Below, one piece after another: positions 1 to 64,000 of a DNA stretch of 64,000 bases. The notes beneath the pieces were generated by a model that was not told where the DNA came from, did not search any database, and was given only the letters and a program-made list of their open reading frames with translations. This stretch comes from Haloterrigena alkaliphila (GTDB lineage: Archaea; Halobacteriota; Halobacteria; Halobacteriales; Natrialbaceae), in the NCBI RefSeq assembly GCF_017352155.2, contig NZ_CP071462.1, positions 1,240,001-1,304,000 on the forward strand, written 5' to 3'. Numbering within the stretch: position 1 is the first letter of the stretch; every line of letters begins with the position of its first letter. The translations under genes and the position numbers were made by a program.

Positions 1-2484
1 TCAGTCACGAATCGAACGCCCGACACCGACCCAGAGTATCGCGCTGGCCCGGTCGTTCACATCGAGAACCGGCGGCCGATCGATCGGGCGACCGTGAGAA
101 TTCCTCTCGACGCGGGAATCGATCCGAACGACGAGAACCTCACGGTAGTCAAGTGGGATCCCCACGACAATGAAACGTGGCGGCCGGTCGAGACGACGAT
201 CGACGCCGACGAGGGCGTTGCAATCGCTGAGGTCGAATCGTTCTCGTACTTCTCAATCTTCCTCTCGGACTCGAACGAGCCTGATAACCGCGGTCTCTGC
301 TATACCTCACCCGGTTGCGATATCCTCACACTCAAGGACGAACACCTCGTCACAGGCGGCGGGGACGACGGGGCGGGAGATCCCCAGCAGACGGACTTCG
401 TGTTCGTGATGGACGAAAGCGGTTCGATGAGTGGCTCGCCGATCTACTACTCTCGACTGGCCGCGAAGCGCTTTGTCGACGCGCTGCTCGACGGCGACCG
501 AGCCGGACTCGTCGGATACGATTCGAACGCGAACCTGCTTCAGGAACTGACGCGCGATCACGACTCCCTGAACGCGAGCATCGAGTCACTGTCCGCTGGC
601 GGCGGTACACACACGGAAGCGGGACTTCGAACAGGGCTTCAGCACCTCGAGGCGAACGGGATGGAGAACCGGTCGCAGGTGATGCTCCTGTTATCGGATG
701 GAAAGTCGAACTACGGGTCGTATCCGCGACGCGTCGCTGAAGACGCCGCCGACCGCGGGATCCAGATCAGCACCGTCGGACTCGGGAACAGCATCGACGA
801 AGACGAATTGCGGAGCATCGCCGACAGTACGGGCGGCGATTACTATCACGTCGCGGACGAGAAGGACCTCCCAGAGACGTTCGAACGGGTCGCCGAGAAT
901 GAGTCCGAACCGATACTCAAGGACACCAGTGACGACGGCATTCCGGACGCTGTCGCCGACGCGAACCTATACGTCCCCGATCCGCGGGGCGGTGGGATCG
1001 TCGACATGCCGCTGTCCATCAACCCGGACGTGCGCGACACCAGCGGTGACGGACTGCCCGACAACGAGCAAGTCGATACCGACTACACAGTCTATCAGGA
1101 CGACGGCGAATGGAAACTCAGAGCGACGGTCGACGAATACCACGCGCGTCCGTCGAAGGCTGATACCGATGGGGATACGCTCACCGATTACGAGGAACGC
1201 AGGCTCTGGGGAACGAACCCGCTCAGGATGGACACGTCCAGCGACGGTTTCATCGATCCGATCGATCCGTACCCGACCGAGGACAGTTCGCCGCCGGAGG
1301 TTCGTCTCTCTTCGGCGGACTTCACCGAGGGGGTTCTGGTCGCGGTGGACGATAAGTCGGCAATCGAATCGGTCGAAGGGAACCCGTACTACGATCCACC
1401 GTGGCCCGCCGACTCGACGTGGGATTCGAGCCAAGCGACAACGTACGACCTCGACGACGAACTCGGCGATATCGAGAAGTGGGTCTACAAGAACCTCGGT
1501 ATGGTACGGGACGACGACGACTACTCGATCGAGTTCGACACCCATTGGGGTACCAGCCCGGAGAAGTACTACGTCAACGTGACTGACGAATACGACAACG
1601 AGGTTTCATTCCTGGTCGAGGTGGACGCTAACGGAGCGGAACTAGCGAAAGCAGGGGTCGTCGCCGGCGGAACGGTCTCGATGCCCGTCGACGGACCGAC
1701 CGCACCGGCGAGCGCGGTCGTGGGTATCCTGACACTGGTCGGAAGCGGCACGATACTGATCGCGAGCGAACAGGGGTACTTCGGATCGTCGTCTCAGGTC
1801 GAAGAAGTTCCCGTAGACGATATCCATCAGAGCACGGAGCGGACGTGGGAAACGAACGACGGAACTGAGATCGCGCTGCCTACCGGTGAGATCCACGAGC
1901 AGTCCTACTACACCGACCACGTGCGCGGATACGGCTGGGAGTACATCCAGGAGACGACGTCGCTCACTCAGACGGCGCTCGGGTATGCGATCCTGACCCA
2001 AGACGAGGTCATCTACGAAAACGGCGAAATTCGGTATATCATCGGCGGTCAGATCGGTTCGGACGAGAAGGTGATTCTCTCGATTATCGGCGGCACGGTG
2101 ATGGCAGCGAGTCATACACCGGCGTACAACGACGATTGCGGTGCAACGATTGACATCAATCAGCACGACAATCCCGAGCACTCACTTCGCGACGGGAAAC
2201 CGATCGATGAGGTGAGTACCCTTATCGAAATACTCGAGAATCCGACCCGGATCGTCGACGCAGGACATAAACGCTACTATATTCTGAAGTTAGGTACGAA
2301 CAGGGTCGTGATGCTCTCCACGAAACTCGTCTCCGATGCGTATCAGGTTCTAAGGACAGCACTCACAGGAAACGGGCCGGATAACGCGTTCAAAACTATC
2401 GATACTGCAATGGACGAAATCAGAGATACGCATGGTGACGACTACGAGATCATTCACGACCCGGAAAACGGGGTAGAGTGTTGA
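1..2484 (+). CDS. VWA-domain surface protein with Ca-binding-type repeats and variable C-terminal domain (5' end outside window)
   Basis: The reading frame is open from base 1, so the gene begins upstream; the first start-like codon inside the window is a GTG at 94, which is unlikely to be the true start. A von Willebrand factor A domain begins near base 395 with the MIDAS motif DESGSMS and the later metal-ligand Thr in GGGTHTEAGL. It is followed by thrombospondin-3-like acidic repeats (DTSDDGIPD, DTSGDGLPD, DTDGDTLTD) at about 920-1290, then a hydrophobic stretch at about 1640-1770 that may be a membrane segment. The last 230 or so residues form a separate domain I do not recognise. The gene is followed after 4 bases by a small gene and then further small genes, as in polymorphic toxin loci. 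The likely role is a secreted or surface-anchored adhesin/toxin; VWA and repeats are seen, toxicity is inference. Confidence 0.82.
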   Translation, partial: SVTNRTPDTDPEYRAGPVVHIENRRPIDRATVRIPLDAGIDPNDENLTVVKWDPHDNETWRPVETTIDADEGVAIAEVESFSYFSIFLSDSNEPDNRGLCYTSPGCDILTLKDEHLVTGGGDDGAGDPQQTDFVFVMDESGSMSGSPIYYSRLAAKRFVDALLDGDRAGLVGYDSNANLLQELTRDHDSLNASIESLSAGGGTHTEAGLRTGLQHLEANGMENRSQVMLLLSDGKSNYGSYPRRVAEDAADRGIQISTVGLGNSIDEDELRSIADSTGGDYYHVADEKDLPETFERVAENESEPILKDTSDDGIPDAVADANLYVPDPRGGGIVDMPLSINPDVRDTSGDGLPDNEQVDTDYTVYQDDGEWKLRATVDEYHARPSKADTDGDTLTDYEERRLWGTNPLRMDTSSDGFIDPIDPYPTEDSSPPEVRLSSADFTEGVLVAVDDKSAIESVEGNPYYDPPWPADSTWDSSQATTYDLDDELGDIEKWVYKNLGMVRDDDDYSIEFDTHWGTSPEKYYVNVTDEYDNEVSFLVEVDANGAELAKAGVVAGGTVSMPVDGPTAPASAVVGILTLVGSGTILIASEQGYFGSSSQVEEVPVDDIHQSTERTWETNDGTEIALPTGEIHEQSYYTDHVRGYGWEYIQETTSLTQTALGYAILTQDEVIYENGEIRYIIGGQIGSDEKVILSIIGGTVMAASHTPAYNDDCGATIDINQHDNPEHSLRDGKPIDEVSTLIEILENPTRIVDAGHKRYYILKLGTNRVVMLSTKLVSDAYQVLRTALTGNGPDNAFKTIDTAMDEIRDTHGDDYEIIHDPENGVEC

Positions 2485-2488
2485 ATCG

Positions 2489-3109
2489 ATGACTGAAGAC
2501 ACGAGTCAGTCGTATTGGGAGCAGGCAATTGACCATCGACGAAACGGCGAGTATCTCGAAGCCGGTGAGTATTATTCGCTCGTCGCATACGATCGGTTTA
2601 GCGAAGGTCTCCCGGGAACGTACGGGACTCGAATTAGCGGTGGAGAAGCAAATCTCCTGAGAGCAGCGATCTGTTATCGTCTCGCCCATCGTTTGGATCG
2701 CTGTCGGAACCGCTGTCGGCAGGGGATCCTGATCGCCGAGGATCTGATCGATCGAGTGTTTCGTATGGACCCACCAGACAACGCTTACGACAGAGCGCGA
2801 CGAGGCGTCTGGTACGAGTATATCGGTGATTTCCGATGTATTGGAAACGTCGGCGATCCTGCAGCGGCATACGAGGAAGCAATCGAAGTATACGAGGCAG
2901 CAGACGACCCCGATACGGGGTACAGTGAACAGGAGCATTGCTATACGATGGCCGTTTATCGAGAAGTAGCGAAAGCGGCCGATAAGGACCCCGGTCCAAT
3001 CGACGACTTCGACAACGATTTGACGCTTACAAAGTGGGTCGAAAAGAAGCAGGAATCGTACCCATCACTACTCGAGAACGTAAGTCAGTCCGGGGCGTGG
3101 CCCCCGTAG
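2489..3109 (+). CDS. TPR-like helical hypothetical protein, candidate immunity/partner of the VWA protein
   Basis: The protein has 206 residues and starts 4 bases after the VWA gene stop, so the two are almost certainly co-transcribed and probably translationally coupled. The sequence looks all-helical, with TPR/SNAP-like segments such as NGEYLEAGEYYSLVAYDRF near the N-terminus and GDPAAAYEEAIEVYEAADD near residue 130. No signal peptide or membrane segment is visible, so it should be cytoplasmic. Codon use is less GC-rich than in the housekeeping genes, as in the neighbouring small genes. I do not recognise a named family. The position directly behind a large surface protein with a distinct C-terminal domain fits an immunity or chaperone role, but that is inference from context only. 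Confidence 0.75.
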   Translation: MTEDTSQSYWEQAIDHRRNGEYLEAGEYYSLVAYDRFSEGLPGTYGTRISGGEANLLRAAICYRLAHRLDRCRNRCRQGILIAEDLIDRVFRMDPPDNAYDRARRGVWYEYIGDFRCIGNVGDPAAAYEEAIEVYEAADDPDTGYSEQEHCYTMAVYREVAKAADKDPGPIDDFDNDLTLTKWVEKKQESYPSLLENVSQSGAWPP

Positions 3110-3243
3110 GTCGATCCTCTGATAGTTGTATCAGTGGTGTTTCCCAACGGTGAAGTAGAAACGGCATATCCACTTAGTGGCCCAGCAGTCAAGCGGTGGG
3201 TGCCGGAACTGAACGACGGAGAAGGAGGGTTTGTCGACACAGC

Positions 3244-3780
3244 ATGACCGGAACCTCACCTTCGGCGACCGCGACGATCACATTCCACTACGACTCGGAG
3301 TACCGGCAGAGAGTTTCCGAGAAGCAAAATCCGGACGGATGGATCGAGGTCTCGATAGCGGTCGGCGAGACGTACATATGGGGGAGTTCCGACGGCGGCG
3401 TGACGGGATTCGCATGCGGAATCGTCCTCAACCTACTCGACTCAGTGGATGCGGTACTCTCTGACGAGCGCTACATAATCGAGTTCGAATTCGGACCATC
3501 CTGGATGGTAGTCGAACCGTGGGACGACGAAGCGGTCAACGTGGCGAAAAGTTCGACCTTGATGGGTGCTCGAAACCCGGACGACCGCCTCGATATTGAC
3601 ACCTCCCGACCTGTATTAAAAGAAGCGTGGATCGAGGAAGTCGTAGAAACTGCTCGAGACTTTCACGATACAGTTATCGGGATGAATCCGAACCTGCGGA
3701 CTCGGGACGTGATGGAGCAAATTCGGGAAGAAATCGCCAGGGCTGAAGAGTTCAGAAGCAACACCGATCGAGCCTCGTAG
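3244..3780 (+). CDS. Hypothetical protein, candidate immunity-type protein
   Basis: The protein has 178 residues from the ATG at 3244. An in-frame GTG lies 48 bases upstream, but the ATG gives an N-terminus that matches the paralogous fragment downstream better. It is soluble and acidic, with no recognisable catalytic motif. The N-terminal segment FHYDSEYRQRV followed by NPDGWIEV is echoed in the fragment at 3878 (VRYDSELREQV, then DPLGWIDD), so the two look like diverged paralogues. The C-terminal third is rich in charged helices. Tandem arrays of such small paralogues behind a large toxin are typical of polymorphic toxin-immunity loci. Nothing in the sequence proves that role. Confidence 0.68.
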   Translation: MTGTSPSATATITFHYDSEYRQRVSEKQNPDGWIEVSIAVGETYIWGSSDGGVTGFACGIVLNLLDSVDAVLSDERYIIEFEFGPSWMVVEPWDDEAVNVAKSSTLMGARNPDDRLDIDTSRPVLKEAWIEEVVETARDFHDTVIGMNPNLRTRDVMEQIREEIARAEEFRSNTDRAS

Positions 3781-3877
3781 AAGACGTGCATACCAGAAAC
3801 GACCGGGGTGATCGAGATGCCGGTCCGTGTGAACGCTAAAGGCGAAGATAGAGTCGGCGTTCCTGAAGAAGATCCGG

Positions 3878-4168
3878 ATGTCAAAGTCTGGATCAGGGAC
3901 CAGCAAGGGTGGGGAGATAACTTGTAAACGAACTATAGGACCTACTATAGACACGTTCGATATCGTCGTCCGATACGACAGCGAACTCCGAGAGCAGGTG
4001 GAATTCGGTTCCGACGACCCTCTCGGATGGATTGACGACGTCGAGAGTCTCGTGAACAGTATCATCCGAAACCCGGACAGAGTCATGACCACTAGCGATG
4101 GTAAAGCGGTCTTCGTCTACAAGGTAGAGTCGGACAAGAAACCAGTCACGGTCGAGAGCGACGGGATA
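3878..4168 (+). pseudogene. Truncated paralogue of the upstream hypothetical gene
   Basis: An open frame from the ATG at 3878 encodes a segment resembling the N-terminal third of the protein at 3244-3780 (VRYDSELREQV, DPLGWIDD). The frame then runs on, without a stop, into the antisense strand of the convergent permease gene, where the translation becomes meaningless Arg/Asp-rich sequence. The real gene therefore appears to have lost its 3' half at a junction near 4140-4168. A further short frame at 3817-3927 (36 residues, another phase) overlaps its start and may be a second remnant. This looks like a rearrangement scar at the edge of the accessory island. Boundaries are approximate. Confidence 0.45.
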
Positions 4169-5395
4169 TCACAGCACGCCGAACCCGAACTCCGCCATCC
4201 CGAAGACCGGTCCCCACAGGAAGTGGAGCGCGACGCCGACGACGACGGCGGGCAGGAAGTTGTAGATCGTCGCGACGATCGCCGCCTTGGCGTCGACGGC
4301 AAGCAGCGGGAACAGGGCGTCGCCGTCCTGGGCGATCGCGTTCGCCGACAGGGCGGAGAAGGGCAACCAGCCTTCGGCGTAGACGCTGGCCAGCAGAATC
4401 TGGGGGCCACAGCCGGGAATCAGCCCGACGACCGCGCCGCCGATCGGCGCCAGCACGCCCGCCACCGCGGCGACGGTGGCGACGTTGATACCCGTGAAGA
4501 GGACGGCGTACTCGTAGACGAGGAAGGCCACGAGCACCCAGACCGTGACGAAACTCGTCTCCATCGCCGCGTGGGTGAGCGTGTCGTAGACGGATCCGAA
4601 CGAGTCTCGAGCGCGGGCGATCTCCCCCTCGCCGACGTAGTGGCGACCGATCAGGTAGAGGTAGAGCGACAGCACCGCGCCGACGACGCCGGCGACGGTG
4701 AACAGACCGTCGAACCCGAGGTCGACGGCGAGCGCGACCTCGGGACCGCCACGGAGTAGATAGAGACTCCCGAGGACGAGGCCCGCGACGGCGGTGAGCC
4801 ACTACGCGACGTGTGCGAGGTGGGAGAGCGGCGTGAGGACTCGAGACTCGCGATCCGGCCCCGTCTCGTGGGCGTGGGTGGGCGCCGGCCCGCCGTAGTC
4901 GTGGGCCGGGTTCGGCCCGACGCCGCCGTTGACGGCAGTACCGCCGTCGGGCGTCGCGGCGGGTGAGAGCCGTGCGACGGCGGCGTCGACCCGCGAGACG
5001 CCCAGCCCGAACGAGTCGACGAGGTAGCCGGTCGCGACGGAGGCCGCGAACGCGATCGCGTAGGCGTACAGCGCGGCCTCGGGCGCGAGCGCGAGGATGA
5101 CGAACGCCGAGTCGCCGGCGGTCGCCCCCAGCGTCGCGACCACGGTCCCGAAACTGACCGTCCCGCGGACGTACAGCGGCATCACGACGATGGCGCCGCC
5201 GCAGCCGGGCGTCAGCCCGAGCAGGCCGCCGAACAGCACCTGTAGTCGCTCGTTGTCCTCGATGGCACCGATCACCGCGCCGTCGGTCCAGTACTGCACC
5301 AGCCCGAAGGCCAGCACCGTCACCGCGACGAACGCGCTCACCTGCACGTAGCCATCCCGGAGCGACTCGAGGAGGACCGTCAGGAGGTCGTTCAC
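4169..5395 (-). pseudogene. Ten-TM heavy-metal exporter (ArsP_2/putative manganese transporter family), interrupted by an in-frame amber codon
   Basis: Reading from ATG 5395 to TGA 4169 gives one continuous frame of 408 sense codons, broken only by TAG at 4804-4802. Both halves match the family of 10-TM putative heavy-metal exporters: each repeat carries the motif pair LGLTPGCGGAIVVMPLYV and VGLIPGCGPQILLASVYAEG, followed by a GDSAF/QDGDAL segment. The codon after the stop is TGG, and the sequence reads HVA-stop-WLTAVAG. A TGG to TAG change is the simplest explanation, but what homologues carry at this site was not checked. The central cytoplasmic loop just before the stop is His/Gly-rich and could bind metal. 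The gene may be a recent pseudogene, make two polypeptides, be read through, or contain a sequencing error. A short palindrome (AGATT-AGA-AATCT, 5433-5445) lies about 40 bases upstream and might be an operator. Confidence 0.75.
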
Positions 5396-5616
5396 GGGGA
5401 CTCACCCGCGGTTTGTGAGGTTTCGAACAAAAGATTAGAAATCTCTAAAGATGTGTTTAGCATCATACGACATATAGTTGCTGGTGGCTCGTGCTGGCCC
5501 GCCCGGTGATCGTCGTCGGGAGCCCGCTCCGGGAGTACCACCATCACACGGTACCCGACACCCGGAAACATTCAGTAGGTAGATACTATTTAGTAATCGG
5601 ATTCGTATTCGGAAAT

Positions 5617-6822
5617 ATGAATCGCTCGAGGCGGACCGTCCTCCGTGCGGGGAGCGTCGCGCTACTGGCGGCGGGCGCGGGCTGTGTGAGTTCGCTCCGG
5701 GAAGACTCCGCCGAACCGGACGAATCCAACGGGGGCGGTGACGACCCCGGCGGGGACGACAGGGACAACGAACCCGTCGTCGAGATGGCGCCGAATGGCT
5801 GGCCGTCGTTTCAGGGATCCCCGGGGAATACGGGCAACGCCGGATCGACGGCCGCGCCGACGACGGAGCCGACCGAGCGCTGGCGAGCGACGCTCCCCGG
5901 CGCGGTCACCGATCAGGTCGCCGTCGTCGACGGGACGGTCTGTGTCTCTACCGATGCGGGAACGGTCCACGCGCTCGAGGCGGACTCGGGCGACGAACGG
6001 TGGTCGACGACCGTCGACGGCGGTCGATCGCAGTGTCCGTGCGTCGTCGACGGGCGGGTCGTCGTCGGCACCGAATCGGGGTCACTGGTCGCGCTCGACC
6101 TCGAATCCGGCGACGAGGTGTGGACGGCCGATCTCTCGGGGCCGGCGATGGGGCCGACCGCGGCCGACGGGACGGTCTACGTCGGAACGCGCGAGGAGCC
6201 GGCCGTCCACGCCGTCGACGCCGCGTCGGGGGACGTGAGCTGGACGTTCGAGCCCGAGCCGGCGTTCGACGTCGTGAACTACCCGGCCGTGACCGACGAC
6301 CACGTCTTCGTCGGCACGGAAGCCGTCATCGAGGCGCGGCTTCACGCGCTTGATCGGAGCAAGGGGACCGAGGCGTGGACGCGCGAGGTGACGCGGGCGG
6401 GTCCGCCGACCGTCAGCGGCTCCCTCGTCATGATCCCGTCCACGACGGTTCGGATCTACCGACACGACAGATTCCCGCGCGGCGGATTCAGCGGACGGGG
6501 GAGCAACGCCGCGTCACCGGCGGTCTCGTCGGACGCGTACTTCGCGGGGTCGACTGGCGGCCGATTCTCCGCGTACAAGCGCGACGACGTCGGCGTTCAC
6601 TGGGGGATCGACCTCGAGCACCCCGTCGCGTCCGCACCGGCCATCACCGACGACGCCGTCTACGTCGCGCTCGAGACCGGGCTCCTGTGTGCGATGTCCC
6701 GCGAGAGCGGCGAAACGCTCTGGACGCGTTCGCTCGAGGGGGAGGACGCGTCCGGGCCGGCGGTCGCCGAGGGGGCCGTCTTCGTCGGGACGGACGCGGG
6801 CCGACTGGTCGCGTTCGAGTGA
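5617..6822 (+). CDS. PQQ-like beta-propeller repeat lipoprotein
   Basis: The start chosen is ATG 5617 because it begins with a Tat-type lipoprotein signal (RSRRTVLRAGSVALLAAGAGC); the longer frame upstream has no signal. Lipidation would be at the Cys of AGAGC, followed by an Asp/Gly-rich linker. The remaining 370 or so residues are repeated blades of the PQQ-binding-like type, recognisable by recurring words such as VYVGTREEPAVHAVDAASG, VFVGTDAGRLVAFE, and the W of GDERW, GDEVW and GETLW. The protein would sit on the outer face of the membrane. No enzyme motif is visible, so it is probably a scaffold or binding protein. It is divergent from the metal exporter across 221 bases. Confidence 0.85.
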   Translation: MNRSRRTVLRAGSVALLAAGAGCVSSLREDSAEPDESNGGGDDPGGDDRDNEPVVEMAPNGWPSFQGSPGNTGNAGSTAAPTTEPTERWRATLPGAVTDQVAVVDGTVCVSTDAGTVHALEADSGDERWSTTVDGGRSQCPCVVDGRVVVGTESGSLVALDLESGDEVWTADLSGPAMGPTAADGTVYVGTREEPAVHAVDAASGDVSWTFEPEPAFDVVNYPAVTDDHVFVGTEAVIEARLHALDRSKGTEAWTREVTRAGPPTVSGSLVMIPSTTVRIYRHDRFPRGGFSGRGSNAASPAVSSDAYFAGSTGGRFSAYKRDDVGVHWGIDLEHPVASAPAITDDAVYVALETGLLCAMSRESGETLWTRSLEGEDASGPAVAEGAVFVGTDAGRLVAFE

Positions 6823-6878
6823 GGGCGGGGTATCACAGCGGTACCAATCGGGCCGGTGTCTCCCCCTCGCCGCCCCCC

Positions 6879-7361
6879 TCACAACTCGAGCGTGTAGACG
6901 ACCTCCTGACGCTCCTCGCCGCCGATTTCGACGGTGCCTTCGCCGGTCTGCTCGAACCCCTGTTCCTCGTAGAACCGCTGGCCGCCCTCGTTCGAGGCGA
7001 GGTCCATCGCCCGCATGCGGTCCATGTTGAAGTCCTGCAGGTCCGTACAGAGCCGCTCGTGTAGCGCCGTCCCGATTCCCTGGTCCTGATGGTCGGGGTG
7101 GACGGCCATCCGCAGGACGTCGCCTTCATCCCCGGAGACGACGCCGTGGGTGAAACCGACGATCACCTCGTCCTCCTCCGCGACCAGAAACGCCGTCCCG
7201 GGTTCCGACAGCGCTCGCTCGAGCGTCTCGTCGCCGTACCAGTCGTCGACGGTCTCGTCGATCGTCTCGGCCTCGAGTTCGTCGTATGTGTCGTGCCACG
7301 CATCTCGAGCGACGCGTCTGATGGCCTCGCGGTCGTCCGTGGTGGCTGGTCGGATCTCCAT
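6879..7361 (-). CDS. GNAT family N-acetyltransferase
   Basis: The product has 160 residues from ATG 7361, the first Met giving a GNAT N-terminus (MEIRPATTDD); the open frame runs further upstream through the tandem repeats, which is not coding. GNAT motif A is seen as VHPDHQDQGIGTALHERL (Q/RxxGxG/A acetyl-CoA loop) and motif B as NEGGQRFYEEQGFEQTGEG. It is closely related to the gene at 7769-8248: both share AWHDTYDELE/TWHDTYDELD near the N-terminus and the C-terminal VYTLEL, so they are duplicates. The substrate cannot be told. The 3 x 28 bp repeat begins 22 bases upstream of the start, so it must overlap or adjoin its promoter. Confidence 0.9.
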   Translation of the reverse strand: MEIRPATTDDREAIRRVARDAWHDTYDELEAETIDETVDDWYGDETLERALSEPGTAFLVAEEDEVIVGFTHGVVSGDEGDVLRMAVHPDHQDQGIGTALHERLCTDLQDFNMDRMRAMDLASNEGGQRFYEEQGFEQTGEGTVEIGGEERQEVVYTLEL

Positions 7362-7382
7362 ACCGCGCGCTACACCGGCGAT

Positions 7383-7466
7383 CGACAAAGTGGTATCACC
7401 CCGTGGGGGTCGACAAAGTGGTATCACCCCGTGGGGGTCGACAAAGTGGTATCACCCCGTGGGGGT
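7383..7466 (+). repeat. Perfect tandem repeat, three copies of 28 bp
   Basis: Three exact 28-bp units run from 7383 to 7466. Each contains AAAGTGGTATCACC followed by a near-palindrome CACCCC-GT-GGGGGT. The core AAAGTGGTATC occurs a fourth time at about 7525. The array lies directly upstream of the start of the GNAT gene on the minus strand, in the position of a promoter and operator region. It could be a regulator-binding array or simple slippage expansion. Confidence 0.9.
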
Positions 7467-7768
7467 GTGGATAGGGGACTCGGGGTAGGAACGAAACGAC
7501 GCGTCGATCGACGCAGAAGGCGAAAAGTGGTATCCTGCTATCGTGGCAACTGGGAATCGCCACACCCTCCCCAGCCGATTCGCTCACTCGCTTTCGTTCG
7601 TTCGCTCATCCCTCGCGCAGTATCGGCGGTCGGCCCTCGCTTTCGCTCGGACACGACCGACAGCGCGCGCCACAGCACAGCGGACGATCGGACCGAAGCG
7701 CCACGGAGAACCCTGCTACGGAGTGGGCTGTTCGAGTCGACAGCGACGCTTGCGGTGAAAATCGGATC
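7467..7768. other. Gene-free interval between the two GNAT genes
   Basis: No convincing gene is present. The interval holds a fourth copy of the AAAGTGGTATC core (about 7525) and the dispersed repeat at 7536-7619. The short open frames across it are explained by the repeat and by high GC content. Confidence 0.6.
7536..7619 (+). repeat. Dispersed repeat, copy A (inverted partner at 51341-51422)
   Basis: About 84 bases from TGCTATCGTGGCAAC to CATCCCTCGCGC closely match the reverse complement of 51341-51422. Shared blocks include GCTATCGTGGCAAC, CTCCCCAGCCGATTCGCTCA and TCGTTCGCTCATCCCTCGCG. Both copies lie between genes. Nothing resembling a transposase is next to either, so it may be a non-autonomous element or an intergenic RNA/terminator family. 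Confidence 0.8.
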
Positions 7769-8248
7769 CTATAGCTCGAGGGTGTAGACCGCTTCGTCGT
7801 AGTACTCGCCGTCGATTTCGACCTCCCCGGTGTCGGTCTGCTCGAAGCCCAGTCCCTCGTAGAACCGGCGGCTGGCGTCGTTGAACGCGAAGTCGAACGA
7901 GCGGAGTCGGTCGGCGTCGTAGGCCTCGAGTCGGTCGACCAGCCGTTCGTGGAGGTCGGCCCCGATCCCCTCGCCCTGCGCGTCGGGTGCGACGTACATC
8001 CGGAGGATGTCGGCCGTCTCGCCCTGCGCGACCGCGTGGGTGAAGCCGACGATCTCGCCGTCGTCCCTTTCCACGACGAGGACGACCGTCCCGGGCGCCT
8101 CGAGCGGCATCGAGTCGTCGGTGTACCAGTTGTCGACGGTCCGGTCGATCAGGGCGTCGTCGAGTTCGTCGTAGGTGTCGTGCCAGGTCTCGCGAGCGAC
8201 CGCCTTGATGGCCGCGAAATCGTCGGCGTCCGCCGATCGAATGTGCAT
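7769..8248 (-). CDS. GNAT family N-acetyltransferase (paralogue of 6879-7361)
   Basis: The product has 159 residues and starts MHIRSADADD. The acetyl-CoA loop is seen in APDAQGEGIGADLHERLVDR, and motif B in NDASRRFYEGLGFEQT. The N-terminal WHDTYDELD and C-terminal VYTLEL blocks match the neighbouring GNAT protein, so this is a duplicate that has diverged by roughly half of its positions. Both genes are on the minus strand and separated by repeat-rich DNA, so they are probably separate transcripts. The acceptor substrate is unknown. Confidence 0.9.
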   Translation of the reverse strand: MHIRSADADDFAAIKAVARETWHDTYDELDDALIDRTVDNWYTDDSMPLEAPGTVVLVVERDDGEIVGFTHAVAQGETADILRMYVAPDAQGEGIGADLHERLVDRLEAYDADRLRSFDFAFNDASRRFYEGLGFEQTDTGEVEIDGEYYDEAVYTLEL

Positions 8249-8351
8249 GGTGGTACTTGACAGGACGGGGTTAAAGCGACTTCGACCCTGGTATCAGCTG
8301 CCAGCGCCGAGCCGCCGCGGTCGGGATCGTCCGACCCCTCCCGAGATTCCC

Positions 8352-8648
8352 TCACTCGCGGACGTCGAATCCCCGGTCCCGGAGCAGATCGGGGACCCGA
8401 TCGCGGTGGTCGCCCTGGAGTTCGATCCGTCCCTCGTCGACGGTTCCTCCCGTTCCCATCGAACTCTTCAGATCCGAGGCGATCGATTCGATCTCGTCCG
8501 ACTCGAGGTCGAACCCCTCGACGATCGTCACCGGTTTGTCGTACCGGCGGCTCTCCGTCCGGATCGACAGCACCTGCTGGGACGTCTCGAGGTCGCCCTG
8601 GGTATCGAGTTCGTCGAGCAGGTCGTCGAGTTCGTCGTCGTTTGACAT
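8352..8648 (-). CDS. SUI1/eIF1 family translation factor (aIF1/YciH-like)
   Basis: The product is 98 residues, the usual size for the archaeal SUI1 protein. An acidic N-terminal tail (DDELDDLLDELD) is followed by the SUI1 domain: IRTESRRYDKPVTIVEGFD in the basic beta-hairpin region, then DLKSSMGTGGTVDEGRIELQG, which holds the conserved K-x-x-x-G-x-GG-T loop, and the C-terminal DLLRDRGF. It would bind the small ribosomal subunit and act in start-codon selection. It is on its own between the GNAT gene and the DUF192 gene, all on the minus strand. Confidence 0.92.
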   Translation of the reverse strand: MSNDDELDDLLDELDTQGDLETSQQVLSIRTESRRYDKPVTIVEGFDLESDEIESIASDLKSSMGTGGTVDEGRIELQGDHRDRVPDLLRDRGFDVRE

Positions 8649-8736
8649 ACGGTGGCATAGGTTCGGGAGGGGGGATAGGCCTGTCCTTGCCTTCGCAACC
8701 GTCGGAGAATCGCGGACGGCGACGCCCCCGCGTGGA

Positions 8737-9288
8737 TCACGCCTCCAGGTCGAACTCGAGGACGTCGCCCTCGCTGACGTCGTGGTCGGTCGTCCACTCG
8801 TAGACGACCTCGAGGACGTACTGCCCTCGACCGGGATACTCCTGTTCGCCCCCGTCCTCGTCCGGTCCGGGCGCCGGCGCGTGGTGGATACCGGTGATCG
8901 TGCCGTCTTCGTCGGCGTAGACGATGTCGATGCCGAAGTCCATCTCTCGCATGACGAAGGTGCGCTCCGAAGCCGACTCGAAGACGAACAGCATCCCGCG
9001 GTCGGCGGGGAGGTCCTCGGTATCGCTCAGTCCGAGGTACCGGAGGTCGTCCGTGTCGGCGATCGCCGCCGTCACCGAACCGAGTTCGTCGCCGTCCGCC
9101 GACACGGCCCGGACCTCGGTCGTGTCGTACTCCTCGTGAATCGTCGATTCGTTCTCGTCGTTCGAGTCGTTCGAATCGTTCGAGTCAGTGTCGTTCGGTT
9201 GGGCCGAGTCGTCCTCCCCCAGACAGCCGGCGACCGCGACCGCACCGGAGACGCCGAGGAGGCGTCGTCGAGTTACCCCGTCGTGCAT
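8737..9288 (-). CDS. DUF192 family lipoprotein
   Basis: The start ATG 9288 gives a signal sequence with a Tat/lipobox pattern (VTRRRLLGVSGAVAVAGCLG); a longer frame begins 69 bases upstream but lacks this. After an Asn/Asp/Ser-rich linker the DUF192 domain covers roughly residues 70-180 with the family words YLGLSDTEDLPADRGMLFVF, FVMREMDFGIDIVYAD and YVLEV. The protein would be anchored on the outside of the membrane. The biochemical role of DUF192 is not established. Its 3' end faces SUI1. Confidence 0.88.
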   Translation of the reverse strand: MHDGVTRRRLLGVSGAVAVAGCLGEDDSAQPNDTDSNDSNDSNDENESTIHEEYDTTEVRAVSADGDELGSVTAAIADTDDLRYLGLSDTEDLPADRGMLFVFESASERTFVMREMDFGIDIVYADEDGTITGIHHAPAPGPDEDGGEQEYPGRGQYVLEVVYEWTTDHDVSEGDVLEFDLEA

Positions 9289-9395
9289 GTCCGTGATTCC
9301 GACGCTGCGGGATAAATTAGTTTTGCAACGCCGGTTGAAACAATCTGCGAGAATCACTGTCGCCGGTCGAGAACAGCGCTACCGCCGATCGGCCG

Positions 9396-11177
9396 TTACA
9401 GGCGCGACTTGATCGTCTCGGCCGTCTTCTCGCCGATTCCGGAGACGCTCTCGAGGTCGTCCACGCTCGCCTCGCGGACGTTTTCGACGCTCCCGAACCG
9501 CCCGAGCAGGCGCTTTCGCGTTTCGGGGCCGACGCCGGGCACGTCGTCCAGCACGGTCTTGACCTCGTCGCGGACGGTCTGGTGGTACTGCACGGCGAAC
9601 CGATGGGCCTCGTCGCGGACCCGCTGGAGGAGGTGCAGGTGGGGCGCGTCGCTGGGCCACGAGAACTGGCGGTCCGGCGTCACGACGCGTTCTTCGGCCT
9701 TCGCCAGCGCGACCGCTGGCACGTCCCACCCCACAGTAGCGAGCGCGTCTCGAGCGGCCTCGAGCTGTCCCGCCCCGCCGTCGATCAGGAGCAGGTCGGG
9801 GTCGGGCCGGTCGTCCCGTCCCTCGACGACGCGGCTGGCGCGCCACTCGAGCAAGGCCCGCATGTTGTCGTAGTCGTCGTTCTGGTCTGTCAGCTTCTTC
9901 CGGCGGTAGTCGGCCTTCTCGGCGCTGCCGTCGACGAACGTCACGTTACTGCCCACGGCCGACTTCCCCTGGGCGTGGCTCACGTCGAACCCCTCGATGC
10001 GCCCGGCCGACTCGAGGTCGAGCGCGTCGGCGAGCATCGCACACTCGTCGCGACCGCCGACGTTCCGGCGGGCGTTCTTCAGCGCCAGATCGACCAGTTT
10101 GGCCTCCCGGCCGGCCCCGGGGACGCGGACCGAGACGCCCTCGGCCTCGAGCCACGCCGCGACCTCGTCGTCGCCGTGGCGTTCGGGCAGGAGCAGGGCG
10201 TCGGGCATGTCCCGCTCGGCGTAGTACTGCACGATGAAGGCGGCCAGCACGGCGGGAACGCCGCCCTCCTCGGTGTCTTCCGGGCCGGCGCCCCCTGTCG
10301 GACCGACCCTACTATCCGCACCCGGCGCCTCGAGCGTGTGCCGATCCCGGTCCACCAGTTTGCCGCGCTCGGCGCGCAGGCGGGCGACGGTCGCGTCCTC
10401 GCCCTCGATCGCGGCCCCGAGGACGTCGACGCTGCGCTCGTCGCCGACCGACTGGACCGCCTCGCCGCCCTCGCCGTGGAACGCCTCGACGGTCTCGAGG
10501 CGGTCCCGAAGATTGGCCGCCCGTTCGAAGTTCTGATCCTGCGCGGCGGCCTCCATCTCGCGGCGCAGCGGGTCCGCGAGGATGCCCGTCTCGCCCTCGA
10601 AGAAGCGCTCGACGGCGGTGACGTCCTGCGCGTAGCTCTCGAGGTCGATCTCGCGGGTACAGGGCGCGGTGCACAGCCCCATCTCGTAGTCCAGACAGGG
10701 GCGCTCGCGACCGCTGTACTTGTGGTCCGAACAGCCGCGGACGCCGTACGTCTCTCGCAGCGCTTTCACGACGGTCTCGACCTGTCCCTTGTTCGTGAAG
10801 GGACCGAAGACGGTCGCGGACTCCGCGGGATCGCGTGTGATCTCGATGCGGGGTGCCTCGTGGGCCGTCAACTGGACCATCGGATAGGACTTGTCGTCCT
10901 TCAGCCGGACGTTGTACCGGGGCTGGTGGCGCTTGATCAGGTTCGCCTCGAGCAACAGCGCCTGCGTCTCGGTGTCGGTGACGGCGATCTCGATCTCGTC
11001 GGCGCGGTCGACCATCCGCCGGATCCGGGCCGTTCGCGGGTCGGCGTAAGAGCGGACCCGACTCCGGAGGTCGACGGCCTTCCCGACGTAGAGCGTCGTT
11101 CCGTCGGCCCGGAACTGGTAGACCCCGGGCTCGCGGGGTAACGACCCTGCGCGCTCGCGAACCGCGTCGGCGTTCAT
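9396..11177 (-). CDS. uvrC: UvrABC excinuclease subunit C
   Basis: The product of 593 residues has the full UvrC layout. The N-terminal GIY-YIG nuclease is seen in [22 protein letters not shown]; a Cys cluster follows ([14 protein letters not shown]); the UvrB-binding UVR motif lies near residue 200 ([20 protein letters not shown]). The RNase H-like nuclease domain has [19 protein letters not shown] and [15 protein letters not shown]. The C-terminus is a tandem helix-hairpin-helix ([30 protein letters not shown]). It makes the 3' and 5' incisions in nucleotide excision repair with UvrA and UvrB, which are not in this window. A short Gly/Glu/Pro-rich insertion sits near residue 290. Haloarchaea carry bacterial-type Uvr genes, so its presence is expected. 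Confidence 0.97.
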
Positions 11178-11270
11178 CGGCGGGCCTAGGGCATCGGAGG
11201 CTTTCAGCCTGACTCATCGCGGCCGCGGAATCCGTCTCGCCGAGCGGACAGTTTGCCGCGCCAACCCGAC

Positions 11271-12440
11271 TTACCCGGTGTCGTACTCCGCGAACGTGAT
11301 CCGCCAGGAGTCGGGATCCGTGAGCCGCTTCCCGTCGACCCGCCACTCCTCGCCGTCCGCGTCGCCCTCGGACCCGATGGCCGAGAGCAGATAGACGCCG
11401 TGGGCGGTCGGCGTCGTGAATCGCGAGAGGGGGAACCGCTGGTTGCTGTGGAACCCGTACCGGGAGCGGAGCGACGACGGGAGGACCCCCGACGGCGCGA
11501 CGACGAGCGCCGCGTCGGCGTTCGCCTCGAGCACCGACTCGAGGGCCGCGGCGAGCGCCCGCTTTCGACCGGCGGACGAGTCCGACGAGAGGGGGACGAC
11601 GTCCGTCAGGCGAGTCACGTTCGCGCCGTCGATCGTCCGCGTTCCGGTCACGATCGCGGCGAGCGGCGTCCCCTCGTAGCGACCGACGTACGTCGTGTAG
11701 TCCCAGTGCGGATTGTCGAACCGCCAGCGGTAGAACGTCTCGTCGCGAACCAGGTGAAACCGGTCGGGAACGTCGCGGCGGTAGACGGACGCGAGCGTGG
11801 CCGGGGGAACGCCGTCGGTTCGCTCGACGTCGATGCCGGTGGGAGCGCTTCGCCGGCGCGACTTGGCGGCGTGGTAGCCGCGGGCGACCAGTTCCGCCCC
11901 CTTGCGAACCACCCCTGCCCCGGGGCCGTCGAGCCGATCGCCGACCACGGCGGCGGGTCGTTGCAGTCGGTAGTGCGCCTCCCGCTCTTCGACGAGACGC
12001 CAGCCGTGTTTCTCGAACGTCGCCTTGGTCAGTTCGTTCGGAAAGTCGAATACGAACTCGATACCGGCGTCGGCGTAGTACCCGAGTCCCGCCTCGAAGA
12101 GGTTCGTGTAGATCCCCCGTCGTCGGTGATCGCTCCGAACCGCGCCGTCGCACGACTGGATGACGCGCATCGTCCGGTCGCCGGTGGACAGATCCAGGTG
12201 CCAGAACCCCGCCGCGCCCACGATACGGCCGTCGAACTCCGCGACGAAGACGTGAACGTCGTCGGCGTACGGATTGGCCTCGTACTTCCACTCGAACCAG
12301 CGGTCCGTCAGCCGCTCTGACAACACGTCCTGATACAGCGAGAGGAGCCCCTCGCGATCCTGGCGGCGATACGGACGAACGGTGTACCCGTCCGGGAGCG
12401 GTTCGGAATCGCCGGATGTCACTCGAGCGCGTTCGGACAT
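11271..12440 (-). CDS. GNAT family acetyltransferase-like protein (two-domain)
   Basis: The frame could start at 12458, but ATG 12440 (MSERARVTSG) is preferred because a TATA-like stretch (TATTACTATAGG on the minus strand, about 12465-12476) lies the right distance upstream. The product has 389 residues. The N-terminal half is GNAT-like: YTVRPYRRQDREGLLSLYQ, then GAVRSDHRRRGIYTNLFEAG as the acetyl-CoA loop and DFPNELTKATFEKHGW as motif B. The second half has a further substrate-binding-type domain with DETFYRWRFDNPHWDY, similar to proteins with an added GNAT-like or sterol-carrier-like domain. It is likely cytoplasmic. Substrate unknown; in some genomes such proteins modify polysaccharide sugars. 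Confidence 0.8.
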   Translation of the reverse strand: MSERARVTSGDSEPLPDGYTVRPYRRQDREGLLSLYQDVLSERLTDRWFEWKYEANPYADDVHVFVAEFDGRIVGAAGFWHLDLSTGDRTMRVIQSCDGAVRSDHRRRGIYTNLFEAGLGYYADAGIEFVFDFPNELTKATFEKHGWRLVEEREAHYRLQRPAAVVGDRLDGPGAGVVRKGAELVARGYHAAKSRRRSAPTGIDVERTDGVPPATLASVYRRDVPDRFHLVRDETFYRWRFDNPHWDYTTYVGRYEGTPLAAIVTGTRTIDGANVTRLTDVVPLSSDSSAGRKRALAAALESVLEANADAALVVAPSGVLPSSLRSRYGFHSNQRFPLSRFTTPTAHGVYLLSAIGSEGDADGEEWRVDGKRLTDPDSWRITFAEYDTG

Positions 12441-12679
12441 AGCCGGAACTGCGTTCAATCACCTATAGTAATAGGACGCGTACACCGACGTATCGCGGGG
12501 TTGTTCGTGCGATACCGTCGGTATGTGTATCGTTACCGACCCGTACAGGGCGTCTACTGAACGCGTCCGCCGCGCCAGATTCGGACACAACAGACCGTCT
12601 ACTGGCGAATAATCCGACCTTGATCCGCTCCGATCGAGAAACGGAGAGTGGCGGTGACTCTCGAGCGGCGGCCGAGCTC

Positions 12680-13447
12680 TCAGCGCGACTCGTCGGAATC
12701 GGTGGTCGAATCCCGGTCGGCGCTCGAGTCGCGATCGACCCCCGCAGTGTCGTCGGTCACGGTGTCGTCGGGCACGGTATCGTCGCTCGATCTTCTCGTT
12801 ACAGCTCCGCCATCGACTGCTCCGCTCCCGCTGCTCGGATCGTTCCCGTCGGCCGGTTCTCCGTCGTCGGCCGCCGGCGCCGGTCCGGGGCTGATCGCCT
12901 CCTCGAGTTCCATCGTCCGGCCGGACTCGATGTCGGCGTCGGTCACCGGCAGCGAGAGATCGTCACCGCCGCTGACCCGGAGCACGAGCCGTCGCGAGCG
13001 CGAGCGGGCGTAGCGAACGACGAACACGCCCGCGAGGACCAGCAGCACGATCCCGGCCACGAGAATGGACAGATCGACCGCGGTCAGAACCGTCGCGGCG
13101 GTCTCGAGGGCCCCGTCGGCGACGGCGGGCGTTTCGGTGCTCCCGGCGAGGTCGTCGAGCAGTCCGTCGAGGTCGAACGTCTGCGCGAGGACGACCAGGC
13201 CGAGGCCCAATCCCAGCAGGACGGACGCCCAGACGAGCCGCGCGGGCGCACTCTCGGTTTCGACGGAGACCCGCGTGACGTTGGGACGGGCGACGTCTCG
13301 GAAGTTGGCTTCGTCGCCGTCGGGCGTGAACGTGAGCACGCGCTGGTTCGTGACGACGACCGTCGCGGAATCGAACTCGACGCGGTGTCGCTCGCGCTCG
13401 CCGTCGTACAACAACTCGTCGACGCGCTCGCTCCAGGTCCCGAGCAT
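12680..13447 (-). CDS. Two-TM membrane protein with PH-like N-terminal domain, hypothetical
   Basis: The product has 255 residues. The first 70 residues look like the bacterial-PH or YdbT-like fold that often begins membrane proteins (ERERHRVEFDSATVVVTNQRVLTFTPDG). Two hydrophobic helices follow, about residues 70-90 (LVWASVLLGLGLGLVVLAQ) and 125-145 (LSILVAGIVLLVLAGVFVV). The C-terminal 80 residues are Asp/Ser/Thr-rich and probably disordered. It is a known type of haloarchaeal hypothetical protein; function unknown. The gene is divergent from the small gene at 13555. Confidence 0.82.
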   Translation of the reverse strand: MLGTWSERVDELLYDGERERHRVEFDSATVVVTNQRVLTFTPDGDEANFRDVARPNVTRVSVETESAPARLVWASVLLGLGLGLVVLAQTFDLDGLLDDLAGSTETPAVADGALETAATVLTAVDLSILVAGIVLLVLAGVFVVRYARSRSRRLVLRVSGGDDLSLPVTDADIESGRTMELEEAISPGPAPAADDGEPADGNDPSSGSGAVDGGAVTRRSSDDTVPDDTVTDDTAGVDRDSSADRDSTTDSDESR

Positions 13448-13554
13448 GACTCTCTCGGAGGTTCGTCGTCGAGCGGCAAGTAGCTCGCGGCACGTTCCAC
13501 TCGCTGCAGCGAGGACGCGGTACGTTTTCGGTCGTCGGCGCGCAACGGGTTCGT

Positions 13555-13824
13555 ATGAGTGACTCGACGGTGCGGTGCTGGCTCGTGGAACGCGACTTCG
13601 ACAGCCGAAACATCGTGACGCTCGTCTACGCGACGCCCGACGGCTCGCGCTACCAGCAGCGCGAGCGGTCCTCGACCGCGCTCCGGAGCGGTCCCGACGT
13701 CACCGCGGCCGTAGAAGTCGACGAGGACGAACTCGAGCCGGTCACCGACGAGGAGACCAGAGAACGATACGCGACCGAGGCCGAGCGAACCGCCGAGCAG
13801 TACGACCCGGACGACCCGATCTAA
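13555..13824 (+). CDS. Small conserved haloarchaeal hypothetical protein
   Basis: The product has 89 residues and is soluble and acidic. It begins MSDSTVRCWLVERDFDSRN and contains VYATPDGSRYQQRERS, a short beta-rich segment, followed by an acidic helix. No motif allows a functional call. The length, codon bias and lone ATG preceded by an AT-poor leader support a real gene. It is divergent from the membrane protein at 12680-13447 across about 107 bases. Confidence 0.72.
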   Translation: MSDSTVRCWLVERDFDSRNIVTLVYATPDGSRYQQRERSSTALRSGPDVTAAVEVDEDELEPVTDEETRERYATEAERTAEQYDPDDPI

Positions 13825-14012
13825 AACCGGACCGACCGTCGCGACTCGAGCGGCACCGGGGACGAGAGTCGGATTCGAACGCACCCGCACCGCCTTACAT
13901 TTAATCGCCGAATTCTTCGGTATCATCGGCTATTGCTCCCGAATGCGGTCGCTGACGGAGTTTTTACAAGTATGTCACCATGCTTAATAGTATTCGGTTT
14001 CACACGCTACAT

Positions 14013-14930
14013 ATGAGCGCGATCGAACTCGACAGTGTCGAGAAGCGATTCGGCGACGTCGTCGCCCTGAACGGCCTCTCGCTGGCGGTCGAGGAAGGCG
14101 AAGTCTTCGGCTTCCTCGGTCCGAACGGCGCGGGGAAATCGACGACAATCAACATCATGCTCGATTTCCTCCGTCCGACCGCCGGGTCGGCGTCGATCCT
14201 CGGCTACGACGCCCAGGAGAACAGCAAGGCGATCCGCCAGCGCATCGGCGTCCTCCCAGAGGGGTTCGAGACCTACGACCGGTTGACCGGTCGCCAGCAC
14301 CTCGAGTTCGCCATCGAGTCCAAGGACGCGTCCGATTCCCCGGAGGAACTGCTCGAGCGAGTCGGCATCCTCGACGCGGCCGACCAGAAGACCGGCGGCT
14401 ACTCGAAGGGGATGGCACAGCGACTCCTGCTCGCGATGGCGCTGGTCGGCGACCCCGACCTGCTGGTTCTCGACGAACCCTCGACCGGCCTCGATCCCAA
14501 CGGCGCCCGAGAGATGCGGGAGATCATCCGGGAGGAAAACGCGCGCGGCGTGACCGTCTTCTTCTCGAGTCACATCCTGGAACAGGTCGAGGCGGTCTGT
14601 GACCGGGTCGGCATCGTCCGCGACGGGGAGATGGTCGCCGTCGACAGTATCGAGGGGCTGCGCGACTCCGTCAGTTCCGCGACCGTGCTCCAGGTCTCCG
14701 TCGACCGGATTACGGACGAGGCGCTCTCGGCCGTCCGCTCGCTGTCCGGGACCGGCTCCGTCGACACCCGCGAGCGAGACGGCGAACGGACGATCCTCGT
14801 CGAGGTCGAGGGATCGAAGACGGCGGTCCTCGAGGCGCTCGAGGACGCCGGCATCGTGGTCGAGGACTTCTCGACGGAGGAAGCGTCGCTCGACGACGTC
14901 TTCCGTTCCTACACGGAGGTGACGGCATGA
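14013..14930 (+). CDS. ABC transporter ATP-binding protein
   Basis: The chosen start ATG 14013 gives MSAIELDSVEKRFGDVV, the usual N-terminus; the open frame extends 33 bases further upstream through the promoter region. Walker A is GPNGAGKST, the signature motif is YSKGMAQRLLLAMAL, Walker B is LLVLDEPSTGLDP and the switch His is in FFSSHILEQ. The last 90 residues are an added domain typical of drug/polymer export ATPases. It overlaps the next gene by 4 bases (ATGA), so the two form an export ABC unit, similar to NosDFY- or natAB-type systems. The substrate is not indicated. Confidence 0.95.
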   Translation: MSAIELDSVEKRFGDVVALNGLSLAVEEGEVFGFLGPNGAGKSTTINIMLDFLRPTAGSASILGYDAQENSKAIRQRIGVLPEGFETYDRLTGRQHLEFAIESKDASDSPEELLERVGILDAADQKTGGYSKGMAQRLLLAMALVGDPDLLVLDEPSTGLDPNGAREMREIIREENARGVTVFFSSHILEQVEAVCDRVGIVRDGEMVAVDSIEGLRDSVSSATVLQVSVDRITDEALSAVRSLSGTGSVDTRERDGERTILVEVEGSKTAVLEALEDAGIVVEDFSTEEASLDDVFRSYTEVTA

Positions 14931-15799
14931 GCGTCGCCGCCGTCGCCCGAAAGGACTTCAGGGACGGCATCCGCTCCCGGCTCCTCTGGGGACTGATCGC
15001 GCTGTTCGTCCTCTCCATCGGCGGGTTCGGCTTCATCGCGACGCGGTCCTCGCCGGACCAGGGAGGCGCGGTCGCACTCATCGGCATCCTCGGCATCTCG
15101 GCCCTGTTGGCCGTCGTCTTCCTCGTTCCGCTGACCGGACTGGTCGTCAGCATCAAGTCGATCGTTCGCGAGCGCGAACTCGGCAGCATCAGGATCCTGC
15201 TGTCGCTGCCCCACACCCGCGCGGAGGTCGTCGCCGGAAAGTTCATCGGCCGCGTCGGCCTGCTGACCGTCGCGATCCTCGCGGGCTTCATCCCGGCCGG
15301 CCTGCTGTTCATGGTCCGGGTCAGCGACTTCCCGCTGTTCGAGTACGCGGCGTTCGTCCTCGTGACGATCCTGTTCGGCGTCATGTTCGTCGCCGTCGGG
15401 TTGAGCGTCTCCGCGCTGACGGAAACGGAGACGCGCGCGACCATCGGCGGAATCACGGCGTTCTTCCTGCTGTACTTCTGGCAGGGCATCTTCAACTGGC
15501 TGAACGGCCAGCTGGACCTCTTCTCGCCGACGGGTGATGCGTTCATGTTTATTCAACGGTTCCACCTGATGAACGTCTTCTACGACTCGCTGATGGCGAT
15601 TCTGTCGATCCGATACGAGGAGATTCCGAACGCGTCGCTCGCCGCGATCGGCCAGTCGATGGCGCAAGGGCCGGGAGGCGCCGCCATCGCCGATCAGCCG
15701 TTCTACCTCCAGCACTGGTTCGCGTTCGTGATCCTCGCGCTCTGGGTCGCCGTCCCGCTGGGGATCGGCTACTGGCGCTTCGAGCGCACCGACCTCTGA
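14927..15799 (+). CDS. ABC transporter permease (ABC-2 type)
   Basis: The product of 290 residues starts inside the end of the ATPase gene (ATGA overlap). The N-terminal MSVAAVARKDFRDGIRSRLLWGL is the typical cytoplasmic lead-in helix of ABC-2 permeases. Six hydrophobic segments are visible, including ALFVLSIGGFGFIATR, GILGISALLAVVFLVPLTGL, FVLVTILFGVMFVAVGLSV, ITAFFLLYFW and WFAFVILALWVAVPLGIGYW. The SIKSIVRERELGSIRILLSL motif after the second TM pair is characteristic of the family. It works with the ATPase just upstream. Cargo unknown. Confidence 0.92.
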   Translation: MSVAAVARKDFRDGIRSRLLWGLIALFVLSIGGFGFIATRSSPDQGGAVALIGILGISALLAVVFLVPLTGLVVSIKSIVRERELGSIRILLSLPHTRAEVVAGKFIGRVGLLTVAILAGFIPAGLLFMVRVSDFPLFEYAAFVLVTILFGVMFVAVGLSVSALTETETRATIGGITAFFLLYFWQGIFNWLNGQLDLFSPTGDAFMFIQRFHLMNVFYDSLMAILSIRYEEIPNASLAAIGQSMAQGPGGAAIADQPFYLQHWFAFVILALWVAVPLGIGYWRFERTDL

Positions 15800-15887
15800 G
15801 CGGCAAGTCGTTCTCGCTCTCGAGGCGACGAACCGACGGGACGATACGCGGCGATTATTTTAGCAACTGTGGGTGGTACGTCGGTCC

Positions 15888-16892
15888 GTGACCGACTGCA
15901 TCTTCTACGGCGGCAAGGGCGGCGTCGGCAAGACGACCTGCGCGGCGGCGACCGCCCTGCGACTCGCCGCCGACGGGCGGGAGACGCTGCTCGTCTCGAC
16001 CGACCCGGCCCACTCGCTGTCCGACTCCCTCGAGGCCGATCTCGGCCCCGAACCGCGCGAACTCGAGTACGCGGGCGAGACCGAGGCCCGGAGTGACGGG
16101 ACCGACACCGCCGGCGGCTCCCTCTGGGCCGTCGAGATCGACGCCGAGACGCAGCGAGACCGCTACGAGAAACTCGCTCGAGCGCTGGCGAAGGACCTCC
16201 GCAGCGCCGGGATCCGACTCGACGACGAGGAGATCGAGCGCCTGTTCGCCTCGGGCGCGCCGGCCGGCAGCGACGAGATCGCGGCGCTGGACCTGCTCGT
16301 CGAGTACGTGGACGAAGGAGCGTGGGACGTCGTCGTCTTCGACACCGCACCGACGGGCCACACCCTCCGGCTGTTCGACATGCCCGACGTGATGGGGCTG
16401 GCCCTCGAGACGGTCCAGTCGCTGCGCGGACAGGCGAAGCGGATCGGCGACGCCGCCCGGACGGCGGTGCTCGGCCCGATGTCGCTGATGACGGGCAGCG
16501 GCGAGGACGAGGAGGAGAGCCTCGAGGCGTTCCGCGCGCGCCTCGAGCGCGCCCGCGACCTGCTGACCGATCCCGAGCGAACCGAGTTCCGCGTCGTCCT
16601 GCTCCCGGAGGGGATGGCCATCGCCGAATCCGAGCGCCTCGTCGAGACCCTCGGCGAGGCCGACGTGCGGGTCGACCGCCTCGTCGTGAACCGGGTCTTC
16701 GAGGACCCCGAGGACGACTGCTCGCGCTGTCGGTCGCGCCACGAGCGGCATACCCAGCGCGTGGCGGAGATTCGGGAGACGTTTTCGGACCGCGAGGTCG
16801 TGACGTTGCCCGAACGGGAGGGCGAGGTGCAGGGACTCGAGTCGCTGGCGGAGATCGCGGCGCGGTTGCCCGGTTCCAGTCTGCCGTCCTGA
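15888..16892 (+). CDS. ArsA/Get3 (TRC40) family ATPase
   Basis: A GTG at 15888 is preferred over the GTG at 15873 because a TATA-like stretch (GATTATTTTAG, 15853-15863) lies about 25 bases upstream, which would give a nearly leaderless transcript. The product of 334 residues has the deviant P-loop GGKGGVGKTT, the switch I motif STDPAHSLSD, and DTAPTGHTLRLFDMP as switch II. A CSRCRSRH motif near residue 280 matches the zinc-binding CxxC of Get3-type dimers. Only one ATPase domain is present, as in Get3 rather than the fused ArsA. Homologues handle tail-anchored membrane proteins or arsenite. No ars genes are adjacent, so the Get3-like role is favoured, but this is inference. Confidence 0.92.
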   Translation: MTDCIFYGGKGGVGKTTCAAATALRLAADGRETLLVSTDPAHSLSDSLEADLGPEPRELEYAGETEARSDGTDTAGGSLWAVEIDAETQRDRYEKLARALAKDLRSAGIRLDDEEIERLFASGAPAGSDEIAALDLLVEYVDEGAWDVVVFDTAPTGHTLRLFDMPDVMGLALETVQSLRGQAKRIGDAARTAVLGPMSLMTGSGEDEEESLEAFRARLERARDLLTDPERTEFRVVLLPEGMAIAESERLVETLGEADVRVDRLVVNRVFEDPEDDCSRCRSRHERHTQRVAEIRETFSDREVVTLPEREGEVQGLESLAEIAARLPGSSLPS

Positions 16893-17070
16893 ACAGAGTG
16901 TTGAATATAGTGGGTGTAGCCAGCAGAATAGCGCGATTTGATTCTGCTCGTATTTCCCGGAGAGAAGTAGAAGCGGAGCTGTGAAGGCGAACGTCTCAGA
17001 CGCTATGAAACGGGGGTGCCCTCCGTTGCATGCCGTGAGATTTTCCGTCGCTATCCCTTCAGCATCAGCT

Positions 17071-17241
17071 ATGGCCGGATTAATCCAGCGAACGGCACAG
17101 GCGATCGATGACATGTGGCAGTCGATCTGGCACGAGTCGGGTCGCACCGAGAAAATCGTGATCGCCATCGTGCTTCTGGTCACCGGATTGGCCATCCCGG
17201 TGATCCCGATCGTCTTGATCGCCCGGATCATTGCCAACTAA
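17071..17241 (+). CDS. Small single-TM membrane protein
   Basis: The product has 56 residues from ATG 17071 (MAGLIQRTAQAIDDMW). The upstream extension of the frame is not coding. After an amphipathic N-terminus and a charged HESGRTEK turn, a single TM helix is obvious (IVIAIVLLVTGLAIPVIPIV), ending in LIARIIAN. It resembles small haloarchaeal membrane proteins of unknown function. It is preceded by a 178-base interval after the ArsA-like gene. Confidence 0.6.
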   Translation: MAGLIQRTAQAIDDMWQSIWHESGRTEKIVIAIVLLVTGLAIPVIPIVLIARIIAN

Positions 17242-17398
17242 TCAATGATACAGCGGGGTGGAACACACACATTGTCTCTTACACGGGGCTACGAACAGTA
17301 TCCGTATTTGGCACGATTCCCACCGGGACGATGTCCGCCGGCTCGAGCAGACCGAGGAGTACCCAGTTGTTTTGTCGTTGGAACGTCAAACGACACAC

Positions 17399-17587
17399 AT
17401 GACGATTTCCAACGGACGGAACCCGAGCCGTCTCGAGACCGCGGTCGGACTGGCCGTCGCGATAGTCGCGATCGGCGGCACCCAGTTCCTCGGCTGGGAG
17501 TGGGGCGACGGTCGATTCCTGCCGACGATGATCGGCGTCGTCGCCGCCGCGATCGCCGTCGTCGTATTCTTCTACCGACGCGGCTGA
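17399..17587 (+). CDS. Small two-TM membrane protein
   Basis: The product has 62 residues from ATG 17399 (MTISNGRNPSRLETAVGLAV). Two hydrophobic helices can be drawn: AVGLAVAIVAIGGTQFLGW and TMIGVVAAAIAVVVFFY, ending with the positive RRG. The longer upstream frame is out of character and ignored. It is convergent with ligA, whose stop is 36 bases away. Function unknown. Confidence 0.6.
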   Translation: MTISNGRNPSRLETAVGLAVAIVAIGGTQFLGWEWGDGRFLPTMIGVVAAAIAVVVFFYRRG

Positions 17588-17622
17588 GTGCGCCGCGTCG
17601 GATCGCCGGAGGCCGCGACTAG

Positions 17623-20164
<2,542 letters not shown>

Positions 20165-20195
20165 GTGCTCAGCCGAGTACCGGTTGTGCGGCCGT

Positions 20196-21602
20196 TCACT
20201 GCCAGACGTCGCTCGTGCAGTCGCCGTCGGGCCACCGGATCTCGTGGGCGCGGGCCGGACCCTCGGGACACTCGCCCCAGTCGACGAGGAAGTCCTCGTC
20301 GAGTTCCATCGTCCCCTTCCGGGGGTCGACGTCGGCTTTCAGCATCACCGAACCGCGCTCGCCCTCCTCGGGGTAGAACTGCTCGTCCCACGAGGAGAAC
20401 AGCGAGGTGGTCCAGTAGAGTCGCTCGCCGTCGAGTGAGAGCTGGACCATCTGGGGGCCGGCGGCCAACTCGCGGCCCTGGACCTCCTGTATCTCGCCGA
20501 AGGTGCCGCCGACGGACAGCGAGTCGGCCCGTCGCGGGTTCGACGGGTCCGAGACGTCGTACATCCAGACCTCGCCGTGGAGCCAGTTCGAGCCGAAGAG
20601 GTAGCGGTCGTCCATCGAGATCAGGATGTCCGTCGGCAGCGCGGGGACCGGCATGTCCCAGTCGTCGTGTTCCCGGCTCTCGAAGTCGATTACCTTCTCG
20701 GCGCGGTACTCTCCTGCGTCATCATCCCGCCAGAAGTGGAATACGTTCGACGACAGCGCGGCGCCGACGAACCCGTGGGTCGATTCGGGCGTGTGGAGGA
20801 ATCGGACCTCGAGGGGAATCAACCCCTCCTCGCCGAGGTCGATCGTCTGCTCGACGGTGCCGTCCTCCCAGTCCCAGAAGTGGAGTCGCTGGCCGTAGTT
20901 ACCCGCCTCGACGTCCTCGAGGTCGAACCCGGGGTAGTACGTCTTGGGGGCGGCCCACTCGCTCGAGACCATCACGTTCTGCCGGGGCTGGTACCAGTAG
21001 TCGTAGTTCATCTCGATCTCGCCCGGCGGCTCCCAGCGGCCCTCGATCTCGAAGTCGTCGTTCAGTTCGAGGAAGCCGCCCGGAAGCTCGCCGTCGGCGT
21101 CCCCGAGCATGCTGATCAGGATCTTCCCGTCCGGGATGCAGTGGACGGTGTGCGGTGCCGAGAGGTCGTGCTCGAAGACTTCCTCGGGTTCGATCACCGT
21201 CTCGAGTTCGGGATTCCGCCGGTCCGCCGCGTCGATCACGTGGATCCGGGAGGAGCGCTGGCCCGGGACGATCAGGTGTCGCCGCTCGAGGCCCTCCATA
21301 TGGCAGGACGAGGAGCAGGCGTTCCACCCGAAGTGGTGGAGTTCGTCTCCCCGGTTCGGCAGTTCGATACGGTCGACGATCTCGCAGTAGGTGTCCGAGT
21401 CGGGATCGAGGTCGACGACCGAGACGAAGTCCGGCGCGTCGACGTCGGTGCCGACGTAGAGGCTCATCACGTAGGCCAGTTTCTCCCGTTCGCTCTCCTC
21501 GATGGCGGCCTGGGGCGTCGCGTAGCCCGGTCCCTCGTGATCGTGGTGGTGTTCGTGGTCGTGCTCCGGTTCGACGCCCTCTGGTGTGCTAACGTCACTC
21601 AT
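20196..21602 (-). CDS. Selenium-binding protein 56 / methanethiol oxidase family
   Basis: The start ATG 21602 (MSDVSTPEGVEPEHDHEHHH) is chosen because the sequence upstream in the same frame is Pro/Arg-rich and non-coding. The product has 468 residues, the normal size of SBP56. The family features are a metal/selenium-site motif CSSSCH in GWNACSSSCHMEGLERRHL, SAPHTVHCIPDGKILISMLG, and HLFGSNWLHGEVWMYDVSDP-type blades of a seven-bladed propeller. An unusual His-rich N-terminal tail (HDHEHHHDHEG) may bind a metal. Family members (human SELENBP1, Hyphomicrobium MtoX) oxidise methanethiol to formaldehyde, hydrogen sulfide and peroxide using copper. Ferredoxin genes lie on both sides. Confidence 0.93.
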   Translation of the reverse strand: MSDVSTPEGVEPEHDHEHHHDHEGPGYATPQAAIEESEREKLAYVMSLYVGTDVDAPDFVSVVDLDPDSDTYCEIVDRIELPNRGDELHHFGWNACSSSCHMEGLERRHLIVPGQRSSRIHVIDAADRRNPELETVIEPEEVFEHDLSAPHTVHCIPDGKILISMLGDADGELPGGFLELNDDFEIEGRWEPPGEIEMNYDYWYQPRQNVMVSSEWAAPKTYYPGFDLEDVEAGNYGQRLHFWDWEDGTVEQTIDLGEEGLIPLEVRFLHTPESTHGFVGAALSSNVFHFWRDDDAGEYRAEKVIDFESREHDDWDMPVPALPTDILISMDDRYLFGSNWLHGEVWMYDVSDPSNPRRADSLSVGGTFGEIQEVQGRELAAGPQMVQLSLDGERLYWTTSLFSSWDEQFYPEEGERGSVMLKADVDPRKGTMELDEDFLVDWGECPEGPARAHEIRWPDGDCTSDVWQ

Positions 21603-21673
21603 GGGATACCCGACCACGAACACGTAGATAAGTCTGGTCGGGGGTCGTCTCGGGACGGGAACGGGCGCGGGAG

Positions 21674-22060
21674 CTACGCCCACGGACTGTCTCCGACTTC
21701 CGAGCGGACCCGCGGCCCGACCTCGAGGCGACAATCGACTCGCGGCTGTGCGATACAGAGCAGAACGTAGCCGTCGGCCCGCTCGCGGTCCGTGAGCGCG
21801 GCCGGCGACCGCCGGTACGTGAACGCGTCCGCGGGATCGGCGGTACGGGCCGCGCCATCTGCGTCAGCGTCGACGTCCGTGTCCGCGCCCTCGATCTCGA
21901 TCAACCGACCGACGCAGGTGATACAGGTCCCCTTTCGGCAGTCGTACGGTAGCCGAACGCCGGCCCGCCCAGCCGCCTCGAGGACGGTCTCGTCGTCGGT
22001 GACCTCGATCGTTCGGTTCGGACCGTCGGTCCGCTCGAGGGTCACGTCGTGGCTCGTCAT
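21674..22060 (-). CDS. 2Fe-2S ferredoxin (second paralogue)
   Basis: The product has 128 residues. Cluster ligands are CRKGTCITC and the distal Cys in YVLLCIAQP. The N-terminal MTSHDVTLERTDGPNRTIEV and the TVLEAAGRAG segment match the ferredoxin at 19787-20164 closely, so the two are duplicates placed on either side of the selenium-binding protein gene. An acidic loop (DTDVDADADG) sits after the cluster. It is the first gene of the putative three-gene unit and starts 164 bases from the divergent rio1 gene. Confidence 0.93.
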   Translation of the reverse strand: MTSHDVTLERTDGPNRTIEVTDDETVLEAAGRAGVRLPYDCRKGTCITCVGRLIEIEGADTDVDADADGAARTADPADAFTYRRSPAALTDRERADGYVLLCIAQPRVDCRLEVGPRVRSEVGDSPWA

Positions 22061-22224
22061 CGTTCGCCCTCCGCTTCGAGACGCCGCTCGGAGACGCTAC
22101 TCATGGGCAACGATACGACGGACAGCGGAAAAAGCGCGGCCCTTCGGTCGCTCGACCGTCGCCGACTCGAGGACGGCCCGGGAGACCCAGTCTTTACCCG
22201 CACTCGGCCCGTAGCACCGGACAG

Positions 22225-23100
22225 ATGGGAGAGGGCACGGAATTCGGACTGGTCGACCTCGAGGAGGTCGACACGCCGGGCGACGAGTGGGAGGAGATCG
22301 ACGTCTCGGACACCGAGGCCGATCGGATCGCCCGGAAGCGCGACCGCGAGTTCGAACAGTTCGAGGAGCGGATCAAGGACGCCGACCAGTTCAAGGTCGA
22401 GCAGTCGGTGTTCGACGACGCGACCTTCGCGGCGCTGTACAAACTGGTCCAGGACGGTTACGTCGAGGCCTTCGGCGGGCCCCTGTCGACGGGCAAGGAG
22501 GCCAACGTCTACCACGCGCTGGGCGACGACCGCGAGGTCGCGGTCAAGATCTACCGGATCAACGCCTCGAACTTCCGGCAGATGCGCGACTACCTCGAGG
22601 GCGACCCGCGCTTCGAGGGGCTGGGCGGCAAAAAGAAGGACGTCGTCCTCGCCTGGACGAAGAAGGAACTGGCGAACCTCGAGCGCGCGAGGGCCGCGGG
22701 CGTTCGCGTCCCGGAACCGATCGCGACCGAGCGCAACGTGCTCGTCATGGAGTACATCGGAACCGAGGACGGGCGGGCGAAACGGCTCGGCGAGGTCCAC
22801 ATCGAGAACCCCCAGACCGCCTACCGGGTCATGCGCGAGTACATGCGCCGGCTCTACTCGGCCGGGCTGATCCACGGCGATCTGAGCGAGTACAACGTCG
22901 TCTTCGACGCGGCCGACGGCCAACTGGTTGTCATCGATCTCGGGCAGGCCGTCACCGTCCACCACCCCAACAGTCGGGAGTTCCTCGAGCGCGACTGCCG
23001 GAACGTGGCGAGTTTCTTCGCCCGGCAGGGGATGGACGTCACCGAGGACGAGTTGCTCGAGTTCGTCACGAGCCCGGAGCCGGATCCGTCGCGGGACTGA
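22225..23100 (+). CDS. rio1: Rio1-type serine protein kinase
   Basis: The product has 291 residues and the RIO kinase layout. The ATP-binding region has GGPLSTGKEANVYHALGDD and the catalytic Lys in VAVKIYRI. The hinge is LVMEYIG, the catalytic loop is LIHGDLSEYNVVF, and the metal-binding loop is VIDLGQAVTVHHP. The long N-terminal segment with FEQFEERIKDADQFKVEQS supports Rio1 rather than Rio2. Rio1 acts in late maturation of the small ribosomal subunit in archaea and eukaryotes. The Dim2-like KH protein, which acts in the same process, is 2.5 kb downstream on the same strand. Confidence 0.96.
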   Translation: MGEGTEFGLVDLEEVDTPGDEWEEIDVSDTEADRIARKRDREFEQFEERIKDADQFKVEQSVFDDATFAALYKLVQDGYVEAFGGPLSTGKEANVYHALGDDREVAVKIYRINASNFRQMRDYLEGDPRFEGLGGKKKDVVLAWTKKELANLERARAAGVRVPEPIATERNVLVMEYIGTEDGRAKRLGEVHIENPQTAYRVMREYMRRLYSAGLIHGDLSEYNVVFDAADGQLVVIDLGQAVTVHHPNSREFLERDCRNVASFFARQGMDVTEDELLEFVTSPEPDPSRD

Positions 23101-23210
23101 CTGAGACGACGTTTTCGGCCCGAAACCGACGAAACCGCTATCGACGCCCATATATCCGCCACGACATCGAAAGTGTCGCCTTTTCGCCGACAGATCGCGA
23201 CGGTGTGAGC

Positions 23211-23393
23211 ATGCCCGGGTGCGAAAGCGACGAGCCGTGCCAGCGGTGTGCGAGCTATCGGATCGGCGTCACGCACATGCTGAGCGACGTCACCGTCTAC
23301 TGGCACTACTGCACCGGCCACTTTCGAACGGAAACGCAGCGCCTGGACGCGAGCGAGTGGTTCGACGTCGTCGAAACGGAGTCGTTATCCTGA
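23211..23393 (+). CDS. Small Cys-rich protein, possible zinc ribbon
   Basis: The product has 60 residues from ATG 23211. Four cysteines (C4, C10, C13, C34) plus histidines at 22, 32 and 37 are arranged as MPGCESDEPC, QRC and HYCTGH, enough for a small zinc site. It has no membrane segment. The frame opens upstream through the end of rio1 but only this part has coherent composition. It is preceded by 110 bases after rio1 and could be a separate transcript. The function is unknown. Confidence 0.6.
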   Translation: MPGCESDEPCQRCASYRIGVTHMLSDVTVYWHYCTGHFRTETQRLDASEWFDVVETESLS

Positions 23394-23508
23394 CTCGGCG
23401 AGCGTTCTGAACGAGCCCGTGTAGTTCCGGGAGTCGAGCCCCGATTTTCCCCGCTGGATACGCGACACCTCCCGAACGCATTAGTGGCTCCCCATCGCGC
23501 GACTGCGT

Positions 23509-24009
23509 ATGAACATCGGGATCGTCTCCGACACCCACGACAACGTCGAGGCCATCGAGCGCGCGACCGAGATCTTCGCCGAGGAGGGCGTCGAGATCGT
23601 CGTCCACTGCGGCGATTTCGTCGCACCGCTGATGATCGACTACTTCGAGGAATTCGAGCTCCACGGCGTCCTCGGGAATAACGACGGCGACGTCGCGAAC
23701 CTCCAGTCGAGATTCGACGCGCTGGGCGGCGAGAGCGAACTCCACGGCCGCTTCGCGAGCCTCGAGTTCGACGGCCTCTCGTTCGCCGTCCTCCACGGTG
23801 AGAGTCTCGAGGAGGTCGAGGCGATCGCCGCCGGCGAGATGTTCGATTTCGTCTGTTACGGTCACCACCACCAGCGCGAGCTATCGGAGGAGGGGCGAAC
23901 GACGGTACTGAACCCCGGCGCACACGTGCTGGCGAGCGACGAGGACCGCACGGTCGCGGTCGTCGACACGCGCTCGGAATCGGTTCGGTTCCGGTCGGTC
24001 CTCGAGTGA
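23509..24009 (+). CDS. YfcE/MJ0936 family metallophosphoesterase
   Basis: The product has 166 residues. All metallophosphoesterase ligands are visible: DTHDN at the N-terminus, VVHCGDFV, LGNNDGD, VLHGES and YGHHHQRE followed by LNPGAH. This short form without extra domains is the YfcE/MJ0936 type, which hydrolyses small phosphodiesters with Mn or Ni. It should be cytoplasmic. It stands alone between two small genes, and its physiological substrate is not evident. Confidence 0.93.
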   Translation: MNIGIVSDTHDNVEAIERATEIFAEEGVEIVVHCGDFVAPLMIDYFEEFELHGVLGNNDGDVANLQSRFDALGGESELHGRFASLEFDGLSFAVLHGESLEEVEAIAAGEMFDFVCYGHHHQRELSEEGRTTVLNPGAHVLASDEDRTVAVVDTRSESVRFRSVLE

Positions 24010-24257
24010 GCCAGTTCGTCGCGAACGCCGTGCGAGCGACGCGCGATGGCGTCCGTCGATCCGGAGAACAGCGGTTAGATTCCGCTCGAGCGTCGTTCCG
24101 ACGCGGACTTCGGGCGAGTTCCGGACTTTCATTCGACAGTATAGGTGGGAAATAGCCCGCTGAATGGGCATCCGCGTCGCGTACTGGCGTGAATGGCCGC
24201 AAACGTATTGTAGATATGCGACAGTTCGTAGCGTATAGTGGGTGACAATTTCTAATA

Positions 24258-24623
24258 ATGACGGGACATCGATCAGCCGTCGACGGATTCGGGGGCGGTC
24301 CGACCCTCGACGGCGTCTTCGCCGTCTTCGCGAACTATCGGCGTCGATACGTACTACACTATCTCCGGGAGGAAGAGCGTGCGTCGCTCGGGGGCATCGC
24401 TCGGCAGATCGCGGCGTGGGAACGTGCGTATCGATCCGAAGAGGTTTCCGGGGACCTGGCCGACCGAATCGAGATCGAACTGGTCCACACGCACCTCCCG
24501 CGGTTACGCGAAGCGGATCTCGTCCAGTACGACCGACGCGCTTCGCTGGTCGTCTATCGCGACCCGCCGGATATCGTCAGAGCGCTCCTCGATCTCTGTA
24601 CCGACCGCGACCTTCCGGAGTGA
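24258..24623 (+). CDS. DUF7344-type winged-helix protein
   Basis: The product has 121 residues. The family pattern typical of haloarchaeal regulators is seen: LDGVFAVFANYRRRYVLHYL, then SLGGIARQIAAWE, then IEIELVHTHLPRLREADLVQ and YDRR. This is a winged-helix fold that is probably DNA-binding. It is likely a transcription regulator for an unlinked target because neighbouring genes are not obviously related. An AT-rich run with TATAGTGGG just upstream (about 24235) may be its promoter. Confidence 0.85.
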   Translation: MTGHRSAVDGFGGGPTLDGVFAVFANYRRRYVLHYLREEERASLGGIARQIAAWERAYRSEEVSGDLADRIEIELVHTHLPRLREADLVQYDRRASLVVYRDPPDIVRALLDLCTDRDLPE

Positions 24624-24702
24624 CGACGCTTCCGGCGTGCGAACCGGAACGCGACGATCGTCGCGGACGGCGCTTCCGTACGGAAGCGCTCGAGCGGAGC
24701 CG

Positions 24703-25461
24703 TCACATGAACATCCGATCCTCCGGGAAGTTCTGGCTCCCGGGACCCTCCTGGGCCTCCAGCGATGCCATGCGATCCGCGAGTTCGGCGTAGTACCGCT
24801 GCAGTTCCGCGGCGCGTTCGCGGAGCTGGTCGTCGTCGATCTCGAGGCCGTAGACGGTTCGCAGGAGGTCCAGATACCGGAGCGACGCCTCGAGATCCGG
24901 CCCGGGCGGATGCGTCGGGGTGACGTACGCCCCGAGCGGCGGGGCCTCCCCGTCGAGGCTGCGGGCCGCCAGTTCGCCGGCGACGCCGTCGAGGACGCCG
25001 CCGCTGGCCGGCGGGACGTCGGTCCCCTCGAGTCGGCGGTTCCTGTACGTCGGCGTGGCGACGTAGAAGACGTCGTGTCCGTCCGGCCCGTGCGGAAACG
25101 GAATCCCGTGGAAGACGGCCATCTCGTCGATCTCGGTCGAGTCGATCCACGCCAGGATTCCGTCGGCGAAGGCGTCGGCCGCCCACACCGGCACGAACAG
25201 TTCGCTGAGCAACACGCAGTACTCGGCCTGCGGAGACGCGTACACGCGCATCGGATGTCTCGGGACCCCGTCTTCGACCGGCGTGATGTCAGGCAACCCG
25301 CGGGCCCGAACGTGACCGATCCGCTCGAACTCGAGGTGGGTAACGAGGAAATCGACGGCCGTGAGCCCGGCCATGCCCACGTTCGAGAGCCCGACGAACA
25401 GGGGGCCCTCGATCGGTTCATCGGTTTCGACGGAGACGGTGTACGCTGGGTCGGACGCCAT
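24703..25461 (-). CDS. PAC2 family protein (proteasome assembly chaperone-like)
   Basis: The product has 252 residues. The PAC2 family N-terminus is recognised by PLFVGLSNVGMAGLTAVDFL and the middle by CVLLSELFVP and VFHGIPFPHG. The C-terminal quarter is a helical segment with ELQRYYAELADRMASLEAQ. Archaeal PAC2 proteins include PbaA/PbaB-like chaperones, but PbaA has a C-terminal HbYX motif that is not present here (the end is DRMFM). A role in proteasome assembly is therefore not assured. It is convergent with the DUF7344 gene and divergent from the KH gene. Confidence 0.85.
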   Translation of the reverse strand: MASDPAYTVSVETDEPIEGPLFVGLSNVGMAGLTAVDFLVTHLEFERIGHVRARGLPDITPVEDGVPRHPMRVYASPQAEYCVLLSELFVPVWAADAFADGILAWIDSTEIDEMAVFHGIPFPHGPDGHDVFYVATPTYRNRRLEGTDVPPASGGVLDGVAGELAARSLDGEAPPLGAYVTPTHPPGPDLEASLRYLDLLRTVYGLEIDDDQLRERAAELQRYYAELADRMASLEAQEGPGSQNFPEDRMFM

Positions 25462-25634
25462 GCTGCCCGTACGCGAGAGCGCCCCTTCAACGTCACACCT
25501 CCATCTTCCACCGGTGGGGTCGTCGTCCCGCCGGCGGCCGCCGCACGGGCGAACCCCGCCGTTCGGGGACGGCTCCTACCGGCCCGGACCGCTCGGACCA
25601 AGCGCTTAACCTCGCCCAGCCAGTACCGTTTGGT

Positions 25635-26192
25635 ATGCAACACGTGAAGATTCCGCAGGACCGCATCGGCGTCCTCATCGGCGAGGGCGGCGAGACGATG
25701 CGCGAGATCGAGGCCGAAGCGGAGGTGCGACTCGACATCGACTCGGAGAACGGCTCCGTCGCCGTCGAGACCGTCGGCGACCCCGTTCTCGGGCTCAAGG
25801 GCCCCGAAATCGTCCGCGCCATCGGCCGCGGCTTCCCCCCGGACGCGGCGCTTCGCCTGCTCGAGGACGACATGATGCTGTTCGATATCGTCGACATCGA
25901 CGCCGCCGCGCGAAACAAGAACGACATGAAGCGCAAGAAGGGACGGCTCATCGGCGAGGGTGGCCGCACGCGCGAACTCATGGAGGAATTGACCGGCGCC
26001 GACGTCGTCATCTACGGCTCGACGCTGGGGATCATCGGCGGGCCCGAGCAGGTCGACGCCGTCCGGAGCGCCGCCGAGATGCTGCTCGACGGCGCGCCCC
26101 ACGGCGCCGTCTACTCCTTCCTCGAGGAGCGACACAACGAGATGAAACACAAGGGGATGGAGTACCACCGGTTCCCCGGCGGTCAGTCCTGA
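25635..26192 (+). CDS. KH-domain RNA-binding protein, Dim2/Pno1-like
   Basis: The product has 185 residues and two KH-type modules: IPQDRIGVLIGEGGETMREI at the N-terminus and KKGRLIGEGGRTRELMEE in the middle, the latter holding the GxxG loop. The order and spacing match archaeal Dim2/Pno1, which binds near the 3' end of 16S rRNA and can associate with aIF2 or Rio kinases. The gene shares its strand with rio1; three small genes and one opposite-strand gene lie between. It begins 173 bases after the divergent PAC2 gene start. Confidence 0.92.
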   Translation: MQHVKIPQDRIGVLIGEGGETMREIEAEAEVRLDIDSENGSVAVETVGDPVLGLKGPEIVRAIGRGFPPDAALRLLEDDMMLFDIVDIDAAARNKNDMKRKKGRLIGEGGRTRELMEELTGADVVIYGSTLGIIGGPEQVDAVRSAAEMLLDGAPHGAVYSFLEERHNEMKHKGMEYHRFPGGQS

Positions 26193-26345
26193 TCGGCCAG
26201 TCCTGATCGGCCGCTCTCTATCGGTTCTCCCCGCTCGATCCCTCCTCGCGCTCGACCTCCGTCGCCTCGAATCGGTCGCGTTCCACCGCAGCCCTCGACA
26301 TCGGCTCGGATCGCGACCCGTCTCACCGAGCGATCCAGCGAGAGG

Positions 26346-26355
26346 GATATAAATA
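26346..26355 (+). promoter_or_regulatory. Upstream TATA-like element of the thermosome gene
   Basis: A GATATAAATA stretch stands out in GC-rich DNA about 115 bases upstream of the thermosome start. It may be a second, distal promoter for the thermosome gene. Only the sequence resemblance supports this. Confidence 0.35.
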
Positions 26356-26421
26356 CCAGCACTGGCTGAGCGTGAAACAGCCGTACAGTGGCGCTGTACT
26401 GGGATTAGTTTCGATCGGTCT

Positions 26422-26436
26422 CGAAGGTTTTATATA
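26422..26436 (+). promoter_or_regulatory. Core promoter of the thermosome gene (CGAAG plus TATA)
   Basis: CGAAGGTTTTATATA lies about 28-42 bases before the ATG at 26464. The TATA part is strong and the CGAA-type BRE is as described for haloarchaeal heat-shock cct promoters. The spacing predicts transcription starting a few bases before the ATG, so a very short leader. This is consistent with heat-inducible expression, which is inference. Confidence 0.7.
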
Positions 26437-26463
26437 GAATCACAAACAATCCTTCGGTTGACT

Positions 26464-28140
26464 ATGGCACAACAGCAGATGGGCAATCAGCCCCTTATCG
26501 TTCTCTCGGAGGACAGTCAGCGGACATCCGGCAAAGACGCGCAGTCGATGAACATTCAGGCCGGGAAGGCCGTCGCCGAGTCCGTACGGACCACGCTGGG
26601 TCCGAAGGGGATGGACAAGATGCTCGTCGACTCGTCGGGCAACGTGATCGTCACGAACGACGGCGTCACGCTGCTCTCGGAGATGGAGATCGACCATCCC
26701 GCGGCCGACATGATCGTCGAAGTCGCCGAGACTCAGGAGGACGAGGTCGGCGACGGGACGACCAGCGCCGTCGTCATCGCCGGCGAACTCCTCAGCCAGG
26801 CCGAGGAACTCCTCGACCAGGACATCCACGCGACCACCCTCGCCCAGGGGTACCGACAGGCCGCCGAAGAGGCCACCGAGGCCCTCGAGGAGATCGCCAT
26901 CGACGTCGAGGAGGACGACGAGGAGATCCTCCGACAGATCGCCGCCACCGCGATGACGGGCAAGGGCGCCGAGAGCGCCCGCGACCTGCTCGCCGAACTC
27001 GTCGTCGATGCGGTCCAGTCCGTCGCGGACGACGACGGCGTCGACACGGACAACATCAAAGTCGAGAAGGTCGTCGGCAGCTCCATCGAGAACTCCGAAC
27101 TCGTCGAAGGCGTCATCGTCGACAAGGAGCGCGTCTCCGATAGCATGCCCTACTTCGCCGAGGACGCCGACATCGCGATCGTCGACGGCGACCTCGAGAT
27201 CAAAGAGACCGAGATCGACGCCGAGGTCAACGTCACCGACCCCGACCAGCTCGAGCAGTTCTTAGAGCAGGAGGAGGCCCAGCTGCGCGAGATGGCCGAG
27301 AAAGTCGCCGAGGTCGGCGCCGACGTCGTCTTCGTCGACGGCGGCATCGACGACATGGCTCAGCACTACCTCGCCCAGGAGGGCATCATCGCCGTCCGCC
27401 GCGTCAAGTCCAGCGACCAGGGACAACTGGCCCGCGCGACCGGCGCCACGCCCGTCTCGACGGTCGACGACCTGACCGAGGACGATCTCGGCTTCGCCGG
27501 GAGCGTCGCCCAGAAGGAGATCGCCGGCGACCAGCGCATCTTCGTCGAGGAGGTCGACGACGCCAAGGCGGTCACCCTCATCCTCCGCGGCGGCACCGAG
27601 CACGTCATCGACGAAGTCGACCGCGCCATCGAGGACTCGCTGGGCGTCGTTCGCACGACCCTCGAGGACGGCAAGGTCCTCGCGGGCGGCGGCGCCCCCG
27701 AAGTCGAACTCTCGCTCGCGCTCCGTGACTACGCCGACTCCGTCGGCGGCCGCGAGCAGCTCGCCGTCGAGGCCTTCGCGGACGCGCTCGAGGTCATCCC
27801 GCGCACGCTGGCCGAGAACGCCGGGCTGGACCCCATCGACTCCCTCGTGGAGCTCCGCGCCGACCACGACGGCGGCGACACCGCCTCCGGCCTCGACGCC
27901 TTCACCGGCGACACCATCGACATGGCCGAGGAGGGCGTCTACGAGCCGCTTCGCGTGAAGACCCAGGCGATCGAGTCCGCCACCGAGGCGGCCGTCATGC
28001 TGCTGCGCATCGACGACGTCATCGCCGCGGGCGACCTCGCGGTCTCCCACGACGACGATGACGAAGAGATGCCGCCGGGCGGCGGTGGCATGGGCGGCGG
28101 CATGGGCGGTATGGGCGGCGGCATGGGCGGCATGATGTAG
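26464..28140 (+). CDS. Thermosome subunit (group II chaperonin)
   Basis: The product has 558 residues from ATG 26464 (a TTG two codons earlier is ignored). The chaperonin signatures are [49 protein letters not shown] (ATP site Asp), and [19 protein letters not shown]. It ends in the Gly/Met-rich tail typical of haloarchaeal Cct proteins. It forms hetero- or homo-oligomeric double rings that fold proteins in the cytoplasm. It has its own strong TATA promoter and an array of five hairpins just behind its stop. Which of the usual two or three haloarchaeal subunits this is cannot be told. Confidence 0.97.
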
Positions 28141-28163
28141 GAACGAAGTTTTGCTCTGTCGGT

Positions 28164-28292
28164 CGAGAGAGCTTCGCTCTCTCGTGACTGAGCGAATCGG
28201 AGATTCGCGAGGTCCGCGAGACCGAAGGTCTCGCTTGATGACGAAAGGCGCGAAGCGCCTTTCGAACCACGGGCGCGGCTTCGCCGCGCCCT
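28164..28292 (+). repeat. Array of five perfect hairpins downstream of the thermosome gene
   Basis: Five perfect inverted repeats follow in series: 28164-28184 (9-bp stem, loop TTC), 28192-28208 (7 bp, GGA), 28216-28234 (8 bp, GAA), 28242-28264 (10 bp, GAA) and 28272-28292 (9 bp, TTC). TTC on this strand is GAA on the other, so four of the five loops are GAA on one strand. Three stems contain GCGAAGC, on one strand or the other, the sequence known to form an exceptionally stable DNA minihairpin. They are followed by CAAAAATTCG. They could work as a terminator or mRNA stabiliser. Confidence 0.85.
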
Positions 28293-28735
28293 CGGCAAAA
28301 ATTCGATTAAAGCACTCCTCCCTCCGTTCCGGCCCCTCTGGAGCCTCCACGTCGGTCGTCGGCCCGCTCGGGCCTGCGGCCCTCGCGGAGAACGCCTTCG
28401 TTCGGGTTCTCCGAACCGCTCACTCGCCGACGCCCTAACCGGAAACGATTCACCGGCGTCGGTTCACGGGAGGGGGCTTGCCTGCTACCGCTCGAGTCGT
28501 CGACTACCGCCTCGAGTCGGTCCATTCGATCCGCTCCTGCGGATTCGTCGTAACTCTCGGACGATTTCGAATTTGCAGTCGCTTTTCAGCAGCCGTACCG
28601 CGCTAGTCGTCGATCCAGTGCCCATCGTTCTTGCTCTCCTTGAGTCGTCGACTCGACCAGTGTCGAGAGCCATCAGTCCGCATCCGAGGCGCCGATTCAG
28701 GACGAATTAAGTAGCGGCCCGCAATATTCGCCACT
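28293..28735. other. Gene-free interval after the hairpin array
   Basis: About 440 bases without a convincing gene. It contains further inverted repeats, for example GGCCCGCTCGGGCC near 28359 and GGAGAAC...GTTCTCC near 28387-28412. AT-rich DNA near 28708-28735 (GAATTAAG) could be the promoter of the ornithine cyclodeaminase family gene. The small open frames here have no consistent composition. Confidence 0.5.
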
Positions 28736-29788
28736 ATGAATACGCTTCTATTGGACAGCGAGGCCGTCGACGAGTACGCCGCACTCGGCGACGTCATCGA
28801 CGCCGTCGAGCAGGCCTTCGCGGCCTTCGAGCGCGGGACCACGCAGATGCCCGCGAAGTCCTACATCGACCTCCCGCAGTACAACGGCGACTTTCGGTCG
28901 ATGCCGGCCTACCTCGAGGTTCGAGGAAGCGACGCTTCCTCGAGCCAGTCAGGATCGCAGCGCGATTCTGACGCTGCCGAGGAGTGGGACGCGGCGGGGC
29001 TGAAGTGGGTCAACGTCCACCCCGACAACCCGGCGGATCACGACCTGCCGACGGTGCTGGGGACGATGATCTACTCCGACCCCGAGACCGCCTTCCCGCT
29101 CGCGATCATGGACGGGACGATGCTCACCATGAAGCGGACCGGCGCAGCGGCGGCCGTCGCGACCGACCATCTGGCCGTCGCGGACGCCTCGAGTCTGGGT
29201 ATCGTCGGCGCCGGCGTCCAGTCGTACACGCAACTGCGGGCGATCAGCGAGGTGCGCCCGATCGAGGAGGTCGTCGTCTCTGACCCCGACGCGGAGCGCG
29301 TCGAGCGGTTCGTCGACGCCTTCGCGGACGAGTTCGACGTTCGTGCGGGGTCCATCTCGGAAGCCGGCCACTGCGACGTGCTCTCGACGGTGACGCCCGT
29401 CGAGGACCCCATCGTCGGCCGCGAGGACGTCGGCGAGCACACCCACGTCAACGCCATCGGCGCCGACGCCGAGGGGAAACACGAACTGCGCGACGAGTTA
29501 CTCGCGGCGGCGACGATCGTCATCGACGACCACGAGCAGTGCACCCACTCGGGCGAGATCAACGTCCCCTACGGCGAGGGCACGCTGACCGACGACGACA
29601 TCCACGCCGAGATCGGCGAGATCGTCGTCGGTTCGAAAGCCGGCCGGACGGACGAGACGGGAATCACCGTCTTCGACTCGACCGGACTCGCCATCCAGGA
29701 CGTGGCCGCGGCTCACGTCGTCTACGACCGCGCGCGCGACGCCGGCGAGGGGTACGCGTTCGAGATGATCGATACCGAAACGCAGTAA
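28736..29788 (+). CDS. Ornithine cyclodeaminase/mu-crystallin family protein (alanine dehydrogenase-like)
   Basis: The product has 350 residues. Family features are AAFERGTTQMPAKSYIDLP, FRSMPAYLE, LKWVNVHPDNP, MLTMKRTGAAAAVATDHLA, the Rossmann loop LGIVGAGVQSYTQLRAI, and ITVFDSTGLAIQD. Archaeal members include NAD-dependent alanine dehydrogenases and ornithine cyclodeaminases; the substrate is not decided by sequence alone. Residues about 62-81 (RGSDASSSQSGSQRDSDAAE) interrupt the usual AYLE-to-WVN segment, and the DNA for them contains two strong hairpins (28921-28972). The insertion keeps frame. Confidence 0.9.
   Translation: MNTLLLDSEAVDEYAALGDVIDAVEQAFAAFERGTTQMPAKSYIDLPQYNGDFRSMPAYLEVRGSDASSSQSGSQRDSDAAEEWDAAGLKWVNVHPDNPADHDLPTVLGTMIYSDPETAFPLAIMDGTMLTMKRTGAAAAVATDHLAVADASSLGIVGAGVQSYTQLRAISEVRPIEEVVVSDPDAERVERFVDAFADEFDVRAGSISEAGHCDVLSTVTPVEDPIVGREDVGEHTHVNAIGADAEGKHELRDELLAAATIVIDDHEQCTHSGEINVPYGEGTLTDDDIHAEIGEIVVGSKAGRTDETGITVFDSTGLAIQDVAAAHVVYDRARDAGEGYAFEMIDTETQ
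28921..28972 (+). repeat. Two hairpins forming an in-frame insertion in the cyclodeaminase family gene
   Basis: Bases 28921-28943 form a perfect 10-bp stem (TCGAGGAAGC/GCTTCCTCGA) with loop GAC. Bases 28948-28972 form an 11-bp stem with one G-T pair and loop AGC. They encode a Ser/Asp-rich, charged peptide between conserved segments of the enzyme. I interpret them as a palindromic element tolerated in frame, as in the other cases listed in this window. The exact ends of the insertion cannot be defined without an alignment. Confidence 0.7.
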
Positions 29789-29827
29789 CGGGGCGGGCGA
29801 CCGCTCGAGTACTCTCTCCCGCGCCGG

Positions 29828-31267
29828 TCAGTCGTCGGTCTTCGCGGGGGGCGGGCTCCCGTCCGCGTCGGTTCCGAACGCCGTCTCCCGCAGGTCGGCC
29901 TCGATCGCCTCGAGCGAGCGCCCCTTCGTCTCGGGGACGAGTCGGTAACAGAAGAGGAGCGCGAGCAGCGTCAGGACGCCGTACAGCCAGAACGTTCCGG
30001 ACTGACCGAAGACGTCGACGAGCCGAAGGAAGGTCAACGACACGACCAGGTTCGCGGCCCAGTTGACGACCGTGACGACGCCCATCGCCGTTCCACGGAC
30101 CTCCATCGGGTAGATCTCCGATATCATGAGCCAGAACACCGGCCCGAGCCCGATGGCGAAGGAGGCGACGTACAGCATCAGGCTCCCGGTCGCGAGCCAG
30201 CCGAGCGCCCCGGAGAGACCGGGGAGATAGAACACGGCCCCCAGGACGGCGAGCATGACGGTCATGCCGGCCAGCCCCGAGAGCAACAGCGGTCGCCGGC
30301 CGGTCCGGTCGATCAGCAGGACCGCGACGACGGTCAGGGCGACGTTGACGGCGCCGATGCCGACGGTCGCGAGGATCGAGGCGGTGTCCGCGAACCCGGT
30401 CGACTCGAGGATCGTCGGCGCGTAGTACATGACCGTGTTGATGCCGGTGATCTGCTGGAACGCGGCGAGGCCGATCCCGACGACGAGCATCGGCCGGACC
30501 CACGGCTGGAGCAGGTCGCGGAGCGACCCGGACTCGGTCCGGATGGTCTCCTTGATCTCGCGGAGTTCGTCGGCGACCTGACTCTCCGCGCGGGTCCGAG
30601 CGAGCACCTCGCGGGCGTCCGCCTCCCGCCCCTGTTCGTAGAGCCATCTGGGGCTTTCGGGCATGAAGACCATCCCGAGGAACAGCACCGCCGCGGGAAC
30701 CATGCCGAGCCCGAGCATCCAGCGCCACCGGCCGCCGCTGGAGAGCGCGTAGTTCACGAGGTACGCGATCAGGATGCCGCTGGTGATCGTCAACTGGTTC
30801 AGCGAGACCAGCGAGCCGCGGATCTTCGGCGGCGAAATCTCCGAGATGTACAGCGGGCCGACGACCGAGGCGAAGCCGACGCCGATCCCGTCGACGATCC
30901 GTCCGAGGATCAGGACTTCGACGTTCGGCGCGACGGCCATGATGAGCGATCCGACGAAGAAGACGACGGCGCCGACCAGAATGAGTCGTCGCCGACCGAG
31001 TCGGTCCGCCAGACGGCCGCCGAAGGCCGCCCCGATGATGGCGCCGACCATCGCGCCGCTGACGATGATCCCCTCGATGTACGACGGATTGACCGCGTAC
31101 CCGAGGATCGTGGCCAGTTCGAACGTCTCCCGAATGTAGAGCATCGCGCCGGAGATGACGCCGGTGTCGAAGCCGAACAGGAGTCCGTTGAGCGCGGCCA
31201 GTGCCGCAGCGACGTAGACGAACGAGTTTCGCGCCTCGGCCGTCGCTCCGGCCGATGGTGCAGACAT
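29828..31267 (-). CDS. MFS sugar porter family transporter
   Basis: The product has 479 residues from ATG 31267 (MSAPSAGATAEARNSF); an alternative GTG is 21 bases upstream. Twelve membrane helices are visible. Sugar porter signatures are GGRLADRLGRRRLIL, PESPRWLYEQGREADA, the helix-7 QQITGINTVMYYAPTI, LLIDRTGRRPLLL, and VPETKGRSLEAIE. These are residues of the XylE/GLUT-type proton-sugar symporters. The sugar is not known. The gene is convergent with the cyclodeaminase gene and stands next to a DUF2071 gene on the same strand. Confidence 0.96.
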   Translation of the reverse strand: MSAPSAGATAEARNSFVYVAAALAALNGLLFGFDTGVISGAMLYIRETFELATILGYAVNPSYIEGIIVSGAMVGAIIGAAFGGRLADRLGRRRLILVGAVVFFVGSLIMAVAPNVEVLILGRIVDGIGVGFASVVGPLYISEISPPKIRGSLVSLNQLTITSGILIAYLVNYALSSGGRWRWMLGLGMVPAAVLFLGMVFMPESPRWLYEQGREADAREVLARTRAESQVADELREIKETIRTESGSLRDLLQPWVRPMLVVGIGLAAFQQITGINTVMYYAPTILESTGFADTASILATVGIGAVNVALTVVAVLLIDRTGRRPLLLSGLAGMTVMLAVLGAVFYLPGLSGALGWLATGSLMLYVASFAIGLGPVFWLMISEIYPMEVRGTAMGVVTVVNWAANLVVSLTFLRLVDVFGQSGTFWLYGVLTLLALLFCYRLVPETKGRSLEAIEADLRETAFGTDADGSPPPAKTDD

Positions 31268-31354
31268 AGATACGGTCGCGTCGACCACACCGCGGCTAAC
31301 AAAGCCAACGGTACTCGGCCGACGCGGCGCAGACCGGAGCGCCGCGGCGCGCCG

Positions 31355-32167
31355 TCACTCGCTGCCAAGCCGCCGCGGAATCGACCCCGTCATCGGAAGT
31401 TCCTTGCAGTAGTAGGCCACCGGGTCGCCGGTCGGTTCCGGCAGGTCGTTGACCGCGAACATGGTGTTCTCGTTGATCGTCACGGTCGCTTGCTGGAGCG
31501 GCCACGGATCGTGCGAGATTTCGCCGGCCAGGACGCCGCGCGCTTCGGCGGCGTAAAACCGGCGCCGCTCGGAGAGCCAGTAGGCTAGCGTGCCCGGTTC
31601 GGCCGTGAAGGGCTCCCCGTCGGAACGATACGTCGCGTCGAAGCGGGCCGTCGGCGGATCGTCGGCGAACTGTGGTCGCGCGCCGGCGGCGGTCTGGCCT
31701 CGCGTGCTCCTGAACGCGACCTCCCCGCCTTCGGCGCTGACTCGCATGTGGGCGTGATAGACCGGCAACCGGGTCGTCCGGCCGAGAGTCGCGGCGACGA
31801 GGGGGCTCCCCACGTCGATACTGAAGAAGAATAGACCGGGGTCGCCGCGATACCGGACGTACGTCCGAACGTTGAGTTCGGGGAAGGCCGTTCTGGTGAT
31901 CGACGGTGCGCCGCGGATACCGACGTCCGCGAGCACGAACGGGATCACGGAGAGCCACGCCTCGCCGTCCCGGGTCTCGAGCGTCAGTTCGTCGGGAACG
32001 TGGGGGCGGAGTTCGTCGGGATCGACGGGCCAGTGGACGAAGAGACCGTCGCGCCACGTCATCGAGGCGACGTGCGGGGCGGTCGGCGACGATCCGTCGG
32101 CGAACGTCCAGCGGAAGGGATCCGTTCGTGTCCGCTGTCGTACTCGTCGTTCGTTCAATTTCGTCAT
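31355..32167 (-). CDS. DUF2071 (YqjF) family protein
   Basis: The product has 270 residues from ATG 32167 (MTKLNERRVRQRTRTDPFRW). Features of the YqjF/DUF2071 family are MTWRDGLFVHWPVDPDELRP near the N-terminus, AWLSVIPFVL, ELNVRTYVRYRGDPGLFFFS and GTLAYWLSERRRFYA. Members are predicted acetoacetate decarboxylase-like fold proteins whose role is not established. No signal or membrane segment is present. An alternative start 90 bases upstream gives a poor N-terminus. It is on the same strand as the sugar porter, 87 bases away. Confidence 0.88.
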   Translation of the reverse strand: MTKLNERRVRQRTRTDPFRWTFADGSSPTAPHVASMTWRDGLFVHWPVDPDELRPHVPDELTLETRDGEAWLSVIPFVLADVGIRGAPSITRTAFPELNVRTYVRYRGDPGLFFFSIDVGSPLVAATLGRTTRLPVYHAHMRVSAEGGEVAFRSTRGQTAAGARPQFADDPPTARFDATYRSDGEPFTAEPGTLAYWLSERRRFYAAEARGVLAGEISHDPWPLQQATVTINENTMFAVNDLPEPTGDPVAYYCKELPMTGSIPRRLGSE

Positions 32168-32329
32168 CCTCGAGAGCCAGCGCGAGGGCTGTTCGCGACG
32201 ATATGTCGACCAGAGGCATAAAAGAAACAGTTGAGTGTCAATATCGATGGTAGTCACACATCGCGAAACGGACGGTCGAATCGCCCAGTCGGGAGGTCGA
32301 AAGAGGAGTCGATCGATCGCGCCGGCGCC

Positions 32330-33106
32330 TCAGTCGGCCGCCACGTCCGGGTCGGGATCGCTACCGGACGGCTCGGCGAACGTCACCTCGTCGCCGGTGT
32401 CGCCGTCGTCGGATGCGCCGCCCGATTCCTCGGTGACGAGCTGTTCCACGGCGTCGGTCGCCTGGAGGAGCAACAGCCCGAAGCCGATCCGGGTGGCGAT
32501 GTCGAGGTAGGCACCGATGAAGATGCCGCCGAACGCGTCGAGGAGTCCGACCCCCTGCCGCGAGATGACCCCGATGACGAGGTAGGCGACCCAGAGCAGG
32601 ATGAGCAGGTTCCGGAGCTTTCCGTAGAGGAGTACCCGCTCACCGGTGGTCCGGCCGGACTGTTTCGTCACCGGCTGGACCATCACGTAGAGGAGTGCCG
32701 CGAGGACGACGACCGTGCCCAGGGTCGCGGCGAGCACGGCCGTCCCCGTGAGGAAGTATCGGACGAGACTGAGTCCGATCCACGCCTCCGTCAGGACGAC
32801 GAGAGCGGCCAACTGGCGTCGGTTCGCGCCCGCGACCTTCCCTGCCACGAGGATCATGATCGTCGTCGCGACGAAGTAATCGACGTACCGGGTCATCGGC
32901 AGCGGTTGCCCGGTCGGCGTCGTCACGCGGAGCAACTCGATCGACATCCCGAAGTACGCGAGCGAGAGCGTCCCGCAGACGATCGGGGCCGGCAGATAGT
33001 ACCGGCGCGTCCCTGCCGGTTTACTGGCGACCCAGCCGACGAACGCCAGCGTCGCCACCGCCGTCACGTAGAAGGCGAGACGGTACATCTCGAGTTCGGG
33101 AATCAT
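32330..33106 (-). CDS. Microbial-rhodopsin homologue lacking the retinal-binding lysine
   Basis: The product has 258 residues and seven hydrophobic helices plus an acidic C-terminal tail. Helix C has RYVDYFVATTIMI, matching the R-Y-x-D of sensory rhodopsins and bacteriorhodopsin (Arg82 and Asp85 equivalents, R73 and D76). Helix F has LRNLLILLWVAYLVIG with the Trp182 and Tyr185 equivalents. Helix G has AYLDIATRIGFGLLLL, where the Asp212 equivalent is D202 but the Schiff-base Lys position is R206 (codon CGG). A Lys codon would need at least two changes, so a single-base error is excluded. The gene overlaps the transducer gene upstream (ATGA), as in htr-sop operons. It cannot hold retinal through the normal linkage; its signal is unknown. 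Confidence 0.9.
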   Translation of the reverse strand: MIPELEMYRLAFYVTAVATLAFVGWVASKPAGTRRYYLPAPIVCGTLSLAYFGMSIELLRVTTPTGQPLPMTRYVDYFVATTIMILVAGKVAGANRRQLAALVVLTEAWIGLSLVRYFLTGTAVLAATLGTVVVLAALLYVMVQPVTKQSGRTTGERVLLYGKLRNLLILLWVAYLVIGVISRQGVGLLDAFGGIFIGAYLDIATRIGFGLLLLQATDAVEQLVTEESGGASDDGDTGDEVTFAEPSGSDPDPDVAAD

Positions 33107-35361
33107 CGGCTCTCACCTCCGGTTTCCGCGGCGGGCGCCCGTGGTCGCTCGGATCCCGACTCGCCCGAGACGCTGAACTCGTCGACGGCGTCGGCCAGGT
33201 CCGTCGCCCGTTGGTCGAGTCGCGTCGCCTCCGCGGAGACGTCGGTGATCGTCGCGGTGGTCTCCTCGGCGGCCGCCGCAACCTGCTGGGACTGCGAGGT
33301 CGTCTCGTTGGCGACGCTGGCGACGTCCTGGATGATCGTCGCGAGTTCCTCGGCGGACTCGGCCTGCTCGTCCGTCGCCTGGTCGATCTGGGTGACCCCG
33401 GTGGCGACCTGCTCGATCTCGCCGGCGATCCGGTCGAGTTTGGTCGCGAGGGAGTCGACCCGATGGGTAGCCGAGCCGATCCGCTCCTCGGTTTCCTCGA
33501 TCCCCGCTGCGCTCTCCGTCGCCCGCTGCTGTATCGATTCGATCATGGCTTCGACGTCGTCGACTGCCGCCTGCGTCTGCTCCGCCAGTTCCTTGACCTC
33601 GTCGGCGACGGCCTGGAAGCCGCCGTCCTCGCTCGAGGCGCTCTTGGACCGGGCCGACTCGATCGCCGCGTTCAGCGCCAGCATGTTCGTCTGCTCGGCG
33701 ATCTCGTCGATCAGCTCGACGATCTCCTGAATCTGTTCGGCCTCGCGCTCGAGTTCGTGGATCGTCTCGGCGACGGTTTCCGTCTGGTCGGCGGCGGTGT
33801 GCATCTCCTCGGTGGTCTCCTCCGCGGCCGCCTGGCCGGCCGTCGCGAGTTCGTCGACCTGCCCGGACTGGTCGGCGATCGTACTCGTCGCGGCGGCGAC
33901 CTCCTCGACGGTCGTCGACATCTCCTTGACTTCCCGCGTCGCCGTCTCCAGGTCCTCGGCCTGCTCCGCGGACCCGTCGGAAATCTCCTGAATCGACGCG
34001 CTGACCTCCTCACTGGCGCGGCTGATCTCCTCAGAACTGGTCTGGAACTCGGTGCTCGTCTGCGCGACGTCCCGCGAGATGTCCTTGACCTGCGTGACCG
34101 CCGACTCCAGATCGGCGATCATCTCGTTGAACGCCTCGGCGATGGCGGCCATCGCCTCGTGGTCGGTCTGCGGGTCGAGGCGCTTCTGGAGGTCGCCGTC
34201 GGCGCAGTCGGCCATCACCGCGCCGAACCGCTCGGCCTCGGCCTCGAGTTCGCGGTTGCGCTGCTCGGTGCGGCGCTGGGCCTCGCGTGCGCGCTCGCGT
34301 TCGTCCTCGAGATCGCTCAGCGTCGTCCGGAGGTCGTCGCGCATCGTTCCGAAGGAGTCGTAGAGGCTCCCGACCTCGTCGACGCGGTCCGTCTCGAGGT
34401 CGACCTCGAGATCGCCGTCACCCATCTGTTCGGCCTTGTCCGCGAGTCGGCGGAGTTTCAGCGAGAGGTTCCCGCCGAGGACGATGCCGACGAATCCGAG
34501 GTTGACGATGAAGACGAACACCACCGTCGCGATGCCGGCCGTCGCGACGTTCTGTGCCGCGAAGACGTCGTCCGCGGCGCCGTAGGTCGTGACCCGCATC
34601 GTCGCTTCGCCGCTGCCGATCGTCGCCGTCGTCGCGGCGACTTCCTGCTCGCTTCCGTCGGGCGTCACCCTCGCGACCTCCGACGCGTCGTCACCCAGCG
34701 CGCCGAGCACGGCCTCGTCGGTCGCGTCGACCTCGGCGTCGCCGACGCCGACGATCTGCTCGCCGTCGGCACCGGTGACGACGGTTCGATAGTCGTCACT
34801 CGTCTCGAGGGCCGACGCGAAGGCGCCGACCGGCGCCGAGAGGGCGACGTAGCGGTCCTCGCCGGGAACGCTCGAGACGAACGAGAGTACCTCGTCGTCG
34901 GTCGCGAGCGCCTCGTGGGGCGTCGTTGGACCGTCGGTCGCCCCCTCGACGCCGGCGGCGTCGAAGAAGTTCTGGCCGGTCGCCGCCTCGTCGCTGCTCG
35001 CGAGTACCTCGCCGTCGGCGCCGAGGTAGTGGAGCTCGGCGACGCGATCGCCGCGAGTATCCTGCGCGGTGGCGAGTCGATCGCCGATCGCATCGGGATC
35101 GCCGTCGCGGACGGTCGCGTCCGCGGACAGCCCCGCGGCCGTCTCCGCGTTCGTCTCGAGCCACGTCTCCGCGACGTCGCTGCGGTCGTCGGTCCGGTCG
35201 CTGAAGTGGTCCGCCGCCGTCGGACCGACCGCACCGGAAACGTGCGCGAAGAAGACCGCCGAGACGACCAGCGTCACCAGGGCGATCGCGACGAATATGA
35301 GACCGATCTTTACACTGTACGATTGCCTGAACCGATCGGGGATGTAGTCCTCGAGTGCCAT
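33103..35361 (-). CDS. Htr-like methyl-accepting transducer protein
   Basis: The product has 752 residues from ATG 35361 (MALEDYIPDRFRQSYSVKIG). TM1 lies around residues 18-35, a roughly 230-residue extracellular sensor domain follows (with WLETNAETAAGLSADATV and YRTVVTGADGEQIVGVG), and TM2 is around residues 268-292. HAMP domains follow (LRRLADKAEQMGDGDLEVDL; ERFGAVMADCADGDLQKRL), then the coiled-coil signalling domain with the tip EQTNMLALNAAIESARS. This is the HtrII-like arrangement with a large ectodomain. The opsin gene starts within its stop codon, the same order as htrII-sopII. It would pass the signal to CheA/CheW. TATA-like and inverted-repeat sequences lie upstream. Confidence 0.94.
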   Translation of the reverse strand: MALEDYIPDRFRQSYSVKIGLIFVAIALVTLVVSAVFFAHVSGAVGPTAADHFSDRTDDRSDVAETWLETNAETAAGLSADATVRDGDPDAIGDRLATAQDTRGDRVAELHYLGADGEVLASSDEAATGQNFFDAAGVEGATDGPTTPHEALATDDEVLSFVSSVPGEDRYVALSAPVGAFASALETSDDYRTVVTGADGEQIVGVGDAEVDATDEAVLGALGDDASEVARVTPDGSEQEVAATTATIGSGEATMRVTTYGAADDVFAAQNVATAGIATVVFVFIVNLGFVGIVLGGNLSLKLRRLADKAEQMGDGDLEVDLETDRVDEVGSLYDSFGTMRDDLRTTLSDLEDERERAREAQRRTEQRNRELEAEAERFGAVMADCADGDLQKRLDPQTDHEAMAAIAEAFNEMIADLESAVTQVKDISRDVAQTSTEFQTSSEEISRASEEVSASIQEISDGSAEQAEDLETATREVKEMSTTVEEVAAATSTIADQSGQVDELATAGQAAAEETTEEMHTAADQTETVAETIHELEREAEQIQEIVELIDEIAEQTNMLALNAAIESARSKSASSEDGGFQAVADEVKELAEQTQAAVDDVEAMIESIQQRATESAAGIEETEERIGSATHRVDSLATKLDRIAGEIEQVATGVTQIDQATDEQAESAEELATIIQDVASVANETTSQSQQVAAAAEETTATITDVSAEATRLDQRATDLADAVDEFSVSGESGSERPRAPAAETGGESR

Positions 35362-35714
35362 TGTACCTGAGTCGAGCAGCCGATGCTGCGAACGCTCTTT
35401 CGTGATACTGAACAGGCAAGCCAATTGAATGTATTGGTGGAGATGAACTCCACAATATCTGTTAATTTAATCGGCTGTAGGAGTTAGTATCAACGGAGCA
35501 GAGGTAGCGAGAGAGGCGAAGTATCAGCGGGTGGTAACCCCCGCCGACGCTGATTCGAATCCGGCCGTTGTCGCTAGTGGACGATCGTTACTCGATGGGC
35601 GTCGTTCTGTGGTCGAATAGGCGATACATCTCCGATTTGATATTGGCCGACCGCTTGCCGGAACGGACGGCTGACCCGATTCGAAGCGGTAGCCACTCGC
35701 GGGGGAACCGTCGA
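35362..35714. other. Intergenic region with transducer promoter; otherwise no gene
   Basis: About 350 bases between leuS and the transducer gene, both on the minus strand. An imperfect inverted repeat ATTGGTGGAG-ATGAA-CTCCACAAT is found at 35433-35456, about 70-95 bases upstream of the transducer start. The AT-rich stretch at 35457-35472 may be a promoter. The part nearer leuS holds nothing I can identify. Confidence 0.45.
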
Positions 35715-38414
35715 TCAGTCCTCGATCTCGATCGCCGGTCGACCGGGTGCGGCGTTTTTCAGGACGGCGTCGGGGGCCTCCTCGGCGGCGACGACGGTCA
35801 CCGGCGCCTCGAACTCGCGTTCGATCAGCCACGCGGCGGCCTCGAGCGCCTCGTACTCCGCCTCGGGGGACAGCGTCATCGACAGCGCCTCCCGTTCGGC
35901 CTGCAGGTCCTGCCCGTAGTCGGCCGCGGCGTCGCCCTGCTCGCGGATGTGGCTCTCCTGCATGAGTTCGCCGATCAGGTTGTCGGCGTCGCTCTCGATC
36001 GCGATCCCGAGGGCGTCGTACTTCCACTCGGGGGCGACGACGACGTCGATCGCCTGCGGGTCCTCGATGCCGGCCACCTCGACGATGTCGCGGACGTCCT
36101 CGCGGGTGTTTTCGACCAGACGGCGGCGCTTGGCGACGTGATCGCGGTCGACCTCGGCGGTCGGCCACGCGGCGTCGACGACGAGGCCGTCGTTGCCCAG
36201 TTCGTCCCACAGTTCCTCGGCGAGGTGGGGTACGACCGGCGCGAGCAGGCGGACGACGGCCGACAGCCCGCGCTCGAGGGTCCCGGCGTGTGGCTCTGCG
36301 TAGTCGACGTACTGTCGCAGCGTCCGGGTCAGATCCTGGGTCTCCCGCAGCGCCCGGTTGAACGTCAGGTCGTCGTACTCGTCGGTGGCGATGGCGATCG
36401 TCGCGTCGATTTCGCTCTCGACGTAGTTGGCGATCGAATCGTCGTCGCCGGCGGGCGCGTTCGCTCGCGGCTCGTCGCCGCTCGCCTCTTCCGCGGCGCG
36501 TGGCGCCGCGCCCGCCACGAACTCCTCGACCATCTCCTTCAGCCGACCGAGGAACGCGTTCGTCGAGCGGACGCCCTCCTCTCTCCAGTCGAAGTCGCGC
36601 TCGGGCTGGGCGGCCTGCATCATGAACAGCCGCGCCGTGTCGGCCCCGTACTCCTCGACGATCCGCTGGGGCGAGACGACGTTACCCTTCGACTTGGACA
36701 TCTTCTCGCCCTCGAGCTGGACCATCCCCTGGGCGAGCAGGTTCGTGAACGGCTCGCGGTGCTCGAGGTCCTCGTGGTCGGCCAGCACCTTCGTGAAGAA
36801 CCGGGAGTACAGCAGGTGCATCACGGCGTGTTCGATGCCGCCGACGTACTGGTCGACGGGCATCCAGTCGTTGGCCTGCTCGCGGTCGAAGGGAGTCTCC
36901 TCGAGGCCCGGCGAGACGTACCGCAGGAAGTACCACGAGGAGTCGACGAAGGTGTCCATCGTGTCCGTCTCGCGGGTGGCGTCGGCGCCGCAGTCGGGAC
37001 AGGTCGTCTGCTTCCACTCCTCGGCGGCGTCCAACGGGTTTCCGGTGGTGTTGATGAACTCCGGCAGTTCGACGGGGAGGTCATCTTCGGGGACCATGAC
37101 GGGGCCACACTCGTCGCAGTGGATCACCGGAATCGGCGTTCCCCAGTAGCGCTGCCGGGAGATTCCCCAGTCGCGCAGTTGGTACTGCTTCGCTTCCTCG
37201 GCGCTTTCGATGTCTGCGGTCAGGCGCTCTCGAGCGGTCTCGCTGTCGAGCCCCGAGTAGTCGTCGGAGTCGATCAGGACGCCGTCCTCGGTGAACGCTT
37301 CGTCCTCGACGTCGGGGGCCGCGGGCTCCTCGCCGTCGTCGGGTTCGGGCGCGATGACGGGCCTGATCTCGATCCCCTTCTTCTCGGCGAAGGCGTGGTC
37401 GCGCTCGTCGTGGGCCGGCACCGCCATCAGCGCGCCGGTTCCGACGTCCGAGAGGACGAAGTCGGCGACGTAGACCGGAATCTCCTCGCCGGTCACGGGG
37501 TTCGTGGCGGTCAAACCCGTCTCGACGCCGTTGGGTTCGTCGCCGTCGGGGTCGGCCACCTCCTCGATGAAGCGGCGAACGTCGTCGTCCTGCTCCGCGA
37601 GTTCTTCGCTGATCGGGTGATCCGGCGCGAGCGCGAAGAACGTCGCGCCGTAGACGGTGTCGACGCGGGTGGTAAATGCCGTCACCGGCCCGTGATCCTC
37701 GATATCGAACTGTAGTTCGGTCCCGTACTGGCGGCCGATCCAGTTGCGCTGCATCTGCCGAACCGAGTTGGGCCACCCCTCGAGGTCGTCGATCGCGTCC
37801 AGCAACTCGTCGGCGTACTCGGTGATCTTCAGGAACCACTGCTCGAGTTCGCGCTGTTCGACGGGCGTATCGCAGCGCCAGCAGAGTTCGGCCTCGCCCT
37901 CGACCTGCTCGTCCGCGAGGACGGTCTCGCAGTGGGGACACCAGTTGACCTCGGCGTCGCGGCGCTCGACCAGCCCTTCCTCGTGGAACCGCTCGAAGAG
38001 CCACTGGTTCCACTGGTAGTACTCCGGCGTGCAGGTGGCGATCTCTCGATCCCAGTCGTAGCCGAAGCCCATCGCCTCCATCTGGTCGCGCATCGTGTCG
38101 ATGCAGTCGAACGTCCAGTCCCGCGGGTTCGTGTCGCGTTCCTTGGCCGCGTTCTCCGCGGGGAGGCCGAAGGCGTCCCACCCCATCGGGTGGAGGACTT
38201 CGTCGCCGCACATTCGTCGGAATCGGGCGTAGGCGTCCGTGATCGTGTAGTTTCGGACGTGGCCCATGTGGAGTTTGCCCGACGGATACGGGTACATGCC
38301 GAGGACGTACGTCGGGTCCTCGACGTCATCGGGCGTCCGATAGGCGTCCGCCTCGTCCCACGCCTCCTGCCAGCGCCGTTCGACCGTCGCGTGGTCGTAT
38401 CCCGCGTCGCTCAT
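35715..38414 (-). CDS. leuS: Leucyl-tRNA synthetase, bacterial type
   Basis: The product has 899 residues. The class I signatures are PSGKLHMGHVRNYTITDA (HIGH) and EKMSKSKGNVVSPQRIVE (KMSKS) near residue 570. The architecture is the bacterial one, with CP1 editing domain (TRVDTVYGATFFALAPDHP) and a zinc-like Cys set (NWCPHCETVLADEQ; CWRCDTP). Haloarchaeal LeuRS of this type is considered horizontally acquired. Residues about 636-651 (AAPRAAEEASGDEPRA) are an insertion made by the palindromic element at 36463-36509. The ATG at 38414 is only 6-12 bases from a TATATAAG stretch, so the actual promoter is probably the one near 38444-38451 (GGTATAGG). Confidence 0.97.
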   Translation of the reverse strand: MSDAGYDHATVERRWQEAWDEADAYRTPDDVEDPTYVLGMYPYPSGKLHMGHVRNYTITDAYARFRRMCGDEVLHPMGWDAFGLPAENAAKERDTNPRDWTFDCIDTMRDQMEAMGFGYDWDREIATCTPEYYQWNQWLFERFHEEGLVERRDAEVNWCPHCETVLADEQVEGEAELCWRCDTPVEQRELEQWFLKITEYADELLDAIDDLEGWPNSVRQMQRNWIGRQYGTELQFDIEDHGPVTAFTTRVDTVYGATFFALAPDHPISEELAEQDDDVRRFIEEVADPDGDEPNGVETGLTATNPVTGEEIPVYVADFVLSDVGTGALMAVPAHDERDHAFAEKKGIEIRPVIAPEPDDGEEPAAPDVEDEAFTEDGVLIDSDDYSGLDSETARERLTADIESAEEAKQYQLRDWGISRQRYWGTPIPVIHCDECGPVMVPEDDLPVELPEFINTTGNPLDAAEEWKQTTCPDCGADATRETDTMDTFVDSSWYFLRYVSPGLEETPFDREQANDWMPVDQYVGGIEHAVMHLLYSRFFTKVLADHEDLEHREPFTNLLAQGMVQLEGEKMSKSKGNVVSPQRIVEEYGADTARLFMMQAAQPERDFDWREEGVRSTNAFLGRLKEMVEEFVAGAAPRAAEEASGDEPRANAPAGDDDSIANYVESEIDATIAIATDEYDDLTFNRALRETQDLTRTLRQYVDYAEPHAGTLERGLSAVVRLLAPVVPHLAEELWDELGNDGLVVDAAWPTAEVDRDHVAKRRRLVENTREDVRDIVEVAGIEDPQAIDVVVAPEWKYDALGIAIESDADNLIGELMQESHIREQGDAAADYGQDLQAEREALSMTLSPEAEYEALEAAAWLIEREFEAPVTVVAAEEAPDAVLKNAAPGRPAIEIED
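36463..36509 (-). repeat. 47-bp palindromic element inside leuS (copy 1)
   Basis: On the coding strand it starts GCGGCGCCACGCGCCGC (stem GCGGCG/CGCCGC, loop CCACG) and contains a second stem GCGGC-GACGA-GCCGC. It is 41/47 identical to the copy in hemD at 44984-45030. The stem position 5/13 pair differs as C-G here and A-T there, keeping base pairing. It encodes AAPRAAEEASGDEPRA in the same phase as in hemD. A mobile, palindromic, in-frame element is the simplest reading. Confidence 0.85.
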
Positions 38415-38604
38415 TTGCTTATATAGCTATAGGCGGGGACGCCGCCCTATACCTTTCCATACACTAGCCCCTCGATCCGTCGACCGCCGCCGTCGATCGC
38501 CGCCTCGAGTCGTCGCGCCCGATCATCGTCGGGCCCCGAGCGGTCGCGATTCGGCGGTTCCGGTAGCCGAGATGTTTTAGTCCCGCCTCCCGCCATCACG
38601 ATGC

Positions 38605-39375
38605 ATGGTAGCAGACACCACTGTCTTCGTCACGGGTGCGAGTCAAGGATTGGGCCGCGAAATCGCCGTCGCGTTCGCCGAGGCGGGTGCGAACGTCGTC
38701 CTCGCGGCCAGGAGCGACGGCATCTACGAGACCGCGGAACTGATCGACGCCCCCGAGCGAACGCTGGCGGTCGAGACCGACGTGACCGAGCCCGATTCGG
38801 TCGCCGACGCCGTCGACGAGACGATCGAGACCTTCGGCGGCCTGGACTGTCTCGTGAACAACGCCGGCATCGCCGGCCCCACCGCGCCGCTCGAGGAGAC
38901 GACCGACGACGAGTGGCTCGAGACCCTGGACGTCAACGTCGTCGGGGTTGCCCGCGTCACGCGGGAAGCGGCTCCGCACCTGCGCGAGTCCGAGCGGGGC
39001 AGCGTCGTCAACATCTCCTCGATCGGCGGCAAGCGGCCCTACGCCAATCGGGGCCCGTACGCCGCCTCGAAGATGGGGTTGATCGGCGTGACTCGCGCGC
39101 TGGCGGCCGAGTTCGGCGACGACGGCGTCACCGTCAACGCGATCTGTCCCGGGCCGGTCGAGGGCGAGCGGATCCGGGGCGTCTTCGAGCGACAGGCCGA
39201 GGCGGCGGGCGTCCCCGTGGAGGCCGTCGAGGGCGAGGTCCTGGACAGTCTCATGATCGAGGAGCTGGTCCCGCCCGAGGAGGTCGCCGACATGGCCGTC
39301 CACCTCGCGTCCGAGGCGTCGCGCCACGTCACGGGCCAAGATATCAATGTCTCGTCGGGCGGGGCCTGGTACTAA
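38605..39375 (+). CDS. SDR family NAD(P)-dependent oxidoreductase (FabG-like)
   Basis: The product has 256 residues. Classical SDR motifs are TGASQGLGREIA (cofactor loop), LVNNAGIAGP, the catalytic Ser in VVNISSIGG, the Tyr-x3-Lys in YAASKMGLIG and the following NAICPGPVEGERI. The C-terminus has VTGQDINVSSGGAWY. The TATA-like GTTTTAG lies about 30 bases upstream, suggesting a short or absent leader from ATG 38605 (an out-of-frame ATG is at 38601). Substrate unknown; related enzymes reduce 3-oxoacyl groups or dehydrogenate glucose. Confidence 0.93.
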   Translation: MVADTTVFVTGASQGLGREIAVAFAEAGANVVLAARSDGIYETAELIDAPERTLAVETDVTEPDSVADAVDETIETFGGLDCLVNNAGIAGPTAPLEETTDDEWLETLDVNVVGVARVTREAAPHLRESERGSVVNISSIGGKRPYANRGPYAASKMGLIGVTRALAAEFGDDGVTVNAICPGPVEGERIRGVFERQAEAAGVPVEAVEGEVLDSLMIEELVPPEEVADMAVHLASEASRHVTGQDINVSSGGAWY

Positions 39376-39545
39376 CGCCTGTGGCGACCGGACGGTCGGT
39401 GTCTCCGTGCGGTCGGTGGCGACCGACCTGCAGCGCCGTACCGAGGACGCGCCGATCGGCGACGCTGACGACCCCTAGCGTCTGCCGCAACGCCTCGATA
39501 CCGCGTCGATCGGCCGCCTCGAGGATTCGAACCGCTACTCTCCGC

Positions 39546-39968
39546 TCACTCGATGTCGATCTGCTTCGACTCGTCGTCGCCGCCCCCGACCTTCGGGAGG
39601 CGGACGGTCAACACGCCGTCCTCGTAGCCGGCCGAGACCGACTCCTCCTCGACCGGTTCCGGCAGGCGGATCCGGCGGTTCGCCGACGTGCGGGTCCGTT
39701 CGCGGCGGAGGTACCGACCCTCGGCGTACTCGGACTCCTCGTCCCGGCTGGCCTCGAGGCGCAGGGTCCCCTCCGAGAGGGTCAGGTCGATGTCGTCGGT
39801 CTCGTAGCCGGGCAGATCGGCCGTCACGAGGTACTCGTCGCCGGTGTCGGCGACGTCGACCGGGACGGAGCCGGGTACCTGCAGGCCGCCGCTGGTCATC
39901 CCCTCCTCGACCTGTCGGCTGACGCGGTCGAGCATCTCCTCGATGTCCTGGAACGGGTTTCGTCGCAT
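39546..39968 (-). CDS. Hsp20/alpha-crystallin family small heat-shock protein
   Basis: The product has 140 residues. The alpha-crystallin domain is seen as VDVADTGDEYLVTADLPGYE, then LEASRDEESEYAEGRYLRRE, and the conserved ending RIRLPEPVEEESVSAGYEDG followed by VLTVRLPK. The N-terminal arm is short (NPFQDIEEMLDRVSRQ). It would hold unfolding proteins in solution. The gene is on the minus strand next to the peroxiredoxin gene, so the two stress genes are neighbours but separated by 59 bases. Confidence 0.95.
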   Translation of the reverse strand: MRRNPFQDIEEMLDRVSRQVEEGMTSGGLQVPGSVPVDVADTGDEYLVTADLPGYETDDIDLTLSEGTLRLEASRDEESEYAEGRYLRRERTRTSANRRIRLPEPVEEESVSAGYEDGVLTVRLPKVGGGDDESKQIDIE

Positions 39969-40027
39969 GCTCGTCGGTACGGCCTCGAGCGAGATAAATT
40001 CTGCCCGCCGTCCGCCGTCACAATCGC

Positions 40028-40486
40028 CTACTCGGGCAGCGTCACCAGTCCGTCGTCGAGCGCATCCATCAAAACGTCGCGCGCGTGGCCGTCGGGATCG
40101 ACGTTCTCGTAGACGGCTTTCACCTCACCGTCGGCGAGGACGAAGGTCGTTCGCGCGGTGACGCCGCTGTCGCGCAGTTCGACGCCGAAGGCGTCGGCGA
40201 TTTCGGCGTCCGGGTCGGCCAGCAGGTCGAACTCGAGGCCCTCCTGCTGGCAGAACGACTCGTGGGAGTCGGCGTCGTCCCGCGAGACGCCGTAGACCTC
40301 GACGCCGGCGTCCGCGTAGCTCTCGCGCTCGCGCTGGAACTGGTTCGCCTCGACCGTACAGCCGGGGGTGTCGTCCTTCGGGTAGAAGTAAAGGACCGTC
40401 GGCTCCTCGAACGCGAGGGTGCGCTCGTCGCCGTCCTGATTCGGTGCGGTCACGGTCGGGGCGTCGTCGCCTTCCTCGAGCGTCAT
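40028..40486 (-). CDS. bcp: Peroxiredoxin, Bcp/PrxQ type
   Basis: The product has 152 residues from ATG 40486 (MTLEEGDDAPTVTAPNQDG). The peroxidatic motif is YPKDDTPGCTVEANQF, with T, P and C as expected. The resolving Cys that usually follows five residues later in PrxQ proteins is replaced (EANQF instead of EACxF), although another Cys is present in SHESFCQQEG; this might be a 1-Cys or atypical 2-Cys enzyme. It reduces peroxides. A 21-bp direct repeat lies just upstream of the start. Confidence 0.93.
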   Translation of the reverse strand: MTLEEGDDAPTVTAPNQDGDERTLAFEEPTVLYFYPKDDTPGCTVEANQFQRERESYADAGVEVYGVSRDDADSHESFCQQEGLEFDLLADPDAEIADAFGVELRDSGVTARTTFVLADGEVKAVYENVDPDGHARDVLMDALDDGLVTLPE

Positions 40487-40508
40487 GTGCGGGGCTACCG
40501 CGGGGAGC

Positions 40509-40558
40509 CGGAAAACCGTTTGCGGTCGAACGGGACGCGGAAAACCGTTTGCGGTCGA
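40509..40558 (+). repeat. Direct repeat of 21 bp (two copies, 29-bp spacing) upstream of bcp
   Basis: CGGAAAACCGTTTGCGGTCG plus A occurs at 40509-40529 and again at 40538-40558. The copies are identical and spaced 29 bases apart, close to three helical turns. They start 23 bases upstream of the bcp start on the minus strand. The repeated site contains half-palindromic AAACCG and CGGT and could bind a regulator such as one responding to oxidants. Confidence 0.8.
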
Positions 40559-40656
40559 TACCGCCACCGTGTGAGCCGCGTCACCGCAACCGACGGTCGA
40601 CCGGTTCAGGTGAAAGCCTCGCGTTGAATACCGCGCCGGCGCTGTGTGTTCCCGCT

Positions 40657-41082
40657 ATGTCCGCCAGTGAACTCGGTCCGAACGACGTCGTAACGGCAGG
40701 CCCCGACACAGAACTCGGAACGGTCGCACAGCGACTGGCCTCGAACAACGTCGGCACCGCGGTCGTCACCGAGAACGACGCGCCGGTCGGCATCGTCACC
40801 GACCGCGACATCGCCCTCGAGGTGGGCCAGAGCGACGACGTCGCCGCGACGCCCGCCGAAGACGTGATGACGGGCGGACTGACGACGTTACAGGCGGACG
40901 CGGACGCACTCGAGATCTCGCAGGCTATCAAGGCGGAGAACGCGCGTCGGTTCCCGGTCGTCGACGACGACGGGACGCTCACCGGCATCGTCACCCTCGA
41001 CGACCTCGTCGCGACCATCGGCGAACAACTCGAGAACGTCGCGGACACGATCGAATCGCAGTCGCCCGACTACAGCCCGTAG
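40657..41082 (+). CDS. CBS-domain pair protein
   Basis: The product has 141 residues from ATG 40657 (MSASELGPNDVVTAGPDTEL). It consists of two CBS domains: VVTENDAPVGIVTDRDIALE in the first and FPVVDDDGTLTGIVTLDDLV in the second. The usual length and lack of other domains mark a stand-alone CBS pair that binds adenosyl ligands and regulates a partner. It lies about 170 bases from the divergent bcp start, across the direct repeats. The partner is unknown. Confidence 0.93.
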   Translation: MSASELGPNDVVTAGPDTELGTVAQRLASNNVGTAVVTENDAPVGIVTDRDIALEVGQSDDVAATPAEDVMTGGLTTLQADADALEISQAIKAENARRFPVVDDDGTLTGIVTLDDLVATIGEQLENVADTIESQSPDYSP

Positions 41083-41240
41083 TCCGACCACGTCGCGGCC
41101 GCGGTCCCGATCTCGATCTCGGGGACGGCGCTCGGGTCTGTTCCAACTCGAGCGTTTCCGGCGGGATGGCGATGGGCGCACGGAGCATACCGGCGGTACT
41201 CCCCCCAGCGAACGAGCAGTGCGCGTCGGACCGCCGATCG

Positions 41241-42047
41241 CTACCCGACGACGTGCTCGGTGTCGTAGGAACCCAGCCGGCGGACCCATCCCTTCTCCGC
41301 GAGTTCCTCCAAGTCCTCGATCGCCTCCTTCGTCCGGGACTCGTAGAGGCCGGCCTCGAAGTCGACGTGGAAGACGTAGTCGCCGAGTCGCTGGCCGCTG
41401 GGGCGGGACTCGACGCGGGTGAGGTTGATGTCGCGGTCGGCGAAGGGCTCGAGCAACTCGAGCAGCAGTCCGGGGTAGTTCGCGTTCGGGTAGACGACCA
41501 GCGAGGTCTTGCCGCCGCCCTTCGAGCGCTCCTCGGCGGGCGCGAGCGCGAGGAACCGCGTCGCGTTCGAGTCCCGATCCTGGATGTCCTCGGCGATCAC
41601 CTGGATGTCGTCGCCGCCGTTGTCCGGGTGAGCGACGCCCGCGATCGAGGGGTCGTCGCGGGCGAGTTCGACGCTCTGTGCCGTGCTCGCGACGGCCTCG
41701 AGCGTGGCGTCGGGATACTCGCGATCGAGATAGGAGCGACACTGGGCGAGCGCCTGGGAGTGGCTGGCGACGGTGTCGAACCCCGGTCCCTGGGCGAGCA
41801 GAGCGTGTTTGATCGGGGTGACGATCTCCCGGACGACGGCGACGTCGTACTCCGCTAGCGCGTCGAGACTCTCCGTGACGCTTCCCTCGATGCTGTTCTC
41901 GATGGGGATGACGCCGCGCTCGTACTCGCCGCTGGCGACGGCGTCGACGATCGAGGTGACCGACTGCCGGAACTCGATCTCGTCGTCGACCGCCGTCGCC
42001 GCCCGGTGTGAGTAGGTGCCTTCGGGACCCAGCGTAACTACGACCAT
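41241..42047 (-). CDS. pheA: Prephenate dehydratase
   Basis: The product has 268 residues. The dehydratase domain has LGPEGTYSHRAA, VIPIENSIEGSVTESLD, GVAHP, and the TRF-type motif NATRFLALAP; an ACT domain follows with ITLTRVESRPSG-like sequence INLTRVESRPSGQRLGDYVF. It converts prephenate to phenylpyruvate and would be feedback-regulated by phenylalanine through the ACT domain. No chorismate mutase domain is fused. The reading start is ATG 42047. Confidence 0.96.
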   Translation of the reverse strand: MVVVTLGPEGTYSHRAATAVDDEIEFRQSVTSIVDAVASGEYERGVIPIENSIEGSVTESLDALAEYDVAVVREIVTPIKHALLAQGPGFDTVASHSQALAQCRSYLDREYPDATLEAVASTAQSVELARDDPSIAGVAHPDNGGDDIQVIAEDIQDRDSNATRFLALAPAEERSKGGGKTSLVVYPNANYPGLLLELLEPFADRDINLTRVESRPSGQRLGDYVFHVDFEAGLYESRTKEAIEDLEELAEKGWVRRLGSYDTEHVVG

Positions 42048-42142
42048 TGGCTGGTGATAGCGGAGAGAGGATCAAAATACCTCGGGTCCGCCCCGTTCGC
42101 TGCCTGCCGGTTCGGCGAATCGCACCGCGGTGTCGCGCCGGA

Positions 42143-42508
42143 TCAGGCCGTCGCCGTGACGATGTCGCCCTCGTACTCGGCGATGGCGTCCAGGACCGCT
42201 TCCCGGTCGTCGGAGTCGACGTCGAACTCCTGCATCGTCGCGTCCAGGTGCTCGACGATGGCGTAGAAGTCGGGTTTCGTGATTCCGAGCTCGTCGTGTG
42301 CGGATTCCATGTCGTCGCCGGAGTAGTCGACGGGACCGCCCGCGACCGCGCTGATGAACTGGGTTTGGTGGGCGCGCTGTTTCTGCATGTCGACGTCCTC
42401 GAAGTAGTGAGCCACCTGTTCGTCCTCGATCACGCGTTCGTAGAACCGGTCGACCACGGCGCCGATGGCGTCCCGTCCGCCGAGTCGTTCGTACAGAGTT
42501 TCGCTCAT
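42143..42508 (-). CDS. Group I-type truncated haemoglobin
   Basis: The product has 121 residues. The trHb pattern is MSETLYERLGGRDAIGAVVD at helix A/B, FYERVIEDEQVAHYF, and the proximal His in SAHDELGITKPDFYAI. The B10 and E-region positions cannot be assigned safely by eye. Members bind O2 or NO. It lies divergent from hemC with a shared intergenic region of about 163 bases, so the haem-binding protein and the haem-precursor operon may be regulated together. Confidence 0.92.
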   Translation of the reverse strand: MSETLYERLGGRDAIGAVVDRFYERVIEDEQVAHYFEDVDMQKQRAHQTQFISAVAGGPVDYSGDDMESAHDELGITKPDFYAIVEHLDATMQEFDVDSDDREAVLDAIAEYEGDIVTATA

Positions 42509-42671
42509 CCGCCCGTCCCTACTAACGGTAGATGGTTAAATTGTAGTTCGAACGTGTTCGCCCCAAAATTCATGTTGTATGATCACATGTAGCAAGTTCC
42601 GGATCGAACGCCCGCCGCGGGGCGTCCGACAAGCGTGCGCTTTTCATACCCCAGGCGCCGACTGTTCTCCT

Positions 42672-43805
42672 ATGAGAACGCGCGGGACGCTGCGACTGGC
42701 GACGCGGGGGTCCACACTCGCCCGGCGACAGGCCTCGCTGGTGAAGGAGGCCCTGGAGGACCGGCGCTACGAGGTGGAGCTGGTCACCGTCGAGACGACG
42801 GGCGACCAGATCAGGGACGAACTCATCCACCGGCTGGGAAAGACCGGTGCGTTCGTCCGCGAACTCGACGAACGCGTCCTCGAGGGCGACCTCGACGGCG
42901 CCGTCCACTCGATGAAGGACATGCCGACCGAACAGCCCCAGGAGCTCGTCACCGCGGCGGTACCCGAACGCGGGCCGCCGGGCGACGTCCTGCTCACGCC
43001 CGACGGGTCGACGCTCGAGGAGCTTTCCCGCGGCGCGACCGTCGGCACCTCGAGTCTGCGCCGACGGGCCCAACTCCTCTCTGAGCGACCCGACCTCGAG
43101 GTCGAACCACTGCGAGGGAACGTGGACACGCGCCTCGAGAAGTTGCTCGCACCCGCGCTCCAGGCCGAACACCAGGAGCGCTCGGAAGCGGACAAGGAGC
43201 GCAAGGCGAACACTGGAGACGAGGACTTCGAACCCGAGTACGACCGCACCGTCGACGAGTGGTTCGACGACCTCTCGGAACTCGAGCGGCAGGCGCTGGG
43301 GCGGGAGGTCGAGACCGAGTACGACGCCATCGTGCTCGCACAGTCGGGACTCGAGCGCAGCGGCCTCCAGCACTCCGTCGAGTACCGGGAACTCCCGGTC
43401 GAAACGTTCGTTCCCGCACCGGGTCAGGGCGCGCTGGCCGTCACCGCGCGCGACGGCGAGACGGCCCGTGATATGCAGTCGGCGATCGATTTCCCGCGCA
43501 GTCGGGTCGAGACGACGGTCGAACGGACGATCCTCGCGGAACTGGGCGGCGGCTGTATCGCCCCCGTCGGGATCTACGCCGTCGTTCAGGGCGAGTACGT
43601 CCACGCGACGGTCCAGGTCTTCGATCGGGACGGCGAGGAGTCGGTCGAGGCCGGTCGCGACCTCCCGGTCGAGCACCACGCCGAGGCCGCCCGCGAGTTC
43701 GCTCGCGACCTCGCGGACCGCGGTGCAGCGGAACTGATCGAAGCCGCTCGCGACGACGCTGCAAACGACGACGCCTCCGCGGAAGATAAGCCGAAGGGGA
43801 AATAG
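42672..43805 (+). CDS. hemC: Hydroxymethylbilane synthase (porphobilinogen deaminase)
   Basis: The product has 377 residues from ATG 42672 (MRTRGTLRLATRGSTLARRQ). Key blocks are DGAVHSMKDMP, TVGTSSLRRRAQLL, LRGNVDTRLEKLL and the dipyrromethane-binding Cys in LGGGCIAPVGIYA. It is longer than the usual 310 residues because a charged insertion of about 55 residues lies after LRGNVDTRLEKLL. The same position carries an insertion in other haloarchaeal HemC proteins I know of. It polymerises four porphobilinogens. SUMT and HemD follow on the same strand. Confidence 0.97.
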   Translation: MRTRGTLRLATRGSTLARRQASLVKEALEDRRYEVELVTVETTGDQIRDELIHRLGKTGAFVRELDERVLEGDLDGAVHSMKDMPTEQPQELVTAAVPERGPPGDVLLTPDGSTLEELSRGATVGTSSLRRRAQLLSERPDLEVEPLRGNVDTRLEKLLAPALQAEHQERSEADKERKANTGDEDFEPEYDRTVDEWFDDLSELERQALGREVETEYDAIVLAQSGLERSGLQHSVEYRELPVETFVPAPGQGALAVTARDGETARDMQSAIDFPRSRVETTVERTILAELGGGCIAPVGIYAVVQGEYVHATVQVFDRDGEESVEAGRDLPVEHHAEAAREFARDLADRGAAELIEAARDDAANDDASAEDKPKGK

Positions 43806-43820
43806 CTAGCGCACACGTAC

Positions 43821-44639
43821 ATGTTGCCGGACTCCATCGAACCCGATTCGGGCACCGTCTACCTCGTCGGTAGCGGTCCCGGCGATCCGGGCCTGTTGAC
43901 CGTCAGGGCCCGGGCGCTCCTCGAGAAGGCCGACGTCGTGCTCCACGACAAACTCCCCGGACCGGAGATCCTCCAGTTGCTCCCCGAGGAGCGACGCATC
44001 GACGTCGGCAAGCGCGCCAACGGCGACCGCACGCCCCAGTCGGAGATCAACGAACGGCTGGTCGAACTCGCCCGCGAGGGGAAGTCGGTCGCGCGACTCA
44101 AGGGCGGCGACTCCTTCGTCTTCGGCCGCGGCGGCGAGGAGGCCGAGTACCTGGCGGCCCACGAGGTCCCCTTCGAGGTCGTCCCCGCGGTCACCTCGGC
44201 CATCGCCGCGCCCGCCGTCGCCGGCATCCCCGTCACGCACCGCGATCACGCCTCCTCCGTCACGTTCGTCACGGGCCACGAGGACCCGACCAAGGAGGAG
44301 TCCGCGGTCGACTGGGAGGCCCTGGCCGCGACCGGCGGAACCATCGTCGTCCTGATGGGTGTCACGCGCCTCCCCGACTACACGAAGGCGTTGCGCGAGG
44401 CCGGAATGACGCCGGAGACGCCGGTCGCGCTCGTCGAACGCGCGACCTGGCCCGCCCAGCAGGTCGCGACGGGCACCCTCGAGACGATCGTCGACGCCCG
44501 CGACGAAGAGGGGATCAAGCCGCCCGCGGTGACGGTGATCGGCGACGTCGCGAGCACGCGCGAGACCGTCGTCGACTTTCTGGAGAACGACTACAGCACG
44601 GCCGATCCCGCCGAGTGGCCCGACGAGGCGGAGCAATGA
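43821..44639 (+). CDS. cobA: Uroporphyrinogen-III C-methyltransferase (SUMT)
   Basis: The product has 272 residues. SUMT blocks are VYLVGSGPGDPGLLTVRARA, VVLHDKLPGPEIL, LKGGDSFVFGRGGEEAEYL, PAVTSAIAAPAVAGIPVTHR and IVVLMGVTRLPDY. The SAM-binding Gly-rich loop and the PxxVTSA motif are intact. It methylates uroporphyrinogen III at C-2 and C-7 toward sirohaem or cobalamin. It follows hemC by 15 bases and overlaps hemD by 4. Confidence 0.96.
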   Translation: MLPDSIEPDSGTVYLVGSGPGDPGLLTVRARALLEKADVVLHDKLPGPEILQLLPEERRIDVGKRANGDRTPQSEINERLVELAREGKSVARLKGGDSFVFGRGGEEAEYLAAHEVPFEVVPAVTSAIAAPAVAGIPVTHRDHASSVTFVTGHEDPTKEESAVDWEALAATGGTIVVLMGVTRLPDYTKALREAGMTPETPVALVERATWPAQQVATGTLETIVDARDEEGIKPPAVTVIGDVASTRETVVDFLENDYSTADPAEWPDEAEQ

Positions 44640-45439
44640 ACGAGCGTGCCGACGCCCCGACGGTCGCGGTCTTTCGACCCGACGACGAGCGCCTCGCGGA
44701 CGCCGTCGCGCTGCTCGCCGATCTCGGTGCGGAGCCGGTGCCGGACCCGATGCTCGCCGTCGAGGCGACCGACGCGACGCCCCGAACCGACGCCGACTAC
44801 GTGGTCTTCACGAGCAAGACCGGCGCGGAACTCGTCTCCGCGGCCGGCTGGGAGCCGGCCGACGAGACGGTCTGTGCGATCGGCCCCGCGACGGCCGACG
44901 CGCTGCGCGAGGAAGGGTACGCAGTCGATATCGTCCCCGAAGCGTACACCTCGAGCGGGCTCGTCGACACGCTGGCGGGAAGCGCGGAGCCACGCTCCGC
45001 GGAACGAGCGAGCGGCGATGAGCCGCGAGCTGAGGTCGATGGCGCCCGCGTCGAGGTCGCTCGCAGCGACCACGGCAGCCCCGTGCTACTCGACGGCCTC
45101 GCGGACGCGGGCGCGTACGTTCACGAGACGATCCTCTACCGGCTGGTCCGACCCGAGTGGAGCGGCGAATCGACCGAACGCGCCGCCGCCGGCGACCTCG
45201 ACGCCGCCTGCTTCACCTCGTCGTTGACCGTCGAGCACTTCCTCGAGGCAGCCACCGAACGGGGGGTTCGCGACGCGGCGCTCGAGGGACTCGCCGATGC
45301 CACCGTCGGCGTCATCGGCGACCCGACGGCCGAGACGGCCGCCGAACTGGGAGTCGACGTCGACGTGGTGCCCAGCGAGGCCACGTTCGACGCGCTCGCC
45401 CGCGAGACGCTCGCGGCCCTCGACCGACGACTCGAGTAG
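44636..45439 (+). CDS. hemD: Uroporphyrinogen-III synthase
   Basis: The product has 267 residues from ATG 44636, overlapping the SUMT stop (ATGA). HemD is poorly conserved, but the pattern YVVFTSKTGAELVS, CAIGPATADALREEG, DIVPEAYTSSGLVDTLA, AACFTSSLTVEHFLE and VGVIGDPTAETAAELG is the family one. It closes the linear tetrapyrrole made by HemC. An insertion of about 16 residues (AEPRSAERASGDEPRA) at residue 117 is encoded by the palindromic element at 44984-45030 and keeps frame. Confidence 0.94.
   Translation: MNERADAPTVAVFRPDDERLADAVALLADLGAEPVPDPMLAVEATDATPRTDADYVVFTSKTGAELVSAAGWEPADETVCAIGPATADALREEGYAVDIVPEAYTSSGLVDTLAGSAEPRSAERASGDEPRAEVDGARVEVARSDHGSPVLLDGLADAGAYVHETILYRLVRPEWSGESTERAAAGDLDAACFTSSLTVEHFLEAATERGVRDAALEGLADATVGVIGDPTAETAAELGVDVDVVPSEATFDALARETLAALDRRLE
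44984..45030 (+). repeat. 47-bp palindromic element inside hemD (copy 2)
   Basis: It begins GCGGAGCCACGCTCCGC (stem GCGGAG/CTCCGC, loop CCACG) and has a second stem GCGGC-GATGA-GCCGC. It is 41/47 identical to the leuS copy in the same coding phase. One of the differences is the compensating pair described in the leuS entry. It is followed by ordinary hemD sequence. Confidence 0.85.
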
Positions 45440-45609
45440 CCAGCCTCGATTTCGGCGGGACTCATCGCTTCGCCCCTCGGCCTGCTTTTTCATCGACATA
45501 TCGAAGCCGTTCCCGTCGGGTGGTGGACGCTAGCACGCCGATACCGGCGAAAGCGACGCCAGCGGTGGCAAGGTCAACCCATACTCCCGTCGACGGCCAA
45601 ACGACGAGT

Positions 45610-45969
45610 ATGTCAGCAGCAACGTTCCCCTCGATGGAACTGGACCCGCCGGACTCGATCGGGCTGCAGTTCGCCTTTCTGGCGCTCTGGCTGGTCGACG
45701 CCGTCGCCGCCACCCTGTTCTTCGTCCTGCCGTACGCGACGGAACTCAACCCGGTCACCGTCTTCTTCTACGAGCTGTTCGGCCTGCCAGGCGTCGCGGC
45801 CGCCGCCGTCTGCTACGCCGCGGTCGTGATGGCGGTCGGCCACTTCCTCTCCCATCCCCTCGACGTCGCCTTCGTCGGCCTGATCGTGGTCGCGTACGCC
45901 GCGTTCGCGCTGAACAACGTCCCCCTGATCCTGTTCGAGGAGACGTTGCCGGAGCTGCTCCACCTCTGA
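45610..45969 (+). CDS. Small membrane protein, hypothetical
   Basis: The product has 119 residues from ATG 45610 (MSAATFPSMELDPPDSIGLQ). Three to four hydrophobic helices are visible (FAFLALWLVDAVAATLFFVL, VAAAAVCYAAVVMAVGHFL, VAFVGLIVVAYAAFALNNVP). It is typical of haloarchaeal small membrane proteins without known function. The long frame upstream is not coding. It precedes the DHH gene by 50 bases. Confidence 0.8.
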   Translation: MSAATFPSMELDPPDSIGLQFAFLALWLVDAVAATLFFVLPYATELNPVTVFFYELFGLPGVAAAAVCYAAVVMAVGHFLSHPLDVAFVGLIVVAYAAFALNNVPLILFEETLPELLHL

Positions 45970-46019
45970 TCGCACCGGGACCGCAGGTTTATGACCGAAG
46001 CCGCGCCTACGATAGCTCG

Positions 46020-47549
46020 ATGGCTGGCCCCGTTCCCGAACTCGAGGATCGCGCGATGGCGTGCGCCGAGCGACTGTGCGAGGCCGATCGCGTCCTGCTC
46101 GCCTCCCACATCGACGCCGACGGACTGACCAGCGCCGCGATCGCCGCGCAGGCCCTCGAGCGCGCGGGGCTCCCCTTCGAGACGGTCTTCGAGAAGCAAC
46201 TCGACGCGGACGCGATCGCCGCGATCGCGGCCACCGACTACGAGACGGTGCTCTTCACGGACTTCGGGAGCGGCCAGCTCGATATCATCGGCGAACACGA
46301 GGACGAAGGCGCGTTCACGCCCGTCGTCGCCGACCACCACCAGCCCGCCGATCGCGAGACCGAGTACCACCTCAACCCCCTCCTGTTCGGGATCAACGGC
46401 GCCTCGGAGCTGTCGGGTGCCGGCGCGAGTTACGTGCTCGCGCGGGCGCTCGCCGAGGTCTCGGATTCCGAGCCGGCCGTCGCGGCGGACGGGGGTGAGG
46501 CGAACGAGATGAGCCCATCCTCGTCGGAGCCCCGCTCCGACGGCGGAACCGTCGTGGCTGACGCGGCCACCACGCCCCGCGCAGACAACCGCGATCTGGC
46601 CGCGCTGGCCGTCGTCGGCGCCGTCGGCGACATGCAGGCCTCCGGCGGCGAACTCCACGGCGCCAACGAGAAGATCGTCGCAGAGGGCGTCGAGGCGGGC
46701 GTCCTCGAGACGGGCAAGGACCTCGCGCTCTACGGGAAACAGACCCGTCCCCTCCCGAAACTGCTCGAGTACGCCACCGACGTCCACATCCCCGGCATTT
46801 CGAACGACGAAAGCGGCGCGCTGCGATTCCTCGACGGGCTCGATCTCGAGTTGAAACGCGACGGGGAGTGGCGCCGCTGGTCGGGACTGACCAACGACGA
46901 GAAGCAGACCGTCGCCAGCGCGCTCGTCAAGCGAGCCGTCTCCAGCGGCGTGCCCGCGACGAAGATCGACCAGCTCGTCAGCACCGCCTACGTCCTCCCC
47001 GAGGAGCCGGTCGGCACCGAACTCCGGGACGCCAGCGAGTTCTCGACACTCCTCAACGCGACGGCCCGCTACGAGCGCGCCGACGTCGGCCTCGGCGTCT
47101 GTCTCGGCGACCGCGACGCGGCCCTCGAGCGGGCGCGGAAACTCCTCCGAAACCACCGGCGCAACCTCTCGCAGGGGATCGACCTCGTCACGCGCGAGGG
47201 GGTCACCCACGAGGACCACGTCCAGTGGTTCCACGCCGGCGACGAGATCCGCGAGACCATCGTCGGGATCGTCGCCGGCATGGCGATGGGCAACGCGGGG
47301 ATCAGCCGGTCGAAGCCGATCGTCGCGTTCGCCGAAAAGAACGACGAGGAGGTGAAGGTCTCCGCTCGCGGCACGCACAGCCTCGTCCGCCAGGGGCTCG
47401 ACCTCTCGGCCGTCATGGGCGAGGCCTCGCGAGCGGCGGGTGGCGACGGCGGCGGTCACGACGTCGCGGCCGGTGCGACCGTCCCGAAAGGCGAAGAAGA
47501 ACCGTTCGTCGAACGCGCCGACGACATCGTCGGCGAGCAACTCTCCTAA
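46020..47549 (+). CDS. DHH/DHHA1 family phosphoesterase (RecJ/GAN-like)
   Basis: The product has 509 residues. DHH signatures are LASHIDADGLTSAA, VLFTDFGSGQL, and VADHHQP; the DHHA1 domain is represented near the end by GGDGGGHDVAAGATVP. The size and middle part (LAALAVVGAVGDMQASGGEL) match the archaeal RecJ-like proteins of the GAN/Cdc45 group, some of which bind the GINS complex in the replisome, others act as exonucleases. The catalytic residues appear intact. An insertion around residues 155-185 contains the hairpin at 46522-46542. Confidence 0.93.
   Translation: MAGPVPELEDRAMACAERLCEADRVLLASHIDADGLTSAAIAAQALERAGLPFETVFEKQLDADAIAAIAATDYETVLFTDFGSGQLDIIGEHEDEGAFTPVVADHHQPADRETEYHLNPLLFGINGASELSGAGASYVLARALAEVSDSEPAVAADGGEANEMSPSSSEPRSDGGTVVADAATTPRADNRDLAALAVVGAVGDMQASGGELHGANEKIVAEGVEAGVLETGKDLALYGKQTRPLPKLLEYATDVHIPGISNDESGALRFLDGLDLELKRDGEWRRWSGLTNDEKQTVASALVKRAVSSGVPATKIDQLVSTAYVLPEEPVGTELRDASEFSTLLNATARYERADVGLGVCLGDRDAALERARKLLRNHRRNLSQGIDLVTREGVTHEDHVQWFHAGDEIRETIVGIVAGMAMGNAGISRSKPIVAFAEKNDEEVKVSARGTHSLVRQGLDLSAVMGEASRAAGGDGGGHDVAAGATVPKGEEEPFVERADDIVGEQLS
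46522..46542 (+). repeat. Hairpin inside the DHH gene resembling the leuS/hemD element
   Basis: CGTCGGAG and CTCCGACG form an 8-bp stem with the 5-base loop CCCCG, in the reading frame S-E-P-R-S. The first hairpin of the element in hemD has the loop CCACG, and both encode EPRS there. The DNA then runs CGGAACC, against CGGAACG in hemD. It is likely a diverged or partial third copy, but the second stem was not found. Confidence 0.55.
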
Positions 47550-47556
47550 CGGCCGC

Positions 47557-48312
47557 TCACGTCGACCGTTCCATCGAGGCCGGAACCGTCGGCACCAGCG
47601 GCGCGTGAGAGGTCAGGAGGTACGTCCCCTTCCGGACCGCGCCCTTGGCGTACTGGACCGTGCTCTTGTGGATCGGCGTGCGCTTGCCCCGGATCTGCGT
47701 CCGCCCCTCGAGGATGGCTTCGACGAGGTCGGCGCCGGCGATGTCGGCCTTGGTCGGGTTCGCGGCGTCGGGGGTCACGAGGATCTCGGTGTAGGCCTTG
47801 CCGACGTTGGGCAGGTAGTGAGCGTCGCTGGCGCCGATCTCGGGGTAGCCCCGGCGGCGGGCGAACGTTCGGGCGCGCCGGTTGCGGTAGCCGGTGAAGA
47901 CCATCGAATTGAACGTCTCGATCGCGTCGGCGTCCTCGATGTGGCGTTTGCGGACGCCGTGGCGACTGCGCTGGAACGGATGGGGAACGATGGCGATTCC
48001 GCCGAGTTCGCGGACTCGGTCGACGGTTTCCATGACCGGTCGGCCGGGGTCGGGGCGCTCTTCGACGCCGATCGCCAGGAGGTGGCCGTGGCGCGTCGAG
48101 ACCTCGACGCCCGGAATGCCGATCAATCCGTACTCCGGGGCGAGGTTGGCGGCGCGAATCGACTCGCTGATCTCGTCGTGGTCGGTGATGACCACCCCGT
48201 CGAGGCCGATGTCCGCGGCGTGTTCTAAGATGAGTTCGATCGGTTCGTGTCCGTCGTAGGAGTCGTCGGAGTGGACGTGAAAATCGATCGCGAACGGGAG
48301 TGGAGTCGTCAT
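47557..48312 (-). CDS. PHP-domain phosphoesterase
   Basis: The product has 251 residues. PHP metal-binding motifs are FHVHSDDSYDG, VITDHDEIS, GVEVSTRHGHLLAIG, VPHPFQR and GASDAHYLPNVG. Stand-alone PHP proteins of this kind hydrolyse small phosphorylated compounds; the physiological substrate is unknown. It is convergent with the DHH gene, 7 bases between stops. The C-terminal 50 residues are basic. Confidence 0.93.
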   Translation of the reverse strand: MTTPLPFAIDFHVHSDDSYDGHEPIELILEHAADIGLDGVVITDHDEISESIRAANLAPEYGLIGIPGVEVSTRHGHLLAIGVEERPDPGRPVMETVDRVRELGGIAIVPHPFQRSRHGVRKRHIEDADAIETFNSMVFTGYRNRRARTFARRRGYPEIGASDAHYLPNVGKAYTEILVTPDAANPTKADIAGADLVEAILEGRTQIRGKRTPIHKSTVQYAKGAVRKGTYLLTSHAPLVPTVPASMERST

Positions 48313-48634
48313 AAGATATCAGGGACAGCGGGTGTCAGTACGCCCAATAATCCGTTGCTCCTCATAAACACTGTGCTGACGCGCTCCGCGTGAGGATCCC
48401 GGTATTCAATATAGCATTATGGAATTTATTGTTGGAGATCCTGCGTTCGGAGCCCCCAGGAGAGACACGCCGCGAGCGTCGCTCACCGCGCGTTTCCGGG
48501 GTGAAACCGCCCGCTACCACGCTGCCACGCCCGCTTCCGCGCCGACACCCCGTTGTCATCCCCGATGCTGTCGTCCCCGATATTCGTCACCCGCGTGCGC
48601 CAGCGGCGATCGGGCACTCACGGGCTGGCCCGAG
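48313..48634. other. Gene-free interval between PHP gene and pseudogene
   Basis: About 320 bases without a gene. A short AT-rich stretch (CATTATGGAATTTATTG, about 48416-48432) stands out. The small open frames are Arg/Gly/Ser-rich and not credible. Confidence 0.5.
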
Positions 48635-49262
48635 AACCGAGATCAGTAGCCGACGCCCAGTGGGCGTACCGGCGTCGGCGTTCTCGAGTTCGTCGACGAA
48701 GCGACGGCGGAGTCTTCCCCGAGAACGTAGCTCTCGCCGTCCCGGTCGGCGACCAATTCGACCGCGACAGGTATCACTCGTGTGCTCGCCGGGTTCGATC
48801 AGCCGCCGGGACGAGAGACGACCGCTCGAGGGCGTCTGCGTCCCGGATACTCGCGAGGGCCTCGAGGTGGGCTTGGCGAGGGGAACGAGGTCGTCCCGGA
48901 ACTCGTCGGTCTCGATCAGCGTCGTCTCCGGACCGATCGCGAGGCTGCCGGCACCGCCGACCCAGCAGCCGATAGATGTCGGTTCGTCGGAGCCCCTCGA
49001 CGAACCCTTCAACCAGGTCCGTCGGGACGTCGACGTCGGGGTTCTCACCCGGGCCGAGCGCCGACGCGACGACGTCGTGGCCGACGACCAGTTGCGCGAG
49101 GGCGTCCGGAGCGGTCATATCCCCGGCGACGGACTCGAACTCGGGAGGATCGAGGCCAAGTTCGCCGCTCCGGGAGACGCCGGTGACGGCGTGTTCGTGT
49201 TCGAGCAGTTCGGCCGCGATTCGTTGGCCGGTTCGTCCGCGCACCGATAGCAGGATGTTCCT
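48635..49262 (-). pseudogene. Multiply frameshifted NAD(P)-binding oxidoreductase
   Basis: Read on the minus strand, parts of an NAD(P)H-binding (atypical SDR, YwnB/YeeZ-like) protein appear in three frames. The cofactor loop region GRTGQRIAAELLEHEHAVTG and GHDVVASALGPGENPD are in one frame; VGGAGSLAIGPETTLIETDE is in another; RQAHLEALASIRDADALE returns to the first; VADRDGESYVLGEDSAVA is in the third; FVDELENADAGTPTGRRLLI is in the second. At least five frame changes are needed, and the GxxG loop itself is broken. The encoded segments are otherwise well conserved, so decay is recent or the sequence has indel errors. A good ribosome-binding-like GGAGG precedes the expected start, which is no longer an ATG. 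Confidence 0.8.
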
Positions 49263-49489
49263 CCTCGAGTCACCGCTCGGAACGGTACTGGGCGCTCTCG
49301 CGAACGCTCGCGTCATCCGATTACGCGGACGTCAGTCGCCGCTCGTGGGCGGCTACACCGGTAGGGCCTCGCTTCCGCGGGATTGCCGGATCGGCAGATA
49401 TAAACCAAATTTCGATATACTAAATGTTGCGAGCCTCCGTGGCGCCGGAACGACGCAGGTGGGCCCAAAATCCGGTGGGGTTATGATTT

Positions 49490-49505
49490 TTTAGGTTAGC
49501 CTAAA
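49490..49505 (+). promoter_or_regulatory. DtxR/IdeR-type iron-regulator box
   Basis: TTTAGGTTAGCCTAAA is an inverted repeat TTTAGG-TTAG-CCTAAA and matches the first 14 bases of the classical DtxR/IdeR box. Haloarchaea have DtxR family metal regulators (SirR/Idr). It lies directly upstream of the start-less open frame at 49495-49785 and overlaps the TATA-like run TTATGATTTTTT. Binding was not tested. Confidence 0.55.
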
Positions 49506-49785
49506 GTCGCTGCTACAGTGTGATTTCGACGACCTGCGGGAGAAATACGAGCGACTCGAGGCCTACCGCGACCGACTCGAGACCCGCATCGAGGAGCGAC
49601 AAGCGATGGTTACCGACCCGACGGCCCACAGCGGACCGGCGGGACCTCGATACCGGTCGCTGGTAGCGACGATTTACTCGGAGCTGTCCGTTCGGTATCC
49701 GATCCTGTCGACCGCGGTCCGCCTGGACGGGATCTGTGCCGACTGTCAGCGGACGGTGCGTGTACATCTGACGCGACGCGTGTGA
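49495..49785 (+). pseudogene. Short open frame without start codon, possible remnant behind the DtxR box
   Basis: A frame with good coding character runs to TGA 49785: DFDDLREKYERLEAYRDRLE is a charged helix, and a C-terminal part has DGICADCQRTVRVHLTRR with two Cys. It has no ATG/GTG at the expected place: a GTG at 49518 is out of phase and ends at once. The first in-frame ATG is at 49606 and would cut off the helix. Probably the start was lost by a point change or small deletion. The protein family is not recognised. Confidence 0.4.
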
Positions 49786-49824
49786 GCAGGTGGCAACAGA
49801 TCGGGGACCCGAACTCGTCTACCG

Positions 49825-50217
49825 CTACGGCGACGAGCGGGACAGTCCGTCCGGAACGAAATCCGAGAGGGAAACGCGATCGAGAACGTCCCCGACCTCG
49901 ACCGGGCCGTCGACCTTCGAGACGGTCCGGTTAATGCGCTGCATACACTCGAGCAGGCCGTCGACGGCGGCTCGACGGGTCGAGACGCGGCCGATCGACT
50001 CGGTGATCGCCCGGTCCGCGAGGAAGTATCGATATCGGAGTTCCCAGTACCGACAGAGGCCGAGCCCCGGGTGCGCCCGGTTCGCCGCCGTCCGATCCGC
50101 GATAAGCTTGATCGGCGGCTGACTGGAACGGTAGACGAATCGCCCGTCACAGCAGTCGGCGGGACCCCATCCCGGCGGCAACGCTTCGTGCGGAATGGGG
50201 GGCTGATCGGGAGACAT
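49825..50217 (-). CDS. Conserved haloarchaeal hypothetical protein
   Basis: The product has 130 residues. It begins MSPDQPPIPHEALPPGWGPA and includes RFVYRSSQPPIKLIADRTA, RYWELRYRYFLADRAITESI and a helix near the C-terminus. Composition and a clean start suggest a real gene. The aromatic and Arg-rich middle might bind a nucleic acid or phospholipid, but no family was identified. It is convergent with the remnant at 49495-49785. Confidence 0.7.
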   Translation of the reverse strand: MSPDQPPIPHEALPPGWGPADCCDGRFVYRSSQPPIKLIADRTAANRAHPGLGLCRYWELRYRYFLADRAITESIGRVSTRRAAVDGLLECMQRINRTVSKVDGPVEVGDVLDRVSLSDFVPDGLSRSSP

Positions 50218-50383
50218 GACTCACGAATCCGAGCGTAACGGGAGTGTCGATTCCGCTTGCAAGCGCATCGTTCGTATATAGGATCCCCCTAACGGGACAG
50301 CAGTCTGTCTCGTCGGTCACGACCGAACGGCGCGCAGACGACCGATCGTCCGACTTTTGTCTCCGCTCGCCCTCGGTTCGCGT

Positions 50384-50701
50384 ATGACCGACTTCGATCC
50401 CGAGCAGTTTGAGGACAAGTACGCCAACTACTTCCCCGAACTCCAGCAGGCGTACAAGAACGCGTTCAATCGGATGAACGATCAGTACGACTCCGAACTC
50501 GTCCACGCGATCGACCAGCAGGTGCTCAACGAGAGCGAACCCTTCTACGAGGGCGACGGCGAGTTCCGCGTCGAACTGCCCGAGGATCCCCACGGCCGAC
50601 TCTCCGGCGTCCTCGTCGAAGAGGAGCGCTTCGAGCAGGTCCTCGAGCGCCACGTCGAGGAGATCGAGACCGAACTCCAGCGGGTCTTCGGGTTCGCCTG
50701 A
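50384..50701 (+). CDS. DUF5783-type small haloarchaeal protein
   Basis: The product has 105 residues from ATG 50384 (MTDFDPEQFEDKYANYFPEL). It is strongly acidic, helical and lacks Cys. The pattern YFPELQQAYKNAFNRMNDQY and VEEERFEQVLERHVEEIETE matches a conserved haloarchaeal family of unknown role. It has no signal or membrane segment. Confidence 0.85.
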   Translation: MTDFDPEQFEDKYANYFPELQQAYKNAFNRMNDQYDSELVHAIDQQVLNESEPFYEGDGEFRVELPEDPHGRLSGVLVEEERFEQVLERHVEEIETELQRVFGFA

Positions 50702-50806
50702 GGAGGGAGACGAACACCTCGAGACAGTCGATTCCGACGTCTCGAGCGTCGACAGCCGAACGGGTAGGACGGAAGGTTTAGGGGTTCGCAACCCCAACGG
50801 TGTCGT

Positions 50807-51166
50807 ATGAGCACCGAGACACAGGACGGGGACGACCTCGAGGACCGCGTTGCGAACTTCCTGCGGCGGAACTTCCCGCAGATCCAGATGCACGGCGGCA
50901 GTGCGGCGATTCAGGACCTCGACCGCGAGACCGGTGAGGTCTCCATCGCCCTCGGCGGCGCCTGCAGCGGCTGTGGTATCTCGCCGATGACGATTCAGGC
51001 GATCAAGAGCCGCATGGTCAAGGAGATTCCCGAGATCGAGAAGGTCAACGCGAGCACCGGCATGGACGGCGGCGACGAGATGGGCGGCGGCATGAGCCCC
51101 TCGTTCCCCGGCGAGACCGTCGACGACGACGGCGGCGCCGACGAAGGCCCCGAAGCACCGTTCTGA
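50807..51166 (+). CDS. NifU C-terminal domain (NFU-type) iron-sulfur scaffold protein
   Basis: The product has 119 residues. The NFU domain is seen as FLRRNFPQIQMHGGSAAIQD and VSIALGGACSGCGISPMTIQ, with the cluster-binding CxxC in ACSGCG. It carries an acidic, Gly-rich C-terminal tail (GGDEMGGGM). It would bind and deliver Fe-S clusters in the cytoplasm. It is alone; no suf or isc genes are next to it. Confidence 0.94.
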   Translation: MSTETQDGDDLEDRVANFLRRNFPQIQMHGGSAAIQDLDRETGEVSIALGGACSGCGISPMTIQAIKSRMVKEIPEIEKVNASTGMDGGDEMGGGMSPSFPGETVDDDGGADEGPEAPF

Positions 51167-51340
51167 GCCGGTCGGTTCGCGAAGTTCGACTCGAGTTTTC
51201 GCTATTTCACTCCTCGAGAGTCGTCTGTACTCCTCGATACACTACGTTGAGGGGGCGAACGCACCGCTTCGGGTTGAGAGCCCAGCGCGGTGGCGCGTGC
51301 TGGGCCGCGGCGAGCGCAGAGTGAGCCGCGGCCCGGAGTC

Positions 51341-51422
51341 GCGCGAGGGATGAGCGAACGACCTCAAGGAGTGAGCGAATCGGCTGGGGAGGACGAGGCG
51401 ATTCCCTGTTGCCACGATAGCA
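51341..51422 (-). repeat. Dispersed repeat, copy B (inverted partner of 7536-7619)
   Basis: About 82 bases match the reverse complement of 7536-7619, including TATCGTGGCAAC and CCCCAGCCGATTCGCTCA. It is intergenic, between the NFU gene and the pilin-like small gene. The two copies are about 44 kb apart in opposite orientation. The flanks (51230-51340 and 7620-7760) show only local similarity such as GC-rich inverted sequences. Confidence 0.8.
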
Positions 51423-51488
51423 GCGCACACGTGTGCATCCCAATATCCACGGCTACACGGCTCAACGAGCAGACAAACTGAGAGTACC

Positions 51489-51620
51489 TCAACCCACGAC
51501 CAGAACTGCGAGGAAACTGACGGCGACCGCCGCCGTCAACGTGATCGCGACGGAGAGACCGAAGCCGACGACTGGCGAGAGTGCGGAGACGGCGTCGCGT
51601 GTCACCGGTTTCGGAACCAT
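51489..51620 (-). CDS. Small hydrophobic peptide with type IV pilin-like N-terminus
   Basis: The product has only 43 residues (ATG 51620, stop at 51491-51489). The sequence ALSPVVGFGLSVAITLTAAV resembles the SPVVG-x-x-L-x-VAIT hydrophobic start of haloarchaeal type IV pilins, after a charged leader (MVPKPVTRDAVS). The globular pilin domain is absent. The ATG is preceded by GAGGATGAC. It could be a minor pilin-like peptide or a pilin remnant. It is not a shadow because it lies between genes and has clean hydrophobic character. Confidence 0.5.
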   Translation of the reverse strand: MVPKPVTRDAVSALSPVVGFGLSVAITLTAAVAVSFLAVLVVG

Positions 51621-51717
51621 CCCTGTGTCATCCTCGAATAACAGCTCCCGGGAGAAGAACGTACGGATCGACTCAGCGTTCGATTCGGACTGCGAATTCG
51701 GATCCGACGTTCGACGC

Positions 51718-52617
51718 TCACCGCAGGCCGCGACCGCGTTCCCACGTCCGCACCAGCGACGTCAACAGCCGATTCGTCGGGACCTCGAGTCCCCGTTCGG
51801 CCGCCCGATCGACCACGTAGCCGTTGATGGCGTCGATCTCCGTGCGTCGCTCGGCGAGCACGTCCTGGCGCATCGACGAGGTGTTCGCGGCCGTCTCGCT
51901 CGCGACCGACGCCAGCGCGGCCAGCGCCTCGCGGTTCGAGAGGCCGACGTCGCAGGCTCGCGCGACCCGCGCCGTCTCGCGGGCGGCCCCCCGAGCGAGG
52001 TCGTCAACGGGCGACTCGAGGACCGCGCCGTTGTCGACGTCCGCCAGCGCCGTGACGGGGTTGATCCCGGCGTTGACGGCGAGTTTCTCCCAGAGGCGGC
52101 GGGGCATGTCGTCGTCGACGGTCGTCTCGAGGCCGGCCGCCGCGAACTGCGCGGCGATCCGGTCAGCCCGATCCGAGGGGCCGCCGGTCCGCGCGCCGAG
52201 AACGATCTCGCCGACGCCGGTACACCGGACGCGGCCCGGCGCCTCGAGAACCGCGCCGTAGGAGGCGGTTCCGGCGAGGACGGGACACTCGAGCGCGGAC
52301 GCCAGCGTCTCCTCGTTACCCACGCCGTTTTGCAGCGACAGCACGGCGTCGTACGACCCCGTCGCGAGCGTCTCGGCGGCCGCGGCCGTGTCGGCGGCTT
52401 TGACCGTGACGATCGCGAGGTCAGCCTGCACGTTCCGGGCGTCGGTCGTCGCGTCCGGTTCGACCGTCGCCTCGCACTCGCCGACCAGTTCTAGCCCCGT
52501 CTCGCGGACGGTCTCGGCGTGCGGATCGCGGCCGACGAGCGTCACCGCGTGCTCGCGCGCGAGGAGGCCCCCGACGAGGCTGCCGAGGCTCCCGGCCCCG
52601 AAGACGACGATTTCCAT
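51718..52617 (-). CDS. panE: 2-dehydropantoate 2-reductase family protein
   Basis: The product has 299 residues from ATG 52617 (MEIVVFGAGSLGSLVGGLLA); the longer upstream frame is not used. ApbA/PanE features are the GAGSLGSLVGG cofactor loop, LAIVTVKAADT, LSLQNGVGNEETL, and KLAVNAGINPVTAL, where K and N are catalytic. It would reduce 2-dehydropantoate with NADPH on the way to pantothenate/coenzyme A; haloarchaea use phosphopantothenate-type routes, so another ketoacid substrate cannot be excluded. Confidence 0.92.
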   Translation of the reverse strand: MEIVVFGAGSLGSLVGGLLAREHAVTLVGRDPHAETVRETGLELVGECEATVEPDATTDARNVQADLAIVTVKAADTAAAAETLATGSYDAVLSLQNGVGNEETLASALECPVLAGTASYGAVLEAPGRVRCTGVGEIVLGARTGGPSDRADRIAAQFAAAGLETTVDDDMPRRLWEKLAVNAGINPVTALADVDNGAVLESPVDDLARGAARETARVARACDVGLSNREALAALASVASETAANTSSMRQDVLAERRTEIDAINGYVVDRAAERGLEVPTNRLLTSLVRTWERGRGLR

Positions 52618-52818
52618 GGTCGGAGGTTGGCAGCGCATTAGAAATAAAAACGAGGGTCGGGCGCGTCGCCCGCGCTGGAATCGGGTGGTCAGGCCCGCTC
52701 GCGGCTGCGTCTCGAGTCTGGGGCGGCTCACGGACGGATTCCGCGTTAGGAGGGAGATAAACGGAAGAGTACGATACCAAATCGGCTGCCCGCCGGTGGG
52801 CTCCCGACCGGCGGCGGC

Positions 52819-53157
52819 TCAGTCCTCGGTCCAGTACATCAGGTTCTCCCGCTCGGTGCCGCAGTTCGGGCAGTCCTCGGGCAGTCCCTCGTCGATCTCG
52901 CCCATCTCGCCGCACTCCATGCAGCGCCACATCAACTCGGCCTCGCCGAACTCGTGGCCCGAGCGGGCGTGCTCGACGCTCATCGACTCCGCCCCCTCGC
53001 GCGTGGTGACGAAGAAACCGCTCCGCTCGAAGCCGCGGATCGTTCCGAGTTTCTCCCCGTCCTCGTCGTAGACGGCCTGCCCGAAGTCGAGTTCCAGGAC
53101 CTCCTCGACGGCCGCTTCCTCGCCCTCTTTCGCCGGCGTCTCCCCAGTTTCGACCAT
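52819..53157 (-). CDS. Zinc-ribbon protein, haloarchaeal DUF7130-like
   Basis: The product has 112 residues from ATG 53157 (MVETGETPAKEGEEAAVEEV). A PRC-barrel-like segment (GQAVYDEDGEKLGTIRGFE) is followed by a rubredoxin/zinc-ribbon-like pair of CxxC motifs, WRCMECGEMGEI and EDCPNCGTERENL. The combination is known from conserved haloarchaeal proteins of unknown role. It is cytoplasmic and acidic. The long frame extending upstream is discounted. Confidence 0.88.
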   Translation of the reverse strand: MVETGETPAKEGEEAAVEEVLELDFGQAVYDEDGEKLGTIRGFERSGFFVTTREGAESMSVEHARSGHEFGEAELMWRCMECGEMGEIDEGLPEDCPNCGTERENLMYWTED

Positions 53158-53611
53158 GAACGCGGATACGCCAGCGACGGCGATAAAGTCACAGCGCGCA
53201 TTGTGCGAGCGGCCCCTCGAGCCCGGTGAACCCGTCCGTACTGGGTGAGCGGGATGGACCGCTGAGGGATGCCCGGTCGGGGATCGATGACCGAACCCGA
53301 ACCAAGGTACGTATCGTGATGAATTTCCAATGGGAAGGGCTGTGTTAATAGAAACCAATATACATCCTCCGTTCGGATCCTCGTGGTGTGAGAGCCGGGC
53401 GCACAACTGGCCCGCCCGACGCGCAGCGGCCAGTCAAACCGGGAAACCGCGAGGAACGCGAACCGAGGGCAGTCGGACCCAGGGGAAAGACCAACAAGTG
53501 GTCAGCACGTTCGACAGACGTGAACCCACCCAAGGACGCGACCGACGACCGCGGGTGCCGTTCGACCGACGGACCGCCGTCGAACCGCCGCGACGGAGGC
53601 GCGATGCGCGT
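53158..53611. other. Intergenic region, no gene found
   Basis: About 450 bases between divergent genes. An AT-rich spot at 53340-53365 (CCAATATACAT) may be a promoter. The open frame extending from 53330 into the hydrolase gene has no meaningful composition before 53612. Nothing else was identified. Confidence 0.5.
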
Positions 53612-54520
53612 ATGACGGGAACCGGCGTCGCGACCGTCGGCGACTGTCGGATCGCCTACCGACGCGCGGGGACGAGCGGCCCGCCGGTCGTCCTCTGTCA
53701 CGGGGCGGGTATCGACGACACGACGGTCTCGTGGCGACACGCCGTCGATGCGCTGGCCGAGGACTACCGCGTCTACGGGATCGACTGGCCCGAGTACGGG
53801 AACAGTACGGGCGACGTCACCCACACCATCGAGACCTACGTCGACGTCCTCGGGGGCTTCCTCGAGACGCTCCCCTACGAGCGCGTCTCGCTGGCGGGAA
53901 TTTCGATGGGCGGGGGCGCGGTGCTGGGCTACGCGCTCGAGCACCCCGAGCGCGTCGACCGGCTGGCGCTGGTGGACAGCTACGGGCTGGGCGGGCGGCT
54001 GCCCAGCGCGCTCTCGTGGAAACTGCTGTCGCAGATCCCCGGGATGACCGAATTCGGCAAGATCGCCGCCAGCGTCACCACCGACAGCGTCCGGATGGTC
54101 CTGGACAGCCTCGTCGCCGACGCCGACGACCTGTCCGACGCGTTCGTCGCCGACGCCAGGGAGAAGCTGATGGAACCCGGATCGATTCAGGCGTTCAAGG
54201 AGTTCCAGAACAACGAACTCTCCTTCAACGGCCGGGTCGCGACGAACTTCGTCGACGACCTCGAGTCGCTGTCGGTCCCGACGCTGCTGATCCACGGCGA
54301 GGACGATCCGCTCGTCCCCCTCGAGTGGTCGGTGCGAGCGGCCGACCTGATCCCGGAGGCCGAACTGGACGTCGTCGAGAACTGCGGCCACTGGGCCCCG
54401 CGGGAGCGTCCCGAGCGGTTCAACGAGAGCCTCCTGAACTGGCTGCCGGACCCCCGCTGTGCACCGACGCCGCACTATCCGACGGCCGAGATGCCCGGGA
54501 TCACTCGCGTCGGCGACTGA
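53612..54520 (+). CDS. Alpha/beta hydrolase
   Basis: The product has 302 residues from ATG 53612; an out-of-frame ATG lies 8 bases upstream. The fold is marked by VVLCHGAGIDDTTVSWRHAV (oxyanion region), the nucleophile elbow AGISMGGGAV (Ser), LLIHGEDDPLVPLEW (acid Asp), and NCGHWAPRERPERF (catalytic His). A GDWPEYGNSTG-like segment, here IDWPEYGNSTGDV, follows. It is cytoplasmic. It may be a carboxylesterase or a hydrolase for a metabolite; substrate unknown. Confidence 0.94.
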   Translation: MTGTGVATVGDCRIAYRRAGTSGPPVVLCHGAGIDDTTVSWRHAVDALAEDYRVYGIDWPEYGNSTGDVTHTIETYVDVLGGFLETLPYERVSLAGISMGGGAVLGYALEHPERVDRLALVDSYGLGGRLPSALSWKLLSQIPGMTEFGKIAASVTTDSVRMVLDSLVADADDLSDAFVADAREKLMEPGSIQAFKEFQNNELSFNGRVATNFVDDLESLSVPTLLIHGEDDPLVPLEWSVRAADLIPEAELDVVENCGHWAPRERPERFNESLLNWLPDPRCAPTPHYPTAEMPGITRVGD

Positions 54521-54626
54521 GCGAACGCGTCTACGTTTCTAACTGTATGGCCGGGAGCACGGCTCGAGCACCGCGAGAGCCGTGCGACTCGGGGAAGGGC
54601 AGGCGATTCACCGATACCGACCGCGA

Positions 54627-54647
54627 GAGAGCGCCGCAGGCGCTCTC
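54627..54647. terminator. Hairpin between hydrolase and polC (possible bidirectional terminator)
   Basis: GAGAGCGCC and GGCGCTCTC form a perfect 9-bp stem with loop GCA, between the stops of the convergent hydrolase and polC genes. T-rich stretches (CTTTTGG, CTTTTGCC) follow at about 54704-54723. Haloarchaeal terminators are often T-rich with or without a stem, so this is plausible but not proven. Confidence 0.45.
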
Positions 54648-54789
54648 GAGGGGGCCGACGACTGACTCGGAGTGAGTGAAGCGAACGGAGAAGAAGGAGG
54701 AGTGCTTTTGGTGGAGCTTTTGCCGAGGGACGTCGAGCTGTGCGGCAGCGTAGCTGCCGTCAGCGCGACAGACCGCAGTGCAAAAGGTC

Positions 54790-57700
54790 CTACATGAAAT
54801 CCTCGATGCCGCTCTGCTTGTTCTTGTCGTTCTCGAAGATGCTCTCGAGTGCGCGCTCGAGCACCTCTAAGCGCTGTTTCGTGTAGGGGCGGCAGTCGTA
54901 CTCGTCGGCGACCTGAATCGCGGTCTGCATGTACTTGTTCACGGAGCCCTTGTGGACGGTGAGGTTGACGCGGCCGCCACACTCCCGGCAGTCGCCGGTC
55001 AGCGGCATCCGGCGGAACTTCTCGCCGCAGTCGAGACAGCGGGTCTCCTGCCGGGAGAACGCGCGCAGGTTCCCGATCAGGTCCGGCAGGAAGTGGTACT
55101 CGATGACCCGTTCCGCGACGTCGGTCTCGTCGACGGCCTCGAGTTTGCGCGAGAGCTCGAGCTGGGCGTCCATCTTGTCCATCATCGAGCCCAGCGTCTT
55201 GTAGGCGGAGAGGTCGGGACCCATCGCGATGTCGGTGGTGTCGTGGGTGTGCTCGAAGCCGGTGTACTCGGTGTCGGTACCGAGGGTGTCCTCGGCGATC
55301 TCGACGTCGACGTCCTCGGGGTCGGCCTGCTCGCGGGTCGCGAGGTAGAACTCGCGGGGGTACTGCGAGACGACGTCCATGTTGTGGGCCTCGTCGTCGA
55401 TCTCCGAGGGGTCGATGCGGGAGGACATGACGAGCGGGGCGTCCATCGAGTTGTGCGCATAGAGCCAGTTAGCAGTGAAGATCGGATCGCCCCCAACCTG
55501 CAGATCGTAGAGGAAGCCGTCGTAGTCGGCGCGCTCGATGGACGTGATTCGGAGGTAGGAGAGGTCACCGTCGACCAGCGGACGGATTTCCTCGAGTTTC
55601 GCTTTGGCTTCGTCCGGAAGGTCGCGCGTATCGAGTTCGTCGACGATCTCTCCGAGTTTCTCGAGCGAGATATTGTCGCGTCGTTTCAGGTACTTCGGAA
55701 CGAGCTGTTTGATCCCGTCGATATCCATCTCGCGAATCTCCATCAGTTCCTCCGGGATCGTGACGACGAGGCTCTTCGGATGGTACGAGGCCTCGCCGTC
55801 GAGGATTCGCTCAAGAGGGTTATCCGACGCACCGCCGGACACGGAGACGGTGTAGATCGGCTGTCGCGACGCGTCGCGTTCCCGTCGCGAGACGTTCGCG
55901 ACGAGACCGAGTCGATGACAGAGGAAGACGATTCCGTCTTTGACGTCTTCGCTCGTTGTGTGGAAGTTCATCCCCGTGTAATTGTCGTCGCTCGGCTCCG
56001 AACCGTCGCCAGCGATAAAGCCACGGAGGAACGCGATTGCGACATCTCGCTCGGCTCGTAGGATACAGTCGGGAATGATCTTCTCACTCGAGTTGTACGA
56101 ATCACGGTCCTCGAAGCCGAGATCGTGCAACACGTCGAAGAAGACGGCGGGGAACGCGACCTCGTACGCTTTGTTCGACCAGCGAACGCTCGGTTCACAG
56201 CCGAGCGAGGCCGTTGTCGCCTCGACGACGCGATCGACGAGTGCTTCGTCGCCGTTGTGAATCGCTGGTCGAGTTCCGGAAAGTGATCCTTCGGCGACGA
56301 ACATTCCGAGTAGCCACGCGAAGTCCTCGTCGACATCGATGGAGCGGTTGATACAGTCCGACGATCCTTTCCAGCCGACTGAACACGCGTCTGGAAGGGC
56401 GGTTTCACCATGTTCGGATTTGATTTCTTCGAGGGTCGATCGGCAGACCTTCTTTTTCGAGAGCCGGTACGAAAGTCCGCCATCGAACGCCACTCGAGTG
56501 TCGCCACCGCGTTCCGCACCGTCCCAGACGTCGATCAGCCATTCCTCGTGATCGTCGTCGAGCAGGATATACGGATCATCGACGCACTCCAGTGCGTCGA
56601 TCGTCGTCTCGACTGGGTCAACATCGAGGTTTCGAGGTGCGACGATCAGATCACCCTCGTCAAGATCCGACCCGGCGACTTCCTCGATTCCGTCGTCGTA
56701 CCGGAAGAGGCTGTGGTCGGTCGTGATCTCGAGTTCGCGCCCGAACTGCGTGGAGATACGCAGTAGTTCTTCGTCGTCGTCGGCCTCATACCGGATCGCC
56801 TTCTCGATGGGTTTCGGTGCCGCTTCGTGGTCGTCGTCGAAGGCGTAGGTCGTCCATCCCTCGAGCGCAGCCGTTTTCTTCTGGAACTTACCGTCGATTT
56901 CGATCGGTGCGTCGAGTTCGTCCCAGAACTCGTCGAAGGTCATGAACCGAAGGTTGCCGTCGGGATCGAACGCAATCAGTCGCGAGTCCTCCGCGACGCT
57001 ACCGCCGCGTTGGTCCGGAAGATACGACCGCGAGAAGTTCAAGAGTCCGTCCATGAGTAGCATCACGCAGTCCTCATCTCCATCGCATTGCGCTGTGTGT
57101 AGACCGTTCGCGACGAGTGTGTGCGTGTCCGAAACCGTGAGACAGTAGGTATACTCGACATCGGATGGGACGATTTCGGTTCGTTCTACTATATCAACCC
57201 CCGGACGACCGCCGTCCGAAATCCCCTCCGCTTGCGGACTCGAGTCGACGGTCGAGTCGGCTCGAGCCGGCGTCGGAATCTCGTCACCGGCCTCGAGTTC
57301 GCTCGCAGCGATTCGTTCGAGACCGTCGTTCCAGACGACCATCGTGTGGTCCGGAGTCACCGTCAGCGACCGACCACCGCGAGTTTCGATCTGGATGAGG
57401 TGATCGGGTGCAGGATGCTTGGAAACGGCTTCGACCGGTCGGCTCAGGCGTCGTCCGTCGTCGTCGATCGACGGAACGGTGACCGATCCCTCGAGATCCT
57501 GAACGAGCGTCCCGAAGTCGTCCTCGCGAGGATCAGTGAGCCGCGATTCGACGAACGTCTCGATCGGTTCCTCACGAGCGATTCCCGATTCGTCTTCGTA
57601 TCGAATCGTCGTTTCGGGATGGAAGCAATTCCGGCGCTTCGCGGCGTGGAAATACGGATGCGCGTAGCCAACCGCCGCGCTCGTGAACCCGATCACTCGG

Positions 57701-60555
57701 CCGACAGTTGCCGCGCTCGTGTGGGGTGCCATCCCGAAGACGAGTTCGCCGACCAGTTCCTGCCGGTCGTCGATCTCGTAGAACGGCTCGAGCCCGTAGT
57801 ACTGCTCCAACAGATCGTCGATGAAGTCGGCGGTCTGCATCATGTGCTCGGCGGCGCCGTCCGAGAGGACGATGTCCTGGATTTTCAGCTCGACCAGTTG
57901 GTCCTCGTGGGTCAGCGGTTCGCCGTGGATGTCCTCCTCGTAGCCCAGCGCCTGGAGCTGGCCGACGTCGACGTCGAGTTCGCTGGCCCGGACCGACGTC
58001 ACGGGGAGGTCCGTCATGTCGTAGCGGACGGTGCCGTCCTTGAACGAGGAGACGTCGTGTTTCGCCCGCAGGATCCCCTTCTCGATCGGTTCGGGGATCT
58101 TGTTCGTCGAGGACAGCCCCTTGACGCCTTTCAGAATGTCGAAGGCGTTCTCGCGCTCGCCGACGGACTCGAGCGCGGAGCGGAACTCGTCGTTGACGTC
58201 GATATCGCGGACCTCGACGCAGGTGCCCTCGCGGTCGCAGCGGTCGCACTCGACGCGGCCGGCTTCGTCGGGCTCGAGCGAGTCGTCGCAGTCGGGACAG
58301 CGGTAGTCGGGTTCGGTGCGGGCGTCGCAGTCGGGACAGCGGTTCTTGAACGTCTCCGTCGCGCAGTCGGGACAGCGCTTGCGGCCGACCTGCACCTCGA
58401 CGACGCCGGGCGTGTCCTGCATCGTCTCGGCGTGCGTGGCCGCGTCGGCGACGTTGCGCTGCGTGCCGCCGGCCTCGCCGATCGGGAACAGGGTGTGGAC
58501 CGCCGGGCTCAGGTCGCGGCTCTCCGATTTCTCGGGGCGGCCCATCCGGTTGCCGATCCGCGTGGGGGCGCGCTCGCGGACCCGGACGGGGGCGACCTCG
58601 TTGACCGCCTCGATGGCGTTGTCGCCCTCGGTCTCGTGGCCCCAGGTGCGGGCGCGTTCCGAGAGGTCCTCGTCGGACCACGTGCGCTCGAGTTCGACGG
58701 TCGGCTCCTCGTGGTCCTCGCCCCGGCCGTCGGAGTCGGGATCGAGCGCGGCCCCGTCGGTGACCGCCTGCCGCGGCTCGCAGCCGACCGTGCGGACGAA
58801 CGGCCGCCAGTCGTCGATCTCGATGCGGTCCGCGTCGGGTCGTTGCCGGTGTTCGATGACGATCGTCTCGAGGGCGTCGGCGACGGCGTCGTCGTGCGCG
58901 AGGACGAGGACGCTGTCGTCGCCGTTCCCGTTCACGCTGCCGTCGCCGTCGCGCTCGATCCGTCCGTCGGCGACCGCCACCGCGAGGTCGCGGAAGGCGT
59001 CGACCGAGATGTCGTGCCAGAGGTACGTGTACTCCGGATGCAGGGGCGCGTCGTACTCCAGCGCCCACTCGAGGGCCTCCTCGGGGGTGGGGAACTCGAG
59101 GTCGATCCGCGGGTCGTCCTCGAAGGCCTGCACGTCGGCGCCGGCGGCCGCGAGGTCCTGGACCCACCACTCGTAGGTGTAGGAGGCCGGCGCGAGCGGG
59201 TGGTTGTTCTCGACGAACTCGCCGTAGTTGACGAGGTACTCGCCCAGGTCGAGGATCTTCTCGACGCCGTTTCTGATCTCGAGGGCGTCCTCTGGGTCGT
59301 CGATCCGGCGGACGTCGCCGTTGGCGAGTTTGACGGTCGGCCCCTCGATGGAGTCGACGGGGACGACCCCCGCCGCCTTGCCGGGCCGCTCGGTCTTGAT
59401 CTGCGTGCCGGTCGCGAGGAAGTCGTCGACCAGATGCATCGCGGCGGGGTGGACGCCGGCGGTCGCGAACCCGTGGTTGCGCGCGCGGCCGTAACGCAGG
59501 CGGAAGCCGCCCTCCGCGCAGGGGTGGGAGAAGACGGGGCGGCCGGCGATCAGGTCGCGGAGGAACTTCTGGGACGTCTCGACGCGCGGGGGGCCGTCGG
59601 ACTCGTCGGTATCGGACTCGGCCTCGTCTCCCTCGTCCGCGCCCTCCGCGTCGCTCTCGTCGACCGCGTCGTCCTCGTCGCCCTCGTCCGTACTCTCCGC
59701 GTCGCCGACGCCGTCGTCGTAGTTGCCGTCGATCAGGTCCTGCAGCCACGGCCAGTCGATCTCGTCGAGATTGCGGGTGTAGCGCTGGATCTTCGGGGCC
59801 TTGAGCGCGATCCCCTCCGCCATGACCAGGCACATCCCGCCGCGGGCGCTGTTGGTGTCGACCCGCTCTAGGTCCCGAAAGCCCGAGACCTCCTCGTCGC
59901 CCGTGGCCTCGCCGTCCAGCATGATCGGCATGTGTTTCGCGATGAACTTCGTCTCCTTGTCCTTGGGCGTGTACTGGAGGCCGGTCTCCTTGTCGTATAG
60001 CGAAATTTCCTCGGCGTAGCGTTCGACCTCTTCCTGTCGGGCGTCGAACTGCTCGATGCCCACGAGGGCGCGGGTGTAGTCGGCGACGAGGACGGAGAGG
60101 GCCTGCGCCGTCCCGCCCGCCGAGCGGATCGGGCCGGCGTAGTAGACGTTGACGAACTCCGTCCCGTCGTCGTTGGTGAGGATCTCGACCTTGTCGATCC
60201 CCTCGATGGGCGCTGCGACGACCCCCTCGGTCAGCAGGGCGACCGCGGTCCGGACGGCGCCCTCGACCTTGCCGGCTTTCGTCTCGTAGTCGCCGACCCG
60301 GCCCTCGGCAAAATCCTCGGCGAGTTCGAGCGCGGCCTCCTCGCGGCTCATCTTCCCCTCGAGCTCGCGGACGCGCTCGGCGACGCCGTCGATGCCGAGG
60401 ATGTTCTCGACGCGGTCGGCCATGTCCTTCGCGATCGGAATCTCGACCTCCGGCTTCGGATCGGCGCCGCGTTCCTTGGCCCGTTCGGCGACCGCGAGCG
60501 CCTCGTCGAGGCCGGATTCGAGCCGCTGAAAGTACCGCGTGTCTTCCTCGCGCAT
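54790..60555 (-). CDS. polC: DNA polymerase D large subunit (DP2) with two inteins
   Basis: The precursor is 1,921 residues, much longer than DP2 in other archaea. Removing residues 977-1156 and 1186-1702 leaves a mature protein of 1,224, in the normal range. DP2 features are NVYYAGPIRSAGGTAQALSV near the N-terminus, a zinc-binding region with several CxxC (RCPDC, RCPDCDD), the catalytic-site segment CDGDEDCVMLLMDGLLNFSR, then MDAPLVMSSRIDPSEIDDEA, and a C-terminal zinc finger CLDCGEK/GDCRECGG. Intein 1 sits just before the CDGDED active site, intein 2 after LPDQRGG. An acidic linker lies near residues 285-320. The PPC gene ends 1 base before polC starts. Replicative polymerase of the cell with the small subunit elsewhere. 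Confidence 0.97.
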   Translation of the reverse strand: MREEDTRYFQRLESGLDEALAVAERAKERGADPKPEVEIPIAKDMADRVENILGIDGVAERVRELEGKMSREEAALELAEDFAEGRVGDYETKAGKVEGAVRTAVALLTEGVVAAPIEGIDKVEILTNDDGTEFVNVYYAGPIRSAGGTAQALSVLVADYTRALVGIEQFDARQEEVERYAEEISLYDKETGLQYTPKDKETKFIAKHMPIMLDGEATGDEEVSGFRDLERVDTNSARGGMCLVMAEGIALKAPKIQRYTRNLDEIDWPWLQDLIDGNYDDGVGDAESTDEGDEDDAVDESDAEGADEGDEAESDTDESDGPPRVETSQKFLRDLIAGRPVFSHPCAEGGFRLRYGRARNHGFATAGVHPAAMHLVDDFLATGTQIKTERPGKAAGVVPVDSIEGPTVKLANGDVRRIDDPEDALEIRNGVEKILDLGEYLVNYGEFVENNHPLAPASYTYEWWVQDLAAAGADVQAFEDDPRIDLEFPTPEEALEWALEYDAPLHPEYTYLWHDISVDAFRDLAVAVADGRIERDGDGSVNGNGDDSVLVLAHDDAVADALETIVIEHRQRPDADRIEIDDWRPFVRTVGCEPRQAVTDGAALDPDSDGRGEDHEEPTVELERTWSDEDLSERARTWGHETEGDNAIEAVNEVAPVRVRERAPTRIGNRMGRPEKSESRDLSPAVHTLFPIGEAGGTQRNVADAATHAETMQDTPGVVEVQVGRKRCPDCATETFKNRCPDCDARTEPDYRCPDCDDSLEPDEAGRVECDRCDREGTCVEVRDIDVNDEFRSALESVGERENAFDILKGVKGLSSTNKIPEPIEKGILRAKHDVSSFKDGTVRYDMTDLPVTSVRASELDVDVGQLQALGYEEDIHGEPLTHEDQLVELKIQDIVLSDGAAEHMMQTADFIDDLLEQYYGLEPFYEIDDRQELVGELVFGMAPHTSAATVGRVIGFTSAAVGYAHPYFHAAKRRNCFHPETTIRYEDESGIAREEPIETFVESRLTDPREDDFGTLVQDLEGSVTVPSIDDDGRRLSRPVEAVSKHPAPDHLIQIETRGGRSLTVTPDHTMVVWNDGLERIAASELEAGDEIPTPARADSTVDSSPQAEGISDGGRPGVDIVERTEIVPSDVEYTYCLTVSDTHTLVANGLHTAQCDGDEDCVMLLMDGLLNFSRSYLPDQRGGSVAEDSRLIAFDPDGNLRFMTFDEFWDELDAPIEIDGKFQKKTAALEGWTTYAFDDDHEAAPKPIEKAIRYEADDDEELLRISTQFGRELEITTDHSLFRYDDGIEEVAGSDLDEGDLIVAPRNLDVDPVETTIDALECVDDPYILLDDDHEEWLIDVWDGAERGGDTRVAFDGGLSYRLSKKKVCRSTLEEIKSEHGETALPDACSVGWKGSSDCINRSIDVDEDFAWLLGMFVAEGSLSGTRPAIHNGDEALVDRVVEATTASLGCEPSVRWSNKAYEVAFPAVFFDVLHDLGFEDRDSYNSSEKIIPDCILRAERDVAIAFLRGFIAGDGSEPSDDNYTGMNFHTTSEDVKDGIVFLCHRLGLVANVSRRERDASRQPIYTVSVSGGASDNPLERILDGEASYHPKSLVVTIPEELMEIREMDIDGIKQLVPKYLKRRDNISLEKLGEIVDELDTRDLPDEAKAKLEEIRPLVDGDLSYLRITSIERADYDGFLYDLQVGGDPIFTANWLYAHNSMDAPLVMSSRIDPSEIDDEAHNMDVVSQYPREFYLATREQADPEDVDVEIAEDTLGTDTEYTGFEHTHDTTDIAMGPDLSAYKTLGSMMDKMDAQLELSRKLEAVDETDVAERVIEYHFLPDLIGNLRAFSRQETRCLDCGEKFRRMPLTGDCRECGGRVNLTVHKGSVNKYMQTAIQVADEYDCRPYTKQRLEVLERALESIFENDKNKQSGIEDFM
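55450..57000 (-). mobile_element. Intein with LAGLIDADG homing endonuclease in PolC (517 residues)
   Basis: Residues 1186-1702 of the precursor. It begins with Ser (SVAEDSRLIAF), has block B in EITTDHSLFRYDDGIEE, the LAGLIDADG pair LLGMFVAEGSLSG and LRGFIAGDGSEPSDD, and ends with NWLYAHN followed by Ser of SMDAPLV. The first residue Ser instead of Cys is a known but rarer type. N-extein residues are LPDQRGG. The endonuclease helices keep the acidic residues, so homing ability may persist. The codon use is less GC-rich than in the extein. Confidence 0.93.
57088..57627 (-). mobile_element. Mini-intein in PolC (180 residues, ends in Gln)
   Basis: Residues 977-1156 of the precursor. It begins with Cys (CFHPETTIRYEDESGIA, block A), has block B with Thr-x2-His in LTVTPDHTMVVW and blocks F/G as YTYCLTVSDTHTLVANGLH then TAQ. 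The last residue is Gln, not the usual Asn, followed by Cys of CDGDEDC. No LAGLIDADG motifs are visible, so it appears to lack a homing endonuclease. A Gln end is known for the PolII (DP2) intein of Pyrococcus, so splicing may still occur. The N-extein junction is KRRN. Confidence 0.88.
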
Positions 60556-60556
60556 G

Positions 60557-60976
60557 TCAGAGCCAGAGGTCCAGTTCGGTCGTCTCGTCGTACTCGCGCT
60601 CGAGGGAGTACGCGAAGACGCGCATGTGTACCTCGCCGGCCCAGACGGTCGCCTCGTTCAGGTGCCCGGCGTACGTGACGCCCTCGTCGTCAGAGAGGAC
60701 CGCGTGAGTGTGCGCGAACCGTCCGTCATCCAGCCAGGAGACGTTCCCGACGCAGCTCGCGACCTCGAGCGACTCGTCGAACTCGATGGGAGCGTACTCG
60801 CAGGTGTCCTGATCGTAGAACCAGAGTTCGGCGTCCTGCACCGCGCCGAGGGCGGTAAACCAGGCCGCGTCGGCCTCGACGTCGTTCGCGAGCGACTCGA
60901 TCTCGGCCCGCCAGTCGGCGCCGGTCTCGAGGCGGGCGACGTACTCGCCCGTGGTTTCGACGGCTCGATAGTTCAT
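60557..60976 (-). CDS. PPC-domain (DUF296) protein, possible DNA-binding
   Basis: The product has 139 residues, the usual size of archaeal single PPC-domain proteins. Features are YVARLETGADWRAEIESLAN, AAWFTALGAVQDAELWFYDQ, SCVGNVSWLDDGRFAHTHAV, and AGHLNEATVWAGEVHMRVFA. The stop is 1 base from the polC start, so the two genes are certainly on one transcript. PPC proteins bind AT-rich DNA in plants, but archaeal roles are not known. The co-transcription with polymerase D suggests a replication link, which is inference. Confidence 0.92.
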   Translation of the reverse strand: MNYRAVETTGEYVARLETGADWRAEIESLANDVEADAAWFTALGAVQDAELWFYDQDTCEYAPIEFDESLEVASCVGNVSWLDDGRFAHTHAVLSDDEGVTYAGHLNEATVWAGEVHMRVFAYSLEREYDETTELDLWL

Positions 60977-61364
60977 ACCAATGTGCTGTGTTCGGCTGAG
61001 AGAAAAAGACCACGGGTTGTGGCACGCCGACGGCAGGTACGATATCGATCCGTCTCGAGGGCCTCCCGCGGCGGCAACGGGACGACCGACTCCATCGATC
61101 CGTTCGACGAGCCGTCGCGCCCGACGCTCGGCGCGCGACTCGAGCGCGCCGATCGTCTACGGTTTCCAACCATTACGCGAACATATCAACATTACTGCTT
61201 CTACAGTCGCGGAGAAGATAGCCATCTATGTACAATAAAATCCACCAACGTCCACTAATTAGACTAATACGATCTAGTACTAGTCCATTATGAGTTAGTA
61301 ACAACCGATTTGCATTCTTTACCCGGTAGATACCAAAATAGGATGGTTGGTAACACGAATCAAG
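60977..61364. other. Divergent promoter region between PPC-polC and ABC importer genes
   Basis: About 390 bases without a gene. It becomes AT-rich from 61190 to 61320, with stretches such as TAGTACTAGTCC and CTAATTAGACTAATACG, that likely hold the promoter of the substrate-binding protein gene. No operator could be identified. Confidence 0.5.
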
Positions 61365-62948
61365 ATGGTGCGAAATCAGTTACCGACGACGCGGCGACGA
61401 CTCCTCGCGTCGGGGGCCGCCGTCTCCGCGTCGGTTATCGCAGGGTGCATCGGTGGGAGCGGTGGCGGCGGCGGAGACACGTTCCACTTCACACAGGAGC
61501 AGTCCCGAGAGGAACAGTTCGATCCCGTCGTCTCGAACGACGCGTACAGTTTTCAGGTGATTCAGCTCGTCTTCGACGGGCTCTACGAGTTCGGCGAGGA
61601 CCTCGAGCTCCAGCCCAAACTCGCGGCGGGCGAGCCGACCGTCGAGCGCGACGGGACACGGTACATCTTCGAACTCGTGGAGGGTGCCACGTTCCACAAC
61701 GGCGACGAGGTGACCGCCTCGGACGTCGCCCACTCCTTTACCGCGCCGGTCGAGGAGGAGACGGAGAACGCCTCCGAGTACGACATGATCGAGAGCACCG
61801 AGGTCATCGACGACTACCAGTTACAGGTCGACCTCGGGGAGGATCCCTACGGCCCGTTCGAACTCCAGACGATGGGCGTGACGGTCGTTCCGGAGTCGGT
61901 TCGGACCGAGGACCGCGAGGCGTTCAACACGGATCCGGTCGGCTCCGGGCCGTTCACGTTCGCCGACCTCCAGGAGAACGAGTACGTCGAGATCGAACGG
62001 CGGGACGACTACTGGGACGACCTCGAGCCGAACCTCCCGCGGGTACGCTTCGAGGCCCACGACGACAACGCGGGTCGCGTCTCCGACATCCGGTCGGGGA
62101 ACACCGACGCCATCGCCGGCGTGCCCAACGAGGACTGGAGCGTCCTCGAGAACGAGGAGAACGTCACCCTCCACTCGGCGGAGAGTCCGACGTTCATGTA
62201 CATGGCCTTTAACTGCAACGAGGGACCGACGACGAATCCGGAGGTGCGGCGGGCGATCGCCCACTCGTTCTCGATGTCGGACTTCATCGAGTCCAACGCG
62301 GGGAACGTGGCGTCGCCGATGTACAGTCCGATTCCGCCGGTCGTCAACGAGATCTGGGAGTTCCCGGAGGACGAGTATCAGGAGCTCCTGCCGTCGTACG
62401 ACCCCGAGCAGGCCCAGTCGCTGCTCGACGAGCACGCCCCCGACGGCTTCACGCCGACGATCATCACGCCGGAGGGGATTCGCGCGCAACTGGCCGAGCG
62501 CATCGCGACCCGATTGGACGAGATCGGCTACGGCGCGGACGTGCAGGTGCTGGACTTCGCGACGCTCGTCGACACCTACACCAGCGGGAACGCGGACGAC
62601 TACCAGATGTACCTGCTGGGCTGGACCGGCGGTCCCGACCCCGATTACTACCTCTACCCGCTGTTCCACGAGAGCGCGGCCGGGGTGAACCAGGGCCACT
62701 ACTACGGGGGCAGCGACGGCTTCCACCAGGCGATCGCCGACGGGCGTAACTCGGCGGACCAGCAGGAGCGCTACGACCTCTACGAGCCCGTCATCCGGGA
62801 GATCGTCGAACAGTTACCCGCGCTCCCGGCGTTCACGCAGGACAACACGATGGCCTCGCGGGACTACGTCCAGGACCTGCAGGCCCACCCGGAGGTGACG
62901 AGGAACCCGGACCTCGTCGCCGACCACGCCAACGTCTCGATGGAGTGA
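61365..62948 (+). CDS. ABC transporter substrate-binding lipoprotein (peptide/nickel type)
   Basis: The start ATG 61365 gives a Tat lipoprotein signal with TTRRRLLASGAAVSASVIAG before the Cys of CIGGSGG; a TTG 18 bases upstream is not preferred. The product has 527 residues. SBP family 5 features are LQPKLAAGEPTVERDGTRYI, ATFHNGDEVTASDVAHSFTA, FNTDPVGSGPFTFADLQENE, PTFMYMAFNCNEGPTTNPEV and NPEVRRAIAHSFSMSDF. The protein would sit on the outer membrane face and bind oligopeptides, nickel or other small solutes. The permease follows 102 bases downstream. Confidence 0.95.
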   Translation: MVRNQLPTTRRRLLASGAAVSASVIAGCIGGSGGGGGDTFHFTQEQSREEQFDPVVSNDAYSFQVIQLVFDGLYEFGEDLELQPKLAAGEPTVERDGTRYIFELVEGATFHNGDEVTASDVAHSFTAPVEEETENASEYDMIESTEVIDDYQLQVDLGEDPYGPFELQTMGVTVVPESVRTEDREAFNTDPVGSGPFTFADLQENEYVEIERRDDYWDDLEPNLPRVRFEAHDDNAGRVSDIRSGNTDAIAGVPNEDWSVLENEENVTLHSAESPTFMYMAFNCNEGPTTNPEVRRAIAHSFSMSDFIESNAGNVASPMYSPIPPVVNEIWEFPEDEYQELLPSYDPEQAQSLLDEHAPDGFTPTIITPEGIRAQLAERIATRLDEIGYGADVQVLDFATLVDTYTSGNADDYQMYLLGWTGGPDPDYYLYPLFHESAAGVNQGHYYGGSDGFHQAIADGRNSADQQERYDLYEPVIREIVEQLPALPAFTQDNTMASRDYVQDLQAHPEVTRNPDLVADHANVSME

Positions 62949-63050
62949 GGACAGCGACTCGACGCCGCCGTCGGGGCGTCGATCGGTCTCGCGGCCGCGA
63001 CGACCGTCGGCCTCGACCGACGACGAGATCACCGACCGATTCGCGAACAC

Positions 63051-64000
63051 ATGAAACTGCTCAAGTACACGATATACAGGGTCTTGCAGGCGATCCCCGT
63101 CCTGATCGGGATCTCCGTCATCACGTTCCTGCTCGCGAACCTCGGCCCGGGCGATCCGGTCAGCCTCATGCTGCAGGGACAGGAACACAGCGAGGAACTG
63201 GTTCGGTCGATCGAACAGCGGTACGGCCTCGACAAACCGCTCCACGAGCGGTACGTGACGTACATGTCCAACCTGGTGCAGGGCGATCTCGGCCGGAGCA
63301 TCCACTACCAGCGGCCGGTCGCCGACCTGATGCTGGAGCGGGTCGGGCCGACGCTCCTGCTGGTGCTGTCGGCGTACGCGTTCGCGCTGGTCACGGCGAT
63401 CCCGCTCGGCGTCATCGCCGCCGACAGGCGCAACGAACCGACCGATCACGCCTCGCGGGTCGCCGCGCTCGTCGGCGTCAGCACCCCGTCGTTCTGGATC
63501 GGGATCGTCCTGATCCTCGTCTTCGCGGTCACGCTCGGGTGGCTCCCCTCGAGCGGGCTCGTCTACCCGTGGCGACCGCCCAGTGCCTACCGGTGGATCG
63601 ACGGCCACCTCGAGCTGTACTACCAGTCGCTGCGACACCTGCTGTTGCCGATGATCGCGCTGGGGACCCTGCAGATGGCGACGATCATGCGCGTCGAGCG
63701 CACGCAGATGATCGAGTCGCTGCAGGGCGAGTACGTCAGGCTGGCCCGCGCGTACGGCGTGCCCGAGCGGACGATCCTGCGAAAGCACGCCTTCCAGCCG
63801 GCCCAGTTGCCGATCATCACGATCGTCGGTCTCAACCTGTCGACCGCCATCGGCGGCGCGGTGCTGGTCGAGACGGTGTTCGACATCAACGGAATGGGGC
63901 GACTGTTCATCGACGCGATTCAGTCGAACGACTACCAGCTGGTGATGGGGATCACGATGATGCTCGGCGCGCTGTTCGTGATCGGCGTCATCATCACCGA
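63051..64000 (+). CDS. ABC transporter permease, DppB type (3' end outside window)
   Basis: A frame from ATG 63051 stays open to the window edge (316 codons). It begins MKLLKYTIYRVLQAIPVLIG and has GPGDPVSLMLQGQEHSEELV, then RYGLDKPLHERYVTYM, and the EAA-type loop YVRLARAYGVPERTILRKHA near the end. Six hydrophobic helices are expected, four to five visible. It is the membrane partner of the lipoprotein upstream; a second permease and ATPases should follow outside the window. An Ile/Leu-rich N-terminus suits the family. Confidence 0.93.
   Translation, partial: MKLLKYTIYRVLQAIPVLIGISVITFLLANLGPGDPVSLMLQGQEHSEELVRSIEQRYGLDKPLHERYVTYMSNLVQGDLGRSIHYQRPVADLMLERVGPTLLLVLSAYAFALVTAIPLGVIAADRRNEPTDHASRVAALVGVSTPSFWIGIVLILVFAVTLGWLPSSGLVYPWRPPSAYRWIDGHLELYYQSLRHLLLPMIALGTLQMATIMRVERTQMIESLQGEYVRLARAYGVPERTILRKHAFQPAQLPIITIVGLNLSTAIGGAVLVETVFDINGMGRLFIDAIQSNDYQLVMGITMMLGALFVIGVIIT

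Follow-up and report, generated by a model that had tools for sequence, protein, structure and literature searches.

An arginine-bearing, lysine-less opsin encoded with an HtrII-type transducer in Haloterrigena alkaliphila

The opsin-transducer locus

We analysed a window (the whole stretch of DNA under study, 64,000 nucleotides) of the Haloterrigena alkaliphila genome. It contains the gene for an opsin homologue without the retinal lysine, directly downstream of the gene for a methyl-accepting transducer. The features of the locus, in window coordinates and with "clade" denoting this opsin and its orthologues, are:

32330..33106 (-), Lys-less opsin, 258 aa, Bac_rhodopsin fold with seven helices (Pfam Bac_rhodopsin, E 5.6e-19)
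33103..35361 (-), HtrII-type methyl-accepting transducer, 752 aa (Pfam HAMP and MCPsignal)
33103..33106 (-), ATGA, the 4-nt overlap of transducer stop and opsin start, kept in 17/17 relatives checked
32489..32491 (-), CGG codon of Arg206, at the retinal-lysine position (SRII K205, BR K216) by sequence and alignments
32879..32881 (-), Asp76, equivalent to the counterion D75 (SRII) or D85 (BR), Asp or Glu in 19/19 clade members
32888..32890 (-), Arg73, equivalent to R72 (SRII) or R82 (BR), invariant in the clade
32501..32503 (-), Asp202, equivalent to D201 (SRII) or D212 (BR), likewise invariant in the clade
32519..32563 (-), FG-loop motif SRQGxGLLDAFxGxF, residues 182-196, where conservation in the opsin clade peaks
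35245..35301 (-), transducer TM1, about residues 21-39, aligned with NpHtrII TM1
34576..35244 (-), transducer extracellular domain, about residues 40-262, predicted dCache fold (AF2, Foldseek, VIA-align)
34477..34533 (-), transducer TM2, about residues 277-295, including Asn287, aligned with N74 of NpHtrII
34327..34479 (-), transducer HAMP domain (Pfam)
33313..33840 (-), transducer MCP signalling domain (Pfam)
35715..38414 (-), leuS, conserved upstream neighbour and synteny marker, outside the receptor system
31355..32257 (-), DUF2071 protein gene, conserved downstream neighbour in orthologous loci and synteny marker

The original prediction, made from the sequence, described an htr-sop arrangement in which the transducer gene precedes the opsin gene and overlaps it by ATGA. 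We found both genes in this order with the 4-nt overlap. Its reading of R206 (CGG) at the retinal-lysine position also held. Helix G aligned without gaps (phmmer; YLDIATRIGFG in the opsin, YLDLVTKVGFG in NpSRII), so R206 corresponds to K205 of SRII and K216 of BR. The opsin's helix G contains no lysine at any other position. An AF2 model of the opsin had a pLDDT of 82, and its best Foldseek matches were crystal structures of SRII and SRII/HtrII (TM to target 0.83-0.88). In this model, folded without a partner, FG-loop residues 186-191 had a pLDDT under 50. The gap-free alignment and the model with its matches rule out a shifted register, and we therefore rejected a shifted alignment or an alternative helix G lysine as an explanation. 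R73, D76 and D202 are kept as claimed. The helix C TTP and helix F proline are changed, also as claimed, to A80-T81-T82 and L176 (P175L in SRII numbering).

Several other genes in the window, all on the (-) strand, are worth recording. The large subunit of DNA polymerase D (1921 aa, 54790-60555) is interrupted by an intein that includes a LAGLIDADG homing endonuclease. A gene for an SBP56-type selenium-binding protein (20196-21683) lies between two similar 2Fe-2S ferredoxin genes (19787-20164 and 21674-22060). Two GNAT acetyltransferase genes (6879-7427 and 7769-8248) are adjacent on the same strand.

We found that the arginine is fixed among orthologues. The opsin gene is present in 18 of 392 Halobacteriales genomes, all from one family and including that of the window (53-100% identity; the next matches had 37%). 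All 18 genomes encode Arg at the retinal-lysine position, among them those of Haloterrigena salina, Natrinema salsiterrestre, N. ejinorense and N. gelatinilyticum. A search of 125 genomes of the family with the transducer ectodomain gave 23 strong matches (49-100% identity). In 23/23 genomes with the orthologous ectodomain, the gene immediately after the orthologous transducer encodes an Arg opsin, and this includes the five genomes that only the ectodomain search brought in. The order leuS-transducer-opsin-DUF2071 was kept wherever both flanks could be read (22 of the 23 loci, window included). The homologue checks suggested with the original prediction came out on its side: arginine and pairing with a transducer are constant, and no same-clade orthologue with lysine was found in any genome searched.

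Among the 19 aligned clade opsins the arginine (19/19) is encoded by CGG (14), CGA (3) or CGC (2). Such constancy of the residue with differing codons goes well past what chance would give. The opsin gene is under purifying selection, with a dN/dS of 0.20-0.27 within the genus (Nei-Gojobori; larger distances are affected by saturation and G+C bias). We considered a sequencing error or a decaying pseudogene, for which nothing speaks except the missing lysine itself. The probability of either is negligible given orthologues that all have Arg by three codons, open reading frames, purifying selection and synteny, and we rejected this explanation.

Lys-less opsins and retinal

Lys-less opsins are a known class in haloarchaea. 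Becker et al. (2016) reported 48 of them ("ORPs") among 80 haloarchaeal genomes (PMC4915679). The original prediction cited only the fungal ORPs and bacterial noK proteins, and the novelty this implied does not stand: Lys-less haloarchaeal opsins with transducers, Arg included, were published in 2016, so the general idea was already in print (PMC4915679). Group A of the ORPs (16 sequences, mostly Halorubrum) has Arg, and all but one of its members adjoin a HAMP/MCP gene; R72 is lost and W76D, Y174L and W178A are present (PMC4915679). Group B has Leu or another hydrophobic residue at K216 (SRII K205) and Y174L, with R72 and Y51 conserved and W178G (PMC4915679).

The opsin studied here, a type 1 homologue with no lysine at K216, belongs to the ORP class; sensory rhodopsin II is defined by the retinal lysine, in whose place this opsin has Arg206. 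Filing it under group A for its arginine was rejected on the four other defining residues, since the clade has Tyr at W76, Tyr at Y174, Gly at W178 and Arg at R72, each in 19/19. It shares R72 (19/19), Y51 (15/19) and W178G (19/19) with group B, but has Arg (19/19) instead of a hydrophobic residue and Tyr (19/19) instead of Y174L. Judged by these residues, the clade is an Arg-bearing lineage outside both published ORP groups, of a kind known since 2016.

We built a tree of 85 opsin sequences with the Lys column left out. All Lys-less opsins formed a single clade next to the sensory opsins (support 100/100), and the Arg clade studied here was also recovered (100/100). One side of the Lys-less clade was group A, which we recovered from whole genomes and whose residues agree with the 2016 description. 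The other side held the clade studied here, the His-type opsins of Halorientalis, a His opsin of Natronosalvus, the hydrophobic types and a Thr/Val pair. The best tree placed our clade with group B-like sequences and required two changes to Arg; a single Arg clade was not rejected (AU p 0.28). Arg could either go back to the common ancestor of the Lys-less opsins or have two separate origins. In the tree set an acid is present at position 75 or 76 in 42/42 Arg opsins versus 0/9 opsins neutral at 205, a pairing that is beyond statistical testing because it involves only 2-3 evolutionary changes.

Histidine at the retinal-lysine position, found in Halorientalis and Natronosalvus opsins (L020, L021, L025, L030, L066, L069-L072), is absent from the 2016 description. 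In Halorientalis the gene order is reversed, with the His opsin first and the transducer after.

Most hosts of the clade appear unable to complete retinal synthesis. The genome of the window (99.8% complete) has no second PF01036 opsin gene. Another opsin and brp/blh were both absent from 14 of the 18 clade genomes and both present in the other 4, where the additional opsins are canonical. This co-occurrence of brp/blh with canonical opsins gave a Fisher p of 3e-4 (18 genomes, kinship uncorrected). The two-domain lycopene cyclase crtY was restricted to the same 4/18 genomes; a distant single-domain relative was present in 18/18. Eight species with ORPs and without a canonical opsin were all reported to be without crtY and brp (PMC4915679).

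The retinal pocket is also remodelled, as a further check proposed with the original prediction had anticipated. Clade opsins have W178G (19/19), W76Y (19/19) and P175L, an invariant Trp at V108, and mostly Asn, Thr or Gly at F127. With 14/18 hosts lacking another opsin, brp/blh and two-domain crtY, and with these replacements in the pocket, retinal use by the clade opsin seems unlikely, although 4/18 host genomes can make retinal. The same evidence weighs against the suggestion in the original prediction that retinal is bound non-covalently. We consider it very improbable that the protein is still a light sensor, through retinal held without a Schiff base or through another chromophore. The counterion triad and Y174/W171 are largely kept in the clade, and retinal could be produced in the 4/18 hosts, which would suit such a sensor. 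The absence of the terminal retinal genes from 14/18 hosts and the replacements at W178, W76, F127 and V108 argue against it, as does the finding that two ORPs, one from each group, formed no retinal pigment in vitro (PMC4915679).

The transducer, its contact with the opsin and its output

We found that the transducer is of the HtrII type. TM1 and TM2 aligned with HtrII structures (E 5e-21), N74 included, and a HAMP domain, an MCP domain and an adjacent opsin are present. The N74 position is N287 in the window transducer and His in Natrinema-type relatives. It is Asn or His in 29/29 transducers of Lys-less opsins, versus Gly or Ser in 17/19 of those of the sampled Lys opsins.

The determinants of binding and signalling between SRII and HtrII are Y199-N74, T189-E43/S62 and the T204-Y174 relay (PMC3274258). 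Equivalents of Y199 (19/19), T204 (17/19) and Y174 (19/19) are present in the clade. The T189 position is Asp in 19/19, the HtrII E43 position is usually His and the S62 position is Ala. With T189 changed to Asp and S62 to Ala, one of the two hydrogen bonds known from SRII-HtrII is lost in its original form, and a changed opsin-transducer contact at the T189/E43 positions is possible.

Within the opsin clade, conservation per segment peaked at 0.88 in the FG loop, followed by 0.81 in helix F, and fell to 0.43-0.48 in helices D and E. Helix C scored 0.59, versus 0.75-0.94 in Lys sensory opsins, where it is among the best conserved segments. This pattern indicates that selection is stronger on the transducer side than on the chromophore side. 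It also bears on whether the opsin has any sensory role. The protein might serve only in structure or assembly, retained because the transducer's TM helices have come to depend on it, and both the perfect one-to-one linkage and the concentration of conservation on the transducer-facing side are consistent with this. We regard it as quite improbable. The buried network of R73, D76, D202, R206 and Y175 is kept in the clade, and a mere scaffold would hardly seem to require this much.

The transducer has a large ectodomain that we assigned by predicted structure. Naming it by Pfam was abandoned: dCache_1 had no match in the window transducer, and only a sub-threshold match in one relative (L061; 15 bits versus a cut-off of 45). 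The AF2 model of residues 40-262 (pLDDT 87.6) has a double-PAS fold after a long N-terminal helix. Foldseek matched it to the dCache ligand-binding domains of PctA, CtaA and KinD. VIA-align against PctA and CtaA gave Z 17.3-17.9 and rmsd 2.7-3.0 over 204-218 residues at 12-16% identity, with CtaA the best (Z 17.9, rmsd 2.8, 213 residues). We suggest that the ectodomain is a predicted dCache-like domain with putative ligand binding. Every clade transducer has such a domain, at about 50-75% identity to that of the window.

Not all Lys-less opsins have such a partner. In some cases (L065, L068, L091, L101, L102) the partner transducer lacks an extracellular domain between TM1 and TM2; the opsin is the likelier sensor there, and so could be the sensor in this clade too. 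According to this serious rival, the opsin itself senses a non-light stimulus (a small molecule, an ion, pH or membrane state) through its remodelled pocket or the conserved FG-loop motif, and the ectodomain is a second, separate input. Becker et al. proposed, from docking, that ORPs sense a non-light stimulus (PMC4915679), and the FG-loop motif, the most conserved part of the clade opsins, is common to the His-type opsins as well. However, the dCache-like domain is always present in the clade, part of the former pocket is in helices D and E, where conservation is lowest, contrary to expectation for a specific ligand site, and no ligand is known. On balance we consider a directly sensing opsin rather unlikely.

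Components for a chemotaxis output are present. The genome has a complete Che operon in one cluster, with two CheW, CheB, CheA, two CheC, CheD and CheR, as well as archaellins. Only two MCPs scored above the Pfam cut-off in the genome, the opsin-linked transducer and one other. The CheA of this cluster (G000:C1:2440000-2455000, L151) is 1155 aa long, with a very long acidic linker from the N-terminal Hpt/P2-like part to the kinase core.

An archaellin match was absent from 6/18 clade genomes (G200, G371, G193, G214, G024, G258), all at least 99% complete, in which the opsin, transducer and Che genes are kept. The output may therefore not be swimming alone.

A candidate retinal-free receptor and its closest known systems

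Transducer and opsin form an intact, conserved pair, and the original prediction's proposal that the opsin fold serves a signal other than retinal-dependent light is the best reading. We somewhat favour a model in which the two genes encode one SRII-HtrII-type membrane receptor complex that no longer uses retinal or light and in which the opsin is an allosteric subunit. That the opsin is independent of retinal and also forms a complex with the transducer is, taken jointly, highly probable. Support for the complex comes from the relay residues (Y199, Y174, T204), the HtrII-like TM1 and TM2, N74, the HAMP and MCP domains, a pair that is never separated and the Che operon, and is read from sequence.

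In this complex a small ligand of the dCache-like ectodomain would be the main route of stimulus. We hold the dCache domain as main input to be a little short of an even proposition. Likeness of a predicted fold does not by itself establish ligand binding. The opsin would be an obligate, retinal-free allosteric subunit that sets or modulates the state of the kinase, with its helices F and G and its FG loop packed against TM2. Arg206 would permanently take the role of the protonated Schiff base, in keeping with the acid at position 75 or 76 in all Arg opsins of the tree. Its salt bridges to D76 and D202 would tie helices C and G together in a dark-state-like arrangement, and the retinal-free complex would feed CheA. 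The pairing of other Lys-less opsins with ectodomain-less transducers is the main point against the allosteric model. More tentatively, this may be a third Lys-less lineage, with Arg as a lasting substitute for the protonated Schiff base in a largely intact SRII-like network, and one in which obligate pairing with a dCache chemoreceptor has turned a photoreceptor into an allosteric subunit.

If confirmed, the model would mean that evolution can turn a light receptor into part of a chemoreceptor without loss of its signalling contacts. What Lys-less haloarchaeal opsins do has been a question since 2016, and the clade is a clean test case: in most hosts it is the sole opsin and retinal genes are absent, there is one transducer with a predicted ligand domain, and the locus is fixed in 23 genomes.

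The best structural and sequence match for both partners is SRII/HtrII of Natronomonas pharaonis (1H2S, 5JJJ). Equivalents of Y199, Y174, T204, R72, D75 and D201, and of HtrII N74, are present here. In contrast to N. pharaonis SRII, the opsin has no retinal lysine, its retinal pocket is remodelled and T189 is Asp; about 220 residues of the transducer form an ectodomain, a part absent from NpHtrII. The haloarchaeal ORPs are similar in being Lys-less type 1 opsins, sister to the sensory rhodopsins, often beside HAMP/MCP transducers and also found in genomes without retinal genes (PMC4915679). Unlike ORP group A, the clade keeps R72, D75 (as Asp or Glu) and Y174, and in the best tree groups on the B side; unlike group B, it has Arg and keeps Y174. 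The dCache chemoreceptors PctA and CtaA of Pseudomonas resemble the transducer in the predicted fold of the ectodomain, but at 12-16% identity, and have no opsin partner. HtrII of Halobacterium salinarum is both a phototransducer and a serine chemoreceptor (PMC3274258). It is likewise an opsin-coupled transducer that senses a chemical, as we propose for the transducer described here, but its partner opsin binds retinal.
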